DNA of 37,317 nt, from assembly GCA_022763385.1 (NCBI GenBank), contig JALEGQ010000197.1, positions 1-37,317 on the forward strand, given 5' to 3'. How positions within the stretch are numbered: the stretch's first letter is position 1; every line of letters starts with the position of its first letter. This DNA comes from a bacterium (lineage in GTDB: Bacteria > Bdellovibrionota_C > UBA2361 > RFPC01). The notes beneath the pieces were generated by a model. That model made no database searches and was not told where the DNA came from. It saw nothing but the letters and a program-made list of their open reading frames with translations. The translations under genes and the position numbers were made by a program. Positions 1 through 37,317 of the stretch are shown here, in pieces.

Positions 1-687
1 AATCAGATGGATCGCTATCTCCTGGAGCCGGTTGCGGATGGCTACGATGCTGTTGTTCCCGATCCCATGCAGCGTGGGGTAAGAAACGTTTTTGAAAATC
101 TCGCCTATCCCCGATACCTCGTGAGTGATCTCGTGCAGTTGAAGTTCGGACAGGCGGCTGAGCATACGGGAAGATTTCTCGTCAATAGCACCCTCGGGCT
201 CGGGGGGCTTATCGATGTGGCGAAACATCTCGGATGGGAGAGACATTCGGAAGACTTTGGAACCGCTCTGGGGCATCACGGAGTCCCAACTGGCCCGTAT
301 GTGGTTATCCCGTTTCTTGGCCCCTCGAATATGAGGGACGGTTTTAGCCGGATCGTCGACAACTTTCTCTCTCCCGTACCGTGGATAGCGGCAGAGACGA
401 GTAGCGACAACGACGCGGTGGCTATTACTCTCGGAATGACGGCGTTGGATGTGATTCAGACCCGTGCGGATCTCGATGAGGCGATTAATGCGGCCCAAGA
501 AGCGTCTCTTGATTACTACCTCTTTATTCAATCGGCATACGCCCAGCGGCGGTTTGCGGTGATTCATGATCTCCAGATTGAAGATTCGCCCACTGCTCTG
601 GAAAATGAAGCCGATCCCTTTGCTGAGGATGAGGCTTTTGATGAGGCGTTTGCGGGGGAAGGTGGCTACGGGCTGGGCAACGAGTAA
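1..687 (+). CDS. mlaA: MlaA (VacJ) family outer-membrane lipid-asymmetry protein, 5' end cut by window edge
   Basis: MlaA sits in the outer membrane with porins and passes mislocalised phospholipids from the outer leaflet to the Mla retrograde pathway. The reading frame is open to base 1, so the true start and the lipoprotein signal lie upstream; only about 228 codons are visible. Family hallmarks are clear: the segment VVPDPMQRGVRNVFENL, then FLVNSTLGLGGLIDVAKHLG, then GVPTGPYVVIPFLGPSNMRDG, which is the conserved core of VacJ/MlaA. The last 25 or so residues are very acidic and glycine-rich and look like a non-conserved tail. The TAA stop at 685-687 lies inside the left inverted repeat of a MITE-like element, so the element may have set the present C-terminus. 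No other mla genes are in the window. Confidence 0.93.
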   Translation, partial: NQMDRYLLEPVADGYDAVVPDPMQRGVRNVFENLAYPRYLVSDLVQLKFGQAAEHTGRFLVNSTLGLGGLIDVAKHLGWERHSEDFGTALGHHGVPTGPYVVIPFLGPSNMRDGFSRIVDNFLSPVPWIAAETSSDNDAVAITLGMTALDVIQTRADLDEAINAAQEASLDYYLFIQSAYAQRRFAVIHDLQIEDSPTALENEADPFAEDEAFDEAFAGEGGYGLGNE

Positions 688-883
688 CCGTCCAGCTTTT
701 TGGCGCTGTTCGCTGCGGGCGCTGAGGCGCCCTACGCGACTCTCTGCTGGTTGCTTTCCCAGAGGGAAAGCTTTGCAGAGAGCATCGTCAGGGTGGGTGG
801 GGCCGTGCTCAATGTACCACACGTACGCCTCCGCGCGTCCCCACCCACCCTTCCTCGACAGCACCAAAAATCTGGACGGTTAC
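684..883. repeat. 200-bp MITE-like element with 25-bp terminal inverted repeats
   Basis: Bases 684-708 and the reverse complement of 859-883 match at 23 of 25 positions, giving terminal inverted repeats that begin GTAACCGTCCAG. Inside are two further hairpins. The first has outer arms 740-747/775-782 and inner arms 754-760/764-770 with an AGA loop. The second has perfect 13-bp arms at 790-802 and 839-851 around a 36-nt loop. No convincing protein is encoded. This is the architecture of a non-autonomous miniature inverted-repeat element or a structured intergenic repeat. The left end overlaps the stop codon of mlaA. No clear target-site duplication is visible beside the ends. Confidence 0.7.
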
Positions 884-930
884 ATTCCCTTGTGGAGGGA
901 GTTGATGGGGGGGGAGTTTTGTGTTGCCCT

Positions 931-962
931 CGTCCAGCTTTTCGGCGCTGTTCGCTGCGGGC
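931..962 (+). repeat. Extra copy of the element's left end (32 bp, one mismatch)
   Basis: Bases 931-962 repeat bases 689-720 in direct orientation with a single T/C difference. They carry the inner part of the terminal repeat plus 12 bases beyond it. This is a solo end or the remnant of a second element. It lies in the otherwise non-coding stretch 688-1044, where I find no gene, tRNA or other feature beyond these repeats. Confidence 0.75.
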
Positions 963-1044
963 ACTTGATGGAGAAGGATGTTTTACGGCACCTCTGGGCA
1001 GTTTTCCTTCATAACTCCTGTAAGGGTGGCCCCTGGAGGTGATG

Positions 1045-1290
1045 ATGGATAATATTGCTGATGACGGATATCTGCGTTCAGAGCGGGGATCGACGCCGAT
1101 GGCGTTGATTGGCGGGGCACTTCTTCTCTCGATTTTGGTGATGCTTGGCACCTATGGCGCGGACTGGATGCAGGGAGTCAAGGGGGAGCGGGCGCGAAAG
1201 CGGAATCTTATTACGCCGAAGGACCAACAGGTTGGCGAGGTTCGAAACGGTAAGGAGTTTGGAAGCTTTATCGTAAAGATGCGGCTGTGA
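1045..1290 (+). CDS. Small single-pass membrane protein, unrecognised
   Basis: This is an 81-residue protein I cannot assign to a family. A strong Shine-Dalgarno sequence GGAGG at 1035-1039 precedes a cluster of starts (GTG 1039, ATG 1042, ATG 1045); ATG 1045 has the best spacing. The N-terminus is short and polar, ending in SERGSTP. One hydrophobic helix of about 20 residues (MALIGGALLLSILVMLGTYG) follows, then a basic stretch GERARKR and a short charged tail. The ERGS...hydrophobic pattern recalls the N-termini of TadE-like pseudopilins, but no Glu stands at +5 of a prepilin site, so I do not call it one. By charge, the basic segment should be cytoplasmic. It ends 22 bp from the stop of the convergent gene at 1313. 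Confidence 0.6.
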   Translation: MDNIADDGYLRSERGSTPMALIGGALLLSILVMLGTYGADWMQGVKGERARKRNLITPKDQQVGEVRNGKEFGSFIVKMRL

Positions 1291-1312
1291 GCCGGGCGAG
1301 TTTTACTCCTGT

Positions 1313-2401
1313 TTAAAAGGTAAAAGATTCTGTCGGTGCAGAATTCACCGGTCCGCTCGTGGTCTTTTTCGGTTTTCTTTTTTCCTTCTCTCTTTCTTTC
1401 TGAGCTTGAATACAGGTTGGATGAAATGCCCCCTCTCGCAGGCAAAGAGCCGTGGCTGAAAGGGGATTCACGGTGAGAAGGCGGTCGATCTCTGCCTTAC
1501 AATACGGGGTGATGGCTCGGATGCGGATATACTGCTGAGCGGGGTCTTTTGCCTCTTTCTTTTCTTCCTCGGGAGAGTCTTTGTGAGAGGAGGCGCCAAA
1601 GGGCGAGGCCGGTTTCTCGACTTCTCTCTGCTCGGTGAGTTTTTGATATTCCTGAATCATCCGCTTGATGTTTCGGAGCTCGTGATCTCCTGCGTCGGAA
1701 AATCGCTCAACCGTGGTTCCAAGTGATTGGAGGGTGCGATAAAAGACGAGAGGTTGTTCCCGACAACTGAGTCGCACCATCCTCCGTTGCTGGTGAAGGA
1801 GCTGAGCTCGGTACTCCTCTTTCTTCTCTTCATCTTTTTCGGAGGTATACCGGAGCTGTAGGGTGCGGAGGGATGATTGTTCTTTTCGCGATGGAACTTC
1901 AGCCGTATTGTTCCCAAGGTTTGCAATAACAAGCCGTTCCTGAAGAATCTCCTGAGCTTCACTGTATGACAGCGTTTGCTGATTGAGGAAGAATTTTGAG
2001 CAGCTTTCAGATTCTCGACCTCCTGCAATGCAGGTGTGAAGGAGGCTGTGAGGTTCGAGCTCACGGATCTCCTGGAGTAATCGAAAGCACTTGGGGTGCT
2101 CAGTGCGGTCAACGGGCCGGCCGATAAAGTCCCATCCTCCAGGAAGTTCACTTGGGCGGCTGCACTGATACAACGCCTGTTCTTCCCGGACGGAGAGCAG
2201 TTGGGCAGAGATCTCCCGGCTGTCGGGCATCCGGCGGCGGATGCTCTCCAGTCGAAGTCCTCTCAGCGTGAGCGACTCCATCCGAGCAGTTCCAGCCCGT
2301 GAGGAAGAGAGCGGAGATGCCTCCGCTTCTCCACGGACGGTTTCCGGAAGTGAGAGGCAAAGGCCTCCCGAAAGAACGGTGATGAAGCAGAAGAACTTCA
2401 T
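1313..2401 (-). CDS. Secreted or periplasmic protein of unknown function, cysteine-containing, coiled-coil prone
   Basis: The protein has 362 residues and no family I recognise. I chose the ATG at 2401 because a GGAGGG run lies 11-16 bases upstream. The longer reading frame would also run through the stop of the upstream gene, and this start gives a textbook signal peptide (MKFFCFITVLSGGLCLSLP, cleavage likely after about residue 25). There is no good lipobox. The mature part holds about eight scattered cysteines (for example in LYQCSRP, HPKCFR, HTCIAGG, VRLSCRE, TPYCKAE, TALCLRE, HPTCIQ), consistent with periplasmic disulfides. Charged Glu/Lys/Arg-rich helices lie in the middle and at the C-terminus. 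It lies 70 bp downstream of the BI-1 family gene on the same strand and may be cotranscribed with it. Confidence 0.7.
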   Translation of the reverse strand: MKFFCFITVLSGGLCLSLPETVRGEAEASPLSSSRAGTARMESLTLRGLRLESIRRRMPDSREISAQLLSVREEQALYQCSRPSELPGGWDFIGRPVDRTEHPKCFRLLQEIRELEPHSLLHTCIAGGRESESCSKFFLNQQTLSYSEAQEILQERLVIANLGNNTAEVPSRKEQSSLRTLQLRYTSEKDEEKKEEYRAQLLHQQRRMVRLSCREQPLVFYRTLQSLGTTVERFSDAGDHELRNIKRMIQEYQKLTEQREVEKPASPFGASSHKDSPEEEKKEAKDPAQQYIRIRAITPYCKAEIDRLLTVNPLSATALCLREGAFHPTCIQAQKEREKEKRKPKKTTSGPVNSAPTESFTF

Positions 2402-2471
2402 TCCATACCCCTCCCTCCACCGGGGGAAGGGGCTCTTCTTCTGGCGATATGTCTTGTTCACCCGGTCAGCA

Positions 2472-3245
2472 CTAATCACGTGAGCTGTAGATCTTCGAGA
2501 GGAGTCGGAGAATCTCCACATAGAGCCAGATGAGGGTCACGAGCAGTCCGAAAGCCCCAAACCACTCCATGTACTTCGGTGCAGAACGGCTCTTAGCTGC
2601 TCTTTCGATAAAGTCGAAGTCGACAACGAGGTTCAGCGCCGCAATCCCGACCACGAAGAGCGAGAACCCGATCCCGATCACTCCAGAACCGTGGATGTAG
2701 GGGATGGAGCCACCGAAGAGGTTCACGACCAGAGAGATAAGATAGACGATAGCGATACCGCCGGTAGCGGCAAAGATCATCATCTTAAACTGCTCTGTTA
2801 CCTTGATCATTCCACTGCGATACGCGGCAAGGAGTGCAAACAGGGTCCCAAAGGTCAGCGTGACCGCCTGGAACACGATGGAACTGTCGAGCCCGAGCCC
2901 GCCATCAAATCCACCCTGTGGAGAAGAGGTCGACGCGGCATAGAACAGTGAGAGCGTCCCGAGAAAAAAGCCTTCGACAACGGCGTACACTGGGGTGAGA
3001 AACGGCGCCCAATTCTGCTTGAAGCTGATCGCGATGGCGATTCCGAACCCACCGATCGCAAACACCCACATCAACGGGGCGAAAAAGCTCGGGTCGCTAA
3101 ATGACCAGTAGGCCGCAGCAATGGTGAGCATAACCGAGATGAAGGTCTTATTGACCGTCCCTTCAATCGTCATCACATCACCGCTCGCTGCGTATTCGCC
3201 GCGAAACATCTTTTCACTCAGTACTGGATTTGAAGTCTTAATCAT
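2472..3245 (-). CDS. Bax inhibitor-1/YccA-YetJ family membrane protein
   Basis: This is a 257-residue polytopic protein of the BaxI_1 type. Bacterial relatives such as YetJ act as pH-sensitive calcium leak channels; others bind the FtsH protease. The N-terminus carries the diagnostic SNPVLSEKMF and MTIEGTVNKT motifs of this bacterial subfamily. Seven hydrophobic segments follow, at roughly residues 34-50, 54-74, 82-103, 121-141, 155-176, 187-209 and 229-249. The acidic motif VVDFDFIE (Asp209, Asp211), just after the sixth segment, corresponds to the conserved Asp region implicated in the pH sensor. ATG 3245 is preceded by AAGGA about 13 bases upstream, a slightly long spacing. The 69-bp gap to the next gene on this strand suggests an operon. 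The cellular role here is inferred from the family only. Confidence 0.9.
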   Translation of the reverse strand: MIKTSNPVLSEKMFRGEYAASGDVMTIEGTVNKTFISVMLTIAAAYWSFSDPSFFAPLMWVFAIGGFGIAIAISFKQNWAPFLTPVYAVVEGFFLGTLSLFYAASTSSPQGGFDGGLGLDSSIVFQAVTLTFGTLFALLAAYRSGMIKVTEQFKMMIFAATGGIAIVYLISLVVNLFGGSIPYIHGSGVIGIGFSLFVVGIAALNLVVDFDFIERAAKSRSAPKYMEWFGAFGLLVTLIWLYVEILRLLSKIYSSRD

Positions 3246-3432
3246 CGCTTTCTTTCTGTCCTTATCTCTCGTTACGAGAATTGCACGGTATTAGGCGACT
3301 GTGTCACAGAATGCGCTTCTTCGACACCGTCCTTTACCTCATTATTCACATAACCATATTCCTCCCGGATTGCGAGTGAAAACGGAGGGGTGGAGAGGCA
3401 TCTTGACGAGAGAGGATTCTCGAGTATATTCT

Positions 3433-3482
3433 AAAAATGGCACCATTTTTGGAACGAATATTCCAGAAATGGCACCATTTTT
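3433..3482. repeat. Two tandem palindromic motifs (32-bp period) upstream of the AAA_14 gene
   Basis: The imperfect palindrome AAAAATGGCACCATTTTT occurs at 3433-3450 and again, less its first two bases, at 3467-3482. Each copy is followed by a related (G/A)GAAC(G/A)AATAT, so the repeat unit is about 32 bp, roughly three helical turns. The second copy ends 20 bp before the start codon at 3503. The position and spacing suit a paired operator for autoregulation of the ATPase gene, although I cannot name the repressor. The rest of 3246-3432 holds only the presumed upstream region of the divergent BI-1 gene. Confidence 0.65.
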
Positions 3483-3502
3483 AGAACAAATATGCACCGT
3501 AT

Positions 3503-4912
3503 ATGTCTAAATATCTGAAAAGAAAGGATTTTTATCGAGTCGTCGACTATTTCCGAAATGGGCGGGTGAAACCGCTTGTTCTCCGTGGAGCTCGACAGGT
3601 TGGAAAGTCCACTCTGGCCAGAATGGTCGCCGAAGAGCTTGGTCGTAACCTTGTTGAAGTCAACTTTGAAGTTACGAAATTACGCGAACTCAACAACTCG
3701 ACGTCTTTTCAGATCGATCGAGTGATTAAAGAGATCGAACTCAGTCAGCAGTGCACTGTTGGACCAGATACGATGCTGTTCTTCGATGAAATACAGGCGC
3801 AACCTGAAGCGGTTGCAGCGCTTCGCTATTTCTATGAGGATCGACCCGAGATTCCTGTGGTCGCAGCGGGTTCTTTGCTGGAGGTCATGTTACGGAAGCA
3901 CCGCGTTGGAATGCCTGTCGGGCGAATGAACTCTATGTTCATCGGTCCGATGACCTTTTTCGATTTTGTTGCGGCTATGGATCGTCCTGATCTCGTGGAC
4001 TACCTGACTTCAGTGGATCTCCAAGACTCTTGGCTTGCTGCCAGCCATGATGCATGTGTTGACCTTTTGAAGCAGTACTACTACGTCGGAGGTATGCCGG
4101 AATCAATACAGACTTTTCGAGAGTCTAGAAGCTTTGAAGAGGTGAGATACTTACAGAAGAATCTCCTTCAAACCTTTCGCGATGATGCGCTGAAGTATAC
4201 GACCTCTTCAGAGTTTTCTTTAGTGCAATCAATTCTCGATTACCTGCCCAAAAATCTGGGGCGAAAGGTCGTTTTCTCACATATCGCTCAAACCCACTCT
4301 CAACGTATTCGTGATGTTTTGGAGACTCTCGCCCTTGCTGGGTTCTTACACCCGGTGTACCACACGCATGGGAGCGGTGTTCCACTACTTTCAGGAGAAA
4401 ATAGCGCTCTTTTTAAGCTCTATCTGTTGGATATTGGGCTGTATAGCTCGATGCTCGATGTCGATATAAACAGCCTTTTAGGAGCAGAGCTTCCAGAGCT
4501 GCTGGCTCAAGGAGCACTTGCGGAACAGTTTGTGGCGCAACACCTTGTTTCGCTTGCATCACATGCTGAAGCTCCAAGGCTCTACTACTGGATGAGAGAG
4601 GGACGGTCTCATGCCGCTGAAGTTGATTTCATTCTCCCTCATCGGGGACGACTTTTTCCTTGTGAAGTAAAGTCCGGCGCGACCGGAAAGATGCGATCAC
4701 TGTGGCATTTTGTTGCAGAAAAAGAGGTGCCACTAGCGCTTCGGATGAACCTTTCATGTCCAGATCAGATGATTACTCACGTTCAGCATGGGCTGTTCAG
4801 TGGGGGAAGCCGGAAAGAGGTTGAAGCTGATCTCCTCTCCGTTCCGCTCTACGCAGTAGAAAATACACTGAAGTTTATCGACCAGTACGTTGATAGCGCG
4901 CATTCATCTTGA
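3503..4912 (+). CDS. AAA_14 / DUF4143 ATP-binding protein
   Basis: This 469-residue protein has an N-terminal AAA_14 ATPase domain and a C-terminal DUF4143 domain. The P-loop GARQVGKS is at 29-36, Walker B LFFDEIQ at 92-98, and the sensor segment VVAAGSLLEVML is typical. The C-terminal region contains AEVDFILPHRGRLFPCEVKSG, an Asp...Glu-x-Lys arrangement like a PD-(D/E)XK nuclease core, as is common in DUF4143. These proteins are abundant, mobile and poorly understood; toxin-antitoxin-like or defence-related roles have been suggested. The ATG at 3503 has no obvious Shine-Dalgarno. The gene looks less GC-rich than its neighbours, which together with the tandem operator-like repeats upstream suggests an acquired gene. 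Confidence 0.9.
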   Translation: MSKYLKRKDFYRVVDYFRNGRVKPLVLRGARQVGKSTLARMVAEELGRNLVEVNFEVTKLRELNNSTSFQIDRVIKEIELSQQCTVGPDTMLFFDEIQAQPEAVAALRYFYEDRPEIPVVAAGSLLEVMLRKHRVGMPVGRMNSMFIGPMTFFDFVAAMDRPDLVDYLTSVDLQDSWLAASHDACVDLLKQYYYVGGMPESIQTFRESRSFEEVRYLQKNLLQTFRDDALKYTTSSEFSLVQSILDYLPKNLGRKVVFSHIAQTHSQRIRDVLETLALAGFLHPVYHTHGSGVPLLSGENSALFKLYLLDIGLYSSMLDVDINSLLGAELPELLAQGALAEQFVAQHLVSLASHAEAPRLYYWMREGRSHAAEVDFILPHRGRLFPCEVKSGATGKMRSLWHFVAEKEVPLALRMNLSCPDQMITHVQHGLFSGGSRKEVEADLLSVPLYAVENTLKFIDQYVDSAHSS

Positions 4913-5143
4913 GTAAGCCCTTGTCCCTTTATTGACCGGTATATCGATGAGTGTGACCGAGCACCAAGAGAGCATGGGGGTGAGGTCGGCGATTCGAGGA
5001 ACGAGCTGTACGGAGATGCCGGAGAACTGAGCGCCTCCAAGGAGCGCAATCCACCCCTCTTCTGCAACTGTCAATCCCGCCGAACATGTTTTACTTGCCA
5101 CCGCCCTTTGAAAGAGTCTCTTGAGATGATATGCCAACTTCAT
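4904..5143 (-). CDS. Possible small hypothetical protein or gene fragment
   Basis: A 79-codon frame fills the gap between the ATPase gene and the penicillin acylase gene, on the opposite strand. I do not recognise the product. In its favour, codon use in the central part is regular, with C/G-rich third positions, and the segment SGISVQLVPRIADLTPMLSW reads like a folded domain. Against it, the putative ATG (5141-5143) overlaps the acylase start (5142-5144) head to head, the 3' end overlaps the ATPase stop, and only a weak AGAAGA precedes the start. It may be a surviving piece of a larger gene. Confidence 0.3.
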   Translation of the reverse strand: MKLAYHLKRLFQRAVASKTCSAGLTVAEEGWIALLGGAQFSGISVQLVPRIADLTPMLSWCSVTLIDIPVNKGTRAYSR

Positions 5144-7472
5144 GACGAGATCTTCTCTACGTATCATTCTTGCTGTTTTTTTCTTCCTCTTTGGAACGTT
5201 TCACTGCGGGATTTTGCAGGCCCCTCTGCACGTTTCGCAGCAGGAGATCTCTTTTGAGCAGCGATTGGCGGCCTTTCCGACCGATGAACCGCTTCGGGTC
5301 GAACAGCCGGTGCAGATCTATTGGAATGACTTTGCCATTCCATTTGTGCACGCGCACAACGACCGCGATGGCTTTTTGGCCCTCGGCGCCGTGCACGCCC
5401 ACCTCCGACTCGGACAGATGGAGCTGTTGCGACGGCTTGCCACTGGTCGACTCTCGGAGATGGTTGGTCCCTTTGCTCGAGACCTGGACTATACCCTCCG
5501 GATTATCGGGATCGAACCGGTTTCGCGAGCTCTTGCGGCGAATCTCGACGAAGAGACTCGCATACTCGTAGAGGGGTTTGTTGAAGGGGTGAACTGGTAC
5601 CTTAAAGGGGTAGAGGAACTTCCACCTGAGTTTGCCCTCTTCGATCTCGAACGAGAACCCTGGACAACGAGTGATGTGGTTGCTCTTTCCCGGCTCGCGG
5701 GTGCTGACCTCTCCTGGATCTTCTATCTCGGATATCTCGGCATTGAAGATGAGGCGATCCGTGCTTCGCTGTGGGAGAACTTCGTTGAGAAGAGTAGCGC
5801 ATCGCCAACCTCGTTCTCTTTGCGCGAGGGGGGAGGAGATCGGTTTGCTGCACTTCTTGCCGGTCACAGTCGTTCTGGGAGTAACTCGGTGGTGGTCTCA
5901 GGCGACCGCAGTGTCACCGGGGGTGCGCTGATCGCTAGCGATCCTCACCTCGGGCGGAGCATTCCAAACTTTTGGCTGCTCGGTGGACTAAAGAGCCGCA
6001 CTTTTCACGTCGTTGGAATGATGATCCCCGGACTTCCCTTCTTTGCCCTTGGAAGGAATACCGACCTGGGCTGGGGAGGAACGAATATGCGGGGGGTGAG
6101 CTCACACCTCTACGAGTTGTCCGAGGAGGATCTACAGCAGGTCTCCATTCGGTCAGAAGAGGTCAAGAGTCGGTGGTGGTTTGACGAGACGAGAGACGTT
6201 CGAATCAGTAGCTTTGGTCCGATTATTACGGACTCTCCCTACTTCAAAAGCGAAAAGCCGTTAGCCCTTCACTGGGAAGGGCACCGCACTGATACCGAAG
6301 AGCTTCGCGCATTTTTTGCGATGAATAGGGCGAGGGATTTTGAGGAGTTCCGGGAGGCATTTCGTGGGTATGCAGTATCGGCGCAGAACTTTCTCTGTGC
6401 CGATCGGGAGGGGAATATCGGCCAAGTGCTCGCCTATCAACAACCCGTGTTACACGATCCCCAGGCAACACTCGATCTCGTCAAGCACCGAGATAATCCA
6501 GTGATTGGACGCCGTGCGGCAACAGAGCTCCCTGGCATCTTTAATCCTCCGACCGGCTTTCTCGCCTCTGCGAACAACCGGCCAGTCGACACAGAGATTC
6601 CACTCGCTCTCTCCTTTGCCCATCCCGCTCGGTATGAGCGATTGAAGACCCTCCTTTCGGAAGAGGCAAAGGTATCGCGAGAGTTTCTGCAGCAGATGCA
6701 GCGAGATGTTTACTCAGCTTCCGCGGTGCGTATTCGGGATCAGCTTCAGGAACTCTTTTCTCCCTGTTTTCCGTCTCGAACGGAATGGTGCTTCTTGGAA
6801 GACCGAGATCGGAAAGGGCAGGGGTTGTTACAGGCCCTCGTCGAATGGGATGGGAGGTTTGCTCCAGGCTCTCGAGGAGCACTCGCCTATCACCTGGTGA
6901 CGGCTGCAGTTATTCCGAAGCTTATCGCCCTCCGTTATGAAGGTGGGGAAGAGCAGAAGATGCTCCTCAGGGGATCGCAATGGGTTTCTGAGGTCGAGTC
7001 GCTCCTCCGTACCGACGGTGGAGCTCCAATAGTGCCTCAGGATGAGATGGAGCAGCTGCTTGCGAGGGGGCTCCGAGAGGCGCTCTCGCTTTTTTCCCGA
7101 TTTAACTCCTGGGGTGATATTCACCGTCAACGGGTCCAACACCCCTTCGGGGTGGTTCCACTCCTCGGGAGCCGGTACCGTTTCGACGAATACGGTGCTC
7201 CAGGAGGAAACAATACCCTCCTCAAATCTGGGCACCGTCTGGCTTTCGGAAAGCACTACGTGACCTATGGGGCTCAATCACGCCATATCAGTGATATGAG
7301 CGATCTCGACGAGAACACCTTCGTCCTGTTCGGGGGCCAAGATGGCTGGCTGGGGAGTGAAAACCTGCTCGATCAGCTTCCGCTCTGGAAAAAGGGAGAG
7401 ATGGTTCGCCTACCGCTCCGGCTCTCAACGATTCAAGAGCGCTTCTCCCACCAGCAAAGTTTCGCTCCGTGA
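5142..7472 (+). CDS. Penicillin acylase family N-terminal-nucleophile amidohydrolase
   Basis: The 776-residue precursor belongs to the penicillin acylase / acyl-homoserine-lactone acylase superfamily, which hydrolyses amide bonds of acylated substrates in the periplasm. The N-terminus is a signal peptide (basic MTRSSLR, then IILAVFFFLFG). The alpha-subunit region runs to about 246. The autoproteolytic junction and nucleophile lie at HSRSGSNSVVVSG, making Ser247 the first residue of the beta subunit. The downstream SDPHLG (about 266-271) and PGLPFFALGRNTDLGWGGTN are the usual oxyanion and substrate-pocket segments. The late H-P-F-G and GGNNTLL motifs also fit. The length matches the family (700-850). 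The natural substrate (antibiotic, acyl-homoserine lactone or acyl-peptide) cannot be told from sequence. No strong Shine-Dalgarno precedes ATG 5142; the signal peptide sets the start. Confidence 0.92.
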   Translation: MTRSSLRIILAVFFFLFGTFHCGILQAPLHVSQQEISFEQRLAAFPTDEPLRVEQPVQIYWNDFAIPFVHAHNDRDGFLALGAVHAHLRLGQMELLRRLATGRLSEMVGPFARDLDYTLRIIGIEPVSRALAANLDEETRILVEGFVEGVNWYLKGVEELPPEFALFDLEREPWTTSDVVALSRLAGADLSWIFYLGYLGIEDEAIRASLWENFVEKSSASPTSFSLREGGGDRFAALLAGHSRSGSNSVVVSGDRSVTGGALIASDPHLGRSIPNFWLLGGLKSRTFHVVGMMIPGLPFFALGRNTDLGWGGTNMRGVSSHLYELSEEDLQQVSIRSEEVKSRWWFDETRDVRISSFGPIITDSPYFKSEKPLALHWEGHRTDTEELRAFFAMNRARDFEEFREAFRGYAVSAQNFLCADREGNIGQVLAYQQPVLHDPQATLDLVKHRDNPVIGRRAATELPGIFNPPTGFLASANNRPVDTEIPLALSFAHPARYERLKTLLSEEAKVSREFLQQMQRDVYSASAVRIRDQLQELFSPCFPSRTEWCFLEDRDRKGQGLLQALVEWDGRFAPGSRGALAYHLVTAAVIPKLIALRYEGGEEQKMLLRGSQWVSEVESLLRTDGGAPIVPQDEMEQLLARGLREALSLFSRFNSWGDIHRQRVQHPFGVVPLLGSRYRFDEYGAPGGNNTLLKSGHRLAFGKHYVTYGAQSRHISDMSDLDENTFVLFGGQDGWLGSENLLDQLPLWKKGEMVRLPLRLSTIQERFSHQQSFAP

Positions 7473-7481
7473 GGCATTCGA

Positions 7482-8535
<1,054 letters not shown>

Positions 8536-8604
8536 AGCGACGAACTCGGTGATCTCTTTGGGAAGCGAAACAATCGCTCAGCTCGGCCATTGATGGAGAG
8601 GAGT

Positions 8605-9615
8605 ATGAAAGTTCTCGTTACCGGTGCCGAAGGTTTTGTTGCTCCTTATCTCATCCGAGAGTTGCGTTCGCGGTGTGATCAGATCGTTGCCTCTGTTTAT
8701 TCACTTGAAAGGCGAGATCAAGAAGCGCTTGATGGAGTGCCGCTCTCTGAGATGGTTGATGAGGTGATCGAGCTTGACGTCTCGAGTGCTACCGCGACCG
8801 GAGAATACGTTGCTGAGATAAAACCTGATATTGTCTGTCATCTGGCCGGAATTTCATTTGCTCCAGCGGCGGCCGCGAACTTCAGCCTTGCGCTTCAGGT
8901 GAACGTGGGGGGAGTCTTTCATATCTGCCAAGCGATGGCAGATCACGTTCCAGCAGCGCACCTCCTCTTTATCAGTTCGGGAGAGATCTACGGGCGGACA
9001 GCGGTTCATGCAGCAGGAGAGCCGATTCATGAGGAGCTCCCCTGTCTTCCGATGAATCCGTATGCGGTCTCCAAGCTCCAGGCGGAAGAGATCGTCCACT
9101 TCTTTGAGCGTCGAGATAGACTTCGGGCGACGATCGCTCGCCCCTTCAACCATATCGGGCCGCGGCAGGCGGAGCAGTTTGTGACGGCGACCTTCGCTGC
9201 TCAGCTCGCTAAGATTGCTCACGGAAAAGCTGAGCCGGTGCTGAAGGTTGGAAACCTCGAAGCCCGTCGAGACTTTACCGATGTCCGAGATATCGCGAGA
9301 GGATACGTCGAGCTGCTCTTCCGCTCGCCGCCTTCTCCTGCCTCAGGAAACGAAGCTAGCAGCTCCGTGTATAACCTCTCCTCTGATACCTCTCACTCCA
9401 TCGAATCGATCCTCACTCAGCTGATTGACTTCAGTGGACTCTCCGTTGAGGTCACCCAGGACCCCAACCGGATGCGCCCAGCCGAAGTCCCCCAGATCGT
9501 CGGCGGCTCCCAAAAAATCACCCAAGAAACCGGCTGGAAACCCACCATCCCCCTCGAGCAATCGCTCCAGGATATCTACTCCTACTGGCACCACAAGCTG
9601 GGGCGCCATCAATAG
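8605..9615 (+). CDS. rmd: GDP-4-keto-6-deoxy-D-mannose reductase (NAD-dependent epimerase/dehydratase family)
   Basis: This 336-residue SDR protein is probably the reductase that turns the Gmd product into GDP-D-rhamnose. The start is ATG 8605, with GGAGAGGAG just upstream (8595-8603). Visible motifs are TGAEGFVAP (6-14), a Rossmann motif whose usual third glycine is alanine, then SSGEIYG (124-130), Tyr153-x3-Lys157 in NPYAVSK, and the Rmd-typical ARPFNHIGPRQ at 178-188. The FTDVRDIARGYVEL segment is also characteristic. Rmd and GDP-fucose synthase both act on this intermediate; the PFNHIGPRQ motif and lack of a fucose-synthase C-terminal region favour Rmd, though a dTDP- or UDP-sugar epimerase cannot be wholly excluded. 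Confidence 0.82.
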   Translation: MKVLVTGAEGFVAPYLIRELRSRCDQIVASVYSLERRDQEALDGVPLSEMVDEVIELDVSSATATGEYVAEIKPDIVCHLAGISFAPAAAANFSLALQVNVGGVFHICQAMADHVPAAHLLFISSGEIYGRTAVHAAGEPIHEELPCLPMNPYAVSKLQAEEIVHFFERRDRLRATIARPFNHIGPRQAEQFVTATFAAQLAKIAHGKAEPVLKVGNLEARRDFTDVRDIARGYVELLFRSPPSPASGNEASSSVYNLSSDTSHSIESILTQLIDFSGLSVEVTQDPNRMRPAEVPQIVGGSQKITQETGWKPTIPLEQSLQDIYSYWHHKLGRHQ

Positions 9616-9692
9616 TCGACCACGGTCAGCTCACTCAACTTGTTGATTTTATTAATGATCCCACAGTGCCACGCACCGTTCGGGGGCCTGAT

Positions 9693-9722
9693 TTGTGATT
9701 TTATCATAAGCCGCTTATGATA
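9693..9722 (+). promoter_or_regulatory. Promoter overlapped by a perfect 21-bp palindrome (autoregulation operator)
   Basis: TATCATAAGC (9702-9711) and GCTTATGATA (9713-9722) form a perfect inverted repeat around one central C. A -35-like TTGTGA (9693-9698) and a -10-like TATGAT (9716-9721) with a 17-bp spacer overlay it. The palindrome therefore covers the spacer and -10, and the predicted transcription start falls at or next to the ATG at 9728. This is the layout of an antitoxin or small-regulator autorepressed promoter, perhaps with a leaderless message. Confidence 0.7.
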
Positions 9723-9727
9723 GAGAG

Positions 9728-9994
9728 ATGGAAGAATCTGTAAAAAAGTACCTTGCGAAGATTGGTCGAGTGGGAGGGGTGAAGAGTCGCCGAGAGTTGA
9801 CTCCTGAGCAGGCTCGAAGGATGGTTGCGGTCCGTGAGGCTCGGCGAGCCTATCGCAAGTTTAGGACGAGTTGTTTCTGGTCGTACGACCCAGAATTGGT
9901 GATTACGATTTCAGATGTCCCCTGGGTTGCAGAACAGCTCAAGCAACATGGGGGGAGGGAAGCCTGGGAGATCGGGATGAAGCTATGCCGCTGA
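9728..9994 (+). CDS. Small conserved antitoxin-like protein (GxxGGxxSRRxLTPEQA / CFWSYDPEL type)
   Basis: The 88-residue protein matches, from memory, a widespread uncharacterised family with the order KIGRVGGVKSRRELTPEQAR, MVAVREARRAYRKF, CFWSYDPELVITISDVPWV and HGGREAWEIGMKLCR. Members often precede a nucleotidyltransferase-like AbiEii/AbiGii toxin gene and behave as the antitoxin half; that link is recalled, not proven here. The basic N-terminal half suits DNA binding, and a perfect palindromic operator lies directly upstream. No partner toxin follows: the next gene, 57 bp on, is the convergent sugar dehydrogenase. It sits within a polysaccharide locus, which suggests insertion and later loss of the partner. 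Translation start is ATG 9728, with only GAGAG upstream. Confidence 0.8.
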   Translation: MEESVKKYLAKIGRVGGVKSRRELTPEQARRMVAVREARRAYRKFRTSCFWSYDPELVITISDVPWVAEQLKQHGGREAWEIGMKLCR

Positions 9995-10051
9995 CAGATT
10001 TTTAGCTACAACCCCTGGCATACGACCGCTCGCACAATAAGCTGGGCGCTG

Positions 10052-11353
10052 CTACAGCGACCAGTACTCTTGGTTCTGGGTTACTTCGCTTGGGTGGTAG
10101 ACCGACTTGATGTCGATGAGGATGCCGGTTTCTTTGAGGTAGGTTTTTAAGAAAGTAGCGCGGTCGGTGATGAACTCTTCGTGAGGGACAGCGAGGATCA
10201 CGAGATCGTATTGATCGAGTTTTTCGGTATCAGTAAGAGTGATGCCGTACTCCTCTTCTACCTCAGCGGGATTTGCGTGTGGGTCACAGATATCCGGGTT
10301 GCAGCCGAACTCTCGGAGTTCGGTGATGATATCCGGGATTCTGCTGTTTCGAATATCTGGGATGTCCTCCTTAAAGGTAACTCCAAAGACACAGACCTTG
10401 GCCTGTCGGACAGCGAGGTCATTCTTTACCATCAGCTTTACGGCGCGTTGCGCAACGTGCTGACCCATGCGGTCGTTAATGCGCCGCCCAGCAAGGATTA
10501 CTTCGGGGTGGTACCCGAGGCGCTCCGCAGAGGTCGTGAGGTAGTAGGGATCCACGCCGATGCAGTGTCCTCCGACGAGTCCTGGAAAGAACGGGAGGAA
10601 GTTCCATTTTGTTCCTGCCGCAGCGAGAACATCCTTTGTTCGGATACCCATCATGTCGAAGATCAGTGAGAGTTCGTTCATGAGCGCGATATTCAGGTCT
10701 CGTTGGGTGTTCTCGATGACCTTTGCGGCTTCTGCTACCTTGATTGACGGCGCTCGGTGAACACCGGCGGTGATAATGGCCCCATAGACATCAGCCACCG
10801 TATTGAGTGTCTCTTCGTCTTCTCCAGAGACTACCTTCGTAATAGTGGTAAGGGTGTGTTCGGTATCTCCCGGATTAATTCGCTCCGGTGAGTAGGCGAG
10901 CTTAAAGTCCACACCGGCTTTGAGTTGGGATACCTCTTCCAGTATCGGTCCACAGTGATCTTCGGTCACGCCCGGGTATACGGTGGATTCAAAAACCACG
11001 ATATCACCGCGAGAGAGGACTTTTCCGACGCTGCGAGAGGCTCCTTCGAGCGGTGAGAGGTCTGGGGTGTGATTCTCGTCAACGGGGGTGGGAACCGCCA
11101 CCACAAAGAAATTTGCTTTTCGAAGCTCCTCGATATCAGTGGTGAGCGTGAGCGCTGCTTCCTGGAGCTGTTCTGAGGAGAGCTCTCCAGTGGCATCACG
11201 GTGCTTTCGGAGCTCAGAGACCCGCTGTTCATTAACGTCAAACCCGATGGTGCCGGGAAATTTCTTGGCGAACTCTGCGGCCACGGGGAGACCAACGTAT
11301 CCCAGCCCGACCACTCCAATTTTTACGCTCTCTAAGGTGTTTGCTTCTGCCAT
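10052..11353 (-). CDS. UDP-sugar 6-dehydrogenase (UDP-GlcNAc/GalNAc dehydrogenase type, WbpA/TviB-like)
   Basis: This 433-residue enzyme oxidises C6 of a UDP-hexose, most likely UDP-N-acetylhexosamine, to the uronic acid with two NAD+. The Rossmann motif VVGLGYVGLP is at 14-23. AVPTPVDENHTPDLS and FESTVYPGVTE are family signatures. The catalytic cysteine is Cys264 in GLVGGHCIGVDPYYLT, and the C-terminal FKEDIPDIRNSR binds the nucleotide. The WbpA/TviB branch is suggested by the HCIGVDPYYLT form, unlike the FLxxGxGYGGSCFPKD form of UDP-glucose dehydrogenases. ATG 11353 is chosen over the longer GTG start because it gives the normal family N-terminus. A promoter is readable upstream. It faces the antitoxin-like gene and diverges from the glycosyltransferase gene at 11461. 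Confidence 0.93.
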   Translation of the reverse strand: MAEANTLESVKIGVVGLGYVGLPVAAEFAKKFPGTIGFDVNEQRVSELRKHRDATGELSSEQLQEAALTLTTDIEELRKANFFVVAVPTPVDENHTPDLSPLEGASRSVGKVLSRGDIVVFESTVYPGVTEDHCGPILEEVSQLKAGVDFKLAYSPERINPGDTEHTLTTITKVVSGEDEETLNTVADVYGAIITAGVHRAPSIKVAEAAKVIENTQRDLNIALMNELSLIFDMMGIRTKDVLAAAGTKWNFLPFFPGLVGGHCIGVDPYYLTTSAERLGYHPEVILAGRRINDRMGQHVAQRAVKLMVKNDLAVRQAKVCVFGVTFKEDIPDIRNSRIPDIITELREFGCNPDICDPHANPAEVEEEYGITLTDTEKLDQYDLVILAVPHEEFITDRATFLKTYLKETGILIDIKSVYHPSEVTQNQEYWSL

Positions 11354-11390
11354 ATCGACTCTCAACTTTTCCCAATTGAAACCGGGGGTC

Positions 11391-11419
11391 ACTATCGGAA
11401 AAAAGTGCTAGAGTTGCAA
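11391..11419 (-). promoter_or_regulatory. Probable promoter of the UDP-sugar dehydrogenase gene
   Basis: Read on the minus strand, TTGCAA (11414-11419), a 17-bp spacer and GATAGT (11391-11396) stand 37 bp upstream of the start codon at 11353. The match to sigma-70 hexamers is moderate (4/6 each), but the spacing is ideal and the site lies in the divergent intergenic region. Confidence 0.4.
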
Positions 11420-11460
11420 GTTGTGCCGGTGATTCTTTCCGGTTTGAGGAGGTTGAAGAT

Positions 11461-13038
11461 TTGGGGTTTATCGGCATCTATCGACATTATGGTTGGCGGG
11501 GAGTGCTCTCTCGCCTCAGTCGTCGCCTCGGAGCCTTTTTGCCAGGCGGATGCAGTGAAGGGCAGAGAGAAGAGGAGGCTGCTCAGCAGTGGATTGCGGC
11601 TCAGTCTCACTTCGCCGCGGAGGTTTCTCCCTCTGTCGGCCCCCGCATCTCGCTGCTCTGCCCAGTATGCGACCCTCCGCTCCGTTTTCTCCAAGAGATG
11701 GTCGAATCCGTTCAGCAACAGAGCTACTCCGATTGGGAGCTCTGCCTCGTTGATGATGCCTCTCGAGACCTCGCGGTTCGAGCCTATCTCGAGCAGTTGG
11801 TGTCAGAAGATGATCGGATTCGGGTCGTCTTCCGTTCAGAGCGGGGGCATATCACCGAGGCTTCTGAAGATGCGCGGTCCCTGGCGGAAGGGGAGTATCT
11901 TGCGCTCCTCGATCACGATGATCTCCTACCGAAGCACGCGCTATCGGTACTCGTTTCTCACCTCAATGCATCACCGAAGAGTGACGTTTTCTACTCCGAT
12001 GAGGTAAAGGTATCAGAAGGTGGTGAGCTCTTTGAGCCAGCAGTAAAGCCGAGGTGGTCACCGATCTATTTTCGAGGATTTATGTACACCGGCCACCTCA
12101 CGGTGTATCGGAGAGCATTTCTCGAGAGCCTGGGAGGGTTTCTCCCAGGGTACGATGGAAGCCAGGACTACGCTCTGCTTTTAGCGGCCTGTGAGCGAAC
12201 TGCCGCTATTGAGCATATTCCGAGCTGTCTCTATGAGTGGCGGTCGCACTCTGGATCAGTAGCACAAAAGGTCGGTGCCAAAGGATATGCCTTTAAAAGT
12301 GCTCGCAGAGCGATTGAAGAGCACTTGAAAAGGAGCGAACTTGCCTTTCCGGTGGAGTGCCGTGACGGACCGTATCCGGGCACGACGAGATTTTTCGCCT
12401 CAGGAGACAATCTTGATGAACTCCTCTGCGAGATCTCCTGGAGTCCTGCGTGCTCCCGAGAGGAGATTGAGCAGCGCATCCAAGCAGCGGTTCAACCATA
12501 CATTCTCGTCTCTTCAGAGGTGGGGATCTCAAGGCTTCAACGGGATGCCCTTCGAGAGCTGCTCGCTCCACATGCCTTTCGTACCCCGGCGGGAGAAGAT
12601 GAGGTGTTTGCGTCAGCACCAGCGCTTGTTGCTCAGGGCAAGAGGAGTGTGCGGGCGGTAGGATGGTCACGTGGCGAGTCGGAACTTCTCCCGAATTTTT
12701 CCGGAGCTTCTCCTCTCTGGAGTGGGAGTGGACACCGGCTCTCGGTCTCCTTTGAGGTTGATGCCGTCTCAACTTGCGCACTCTGCATGAGGAGAGAGCG
12801 ACTTCTTGAGCTGCTCCCTAAGCTGTGCGGTGAGACGGACACCGATCACATCCCGGTTTCAGCCGGTACACTCGTGGTGGTCCCTCGAGTAGTCGTGGAA
12901 GTGGACCAAGCAAGAACTGCTGCTTCCACTCGAGGTGAGAAATTTCTCGTTCAGGAAGGGGAGTCTTACTACCCCACTGGATACTCTGCACAGGGAGCAC
13001 ACTTCCGTTTCTCTTCACTCCGGGAGGTCCCCTTATGA
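11461..13038 (+). CDS. Glycosyltransferase family 2 protein with C-terminal extension
   Basis: This 525-residue cytoplasmic glycosyltransferase has a GT-A fold domain at about 62-290: ISLLCPVCDPP opens it, LCLVDDAS (95-101) binds the nucleotide, and ALLDHDDLLP (148-157) provides the metal-binding Asp motif. SGSQDYALLLAA-like sequence (YDGSQDYALLL) and YEWRSHSGS are acceptor-side motifs of rhamnan/O-antigen GT2 enzymes. The remaining 230 residues show no clear domain. The start is a TTG at 11461, strongly supported by AGGAGG at 11447-11452 with 8-nt spacing. Its ATGA overlap with the next gene (13035-13038) shows translational coupling, so the two probably act in sequence on the same glycan. 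Donor and acceptor are not readable. Confidence 0.88.
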   Translation: MGFIGIYRHYGWRGVLSRLSRRLGAFLPGGCSEGQREEEAAQQWIAAQSHFAAEVSPSVGPRISLLCPVCDPPLRFLQEMVESVQQQSYSDWELCLVDDASRDLAVRAYLEQLVSEDDRIRVVFRSERGHITEASEDARSLAEGEYLALLDHDDLLPKHALSVLVSHLNASPKSDVFYSDEVKVSEGGELFEPAVKPRWSPIYFRGFMYTGHLTVYRRAFLESLGGFLPGYDGSQDYALLLAACERTAAIEHIPSCLYEWRSHSGSVAQKVGAKGYAFKSARRAIEEHLKRSELAFPVECRDGPYPGTTRFFASGDNLDELLCEISWSPACSREEIEQRIQAAVQPYILVSSEVGISRLQRDALRELLAPHAFRTPAGEDEVFASAPALVAQGKRSVRAVGWSRGESELLPNFSGASPLWSGSGHRLSVSFEVDAVSTCALCMRRERLLELLPKLCGETDTDHIPVSAGTLVVVPRVVVEVDQARTAASTRGEKFLVQEGESYYPTGYSAQGAHFRFSSLREVPL

Positions 13039-15242
13039 CTCCATCCCTGCCACAAAATGGCGTAGCGATCGTGATCCCGGTGTACAATAATTTTTCCGAT
13101 GCGATCCGGTGTCTCGCCTCGGTTTATGCACACACCGATCCAGATGTTCCGATCCTGATTTTTGATGACGCGAGTACGGAAGGGGTATTTGAAGATCAGA
13201 TTGCCACCCTTCCCCAGCGCAGCAATATCTCAGTCGAACGCTTTTCGGAGAACCTCGGCTTTACGAAAACGGTGAACCGGGGAATCACCCGGTGTGCTCC
13301 CGCAGATGTGGTGATCTTGAATAGTGATACGGTCGTTGGAGCGGGATGGCTCTTAAAGCTGACAGATGCAGCGGCTTCAGAAGAGCGGGTGGGAAGTGTG
13401 ACGCCATTTACCAACAACGGCGTGATCTGCTCTCTTCCGGTATTCTGTAAAGAGAACTCTATTCCTCCTGGTGAGAGTCTTCAGAGCATGAACGAGCTGC
13501 TTGAGGAGTTGGCTGATGATGAAGAGCGCTATCTCCTCCCGACCTGCGTGGGATTTTGCACCTATTTTCGGCGTGAAGCGCTGGATGCCGTTGGGCTCCT
13601 CGATGAAGAAAACTTCCCAAGAGGATACGGGGAGGAAAACGATCTCTCGTGCCGCCTTGAGAAAGCGAATTACACCAATATTCTTGCTCCTGATACCTTC
13701 GTCTTTCACGCGGGAGGTGGCTCGTTCCGAGAAGAGCGCCACTCCCTGATGGAGGCGGGGGAGGAGGCGCTGCGGCGGCTGCATCCGACCTACTATCCAA
13801 AGGTCTCCCGTTTTGTTCGTGAAAACCCTCTCCGCGAACTGCACCTCAGCATCCAAGAAAAATTAGCGCTTCGACACGATCAACGGGCTGAAGGAAGAAT
13901 CCTCCACCTCCTCCACAACGGACCGTATGAAGCGCGACGTGATCCGGTCGGAGGGACGGAACGCCATGTACAGAGTATTCAGGAGTTGCTCCCTGAGTTT
14001 TCGCACTGGAGTCTTGTTCGTGATCGTTCTCACTACCTTCTTCAGGGGTGCGGGGTCGGCGCAACACCGGAGTACGCGCTGCCCGTCGAAAGCACCGTCC
14101 TTTCGGAGATCCTTTCTCGACACCATTTCGAGTTAATACATGTTCACCACACCCGGTGGTTCCCGCTTGATGAGCTCTCCAAAGCGCTGGTGCACCACGG
14201 CAACTACCTCGTCTCGCTCCACGACTTTGTGGCGGTGTGTCCACGGTTCCACCTCTTTACCGTGGGAGGAGAACACTGTACCGGAAGGGAGTGCGAAGAC
14301 GCGTGTGGCTTTCACCGTTCTTTTATCGACGAGTATCGGGAGAAGGGAGAAGAGATCTTGCGTGGAGCTCGGGAGCGGATCGCCTTTTCGAACAACACCC
14401 ACCACTATCTCGAAGAGATTCTTGGATCCTCCCTCCCAGTGATTCAGGAGCAGCACGGTATTGTCACTTCTCCTGTCCGAGAAAAACCTTTGCCGAAGAA
14501 TCCCGACGAGGGGCCATTGACCGCCCTCGTGGTGGCACCGGTTGGACGTCATAAGGGGCAGGAGCTCTTCCGGAAGCTCTTTCGTGTTCGCCACCTCCCC
14601 TCGGGACGAGAGATCGTGTGGAAGGTGCTGGGCCAGTGGGAGAAGGAGGCAGACTCGGCTGAAGAGCTCTGCGGCCCTTTCTCGCCAGAGACTCTTTCAG
14701 AGCGGGTCGCCGCGTGTCGGCCGGATGTCGGGGTGCTCCTGTCGCTCTGTCCCGAGACCTACGGCATCCTCTTTGACGAACTGCTGCACTGCGGTGTGCC
14801 GCTGGTGGTCGGACCACTCGGAGCCCCGGCAGAGCGGGTAGAGCAGTGGAACGGTGGCTGGGTGCTCGAAGAGCTCTCGGTCTCAGCGGTGCTCGAGCAG
14901 CTCGATCTCCTCGCCGCCGACCCTGGGGGGATGGCCGCCAAACGAAACGCTGCCTCCGTCGCCCCGGTCCGGAGTATTCGAGCTGAGATGGAGAGCCTCG
15001 CCGAGCGCTACCGAAAGTATCTGACCGGCGCTTCCTCTGACCCGCACCACTTTCAGCACTACCTGAAACGGTTTCAGCTCGGCGCTCCACTTCGCTCACC
15101 GGCTTCCCGCCTCTTCGGACGCGGGCTCGATCAGGTCGTTGCTCTCGCCGATCGGCTCTCACTCCGGTCCCTCGCTCAGCGCACCGTCGAGCGGGTTTGC
15201 GGGAGGAGGGTGCTCCAGGCGTTAAAAAATATTCGTGGATAG
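13035..15242 (+). CDS. Two-domain glycosyltransferase: N-terminal GT2 fused to C-terminal GT4-like domain
   Basis: The 735-residue protein joins two catalytic modules. Residues 10-270 are GT2: VAIVIPVYNN at 10-19, IFDDAS at 42-47, LNSD at 95-98, and GYGEENDLSCRL at 198-207, typical of rhamnosyl- or galactofuranosyl-type GT2 enzymes. Residues 288-660 are a GT-B fold of GT4 type: ILHLLHNGPYEARRDPVGGTERHV at the acceptor side, HDFVAVCPRFHLF, a Cys cluster (Cys401, 414, 419, 423), and the donor-site E-x7-E (Glu573, Glu581) in CPETYGILFDE. Such fusions add two sugars in succession during polysaccharide assembly. The start overlaps the preceding GT2 gene by 4 bp. The specific linkages cannot be inferred. 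Confidence 0.88.
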   Translation: MTPSLPQNGVAIVIPVYNNFSDAIRCLASVYAHTDPDVPILIFDDASTEGVFEDQIATLPQRSNISVERFSENLGFTKTVNRGITRCAPADVVILNSDTVVGAGWLLKLTDAAASEERVGSVTPFTNNGVICSLPVFCKENSIPPGESLQSMNELLEELADDEERYLLPTCVGFCTYFRREALDAVGLLDEENFPRGYGEENDLSCRLEKANYTNILAPDTFVFHAGGGSFREERHSLMEAGEEALRRLHPTYYPKVSRFVRENPLRELHLSIQEKLALRHDQRAEGRILHLLHNGPYEARRDPVGGTERHVQSIQELLPEFSHWSLVRDRSHYLLQGCGVGATPEYALPVESTVLSEILSRHHFELIHVHHTRWFPLDELSKALVHHGNYLVSLHDFVAVCPRFHLFTVGGEHCTGRECEDACGFHRSFIDEYREKGEEILRGARERIAFSNNTHHYLEEILGSSLPVIQEQHGIVTSPVREKPLPKNPDEGPLTALVVAPVGRHKGQELFRKLFRVRHLPSGREIVWKVLGQWEKEADSAEELCGPFSPETLSERVAACRPDVGVLLSLCPETYGILFDELLHCGVPLVVGPLGAPAERVEQWNGGWVLEELSVSAVLEQLDLLAADPGGMAAKRNAASVAPVRSIRAEMESLAERYRKYLTGASSDPHHFQHYLKRFQLGAPLRSPASRLFGRGLDQVVALADRLSLRSLAQRTVERVCGRRVLQALKNIRG

Positions 15243-15257
15243 AGCCTTCACGAGAAA

Positions 15258-15276
15258 AATGGCACGAAGTGCCATT
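15258..15276 (-). terminator. Intrinsic terminator of the SGNH hydrolase gene
   Basis: AATGGCAC (15258-15265) pairs with GTGCCATT (15269-15276) around a 3-nt loop. On the minus strand the hairpin is followed by TTTCTCG, forming an uninterrupted T run with the end of the stem. The stop codon of the minus-strand gene (15275-15277) overlaps the stem base. It lies between two convergent genes and may also slow transcription from the plus strand, although that side has no T run. Confidence 0.7.
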
Positions 15277-16291
15277 ATTCCTGAGGTTCGGTCTTCCACC
15301 TGTCCCGAATCTTATCAGCCACCACTTGGCTCATGATTGAGAGGCCGGAATGGTTTGGGTGAGGGTCTACTGCGGAATTCTTATGCTTGCTCTGGTAGAG
15401 CTCCTCTGGGAATCGTTTTACGCTGACGCCGTGTCGGGAGAAGGCATCCAGGTAGAGCTGCTGAAAGGCTTTACTCGTCTCAGTCGCTGCTGAACCGAAG
15501 AGAAACACGTAGAGGGGAATTTGTCGCTTTTTGCACTCGGTCACGAGCAGGTCGACTGCTAAGTTGATCTCCTGCTTTACTGGTGCTGATGCGAGTTGTG
15601 CGCGGAGCTTTTCGCCCATCATCCGAACCGTAAAGAAACGCTGAATAGCCGCTACGAGATACGAGGAGCCCGAGAGCTCTCGATACCATTTCGGGGGAGA
15701 GCGAAAGAACTCGGGGACAGATGAGGAGTATTCAAGTTGAAGGTCTTCCCGTGGCACGCCGGTGTTGCCGCGCGATTTTAGGTCGAGATCGTTGCCGACG
15801 ACGACGAGGGCGAGGAGGTCGGGCTCATAGTCGACTCCGCGGGCTCGAAACCATTCTGCCTCTGTCCTGGTATTCCAAGATCCGACTCCGGCAGAGATGA
15901 CCTCCACGGGAGATGACGAGCTCGCGCGGAGCTGCTCTTCGAGCTGCACCCCCAGCGTACTTGATTCTGGTGCACCCCAGCCAAATACGACTGAATCACC
16001 GAGGAGGAGCACCCGAGAAGTGCCGGGAGGTTTCTGTACTGAGAATTCGGCTCCGCGGAATCCCTCGCTATTCGTGCGTACTCGAACTCCCTGAAATTTT
16101 TCGTCAATACCTGCTCGATGCTTGTAGGCGTACACGGGGTCGGACTGCATAATCTTGAAGTAACGCCGGGCTTCAAACACATACTCAATACCGATCGGGT
16201 CAAAGAGACGGAGGATGGCCTCCGAGCAGAGCAGAGTGACAGCGGTTACAAAAAGAAAATAGAATAGAGGTTTCAGTACTGATCGAACCAT
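15275..16291 (-). CDS. SGNH/GDSL-type hydrolase, membrane-anchored
   Basis: The 338-residue protein has an N-terminal hydrophobic anchor (about residues 9-27), then an SGNH esterase/acyltransferase-like domain facing the periplasm. Block I is LLLGDSVVFGWG with catalytic Ser100. Block II/III glycine and asparagine are in AGVGSWNT (135-141) and VVGNDLD (164-170). The catalytic Asp/His are in DPHPNHSG (309-316). Proteins of this kind in polysaccharide loci remove or transfer O-acetyl or other acyl groups, as AlgJ/AlgX relatives do. I place the start at ATG 16291 because a -10 hexamer lies at 16304-16309, inside any longer frame. No Shine-Dalgarno is visible and the leader would be only a few bases long. 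It diverges from the GT39-like gene. Confidence 0.85.
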   Translation of the reverse strand: MVRSVLKPLFYFLFVTAVTLLCSEAILRLFDPIGIEYVFEARRYFKIMQSDPVYAYKHRAGIDEKFQGVRVRTNSEGFRGAEFSVQKPPGTSRVLLLGDSVVFGWGAPESSTLGVQLEEQLRASSSSPVEVISAGVGSWNTRTEAEWFRARGVDYEPDLLALVVVGNDLDLKSRGNTGVPREDLQLEYSSSVPEFFRSPPKWYRELSGSSYLVAAIQRFFTVRMMGEKLRAQLASAPVKQEINLAVDLLVTECKKRQIPLYVFLFGSAATETSKAFQQLYLDAFSRHGVSVKRFPEELYQSKHKNSAVDPHPNHSGLSIMSQVVADKIRDRWKTEPQE

Positions 16292-16303
16292 ATTACACCA
16301 TAC

Positions 16304-16333
16304 GCTATAAACGAACTTCTTCTTTCGTGTCAA
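16304..16333 (-). promoter_or_regulatory. Sigma-70-like promoter of the SGNH hydrolase gene
   Basis: On the minus strand, a perfect -35 TTGACA (16328-16333), an 18-bp spacer and TATAGC (16304-16309) are present. Transcription would begin about 16297, only a few bases before the ATG at 16291, giving a near-leaderless message. On the plus strand the same interval contains TAAAAT (16351-16356) 15 bp before the GT39 start, but no matching -35 is visible. Confidence 0.55.
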
Positions 16334-16371
16334 TGATTTTGAACAGACACTAAAATCCAGGTATCTGAACA

Positions 16372-18201
16372 ATGGTGATCCGACCGTCGACTGATCCAGA
16401 CCTCAACCATAGCGAATCGCATGAAGGTGATCCACCGGATAGGTGCGGTGCTCCGTCTGATACCTCCTGTGCCTTTGGCAGCTTCTCCGTTCCGGCGGTT
16501 GCCATTCCCATGACCCTTAGCTTTATCCTTTCGATCTTCTCCCTGAGCGGCTTTTACGTCAGTGACGATGCCACCTACCTCAGTTCTATTGTTTCCTTGG
16601 CGAATGGAGAGCCGCTGTTAAATTCGCTTGGGTCCGTTCGATATCCCCTGATTGTCCCGGGAGTTCTCGTTTACCTGTTAACGAAAAGCAGCCTTCTCAC
16701 GATCTGTTTTGGTGTGCTTTACCACCCCCTCCTCGTCTATGTTGCCTATTGGATGACTCGCAAGTTGTCGAACTCGAGTGCCGGCTTCATCGCAGGGTGT
16801 CTCGTTGCGATATCTCCTACTCTTTATCTCTACTCTGGAACTCTACTTCCGGATACGCCCCAAGCATTTTGGTCGGCACTGTGGCTCGTGGCGATGTATA
16901 CGGGGGTGCAGAGAGGATTAAGCCTCCGACGCCGGGCACTCTGGTTTTTTCTCGCGTCTCTGTGTAACGGGCTCGCATATTTCACCAAAGAGAGCGGCCT
17001 CCTCCTTGCGCCACTGGGAGCGCTCTTTGCCTTTTTTGCTCCACAACTTGCGGTACGCCAGCGCTTCTTGGTCGCCGTGGTCTACTGTGGCGGAATCGCC
17101 CTCTGTTTTCTCGGTGAGTTTCTCGCCATATATCTCCTTTCAGACCAGGCGCTGTGGAGACTTGGGGTCGTCGGGAACGAAGAGAACACGGCTGCGCTCC
17201 TGAGGCGCTCTCGGTCCCAGGGGCTCTATCCCGGCGATCGGTTCGCATATTGGTTCCAAAGAGTCAGCCGTACGAACGGAGAGTCGGTGCTGTACCTGCT
17301 CGGTGTGGTGTCAGTGGTCTATCCGTTTCTGCCGAGGAGATCGTGGTTGGTTTGGTGTACGGCCGTCTGGTTATTTCTCTACCTCACCTTTGGCACAACT
17401 AGCTTTTCGAGCTATCTTCCACCCTCAATTCAGGATCGGTACTACGCCGTCATTATCGTTCCTGCAGCGATTATGATCGCCCAAGTTCTGTACTTTCTTT
17501 TCTCTCTCCCTGTTTCTGTCGGTTCGTGGTTACAAAACAAAAAATCGCAGGCGGTGACTGAGAATCAGGAGGGGAGACGATCTCATCGACCTTCCTCTTC
17601 CTGGGTGCTTGATGGGGGGTGCGCTCTCATCGGTGTGGTGATCCTGTTCCTCGGTGTCATCAAGGCACACTCGCTCGACACCTATGCTGGGTCGGTGTAC
17701 CGAGCCCGTCAGTCTCGCGCGTTCATTGAGGCGTTTCACATCGCAAAGGATGAATTTCCGTCGTTGCCGATCGTCACCACGAACTACCTGCATCGTCGAC
17801 TTACTCCGCTCCTGAATATCAATGGGCATCCAGCGCTTCCAACCGAGCCACCCGGTCTCGCTCAACCGTTCATCCTGATTCGACCATATGAAACCGGAAG
17901 AGAACTTCCGAATTATCCAAGTTTGCTCAACCTTGAGGATGAATCCATCTTTGAGTGTGCACGCCGAATTTCTACATCCCGCACTAGACTGAGCTACCTG
18001 ATCGAGAATAATCGAGAGCTTCTTCAGATGATTCGCCCGCGGAACTCTGAGTTGCCCGAACCGAGCCGAGATATGTGGCTTCAGATCTTTATCCCACATG
18101 CGAGCACGGGCTTATCTTCAGCACAGCGGCTGCCTCTTTTCCATCTCTCACCGAATTGGGAGTGTCGACCGGCCGTTCGATCCTCTGTGGAGGTTCTATA
18201 G
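16372..18201 (+). CDS. GT39-like (ArnT/PMT-type) GT-C glycosyltransferase, integral membrane
   Basis: This 609-residue multi-pass membrane protein resembles the ArnT/dolichyl-mannosyltransferase group, which moves a sugar from a polyprenyl phosphate to a glycan, lipid or protein at the periplasmic face. After a roughly 40-residue polar cytoplasmic tail and a first helix, the first periplasmic loop has the GT-C acidic motif FYVSDDATYL (Asp65, Asp66). A second Asp motif, LYSGTLLPDTPQAFW, is at 153-167. FTKESGLLLAP at 205-215 is the conserved loop-4 type motif of this superfamily. About ten more helices run to 440, then a soluble C-terminal part. It lies next to genes that make polyprenyl-phosphate sugars, which are its natural donors. 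The acceptor is unknown. Confidence 0.82.
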   Translation: MVIRPSTDPDLNHSESHEGDPPDRCGAPSDTSCAFGSFSVPAVAIPMTLSFILSIFSLSGFYVSDDATYLSSIVSLANGEPLLNSLGSVRYPLIVPGVLVYLLTKSSLLTICFGVLYHPLLVYVAYWMTRKLSNSSAGFIAGCLVAISPTLYLYSGTLLPDTPQAFWSALWLVAMYTGVQRGLSLRRRALWFFLASLCNGLAYFTKESGLLLAPLGALFAFFAPQLAVRQRFLVAVVYCGGIALCFLGEFLAIYLLSDQALWRLGVVGNEENTAALLRRSRSQGLYPGDRFAYWFQRVSRTNGESVLYLLGVVSVVYPFLPRRSWLVWCTAVWLFLYLTFGTTSFSSYLPPSIQDRYYAVIIVPAAIMIAQVLYFLFSLPVSVGSWLQNKKSQAVTENQEGRRSHRPSSSWVLDGGCALIGVVILFLGVIKAHSLDTYAGSVYRARQSRAFIEAFHIAKDEFPSLPIVTTNYLHRRLTPLLNINGHPALPTEPPGLAQPFILIRPYETGRELPNYPSLLNLEDESIFECARRISTSRTRLSYLIENNRELLQMIRPRNSELPEPSRDMWLQIFIPHASTGLSSAQRLPLFHLSPNWECRPAVRSSVEVL

Positions 18202-18268
18202 ACATTCGGCCTCAGTCTTGATTAAATTCTCCTTTCCTAGGGGGAAAAAGACGCCGTAAAGGAGTGTT

Positions 18269-18997
18269 ATGAAGCTTTCAGTGGTGATTCCGTGTTACAA
18301 CGAGAAACACACGATCCATGAGATCGTGGCAGCGGTGAAGTCGAGTCCGGTGTTTGCAGAGCCGCAGCCATCGGCTTCGGGGGAGGAGCAGGTCGTTCCG
18401 GAGCTGATCATCGTTGATGATTGTTCCACCGATGGGACCCGAGACATTCTGCGGAATGAGTTTGAGCAAGAGGTCGATCACCTCGTGTTTCACGACCAGA
18501 ATCAGGGAAAGGGCGCGGCGCTCCGCACCGGTTTTGAGCACGCCACGGGAGATATCATCATTATTCAGGACGCAGATCTTGAATACGATCCACGAGAATA
18601 CAGCCAACTGCTCGGACCGATCCTCTGTGATCGGGCTGATGTGGTGTTCGGCTCCCGGTTTATGGGGGGAGGACCTCACCGCGTGGTGTACTTCTGGCAC
18701 ATGATTGGAAACCGGGTCCTTACCCTCCTTTCAAATATGTGCACGAACATTAACCTCACTGATATGGAGACCTGTTATAAGGTGTTCCGGCGAGAGGTGC
18801 TTCAGGGGCTCTCCATTGAAGAGGATCGGTTCGGATTTGAGCCAGAGATTACGGCGAAGATCTCCCGGGGAAGTTGGAGAATCTACGAAGTCGGGATCTC
18901 TTATTACGGCCGGACCTACGAAGAAGGAAAAAAGATCGGCTGGCGTGACGGGGTACGGGCGATCTACGCCATCACGAAGTACAACTTCCTTCGATAG
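18269..18997 (+). CDS. GT2 polyprenyl-phosphate hexose synthase-like glycosyltransferase (DPM1-like)
   Basis: This 242-residue soluble GT2 is of dolichyl-phosphate-mannose/undecaprenyl-phosphate-glucose synthase type, transferring a hexose from a nucleotide sugar to a lipid phosphate. The start ATG 18269 has AAAGGAG upstream. Motifs are [12 protein letters not shown] (5-16), [11 protein letters not shown] (47-57), [12 protein letters not shown] (78-89), the metal site QDADLEYDP (100-108), FGSRF (127-131) and [15 protein letters not shown] (164-178). The length and absence of C-terminal transmembrane helices match the single-domain bacterial and archaeal group. The product would be a donor for the GT-C enzyme encoded just upstream. 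Mannose or glucose cannot be told apart from sequence, and a direct glycan GT is a less likely alternative. Confidence 0.85.
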
Positions 18998-19068
18998 CTC
19001 TATGAGCCTTTGTGAACGCTGGAGACCACTGGGCTATGGGGGCGATGGAGAATTCTCTCGGGGAAACC

Positions 19069-20559
19069 ATGAGTGAGCAGATGCGACACGGTTCGGTAGC
19101 AGTAAGCCCGGTGCTCTGCGTTGACCTCGATGGAACTCTCCTCCGGGGAGACCTGCTGCATGAGTCGTCTCTGAAGCTCTTTGCGAGGTCCCCGCTCCGT
19201 TTTTTTTCGCTTCTTGTGCGCTTTGTATCGGCGCTCCTCTTTCCCGGTGGGAAGGCGAATACTCAGGGGAGGCGCTCTTCGGCGATCGCTGATCTCAAAA
19301 GCGCTCTAGCAGATCAGGTGGCGTTACGACCAGAGCTTCTTCCCTATCGAGAAGAAGTGCTCGATTACATTCAGCGTGCGAAGGAAGAGGGCCGGAAGGT
19401 CGTGCTCGTGACGGCGAGCCACGAACGGTATGCCACTGCCATCTCTTCTCACCTCGGGCTCTTTGATGAGGTGTACGGCACCACCCGTGAGCGCAATCTG
19501 AAGGGAGTTTACAAGGCACAGTTTCTTGAGGACCATTTTCACTCGTTCGAATATCTCGGTGACTCCTGGGCGGATCGCACGGTATGGGAGAAGGCGGCGA
19601 AGGTCGGAGTTGTTGCTACCAGTGCTCGAGTAAAACGAGAAGCGCTCCGGATCGATCCAGGGGCAACCGTCTTTGAAGACCCCTTTTCGCTGCTCACCGT
19701 GGTCCGGATGTTGAGGGTGCACCAGTGGGTGAAGAATTTTCTCCTCTTTGTTCCGCTCCTGATGGCGCATCAGGTACTGCTGCTCCCCTCGCTCCTCTCC
19801 GCAGGGATAGCGTTTGTGCTCTTTTCACTCACTGCTTCCTGCGTCTATCTCCTCAATGACCTCGTTGATCTTGAAAACGATCGGTCTCACCCCACAAAGC
19901 GCTTTCGGCCACTCGCGGCGGGGAAGGTCTCTCCGGTCAGTGCACTGGTGGCTGCTGGCTTTCTTCTCTCAATCGTGGCAGTGGGGCTCTCGTTTCTGCC
20001 CCTTCCGTTTACCTACACCCTTGGGGTGTACCTGGTGCTCACGACCTCGTACTCCTTTTCGCTGAAGCGAATTGCGGTCTTAGATATTGTGACCCTCGCT
20101 TCTCTCTATACGATTCGGATCATCGCTGGTGGAGCGGCGGCGGGGATCCCCGTATCGGAGTGGTTACTCGCGTTCTCCCTCTTCATGTTCTTTAGCCTCG
20201 CCTGTGTAAAACGTTGCTCTGAGCTCCTCAGCGTTCAGGAGCGGAAGTTGACCAAGGCTCAGGGGAGGGGATACACGGCGCAAGATCTCGAACAGATCGC
20301 CGTCTTTGGGTCGGTGAGTGGCTATCTCTCGATCCTCGTTATGGCGCTCTATATCAACTCTCCGGCTGTGGTTGAGCTGTATGCGAATCCTCGGATTTTG
20401 TGGTTACTCTGTCCGACCTTGCTCTACTGGGTGACCCGTGTTTGGCTGCTGGCAAGGCGTGGCGAGGTTCATGAAGATCCGATAGTCTTTGCCCTGCGAG
20501 ACCGAGTGAGTTACGTGGTGCTCGGAATCGCGATAGGAGTGGTCCTCTCTTCCCTATAG
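19069..20559 (+). CDS. HAD phosphatase fused to UbiA-family 5-phospho-alpha-D-ribosyl-1-pyrophosphate:polyprenyl-phosphate transferase
   Basis: The 496-residue fusion has a HAD domain at about 14-200: nucleophile Asp19 and Asp21 in CVDLDGTLL, motif II Thr115 in LVTAS, Lys145, and the acid motif YLGDSWAD (162-169). The UbiA-type prenyl transferase part runs from about 212 to 496, with NDLVDLENDRSHPTKRFRP at 263-281 and KRCSEL at 381-386. That NDxxDxxxDxxHPxKxxRP form is specific to decaprenyl-phosphoryl-5-phosphoribose synthase (mycobacterial Rv3806c). The fusion would attach phosphoribose from PRPP to a polyprenyl phosphate and remove the 5-phosphate, feeding DprE1 and DprE2. ATG 19069 is favoured for position and GGGG at 19060-19063; ATG 19036 or 19045 are alternatives. 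Confidence 0.88.
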   Translation: MSEQMRHGSVAVSPVLCVDLDGTLLRGDLLHESSLKLFARSPLRFFSLLVRFVSALLFPGGKANTQGRRSSAIADLKSALADQVALRPELLPYREEVLDYIQRAKEEGRKVVLVTASHERYATAISSHLGLFDEVYGTTRERNLKGVYKAQFLEDHFHSFEYLGDSWADRTVWEKAAKVGVVATSARVKREALRIDPGATVFEDPFSLLTVVRMLRVHQWVKNFLLFVPLLMAHQVLLLPSLLSAGIAFVLFSLTASCVYLLNDLVDLENDRSHPTKRFRPLAAGKVSPVSALVAAGFLLSIVAVGLSFLPLPFTYTLGVYLVLTTSYSFSLKRIAVLDIVTLASLYTIRIIAGGAAAGIPVSEWLLAFSLFMFFSLACVKRCSELLSVQERKLTKAQGRGYTAQDLEQIAVFGSVSGYLSILVMALYINSPAVVELYANPRILWLLCPTLLYWVTRVWLLARRGEVHEDPIVFALRDRVSYVVLGIAIGVVLSSL

Positions 20560-20569
20560 AGAGAGGAAA

Positions 20570-21943
20570 TTGAGTGAGAGTTTGGTGACGACACAAGGGA
20601 ATGGAGAAGCGAGTGCGGAGGTAAGCTCCTGGGGGCGGTATCCTCGGGTTCGCCAGGAGGTCCGCGAACTTCAGTGGCGGAGTGAGCCTCTGGGGGCTCC
20701 CTCATCAGAACGAACCGTTCTGCCGTACGGCCAGGGACGAACCTACGGTGACGGGTGTCTCAATGAGGGAGGAACGCTGCTCGCCACCGAACGGCTGGAT
20801 CGCATTGTTTCTTTTGATCCCGAGACCGGAGTGCTCGAAGCAGAGGCCGGACTCACGTTGTATGACCTCCTGCACTTTGCGGTGCCGAAGGGGTGGTTTC
20901 TTCCGGTGAGCCCCGGAACCCAATTCGTCTCGCTCGGTGGTGCGGTTGCCAATGATATTCATGGAAAGAATCACCACCGTGCCGGAACCTTCGGTCGCCA
21001 TGTGCTCGGCATTGAATTAGAGCGCTCTGAAGAGGGCCGCATCTCATGTGGGCCGGAGCACGAGTCAGAACTTTTTCGGGCAACGGTAGCTGGCCTCGGA
21101 TTAACGGGATTGATGCGAACGGTCACCGTTCAGCTCAAAAAGATTGAGAGCCCGTATTTTGATGTTGAGACGGTGAAGTTTGATCGGGTGGAAGAGTTCT
21201 TTGAGCTCGCTCGCGAATCAGATAGGGAGTATGAGTACACCGTTGCTTGGATCGACTGTATCCATTCGACTCCACACATCGGGCGGGGACTCTTTATGCG
21301 AGGAAATCATAGCGCCGCGCAATCTCCTCAGGAGTTGCAGCACGTTGCCTCCCCTGCACGACTCAGAGTTCCCTTTTCCTTTCCACGCTTCGCCCTGAAT
21401 CGGTACTCCCTCGGCCTCTTTAACACCTGTTACTACCAGAAGCAGCGAGAGAAGGTGAAGAAGAGTCGTGAACACTATCGTCCCTTCTTTTATCCCCTCG
21501 ATGCGGTACACCACTGGAACCGCATCTACGGAACAAGGGGCTTCCTTCAGTTTCAGTGCGTGGTTCCGTGCGAAGGAGATATCATTCCGATCCGACGGAT
21601 CTTGGAGCGAGTCGTGCGCTACGGGAAGGCTTCCTTTTTAGCCGTCATTAAGGAATTCGGCGACCTCCCTTCACCTGGAATGCTCAGCTTTCCCCGCCCT
21701 GGGGTAACGCTCTGCCTCGACTTTCCGATGGATGGAGCACGGACACTTCAGCTCTTCTCAGAGCTCGAAGCGCTGGTTCTTGAGTACGGAGGGGCGATGT
21801 ATCCCGCAAAAGATGCGTGTATGACGGGGAAGGCCTTTCAGCAGTTCTTCCCAGAATGGCGAACCTTTGCAGCTTTTCGGGATCCTCAGTTTTCTTCCAG
21901 TTTTTGGCGACGAGTAACGGACGGAGTGATAGACGAGAGATGA
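20570..21943 (+). CDS. dprE1: Decaprenylphosphoryl-beta-D-ribose 2'-oxidase-like flavoprotein
   Basis: This 457-residue FAD enzyme oxidises the 2'-OH of polyprenyl-phosphoryl-ribose to the keto intermediate. The FAD domain is at about 30-190: YGQGRTYGDGCLNEGG (53-68), PGTQFVSLGGAVANDIHGKNHHRAGTFG is the classic region, with His131-Gly132-Lys133-Asn134 one residue off the numbering of mycobacterial DprE1. The substrate domain keeps Cys382 in TLCLDFPM and Lys414 in YPAKDAC, spaced as the benzothiazinone-reactive Cys and catalytic Lys of DprE1 (alignment from memory). The apparent start is TTG 20570 with GAGAGG at 20561-20566; TTG 20582 or GTG 20585 are possible. It follows the UbiA fusion by 10 bp and overlaps dprE2 by 4 bp, so this is one operon. 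Confidence 0.92.
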   Translation: MSESLVTTQGNGEASAEVSSWGRYPRVRQEVRELQWRSEPLGAPSSERTVLPYGQGRTYGDGCLNEGGTLLATERLDRIVSFDPETGVLEAEAGLTLYDLLHFAVPKGWFLPVSPGTQFVSLGGAVANDIHGKNHHRAGTFGRHVLGIELERSEEGRISCGPEHESELFRATVAGLGLTGLMRTVTVQLKKIESPYFDVETVKFDRVEEFFELARESDREYEYTVAWIDCIHSTPHIGRGLFMRGNHSAAQSPQELQHVASPARLRVPFSFPRFALNRYSLGLFNTCYYQKQREKVKKSREHYRPFFYPLDAVHHWNRIYGTRGFLQFQCVVPCEGDIIPIRRILERVVRYGKASFLAVIKEFGDLPSPGMLSFPRPGVTLCLDFPMDGARTLQLFSELEALVLEYGGAMYPAKDACMTGKAFQQFFPEWRTFAAFRDPQFSSSFWRRVTDGVIDER

Positions 21944-22698
21944 CCGAGCAGAGAACAGGCCAGGGGGATATCCTTATCTTTGGGGCGACATCGTGTATTG
22001 CAGAACACGTTGCACGACAGTACGCAGCAGCAGGGCGGGGGCTTTTTCTCGTTGCTCGCAGCGAGGAGAAGCTTGAGATCGTGAAGAAGGACCTGCTCGC
22101 TCGTGGTGCTGCTCGGGTGCGAACCGCCGCGCTCGATCTCGGAGAGCTCGCCTCCCTGCAGCGCTGGCTCCGCGAAGATTTTCATGCCCTTCACCGAGAG
22201 TCTCCAATTGATACCGTGCTCGTTGCCCACGGGGTACTTCCGGATCAGGGAGCCATCCAAGATCAGTGGAGTGAGATTGCTCGTTCCTACGACGTCAACC
22301 TTCTCAGTCCGCTCCTGATCGTAACAGAGCTCGCACCGCACCTCTCGGGGGGAGTCATCGCCGTGATCACCTCCGTTGCTGGAGATAGAGGGCGACAGTC
22401 GAACTATATCTACGGAGCAGCAAAGGGCGGAGTCTCTCTCTACCTTCAGGGGGTAAGAAACCGATTTGCCAAGCAGGGAGTCCACATCCTCGATATTCGG
22501 CCCGGTTTTGTGGATACGCCGATGACAGCGCATGTGAAGAAGGGGCCGCTCTTTGCGAGTCCAGAGCAGGTTGCCTCGGGTATCGTTCACGCCGTTCGGA
22601 AGCGGAAGGATATCGTCTATCTTCCGTGGTTCTGGCGTTTTATTCTCTTCATTATTAAGCTCATCCCAGAGTCACTCTTTAAGAAGCTCTCGCTGTAA
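21940..22698 (+). CDS. dprE2: Decaprenylphosphoryl-2-keto-D-erythro-pentose reductase-like SDR
   Basis: This 252-residue short-chain dehydrogenase would reduce the 2-keto intermediate made by DprE1 to polyprenyl-phosphoryl-D-arabinofuranose with NAD(P)H. The cofactor motif is ILIFGATSCIAEHVAR (11-26), in which the SDR TGxxxGIG is replaced by GATSCIA as in DprE2. Ser145 is in VITSVAGDRG, and the catalytic Tyr158-x3-Lys162 in YIYGAAK. The hydrophobic C-terminal tail (WFWRFILFIIKLIP) is also seen in DprE2 proteins and may hold the enzyme at the membrane. ATG 21940 overlaps the dprE1 TGA in an ATGA junction, arguing for coupled translation and a complex of the two enzymes. Confidence 0.9.
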   Translation: MTEQRTGQGDILIFGATSCIAEHVARQYAAAGRGLFLVARSEEKLEIVKKDLLARGAARVRTAALDLGELASLQRWLREDFHALHRESPIDTVLVAHGVLPDQGAIQDQWSEIARSYDVNLLSPLLIVTELAPHLSGGVIAVITSVAGDRGRQSNYIYGAAKGGVSLYLQGVRNRFAKQGVHILDIRPGFVDTPMTAHVKKGPLFASPEQVASGIVHAVRKRKDIVYLPWFWRFILFIIKLIPESLFKKLSL

Positions 22699-22700
22699 GT

Positions 22701-23756
22701 ATGAATCGTCGTTATTGCCGTTTTTTTGTGGTGTGGATGTTCGCTGTGCTCTGTCTCGGAGGGTGCGCCCTTCCGGGAACCGAGCGGGTGCCAGATGCTT
22801 TTCTCTCGCAGTTCGAGCGGGATGTGCACCACCTGATCGCCGAGGGGCTTGCCGCCGCTAAGCGGGGTCGGTACACCGAAGCGGAGTTTGCCTTTCGAAA
22901 GGCGCTCGTTGCTCTTCCCCAGAACGAGAGCCTACAACGGAACCTCGCCACCGCCTTGAGTCGTCAGCAGATCTTTGTTGAGGCAGAAGAGATCTATCGA
23001 GATCTCCTCGAAAGAACCCCCCAAGATCTTCGGGCTCAGAGTGGACTGGCCCGCCTGTATACGGACCAGCAGCGGTATGATGAGGCGATCGCGTGGTACC
23101 AACGCATCATTGATCGGGTTGAGTCTTCGCCCGGTCGGGAAGAACCGGAGCTCAAGCCGATAGCCGTTGCTGCGGCTCGGAATATCGCGGCGATATACTA
23201 CCGCCTCGGTTTTGAGGAGCGAGCGACCTGTTTTTCTGAGCAAGCGCTCCGTTTTGCTCCGGCGCAGCAGGCTGAGATCGCTCGGCACGCCCGGCTGCTC
23301 CTCTCTCGTGGAGAACTTGAGTCACTCGTAGACCTCTTGAAGAGCGTTGATCCGCAGAATGCCGCGAGCTACCTCTCGCACCAGGTCGTGCTTTCACTCT
23401 ATGAAACGGAGAAAACCGAGGAGGCTGAGGAGCTGTGTGAGGCACTTCTGAAGGCTCCTGCTCCAGACACTGCTCTTGAGAGCGATTGTCTCTGGATTTT
23501 GGCCCTCACCAAAGGCTTCCGTATCGTGCATGCGGAGAGTGCCACCCTTGATGAGGAGATCCAAGTTCAGGGGTTTGAGCTCACGGTGCGTGATCCCGAG
23601 AGCAGTTCGGGAACCCTCTTTCTTCCATTTAAACTGACCAAGATGATAGAGAAGCGACAGCGTGCGCTCCTCGAGGAGGAAGCGGAGGTAGCCTCGGTGG
23701 ATGAGCTTACCCTCTTTGCGTATCCTCGCCGACCGCTACCGGATGCTGAGGAGTAA
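22701..23756 (+). CDS. TPR-repeat lipoprotein
   Basis: The 351-residue protein begins with a lipoprotein signal peptide (basic MNRRYCR, then FFVVWMFAV) ending in the lipobox LGGC at Cys22, so it should be lipid-anchored on the periplasmic side. Residues 45-230 carry about five tetratricopeptide repeats: AAAKRGRYTEAEFAFRKAL, then units starting near SLQRNLATAL, AQSGLARLYTDQQRYDEAI and NIAAIYYRLGFEERA. These are usual protein-protein docking helices. The C-terminal 110 residues hold no TPR and are unassigned. The gene starts 3 bp after dprE2 and is likely the last gene of the arabinosylation operon. It may help assemble the export or transfer machinery, but that is inference from position. No Shine-Dalgarno stands out. 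Confidence 0.82.
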   Translation: MNRRYCRFFVVWMFAVLCLGGCALPGTERVPDAFLSQFERDVHHLIAEGLAAAKRGRYTEAEFAFRKALVALPQNESLQRNLATALSRQQIFVEAEEIYRDLLERTPQDLRAQSGLARLYTDQQRYDEAIAWYQRIIDRVESSPGREEPELKPIAVAAARNIAAIYYRLGFEERATCFSEQALRFAPAQQAEIARHARLLLSRGELESLVDLLKSVDPQNAASYLSHQVVLSLYETEKTEEAEELCEALLKAPAPDTALESDCLWILALTKGFRIVHAESATLDEEIQVQGFELTVRDPESSSGTLFLPFKLTKMIEKRQRALLEEEAEVASVDELTLFAYPRRPLPDAEE

Positions 23757-23806
23757 CGGCACCTCCGCCTCTGTCTTTCAACTTCTCGCTGTGAGAGATT
23801 AGGGGT

Positions 23807-25672
23807 ATGGAGTCGCTCCCCCTCTCACCGATACTGCTCGCCTGTGTGGCGCTCTTTCTTGGTCCGATGGTCTATCAGATCCTCGGAAGGGGTCGCGCAG
23901 CGCTACAGGTGATTGACGGGTTCGTCTTTGTCTCGATTAGCGGGCTGCTCCTCATGCACCTCTTTTCAGCAGAACGAGCGAGCTCCTTTCAGATCGCAAC
24001 CCTCGTCCTGCTCGTGCTCGGTATCTTCGGCCCCCTGTTTCTTGAGCACCTCTTCCGCCGAATCGAGAAAGAGGTTCACGTCGCAACGATGGTGTTGGGG
24101 GCGATCGGTTTCTGTATCCACACGATGATGGATGGAGCAGCACTGGCCTTTCGATATCACGAAGGGGCAGCAACCGTTGCTCCAGAAGTATTCTCCGGCG
24201 ACCTCCCCCTCGCTGCTGCCATTATCATTCACCGCCTTCCGGTTGGTTTGACCCTCTGGTGGCTATTGAAGCCTCGCTTTGGTCCATTGGCAGCAGGAGG
24301 AGCCTTGCTCTTTGCCGTTGGAGCAACGGTGTTCGGCTATCTCCTCGCGGAGCATCCCACCGTACACTCCTTTGAGTATACCTTCCCGTGGATTGAAGCC
24401 TTTGTTGCCGGATCGATTCTCCACGTCGTTTTTTTTCGATTCCACGCGCACGGAGAAGCTCATGAGCATTCTCTCGATGTGGAAGATGAAGGTGTCGGAA
24501 CTGTCCGAGCACGGTATTCACGGTGGGTCAGTTATGAAGGAATCGGAAATGTTCTCGGATGCCTCCTGCTTGGAGTGTTCTTTTTCCTTTTTCCCGAGGA
24601 GCACGGACATCATCTCTCTACCGAGACCGTAACGACACCGTCTGTCTGGGAGAACTTTTTCGCACTCGCCATCGAGAGTGCTCCAGCGCTTCTTTTTGCC
24701 TATGGTGCGGGGATTTTCATCTATGGCTTCTTTCCGGAACGATCGCTTGAGTGGATGAAACGGGGAGGGCGGTTGAAACAGGCTGGCAAGGGAATGCTCG
24801 TGGGGCTCCCCTTGCCGATCTGTAGCTGTGGAGTCCTGCCGTACTATCAAACCTTGATCCGGAAGGGGGCACCACCCGCCTCGGCCGTGGCCTTTCTGAT
24901 CGCGACCCCGGAGCTCGGTATAGACGCGGTGCTTCTTTCGTTTCCCCTGCTCGGCCTTGAGCTCACCGTGATTCGGCTTGGAGCGAGTGCTTGCATCGCT
25001 TTTCTCGTTGCCTGGATCCTCTCTGGTCGGATGAGCCGTCGAACCGCTCTTCCCGTTCTGAATGACGAGACACCGCAGGGCTTCTGGGCGCGGGTGACGA
25101 AAGGTGCGCAATTTTCACTTGTTGAGCTCGTTGATACCACCGCTCCGTGGATGCTCGTTGGTTTACTCCTGGCAGCCTTTGCCGCGCCAGCGGTTCAGGC
25201 GATCGGCCTCTCCCTCGCTCCCGGAGTAGAGGTTCTGATTTTTTCGCTGCTTGGCCTCGTGGTTTATGTGTGTGCCTCAGGTGCGACACCGCTCGTTGCG
25301 GCACTGCTCGCCGCAGGGGTCTCTCCGGGAGCAGGACTGGCCTTTCTCCTCACCGGCCCAGCGACCAACATCAGCACCTTTGGAGTGCTTTCAAAGCTCC
25401 ACGGAAGGTCCACGGCCCTTCTCTTCGCTGCCCTCATGATGGGAGCCGCCATCACCGTTGGGTTCGTCACGAACGCGATGCTCCCGACCTATGAAAGTGT
25501 CCTCAGCACCCACCATTCCGGTGAACATCACCAAGGAACTTCTCTCTGGGAAACCGTCCAGTACCTCTCGCTCGTGCTCCTGGCCCTCCTCTTCCTGTCC
25601 TCCGTACTCCGACAGGGAGGACGCAACTTCCTCGGCCACGTATTTGGCGATCAACATTCGAATCACGGCTGA
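23807..25672 (+). CDS. Metal-efflux type permease: ZIP-like N-terminal half fused to DUF318/ArsP-type permease
   Basis: The 621-residue polytopic protein has two parts. Residues 1-215 resemble a ZIP transporter, with IHTMMDGAALAF (104-115) and IIHRLPVGLTLWW (140-152) at the places of the ZIP HxxxDG and HELP helices. HRLPVG keeps the metal-ligand His142. A His-rich loop (FHAHGEAHEH, HGHH) joins to residues 285-621, a DUF318 permease with LPLPICSCGVLPYY (Cys339, Cys341), as in ArsP and the SO_0444 Cu/Zn efflux proteins. The Cys-x-Cys pair is the presumed soft-metal site. Likely role: efflux or exchange of Zn, Cu or trivalent As across the inner membrane. A relation to the glycan genes is not evident. 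ATG 23807 is preceded by AGGGG. Confidence 0.82.
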   Translation: MESLPLSPILLACVALFLGPMVYQILGRGRAALQVIDGFVFVSISGLLLMHLFSAERASSFQIATLVLLVLGIFGPLFLEHLFRRIEKEVHVATMVLGAIGFCIHTMMDGAALAFRYHEGAATVAPEVFSGDLPLAAAIIIHRLPVGLTLWWLLKPRFGPLAAGGALLFAVGATVFGYLLAEHPTVHSFEYTFPWIEAFVAGSILHVVFFRFHAHGEAHEHSLDVEDEGVGTVRARYSRWVSYEGIGNVLGCLLLGVFFFLFPEEHGHHLSTETVTTPSVWENFFALAIESAPALLFAYGAGIFIYGFFPERSLEWMKRGGRLKQAGKGMLVGLPLPICSCGVLPYYQTLIRKGAPPASAVAFLIATPELGIDAVLLSFPLLGLELTVIRLGASACIAFLVAWILSGRMSRRTALPVLNDETPQGFWARVTKGAQFSLVELVDTTAPWMLVGLLLAAFAAPAVQAIGLSLAPGVEVLIFSLLGLVVYVCASGATPLVAALLAAGVSPGAGLAFLLTGPATNISTFGVLSKLHGRSTALLFAALMMGAAITVGFVTNAMLPTYESVLSTHHSGEHHQGTSLWETVQYLSLVLLALLFLSSVLRQGGRNFLGHVFGDQHSNHG

Positions 25673-25728
25673 GAAATAACGGCTAAGGAATAAGGGGAGT
25701 GCGTACGCCACAGAATGCAGCGAGCAGG

Positions 25729-26154
25729 CTAATCCTCTTCATCATCGTTCGGGAAGAAGTCGTCACCGTCGTCGCCCTCTTCGATCTTCTTGAAGCCACG
25801 CTCTTTCCGCTCGAGCATCTCTTTGGCTTCAACCGTGTACTGAGCCACCGGTCGCGCCTTGAGGCGGGCGTAAGGGATATCTTCTCCAGTTAGCTCGCAG
25901 ACGCCGTAGGAGCCATCCTCAAACTTGCCGAGCGCATGTTCGATCTTCTCCAGGAGCTTCTGTTCCCGACTCCCGAGCTTGTGAAGGGAGGACTGAGAGA
26001 TCTCCAGAGAGGCGATATCAGCGCTATCGCCGCTCAGCTCGTTCAGTTCTGAGGCAGAGGCGTCCTGGCGCTTCAAGAGCTGCTCAAGAATCCGCTTCTT
26101 CTCAACCACGAGAAGCTCTTTCAGCTCTGCCGTCTGTTTCTTCGTAAGTGCCAT
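25729..26154 (-). CDS. DksA/TraR family transcription factor with degenerate zinc finger
   Basis: DksA-type proteins enter the RNA polymerase secondary channel and tune rRNA and stress promoters with ppGpp. This 141-residue member has the coiled coil from about 5 to 80, with the tip motif GDSADIA (Asp43, Ala48) spaced as the essential DxxDxA of E. coli DksA. The globular part has CELTGEDIPYARLKARPVAQ and YTVEA, that is Cys86-x2-Thr89 and Thr107-x2-Ala110, where the normal protein has four cysteines. Only one cysteine remains, so no zinc can be held. The C-terminus is a long acidic tail (DDGDDFFPNDDEED). Such cysteine-poor DksA forms, like P. aeruginosa DksA2, work without zinc. It converges with the permease gene. 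Confidence 0.93.
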   Translation of the reverse strand: MALTKKQTAELKELLVVEKKRILEQLLKRQDASASELNELSGDSADIASLEISQSSLHKLGSREQKLLEKIEHALGKFEDGSYGVCELTGEDIPYARLKARPVAQYTVEAKEMLERKERGFKKIEEGDDGDDFFPNDDEED

Positions 26155-26191
26155 GACCGTCTACCTCAATTTTATGAACGCCTTTGAGTAC

Positions 26192-26326
26192 CAAAAATCG
26201 CCCCCGGTATCAATATCCCCAAAATTCGTCCCTGGTACGACTTTCCCCTTTTTTGTCACCAAACCCCCAACGTTTCAGTAACTTACCTTCAGAGAAAATG
26301 GGAAAGTCGTACCAGGGACGAATTTT
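26192..26326. repeat. 27-bp perfect inverted repeat with a diverged third copy
   Basis: Bases 26221-26247 and 26300-26326 are exact reverse complements over 27 bp, separated by 52 nt. Bases 26192-26220 are a diverged direct copy of 26220-26248 (22 of 29 identical, period 28 bp). The region lies between the divergent DksA-like and J-domain genes. It may be a mobile palindromic repeat, a paired operator, or a long hairpin. A T6 run (26249-26254) follows the left arm. The remaining bases of 26155-26406 show no gene. Confidence 0.8.
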
Positions 26327-26406
26327 AACCGTTCAGATTTTTGCTCTGGTCAAGGAGGGGGAGGGGAGCGCACAATGAGAGCTGGCAATTTTTGAGGAGT
26401 TTTTGC

Positions 26407-26628
26407 ATGTATTGGGCTTATCATACCCTTGGAGTAATGCCCGGTGCGTCTGAGGCGGAGATTAAGAAGAACTACCGCCGCCTTCTGATGGCGTACCACC
26501 CCGATCGCCTCCTCCATACGGAGCTTTCCCCGCGGGTCAAGGAAGCAGAGCTCCAGAAGTTTTACGAGGTCCAGCGGGCCTGGGAGGCCCTGCAGAAGCT
26601 GTTTCAGAGCGAGGAAGAGGCGGCTTAG
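26407..26628 (+). CDS. J-domain mini-protein
   Basis: This 73-residue protein is almost only a DnaJ J-domain: helix I ([26 protein letters not shown]), the HPD tripeptide at 31-33 in AYHPDRL, and helices III/IV with [13 protein letters not shown]-domain stimulates Hsp70 ATP hydrolysis, so this is probably a stand-alone DnaK co-chaperone, without the G/F, zinc or substrate domains. The ATG at 26407 is fixed by GAGGAG at 26394-26399 with 7-nt spacing. Its stop is 8 bp from the stop of the convergent helicase gene, with no obvious terminator between. Confidence 0.9.
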
Positions 26629-26635
26629 GGTCGTC

Positions 26636-29600
26636 TTACTCCTCCGGCAGGGTCGGCATCTGGAAGAGGTCTTCCAGCTCTGCTTTTGAGAGTTGAAGCG
26701 GTGAGGCGTTTTCGCCTTCTTGGATGAGCGCTTCTGTGATCTTTTTCTTTTTCATCTTGAGCTTCATGATCTTCTGTTCGATGGAGTCTTCGGTCACGAA
26801 GCGGTAGACGGTGACCGATTTCCTCTGTCCGATTCGGTGAGCCCGGTCAACGGCTTGTGACTCAACGGCTGGATTCCACCACGGGTCATAGATAACAACG
26901 GTATCTGCTGCGGTGAGGTTCAGTCCGGTTCCCCCTGCTTTTAGGCTGATGAGGAAGGCTCGAACTGATTCATCAGTATTAAAGGTGTCAACAAGTGGTT
27001 GCCGGTCCTTGGTGGCGCCGTCGAGGTAGAGGTGAGAGATCTCTTCTCGCTCGAGGAACTCTCGCAGCAGCCGAAGCATCTCTCTGAACTGACTGAAGAT
27101 CAAAAGCTTTCGGCCAGATTGAATCGCTTCCCGAACGACCTCCTGAAAGAGTTCGTATTTTCCGGAATCAAGCCCTTCAATAGATTGCAGTTCGGGAATG
27201 GAGTACGGATGGTTACACACCTGGCGGAGTCTCAGCAGAGCGGCAAGAATCGACACCCCGGCTCCTCGAACCCCCCGTTCCTCGACCGCTTCGAAAACCT
27301 GTGGACGAACCTCATCGAGGATCTGACGGTACAGGTCGGCCTGAGCGGGAGTCATCGGGACGTGCAGCTCTGTTTCGGTCTTTCGGGGGAGATCCTTCTC
27401 CACTTCGTTCTTTAATCGTCGCATGATGAAGGGAGCGGTTTTTCGACTGAGCAGTTCTGAAGCCCGTTGTCCCGAGTCTTGCCCCTCCAATATTGGCTTC
27501 TCGAGGTGATTCCGAAAGAATTCGGCGGAGCCGAGATATCCGGGCATGAGAAAGTCAAAGATACTCCACAGTTCCAGCGGCCGGTTCTCGGTTGGTGTCC
27601 CCGTCAGGGCGAGGCGGTGATGAGCCTTCAGAGATTTGGCCGCTCGCGTGGTTGCTGCTGATGGGTTCTTAATGTTCTGTGCTTCATCTAAGACAACGTA
27701 CGAGAATTCAAATTCTTGGAGGGCTGGCTTGTCGATTCGGAGCAGGGCATACGAAGTGATAACGATGTCGTGCTCTCTGATGGCAGGAAAGAGCTCTTTC
27801 CGTTTTGATCCGTGCAATACGAGCGTTTTCAGCTGCGGCGTGAAGCGTTCTGCCTCGTATTTCCAGTTCATAATGACTGAGGTGGGAGCCACGATCAGCA
27901 CTGGCTGGCGAAGCTCGCGGAGCTCTGAGCGTCCCTCTTTGAGATACTGAAGAAAGGCGAGGGTTTGCACCGTCTTTCCGAGACCCATCTCGTCAGCCAA
28001 GATTCCACCGAGTTCGTAGCGGTGTAGGAAGTTCATCCAGCTAATCCCATCGTTCTGATAGGTGCGTAACTTTCCTCGAAAGTTCTTCGGCTGTGCTACG
28101 GCTTCAATTCGAGAAAAACTTTTCAGTTTTCGAGAGAGCTGCTGAAAGGTCTTATCCGCCGAGATGTGCATCCGCTCATCTTCGGCGTGAATAAGTCCGA
28201 GCGCCTGTGAGGGCTGAAGTTTGGTCTTAATGGTATTCGAGAGACGATAGTTCGGATCGAGAAAGCCGAGCGTTGCTTGAAGCCTTCCGATGCCTCCAGC
28301 CGGAACCTTCGCATACGCCCCACTGTCGAGCCGTATCCACCGATCGCCTCCCTTCTTCACGAGCCGAAAGAGGGTGCTTAAGGGGACGTTCGCGTTGTTC
28401 TGAGAGAGGGAGATCTTGCAGTTGAACCAATCAACAGGCCCCATGCTCTCCTCAGTCTTTTCAACCGAGACGTTCAGGTTGAGCTCCGCAAAGCGTATCT
28501 GTTGCTGTATGGCATCGATCCCTTCGATCTTCCACGGCGAAGGAAAAAGCTCTTCCCCCTTTTCAACGAGATCCAGCGCGTTATCGCCGTGGATAAAGTA
28601 TCGTCGACGCTCCGAATTATATGAAAAACCGAGGGATTCCAGGTGGGCTCGGTGCTCCTGTTCCTTCTCGTGGTGCGGCAGATAGACCGTTTCCTGATTC
28701 TTTGCAGTCGGATACCGAAAGTCGAGGGTTGCCTCCAAGGTGAGACTCTCACCGCTCGAGAAGTGCTTATCGCGCTGATCTTCACCCCACAGCTCAAGGA
28801 GTGGTTTCGGAGCCTTCACAGCGGTCTTTGGTGTCCGTTCTGGATTTGCAATAACGAGGTGAGAAGAATCATTCCCTTCACTTCGCGCGACATGCTCCAG
28901 CACCGGACCGATCTTTCCCTTTGGAACGGTGATGCGGGGAGCGTGCGGGAAGAGTGACGCGAGTTTTGAAGCGTTAGAAGTTACTGGATAGACGGTATTC
29001 TCCAGGAGCGCCCAGTACGGGCCCGTCCCGATGAGCTCGCCATCACCCTCCTCGATCGTGCCGTCAGGAAGGTTCCACCGAAACGAGATCTCAGCAGTGG
29101 TATCGCTCCACGTCAGAGAGAGGTGGGCCTCAAGCGCTTCATCATGCAGGTGCAGGTCTTCTCCGGTAGAGCCGTTTTTAACCTCATCAAATTCGTCAAC
29201 GAGGCCAAGGAGTGAGCTGATGTGCTGACTTGAATTCACAAACCACATCTTTCCTGACTCGTCCCATGAGCCGGAATCTTCCAGGAGTTGGATGAGGAGG
29301 TTGTCGAGCGTTCTCGAAGAACGGGGAGAATAGCTTTCAAAGAAGTGCGGCTCTTGGAGTTCGTCGTTAAAGAGCACCTGAATACCGAAGCGATCTCCGC
29401 TGGGAGTCACGAGAACCGTGACCTTTGGATCCGTAAAGAGATTGAGGTCTGATGTTCCGGGGAGAGGTTCTGCCTCACTCACTTTCTCAAGCACTGCGGC
29501 GATCTCATCTGGACCACTCGTGTTAATTCGAAAAGCTGAATCGTTAGAAGCAAAGCCGCTGTGAGGTTCAAAAAATCCGAGGTCGGAAGCTCGCCACAGC

Positions 29601-29926
29601 ACTGCTACGGAATGAACGCACCACTGTTCTTCCATCTCCTCCCGAGAAGAGCACCGACAGTGGGCCTCTACTCGGTTGGACGAAACAACTTCCAGGGTGA
29701 CGCTGTAGTCATCAGAGCTCTCCTGCTGACCGCTCGGAAGAGCGTGAAACGGATCACCACCCTGCGGAGCACGAACCATCGCCGTGATCGTCGAGTTTAC
29801 CTTGCTACACTCAACGACTCGACCATCAACGGCAAAACTGATGCCCTTATCAACTGCCGAAAAAGGCGCGAGTCGTTTCAGATATTGGAGAAGCTTGGGT
29901 TTGTTTTCGGAACTGACTGATACCAT
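26636..29926 (-). CDS. SWIM-domain SNF2-family helicase/ATPase
   Basis: The 1096-residue protein is a DNA-dependent ATPase of the Swi2/Snf2 class. A SWIM zinc finger near the N-terminus has Cys90-x-Cys92 ... Cys103-x-His105. A long middle region of about 450 residues follows. The ATPase core begins at about 615, with the Walker A region GGILADEMGLGKTVQTLAFL near 640-660, DEAQ box VLDEAQ near 745, and motif III in LALTGTPTENR. The helicase C domain has LLIFSQF near 940 and the late signature DRAHRIGQRKSVTVYRF near 1025. In bacteria such proteins remodel RNA polymerase or DNA-protein complexes (RapA-like) or act in repair; the precise job here is unknown. ATG 29924-29926 lies inside a 7-bp palindrome (29915-29931). 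Confidence 0.92.
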   Translation of the reverse strand: MVSVSSENKPKLLQYLKRLAPFSAVDKGISFAVDGRVVECSKVNSTITAMVRAPQGGDPFHALPSGQQESSDDYSVTLEVVSSNRVEAHCRCSSREEMEEQWCVHSVAVLWRASDLGFFEPHSGFASNDSAFRINTSGPDEIAAVLEKVSEAEPLPGTSDLNLFTDPKVTVLVTPSGDRFGIQVLFNDELQEPHFFESYSPRSSRTLDNLLIQLLEDSGSWDESGKMWFVNSSQHISSLLGLVDEFDEVKNGSTGEDLHLHDEALEAHLSLTWSDTTAEISFRWNLPDGTIEEGDGELIGTGPYWALLENTVYPVTSNASKLASLFPHAPRITVPKGKIGPVLEHVARSEGNDSSHLVIANPERTPKTAVKAPKPLLELWGEDQRDKHFSSGESLTLEATLDFRYPTAKNQETVYLPHHEKEQEHRAHLESLGFSYNSERRRYFIHGDNALDLVEKGEELFPSPWKIEGIDAIQQQIRFAELNLNVSVEKTEESMGPVDWFNCKISLSQNNANVPLSTLFRLVKKGGDRWIRLDSGAYAKVPAGGIGRLQATLGFLDPNYRLSNTIKTKLQPSQALGLIHAEDERMHISADKTFQQLSRKLKSFSRIEAVAQPKNFRGKLRTYQNDGISWMNFLHRYELGGILADEMGLGKTVQTLAFLQYLKEGRSELRELRQPVLIVAPTSVIMNWKYEAERFTPQLKTLVLHGSKRKELFPAIREHDIVITSYALLRIDKPALQEFEFSYVVLDEAQNIKNPSAATTRAAKSLKAHHRLALTGTPTENRPLELWSIFDFLMPGYLGSAEFFRNHLEKPILEGQDSGQRASELLSRKTAPFIMRRLKNEVEKDLPRKTETELHVPMTPAQADLYRQILDEVRPQVFEAVEERGVRGAGVSILAALLRLRQVCNHPYSIPELQSIEGLDSGKYELFQEVVREAIQSGRKLLIFSQFREMLRLLREFLEREEISHLYLDGATKDRQPLVDTFNTDESVRAFLISLKAGGTGLNLTAADTVVIYDPWWNPAVESQAVDRAHRIGQRKSVTVYRFVTEDSIEQKIMKLKMKKKKITEALIQEGENASPLQLSKAELEDLFQMPTLPEE

Positions 29927-30008
29927 CAGTCGATACTATCACGAAGCGTCCGCCAACAGCTAGACCGAGGAAAAGCCAACCGTGAAACCCAGAAAAAGAT
30001 TCGGGCGG

Positions 30009-30533
30009 TTATGAAGCAAGTGAAAGCGAAAGTTGTTCTCGCTTTTTCTCAAGAGAGAAAATTGGTGCTTCCTCTTCTGGGAGCTCTTCGAGAAGAGCGT
30101 CCACGGCTTCTTCCACGAGAAGTGCTGCATCTCGTGTTCTCTGTGCTTGGAGACGTGCCTCTTCTGCTGCGGCTTCTGCCAGTCGGTATTCTTCAGCGAT
30201 CCGACGAGCCTCGGAGATCTCACTCTCAACCGACACAGAGGCAACATCACGGCGAGCTTCCTCCGCTCCGTCATCGACGAGCCGTATTTCTGGACGAGTC
30301 GTTATAACGGCCTGGGAAAGATCGATACCGAGCTGCGCGAAGAACCCTGCCGGCGCTTCGCTGATCACCGTTTCTGGTTCAGCAGCAGGCCTTTCGGGAA
30401 AAAGTTCAAAGACGCTGAGGTCAGCAAAGGGGGCCTCGCTCAGAGAATTCGCCTCGTGAGGAGCTGCTGTCGTCGTCGAGCCTCTATTCACCGCGTGTGG
30501 CTCAAGCTTCAAGGACAACCCACCGTGCATCAT
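30009..30533 (-). CDS. Hypothetical coiled-coil protein
   Basis: The 174-residue product is not recognised. I chose the ATG at 30533 because GGAG lies 8 nt upstream and a good promoter lies about 45 bp before it. The first 60 residues are low-complexity and rich in Ala, Glu and Ser. Residues around 100-165 form a long Ala/Glu/Arg helix (EARRIAEEYRLAEAAAEEAR and on) likely to be a coiled coil, and the end is Glu/Lys-rich. No signal peptide is convincing. The opposite strand has a longer open frame here (30033-30698), but its cysteine- and phenylalanine-rich product looks like antisense noise. The SNF2 gene lies 82 bp downstream on the same strand. Confidence 0.6.
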   Translation of the reverse strand: MMHGGLSLKLEPHAVNRGSTTTAAPHEANSLSEAPFADLSVFELFPERPAAEPETVISEAPAGFFAQLGIDLSQAVITTRPEIRLVDDGAEEARRDVASVSVESEISEARRIAEEYRLAEAAAEEARLQAQRTRDAALLVEEAVDALLEELPEEEAPIFSLEKKREQLSLSLAS

Positions 30534-30575
30534 CAGTACAACTCCGCTCAACAACTACTTGCAGACTCTTCTGAT

Positions 30576-30604
30576 ATAAAATACCAACCCTGGTTCTTAG
30601 TCAA
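30576..30604 (-). promoter_or_regulatory. Sigma-70-like promoter upstream of the coiled-coil gene
   Basis: On the minus strand, TTGACT (30599-30604), a 17-bp spacer and TTTTAT (30576-30581) match 5/6 and 4/6 of the sigma-70 hexamers. Transcription should begin near 30569, some 36 bp before the ATG at 30533. It could serve the downstream SNF2 gene as well. Confidence 0.5.
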
Positions 30605-30646
30605 ACCATCTCTTATGAAAAAGTATCTCGGTAAGTATTTGAAAAT

Positions 30647-31117
30647 TCAGTATCTTTCTGAAAATGCAACGATGTCCCACCGCAGCGAGCGTTGCTGAGG
30701 GATGGTTCCTCGGTAGCTGAAGAGAACCCCGTCCTTCTCATTCTCCAACTTGACTCGTCCGATCAGTCGCTTGCCGATGACCTGCTTGTTCTTGAGAAAT
30801 CTCAAGAAAAGATGAGTCTTTCCAGTGCCATATACCCGACCACGCCACTTCCCGAGAGTGCTTCGCTCGCGACGATAGGTGGCCTTGTGGACTCGCGCCG
30901 GAACAAAACGTCGGATACGGCGAGAAACGGAGTCTTGGGGAGCGGTTTCCCGTGCCTGTTCCGCTCGCGCTCCGTGAGCAGCCGCTAAGGGAAGTGCGTG
31001 GCACCGATCCGCCGACGGGAAAAAGGGCCCGGCAAGCACACAGAGCACCCATAAGCGGGCCGAAAGGAGGTTGTTCCTCGACCGAAACCGCACAGATTGT
31101 CCAGATAAGCGAAACAC
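30647..31117 (-). CDS. Hypothetical secreted protein
   Basis: The 156-residue frame starts at GTG 31117, with GAGGG about 9 nt upstream. The first 40 residues have a basic segment followed by a hydrophobic stretch (LWVLCVLAGPFFPSA), which could be a signal peptide, then an Ala-rich part. Residues 70-156 are basic and hydrophobic in alternation (RVYGTGKTHLFLRFLKNKQ, IGRVKLENEKDGVLFSYRG), suggesting a small beta-rich domain. GTGKTH resembles part of a P-loop, but no other nucleotide-binding motif exists. I do not recognise a family. An alternative frame on the same strand (30738-31139) is less plausible because its composition is Ser/Cys/Pro-rich. It diverges from serA. Confidence 0.5.
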   Translation of the reverse strand: MFRLSGQSVRFRSRNNLLSARLWVLCVLAGPFFPSADRCHALPLAAAHGARAEQARETAPQDSVSRRIRRFVPARVHKATYRRERSTLGKWRGRVYGTGKTHLFLRFLKNKQVIGKRLIGRVKLENEKDGVLFSYRGTIPQQRSLRWDIVAFSERY

Positions 31118-31196
31118 CGGTATCGTCCCTCGAAGTCATTCAGAGTGATTCACCACTATATCATCGTCATAAAGTGCTGAAAACTTGTCGGTTCTT

Positions 31197-31224
31197 TTGC
31201 CGAACACCGGTGTTGGGGTATACA
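31197..31224 (+). promoter_or_regulatory. Candidate serA promoter
   Basis: TTGCCG (31197-31202), a 16-bp spacer and TATACA (31219-31224) resemble a sigma-70 promoter 32 bp upstream of the GTG start of serA. The spacer contains CACCGGTG, a perfect 8-bp palindrome that may be incidental. Confidence 0.4.
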
Positions 31225-31256
31225 CTCCGGAGTCCTCAAAATAACAAGGAAAGAGC

Positions 31257-32489
31257 GTGGGCACTCAACAGACCTCCTTCCCTCGGGAAAAGACGAATAT
31301 TCTCCTCCTTGAGGGGATCCATGAGAGCGCGAAAGAGGTGTTTCGGCGGGCGGGATACGAACCGCGCCAACTCCCCCGAGCGCTCTCAGAAGACGAGCTT
31401 ATCGAAGAACTTTCGCAGGTCCACGTACTCGGCATCCGTTCCAAGACGGAGGTAACCGCTCGCGCACTCTCTGCTGCCCCACACCTTCTTGCGGTCGGAT
31501 GTTTCTGTATCGGCACGAACCAGGTATCGCTCTCAACGGCTTCCAGCGCCGGAATCCCCGTCTTTAATGCCCCCTTCTCGAACACCCGCAGCGTTGCGGA
31601 ACTCACTATCGCGGAAATCATCATGCTTGCTCGGCGAGCGTCGTATCGCAGTGAGCAGATGCACCGGGGAGAGTGGAACAAATCTGCCAAGGGAAGTTAC
31701 GAGGTGCGCGGGAAAAAGCTCGGTATCGTCGGGTATGGGCATATCGGTCCACAGGTGGGGCTACTCGGTGAAGCCCTCGGCATGCAGGTGCTCTACTACG
31801 ATACGAGCAAGAAGCTCCCGCTTGGAAATGCCGTACCGGTTTCGTCGCTTGAGGCGCTCCTTTCGGATGTTGATTTTCTCACCCTGCACGTCCCCGAAAC
31901 TCCCCAGACCAAGAATATGATCGGAGCCCGTGAACTTCACCAGATGAAGGAGGGGAGCTTTCTTATCAATCTCAGCCGGGGAACGGTCGTGGAGATCGCC
32001 GCCCTCGCAGAAGCGCTCCGCTCAGGCCAGCTGGCTGGTGCTGCTATTGATGTCTACCCGGAGGAGCCCTCATCAAACGGTGCATCTTTTGCCAGTGAGC
32101 TACAGGGGCTCCCGAATGTGATCCTTACCCCTCATATCGGAGGGAGCACTGAAGAAGCTCAACAATCGATCGGAGTGGAGGTGGCGGACTCTCTCCTCGC
32201 CTTTCTTGAAGCTGGCAGTACCGTTGGCGCGGTAAACTTTCCCCATGTTGCTCTTCCGTACCTTGAGGGGAACCATCGAGTTCTCAATATCCACCGGAAC
32301 GAGCCGGGAGTTTTGGTAGAGATCAACACGATTATTGCGGAAACGGGAGCAAATATTGCGGCCCAGTATCTTGGAACTCAGGTGGATATCGGATATCTGA
32401 TCGTAGACGTGGAAAGGGAGCTCTCTCGGGAAGTGAAAGATCGCTTGGACGGGGTAGCCGGAAACATTCGTACCCGACTTCTCTTTTAG
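31257..32489 (+). CDS. serA: D-3-phosphoglycerate dehydrogenase
   Basis: This is the first enzyme of serine synthesis, oxidising 3-phosphoglycerate to 3-phosphohydroxypyruvate with NAD+. The 410-residue length and order are those of the E. coli-type enzyme. The substrate domain has GCFCIGTNQV (81-90) and NAPFSNTRSVAEL (104-116). The nucleotide motif is GIVGYGHIG (156-164). The catalytic residues are Arg241 (NLSRGTVV), Glu270 (YPEEPSS) and His293 (TPHIGGSTEEAQ). The C-terminal ACT domain (about 335-410, with NIHRNEPGVLVEINTII and NIAAQYLG) binds L-serine for feedback inhibition in the E. coli enzyme. The GTG start at 31257 has AAGGAAAG upstream. A membrane-protein gene begins a few bases downstream. 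Confidence 0.96.
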   Translation: MGTQQTSFPREKTNILLLEGIHESAKEVFRRAGYEPRQLPRALSEDELIEELSQVHVLGIRSKTEVTARALSAAPHLLAVGCFCIGTNQVSLSTASSAGIPVFNAPFSNTRSVAELTIAEIIMLARRASYRSEQMHRGEWNKSAKGSYEVRGKKLGIVGYGHIGPQVGLLGEALGMQVLYYDTSKKLPLGNAVPVSSLEALLSDVDFLTLHVPETPQTKNMIGARELHQMKEGSFLINLSRGTVVEIAALAEALRSGQLAGAAIDVYPEEPSSNGASFASELQGLPNVILTPHIGGSTEEAQQSIGVEVADSLLAFLEAGSTVGAVNFPHVALPYLEGNHRVLNIHRNEPGVLVEINTIIAETGANIAAQYLGTQVDIGYLIVDVERELSREVKDRLDGVAGNIRTRLLF

Positions 32490-32525
32490 GCGGTGGGGGA
32501 GAGCAAGGAAGAAGAGGAAGTGAAC

Positions 32526-33614
32526 GTGCAGAGAAAGTCTTCTTCAGCGGTAACCTCGCTGAGTAGTGAAGTGGAGCAATCAGACCGCTCTTCTTTTTTT
32601 CGACGGCTGATTGCCTCTCGGAAGTTTCACTCCGCCCTTGGCATCTCGGTGAGTGTGCTCCTCCTCTTTTGGGTGTTTTCAGAGATAGATATTGCGGCGG
32701 TTCAAGAACCCCTCCTCGAAGCACACTATTGGGTGCTCCTACCGGCGCTTGCGGTTTTTTTGTTGCACTTTGTGCTTCGGGCCTGCCGGTGGCAGTACCT
32801 CCTTCCGAACGGTGAACACACCACGTTGAGGCACCGTTTTGACGCCGTTATGGTTGGAAATTTCGCGAACTTTGTCCTTCCGCTTCGGGCGGGGGAGTTT
32901 GTGCGGCCATACCTCTTGAGTAAGCTCTCGCCGATCTCTTTTGCCGAAGGGTTTGCGTCGATCATTATTGAGCGCTTCTTTGATCTCACTGCGGCGATCG
33001 TCACCTTTGCCCTCTTGCTCCCCTATCTTCCGACTACTCCAGATTGGGTATCAACGAGTGCCTGGGCTCTCGGAGTGGTTGCTTCGCTCATTCTCCTCTT
33101 TATTCTTTCTGTGGTCTTTGCTCCCCGGCAGATTCTCGCTCTCTTTGACCTCTGCTTCGCTCGTTCAGAGCGACCTCTCATCGGAAAGGCGCGGGGATTT
33201 GTCGAAGATTTCGTCGCGAGTGCCCGAGTGCTGGCCGAGCCGAAGCGGCTCATTCTTGTGACCGTTCTCACCGCTCTCGTGTGGGGGAGTAACTACCTCC
33301 TCTTTACCGTGTTTCTCTACCTCCTTGATCTCGAACAGAGCGGACTCCTCGGAACAACCCTCGCAGTGATCATCGCCCTCGCCGTAGCGGCACCGAGTGC
33401 ACCAGGATTTATCGGAGTCTACCAAACGGCGTGCCTCGCCGGGTTTGCCCTCTTTCAGATGAGCGAAGAGAACGCCTTCGTCTATTCCGTTATCACCCAC
33501 ATTTTTCAATATATTCTCTTTATCGGCCTCGGCTTCTTCGCCCTCTCCCGCGCCGGCCTCCACCTCGGCGAGCTCCGAAAACGCTCTCAAAGATCGGTCG
33601 AAGAGATGGCGTGA
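32526..33614 (+). CDS. UPF0104 / LPG-synthase-TM family integral membrane protein
   Basis: The protein of about 362 residues has around eight transmembrane helices and belongs to the family of the flippase-synthase domain of MprF (PF03706 type), best known from lysyl-phosphatidylglycerol synthesis and from polyprenyl-sugar or lipid transport in other members. Family marks are HFVLRACRWQYLL, MVGNFANFVLPLRAGEFVRPYLL, FASIIIERFFDL and the late APSAPGFIGVYQTA. The GTG at 32526 has AGAGG upstream with 8-nt spacing; GTG 32493, 3 bp after serA, would add 11 residues. No soluble lysyl-transferase domain follows, so it is the membrane part alone and may translocate a lipid-linked sugar or lipid. Its 3' end overlaps the convergent gene by 28 bp. 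Confidence 0.85.
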   Translation: MQRKSSSAVTSLSSEVEQSDRSSFFRRLIASRKFHSALGISVSVLLLFWVFSEIDIAAVQEPLLEAHYWVLLPALAVFLLHFVLRACRWQYLLPNGEHTTLRHRFDAVMVGNFANFVLPLRAGEFVRPYLLSKLSPISFAEGFASIIIERFFDLTAAIVTFALLLPYLPTTPDWVSTSAWALGVVASLILLFILSVVFAPRQILALFDLCFARSERPLIGKARGFVEDFVASARVLAEPKRLILVTVLTALVWGSNYLLFTVFLYLLDLEQSGLLGTTLAVIIALAVAAPSAPGFIGVYQTACLAGFALFQMSEENAFVYSVITHIFQYILFIGLGFFALSRAGLHLGELRKRSQRSVEEMA

Positions 33615-36391
33615 CCGCAGAACTCTTCGATTCGAGTCCCGGGCATAAAACAATCGATGACTCGACATTCTTCGGTATCTAGCCCTGCCTCTGACAGTTC
33701 GCGGAGGATGATGTCGGCAGCCCAGGGGAGCATGATCGGTGGGGGCTGATAGTGTCCACAGTCTTCGTCTAACGTCACTACTGACAGCGCGAGCTCTTGA
33801 GGAGGTTTGTAGTCCCTCTCAAAAGCAAGCCACTCTTCTGGGGTTGAGAAGGTGTGGTCGTGAACGGAGAGTTCTGCTCCTCCTCCCCCGTACATCCTTT
33901 TTGCACCGAGTGCTTCTGAGTGAGTTCGCCGAGTTCTTCCACCTCGGTCACGGTATTCAATATCATAGATCCCTTTCCCTTCAGCTCCGATGGAGTAGAT
34001 GATTCGGGTGCCGAGGCGATCTCGGATGCCGTGAAACTTTACGGCGTTGTGTCGAAATGCACTCGGCATGAGGCAACGGATAAGCTCAAGGAGATGCTCC
34101 GAGTATCGGAGCTCTCGCGCTTCTGCCCGTGAAATGAGTCGCTCAAAATCAGCTTTTACGGCCTGGAGACGTTCCCGCTTTTCGTCTGCAGAGCAGGGGA
34201 TCTCGTTTGCCTGAGCAATCGTTGACTGAATTGCCTCTCCTTGCGACCGCCGAAGTTCTTCGGCGATTAATTTCTGTTCAGCCACCTTTGAGGAGAGGGC
34301 GGTAAAAAGTTTTGAGAAGACCGGAAGAAACGGGTGGTGTAACTCAGGGTGTTCCCTGACAACACCTTCTCCCTCATCAAGATAGTGCCGCACGAGAGGA
34401 CAGAGGCGGGCTAGATTCGTAGAGACGAGATATCGCTTCAGGTTCTCGATCTCTTTTACCGGATACTCCTTCGCTTCATCATCCGGAGAGAGGAGGGGAT
34501 CGAAGAGCAGTACCTGGATCTCTCTCTGAATACGACCGGATCGAATGGCTTCTGCAATGCTTGCTGGGAGCTCCGAAGCACACAAGAGTTTCGGTGACTT
34601 GTCAAGGTTCCGTCCAATACGATCCGGAACCTCTACTTCCTCTGGGGGTATATTGAGCTTTTTGGCTCGTTTCAGACGAAAACTCTCCTTCTTTCTTATG
34701 TCGACAATGCAGTCCATCAGCTGATACATCAATCGCAGTGGAATGCCTCCTTCTGGGCCCACATATCCCTCGGCAACACGGCGCTCCGCAGTACCATCCG
34801 CACGTTCTCTCTGGACCCTTTCTTCTTCTTCCTGATGCTTTCGGTAGAGGAGCGGCAGATAGTGTCCCTTCATCTGCTCTATTTCTTGTTCGGAAAGGAC
34901 GAGAAATTCCCGTTTGAGGAAGTCCTGTTCATCAGGAATTTCTCTCAGGCGGTTGAGGCAGTGTTCCTCAAACTCTGCATATGTTGTAAAGGAGTACTCT
35001 CTGAGGACTTCCTGAAGAGCCTCGGGAGCAGTCACCAGCTGATCGAGAAACGCTTCCTTCCACCGTATATGAGCCTCTTCGAAGCGTTGAGGAGAAGTTA
35101 TGTGCTCAGGATCGAAATCACCCTCAAAGACGGAGAGCGATCTCCGATTTTCTGATTGAGAGAAGAAGTTGGCGAAACCGTCTACTACGGCTCGGTCTTC
35201 ATCACCGTACTCTGCTATCGGATTCGGGGTCATCTGAGAGTATGTCCGGGCCATCTTGAGGGCCACTGAGAAGGGAAGCCCGCTTGGGAGGGTGATTCGG
35301 TAGATGATCTCAACATCTGGAATGGGGCCAAGGGGATACCTTTCGTTACCCATTGCCCAGTGGAGGAAATCAGCATCGACTCGTCCTGAAAGCTCGAGGG
35401 TGTATCCTCGGATCGTCCCAGAATCAATAAGCCCCTGTCGCTCTTCAAGGAATGCTCTCGTACATTGGCATTTGCCATATGGAACGACGATGCGATCATG
35501 GCGAGCGACCACCATGCCATGCTCGGCAAGGAGCGTTTCTCCGGTAACGATAATCGGGAACGTCCCCCCAAAGCGTCCCAGAACTTCCGCTCGTGCTGAT
35601 GGTTCTTCTCCAGAGAGCTTTCTGATTATTCCCAGTGCTTTCTCTGCATCTCTCGCGGTGCCCTTTTGAAGTGCACGACTCTTTATCGTTAGTGCATATC
35701 CAGTGGACGAAATCTGGAGCTCGTAGGTCTTGAAGAGTTGAGCCTCCTCATCCGTAAAGAGGTGGCGAGCCCCAGGGGAGAGAATAAAAAGAGCCGGTGG
35801 AAGTCCTTCGATCTCCCTTGACATAGAGCAGGGAGACTTCGGCATCCAGCTCTCAGGCGTTCGCTTTTCAAGAGCAACGAGGATTGTTCGAACGACGTCA
35901 TCGACACTTCGATGATCAGTAATGAGAGGAGTTTTCTCTTCGCCTCCGTAGCTTCTTTCATGGGCGCGCTGTTCCAGCTCACCATATGGATCGTGTCCTA
36001 ATGTGATGTTCTCTCCGATAACTTGCAGCTCTTCCCACCGGAGTGCCTTACTGATGATCTTTGGGAGCGAGAGGGGCCCGGCAAATGCGCGAAAATTTGA
36101 AAGGCGTGGTGCAGAGGTGCCTTCCCCGAGTTCTCCCTGAATGGCGAAGAACTCACGAGCAATGGACCGGTGGAGGGCAACACCACGATCACTCATCAAA
36201 AGTTCATGAGGGAATGAATCGAGAAGGTGAAGAAGTGTGTCAAACGAGTCTCTTACTGCTTCGTAGGAGGGGATATCCCGAAGAGCCTGATCCAGGGAGA
36301 AACCCTCATCCGAAGAGCCAGCCCTCCAAAGAAGCCGATCAGCCGCAAGGGCCCGAGGAGACCTTCTCTCAGGAGAGGCAAAAGACGACAT
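33587..36391 (-). CDS. Large protein of unknown function
   Basis: A 934-residue protein with no recognised family. The start ATG 36391 has GGAGG at 36400-36404 with 8-nt spacing, so it is certainly translated. No signal peptide or transmembrane helix is evident, so it is probably cytoplasmic. Visible features include a cluster VVPYGKCQCTRAFLEER, an acidic charged coil (about residue 530-570: HQEEEERVQRERADGTAERR), and a second Glu/Arg coiled region near 740-800. The C-terminal part has GIYDIEYRDRGGRTRRTH and AKRMYGGGGAELSVHDH, then LDEDCGHYQPPPIMLPWAAD. Histidine and cysteine placements do not match any metal-protein I know. It might be a helper of the nearby mobile DNA or a lineage-specific protein. 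The end overlaps the convergent membrane-protein gene. Confidence 0.8.
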   Translation of the reverse strand: MSSFASPERRSPRALAADRLLWRAGSSDEGFSLDQALRDIPSYEAVRDSFDTLLHLLDSFPHELLMSDRGVALHRSIAREFFAIQGELGEGTSAPRLSNFRAFAGPLSLPKIISKALRWEELQVIGENITLGHDPYGELEQRAHERSYGGEEKTPLITDHRSVDDVVRTILVALEKRTPESWMPKSPCSMSREIEGLPPALFILSPGARHLFTDEEAQLFKTYELQISSTGYALTIKSRALQKGTARDAEKALGIIRKLSGEEPSARAEVLGRFGGTFPIIVTGETLLAEHGMVVARHDRIVVPYGKCQCTRAFLEERQGLIDSGTIRGYTLELSGRVDADFLHWAMGNERYPLGPIPDVEIIYRITLPSGLPFSVALKMARTYSQMTPNPIAEYGDEDRAVVDGFANFFSQSENRRSLSVFEGDFDPEHITSPQRFEEAHIRWKEAFLDQLVTAPEALQEVLREYSFTTYAEFEEHCLNRLREIPDEQDFLKREFLVLSEQEIEQMKGHYLPLLYRKHQEEEERVQRERADGTAERRVAEGYVGPEGGIPLRLMYQLMDCIVDIRKKESFRLKRAKKLNIPPEEVEVPDRIGRNLDKSPKLLCASELPASIAEAIRSGRIQREIQVLLFDPLLSPDDEAKEYPVKEIENLKRYLVSTNLARLCPLVRHYLDEGEGVVREHPELHHPFLPVFSKLFTALSSKVAEQKLIAEELRRSQGEAIQSTIAQANEIPCSADEKRERLQAVKADFERLISRAEARELRYSEHLLELIRCLMPSAFRHNAVKFHGIRDRLGTRIIYSIGAEGKGIYDIEYRDRGGRTRRTHSEALGAKRMYGGGGAELSVHDHTFSTPEEWLAFERDYKPPQELALSVVTLDEDCGHYQPPPIMLPWAADIILRELSEAGLDTEECRVIDCFMPGTRIEEFCGHAISSTDL

Positions 36392-36699
36392 AAAACCAAC
36401 CTCCAGCCGCCGAACTGTAACAATTTGGGACCTCCTACTCAAAAGGGGGGCGGCTTAGGGCATCGTAATTATTTTTCCAAAAGTACTGAGAATCGAAGCG
36501 CCAAGCGACGTTACTCGTTGAGAGGAGTATTTTCAGGCTCATTCTCGTCCGGAGCTCCAGCTCTCCATGCGAGGCGTTGCTGGGAACGGGCATTGTGACC
36601 ATTTTTAACGGGCTTGAATCCGCCAGAAAGCCCTCCTCTCGATGAGAAGCTCAATTCATTGGTGGAATGAGTCGTTCTTCTATTTTCTTGAGGGGGGGG
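36392..36699. other. Non-coding stretch upstream of the large gene
   Basis: I see no credible gene, tRNA or strong repeat in this 308-bp interval. It presumably holds the promoter of the 934-residue protein gene, but no pair of hexamers with good spacing is convincing. A G8 run occurs near 36692-36699, next to the transposase remnant. Confidence 0.5.
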
Positions 36700-36927
36700 C
36701 TATACCCCGGAAGTAATCCGCAGAAATGCTGTCGTATCGTACCGAATGTTATCGACGCATCGCTTCATATTTCCAATTCCAGAAGCCCGGTAAATGCTCA
36801 CAGCGAGATTTCTGAGAGCTGACATGTTCTGAGGACCGAACCGGGCTCGGATCGTGCTCCGGTCTTCCCCGAAAGTATTGTCTTTGATGTAGTGCAGCTT
36901 GTTCTCTAGAGCGTTCACCAAAATCAA
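36700..36927 (-). pseudogene. C-terminal remnant of an ISAs1-family transposase
   Basis: The last 70 or so codons read ALENKLHYIKDNTFGEDRS, then IRARFGPQNMSALRNLAVSI and a NMKRCVDNIRYD-type end, followed by a stop. This is the conserved C-terminus of ISAs1/H-repeat transposases (usual form HWxIENxLHWxLDVxFxEDxSRIRxGNAPxNMAxLRxxAL, from memory). The E-N-x-LHY glutamate is the last catalytic acid of the DDE triad. Homology begins at about 36914; upstream sequence does not continue it in any frame, and the rest of a 350-400-residue transposase is absent. The break coincides with a pair of hairpins at 36924-36958. Confidence 0.85.
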
Positions 36928-36965
36928 ACACGTGCGAGTGTTTGAGGCACGAAGTGCCGTTGTTT
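36924..36965 (+). terminator. Two adjacent hairpins, the second resembling an intrinsic terminator
   Basis: TCAAACAC (36924-36931) pairs with GTGTTTGA (36938-36945), loop of 6. Directly next, GGCAC (36946-36950) pairs with GTGCC (36954-36958), loop GAA, followed by GTTGTTTTT. The 13-base core GGCACGAAGTGCC is identical to that of the terminator at 15261-15273. No intact gene ends here on the plus strand, so this may be a relic of one. Confidence 0.5.
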
Positions 36966-36972
36966 TTGGTGA

Positions 36973-37101
36973 GGAGCTCTAGAACTCTTCGCCCGAGACA
37001 TCGTCCGCAAGGCCGGCTCCGGAGTCGTATTCGTTCCTCCCCAAATCTCACTCGACGAACTGATCGAAACCCTCGAACAAGAACTCCCGTGGTGCCACTA
37101 A
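36973..37101 (+). pseudogene. Possible C-terminal fragment of a lost gene
   Basis: A frame open from a TGA at 36970 to TAA at 37099 reads GALELFARDIVRKAGSGVVF, followed by VPPQISLDELIETLEQELPWCH. It has no start codon of its own but protein-like composition and regular codon use. It could be the tail of a gene whose body was removed when the IS remnant formed. The family is not recognised. The remaining 216 bases to the window end show nothing I can support. Confidence 0.25.
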
Positions 37102-37317
37102 CGGCATCCGCCGTGAGCGATACTTACCCCTTCTCTTGTACACCACCGACTAACACTGAGGGCTGGTCGGGGTCGCTGCGGAGAAAAAAGTAAAGTTTGG
37201 CCAGATGTACCCGTTCAAATTGGATCCGAGGCACTGCTCTCGAATAAAGAGTGGGCCTCCACCGGAAACCTGAAACATATCTGACCTTGATGAAAGACCG
37301 ATAAATTGGCACACCGG

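Follow-up and report, generated by a model that had tools for sequence, protein, structure and literature searches.

The window (the whole 37,317-nt stretch of DNA analysed here) opens within mlaA, an entry of the ORF list at positions 7–687 of the + strand (PF04333, E=2.8×10−60) whose 5′ end is cut by the contig edge. Its stop codon TAA (685–687) lies inside the sequence GTAACC that begins at 684. The downstream neighbour in the ORF list, a frame of 83 aa on the same strand, occupies 1039–1290, and the gap between the two consists of a palindromic unit of 200 bp (684–883), a tail reaching to ~925 and ~40 bp of a second unit, all read on the + strand.

The 200-bp unit is predicted to fold into a P1 stem, two side hairpins and a long arm that we call P4. 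The left terminal arm at 684–709 begins with GTAACCGTCCAGC, and an inner, inverted copy of it lies at 858–883; the two are 92% complementary over 26 nt. Side hairpin 1 (711–738) and side hairpin 2 (740–782; CTCTCTGC..GCAGAGAG) were placed by mapping RNAalifold consensus helices 2–3 and 4–5, respectively, onto the window copy. P4 spans 790–851, with hairpin arms at 790–808 and 833–851 in the window copy. It is built from an outer stem of 11 pairs, a conserved internal loop and an inner GTACC..GTAC hairpin, and it recurs in other elements.

An earlier, sequence-only reading of this DNA had described inverted ends at 684–708 and 859–883, nested inner hairpins and a left end containing the mlaA stop codon, all of which are real. 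It had also taken 931–962 for a solo end. A third end copy is indeed present there, but it is neither inverted nor solitary: positions 689–723 and 931–965 are direct copies with 94% identity and a start-to-start distance of 242, and the copy belongs to the beginning of a second unit in head-to-tail arrangement (926–965), which is truncated near 962–965 and lacks the GTAAC terminus. Similarly, 684–883 was delimited correctly as a unit, whereas the element itself runs past 883 with a tail (884–925) that had been missed. This tail is without a TTAC end here, and its extent is based on the 241-bp length of copies with duplicated targets and on the second-unit offset of 242. No target duplication is visible in the 8 bases flanking the window copy, whose right side is truncated.

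Copies, ends and the probable IS66-type partner

We searched the assembly from which the window is taken (G000; 3.07 Mb, 228 contigs, 86.5% complete) and found copies at ~20 separate loci with identities of 76–95%, in line with the earlier suggestion of a family spread through this genome. It also occurs in G003 and G005, which come from two other genera of this family, and it is absent from the whole genomes of two same-genus relatives and of one further genus of the family. A single copy at a site conserved in all relatives, which the earlier reading had named as favouring a structured RNA, is thus not the situation encountered. Viral contigs, phages and plasmids were searched as well and gave no match.

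Oriented copies fall into two layouts. Type A consists of the unit, which measures 198–201 bp without regard to reading frame, and a tail of ~41 bp ending in GTGAATGCTTAC or a variant of it, for a total of 241 bp. Comparison of the 8 bases on each side revealed duplications of 8/8 at L012, L014 and L023 (L023 has an internal deletion) and of 7/8 at L010 and L018 in G000. Duplications were likewise found in G003 (L062, 8/8 despite a right end other than TTAC), in G005 (L043, L063 and L073, 7/8) and in G011 from another family of the order (L064 and L069, 8/8), where the unit is shorter and the tail has 20 bp. Duplications of 7/8 or 8/8 therefore accompany 11 copies in four genera, and the family combines small size, lack of coding capacity, terminal inverted repeats, dispersed copies and target duplications, as expected of a miniature inverted-repeat transposable element (MITE).

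Type B is the window's kind and carries a second unit in direct orientation (10 copies tested). The second unit starts 241–244 bases from the first in nine of them and 223 bases in the tenth, that is, after one element length; each resembles its own first unit and each stops at a different point. Three further copies (L016, L020 and L022) end within the first unit, and the left end is missing in L019 only. For a comparison of right junctions with native empty sites, the intergenic DNA of relatives is too diverged to be mapped.

The fixed left and variable right boundaries could reflect one-ended or rolling-circle insertion next to GTAA rather than erosion. Such a process would explain why the left end is intact in at least 12 copies, whose right breakpoints differ, and missing in one, why second units are like their own first units and why such copies carry no duplications. 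However, because the left end also serves as a stop codon, it would be preserved by selection during decay of the right side; moreover, the right ends of several copies (L003, L007 and L016) have decayed in steps, and other members have clean duplications. We regard one-ended insertion as unlikely.

Other repeats were seen in and around the copies. Two different element copies of G005 (L043/L058 and L068) contain a nested repeat, the hairpin CCCCCTTCGCCAAGGCTACGGGGGACAGGCAG, and the right flanks of L002, L007 and L014 contain nearby palindromes, GGGTGTCAGACACCC or GTGTCTGACACC, that apparently belong to another repeat family.

GTAA ends are typical of the IS66 family. The sole gene for an IS66-type transposase (PF03050) in G000 lies on contig C132 (locus L032, 3306–4712), within an element whose boundaries are GTAAGCATTCACGTA (at 3219) and GTGAATGCTTAC (last base 4735). 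Its left end matches the tail end of the type A copy L012 over 15 bp (GTAAGCATTCACGTA). The transposase frame is broken by a TAA at 3669–3671, which leaves ORFs at 3306–3671 and 3738–4712 in one frame; TnpB_IS66 was looked for and not found. The search for a transposase with the same ends, proposed in the earlier reading, thus yielded one IS66-type element with matching ends and an interrupted gene. The 8-bp duplication around this element, CTGAAGC(A), has lost one base on its left side. No PF03050 match was found in G003 and G005, though both carry the MITE. Positions 255–2569 of G001:C87 (L107) hold another, distinct IS66 element, which is bounded by GTAATGCCCCC ends and flanked by GGAGAGAG as a perfect 8-bp duplication; its host G001 is a same-genus genome without the window's MITE.

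The window element shares with IS66-family insertion sequences the end GTAAGCRTTCA, the 8-bp duplications and a resident PF03050 transposase with matching ends; 8-bp repeats are tabulated for two IS66-family elements (PMC3281130). It differs from them in being non-coding and in its folded 200-bp unit, which has a second, inner inverted end and a tail. The MITE-like character proposed at the outset is upheld by the ~20 genome copies, the 8-bp duplications and the transposase element with matching ends.

Judging from sequence comparison, we consider it highly probable that a miniature transposon of 241 bp, mobilised in trans by a DDE transposase of the IS66 family, is present at 684–965 as one copy and part of another. 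The dispersed copies, the fixed GTAA left end and the covarying multi-branch fold described below support this view. The element would have inserted as a tandem dimer at the 3′ end of mlaA; its left end would have been retained because it is now the stop codon of mlaA, while the right part, any duplicated target included, would have eroded. Given the in-frame stop in the sole transposase gene and the divergence of the copies to 76–95%, the family is probably no longer moving.

Fold, covariation and possible functions

Folded as RNA, 684–883 has a predicted energy of −123.2 kcal/mol compared with −70.8±4.5 for shuffled sequences (z=−11.7), and folding as DNA likewise gives z=−11.7. Among the 70 consensus pairs of 19 full units, 34 have changed on both sides, compared with 20±2 in shuffles and 9–12 in slid structures; 95.6% of cells are paired, against 84.4% in shuffles and 37–49% in slid structures. 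On the + strand, three wobble pairs hardly vary. Elsewhere, G-U (20 cells) does not exceed A-C (26) at variable pairs, and a DNA-level fold or neutral decay once the copies had inserted therefore fits better than selection on RNA.

The very stable fold, the strong covariation, the conserved unpaired motifs and the same-strand placement directly after stop codons at ~10 genes would suit a structured RNA maintained by the host at mRNA 3′ ends, acting as terminator, stabiliser or regulator and coupled to translation by the stop overlap. Such an RNA is quite improbable: besides the G-U and A-C counts, same-genus relatives lack the element at the 9 sites inspected and genome-wide, and several copies are intergenic with target duplications. 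Furthermore, no terminator-like site was found, and Rfam 15 returned no family at gathering score for the window or related elements, P4 included. Instead, the fold may act at the DNA level in the element's own movement.

Compensatory changes could also arise without selection on the fold, if template switching during replication re-templated imperfect hairpin arms. The arms are long near-perfect palindromes and the G-U and A-C departures are about equal, in keeping with this mechanism, but arm correction leaves the conservation of unpaired junction and loop motifs across families unexplained. Template switching is compatible with the MITE interpretation, and we think it rather unlikely as the source of the covariation.

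Further candidates were considered and rejected. An integron attC site has a conserved RYYYAAC / GTTRRRY core; the element end varies between GTAACC and GTAAGC with compensatory change, so the AAC/GTT core is not kept. A minus-strand hammerhead ribozyme (CUGACGA) was dismissed on the ground that the motif differs between families, and minus-strand coding (open frame YVWYIEHGP) on the ground that unit lengths change by non-multiples of three.

The P4 arm in elements with different ends

The P4 model R2 matched within the same phylum in G011, G014, G016 (33–41 copies) and G040, and outside it in the order to which a Desulfobulbaceae MAG belongs (28 of 146 genomes, with up to 32 matches per genome). 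The ends of the carriers vary. They are IS66-like GTAA with an 8-bp duplication in G000, G003, G005 and G011 and CTAGAGCGTGTTATGCAC in G040; other carriers end in CCTAAATCCTGCAG with 5-bp AT-rich repeats (judged by eye), in GATGGCGTCG..TTAGCCATC or in TTTTCGCCCAA..GAACGAAAA. A distinct P4-carrying element in G040 (L138 and L132) occurs in near-identical copies with 25-bp ends, CTAGAGCGTGTTATGCACTTTTTCC, which look IS5/IS427-like.

Generic hairpin pairing inflates the E-values that covariance models give between families, with minus-strand matches reaching up to 70 bits, and R2 had been trained on such sequences. For these reasons P4 homology was re-tested with a sequence-only profile made from the G000, G003 and G005 copies. 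Over 103 kb, this profile matched L176 (3.7×10−8), L180 (7.7×10−7), L186 (1.1×10−5) and L179 (1.7×10−5), while shuffles scored at most 6.7 bits; after scaling to the ~500 Mb covered by the scan, L176 and perhaps L180 remain significant individually and the others count as a group. The link to the Desulfobulbaceae MAG order therefore looks real. A patescibacterial locus, L035, was rejected as a relative and is probably a chance match: its genome has no R2 match, and in 257 Gb, both strands included, a scan pattern with 18 fixed bases should give ~7 matches by chance.

Unpaired junction and loop motifs are kept across families with different stems, and a CGTC-type tag (TCGTC or TCGTT) lies directly 5′ of P4 in most of them. 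Given this tag, P4 might be a CGTC-tagged REP that a Y1 transposase (IS200/IS605-like) perhaps mobilises. Like the window element, GTAG- and CGTC-tagged REPs are found at gene 3′ ends, the CGTC tag lies beside their stem, and GTAG REPs often provide the TAG stop of the flanking upstream ORF (PMC3733652). The genome also has three Y1 transposase matches (G000:C111:22675, C31:16734 and C117:4922). Yet none of the three overlaps a copy and only one is on a shared contig, >15 kb away, and 8-bp target duplications indicate a DDE transposase. In addition, P4 is far longer than the structure described for the four families CGTC-1 to CGTC-4 (a stem of 8–9 bp with A-T as the first two pairs, a 4–5 nt loop and a CCA tail), and it departs from that description in its stem, its loop and its 3′ flank. 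The window element as a whole is far larger than these REPs and has IS66-type ends with 8-bp duplications. We therefore hold a REP origin of P4 to be very improbable.

With bacterial MITEs such as RUP, NEMIS, ERIC, Nezha and QMITE, the element shares a length within 70–300 bp, terminal inverted repeats, the lack of coding capacity, dispersal and a strong predicted hairpin (PMC10969869, PMC3733652). Unlike them, it has a covarying three-branch core, exact head-to-tail dimers and a core arm common to elements with other ends. The MITE itself is of an ordinary kind, and its unusual feature is the interior arm; we found no description of this arm recurring in otherwise different small elements.

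On sequence grounds the element is best classified among MITEs as a new family of IS66 type, for which a transposase partner has been identified and which shares a conserved module with other elements; an annotation gap thereby becomes a defined MITE family with a likely transposase. P4 appears to be a conserved interior module common to elements with different ends, across the phylum and the Desulfobulbaceae MAG order. Our best guess is that it has a DNA-level role in the element's transposition or replication. More tentatively, and with somewhat less than even confidence, P4 might be an independently spreading, sequence-specific folded module in miniature elements of different transposases in at least two phyla, where it would benefit its various carriers alike, for instance if its RNA or single-stranded DNA bound a factor of the host or of transposition. 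The presence of one arm in elements with several kinds of ends suggests that bacterial MITE interiors, usually treated as filler, can be a conserved part in their own right.

Stop codons supplied by the left end

The TAA of GTAA closes the upstream ORF at L001, L002, L005, L007, L008, L009, L015, L016 and L022. At L006 a mutated GTGA does so, and at L020 a native TAG overlaps the element's first G. The left end hence supplies the stop codon of mlaA and of 8–9 other genes, which offers clean, testable cases of a mobile element providing stop codons at natural protein ends.

According to the sequence-only reading, the insertion may have truncated or extended the mlaA frame, and a comparison of C-termini was proposed. 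The mlaA product exceeds its counterparts in the two same-genus genomes by 7–9 residues, so that extension by the insertion is possible, but in two other relatives it is 24–31 residues longer and the tail is variable. The other testable sites are unchanged or a few residues shorter. Orthologues in relatives stop at the same residue for PriA (4/4), the DegP-like PDZ protein (4/4), the ribonucleotide reductase small chain at L020 (4/4) and the gene at L022 (1/1), and those of the response regulator end within one residue. Later ends were found in orthologues of the globin (0–7 residues), the L005 gene (2–6) and AccA (2–3). Since the relatives' PriA and DegP-like genes end at the same residue without a copy, there was no truncation at those genes.

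Random insertion would place the TAA in the reading frame in one third of cases. Gene-end sites account for 11 of 20 here, with a binomial probability of 7×10−7 at an assumed rate of 10% and of 0.04 at one third. This is suggestive of more gene-end insertions than expected from a spread over intergenic DNA, for which the rate is assumed, and ordinary IS66 targeting does not account for the many copies located exactly at gene ends.

Two further junctions involve neighbouring genes. At L013 (G000:C133, ~1510) the stop codon of a convergent gene on the far side seems to come from the element tail, and at L003 (G000:C216, 1500) the left end directly adjoins the ATG of a divergent ORF (MDFFEHRR...).
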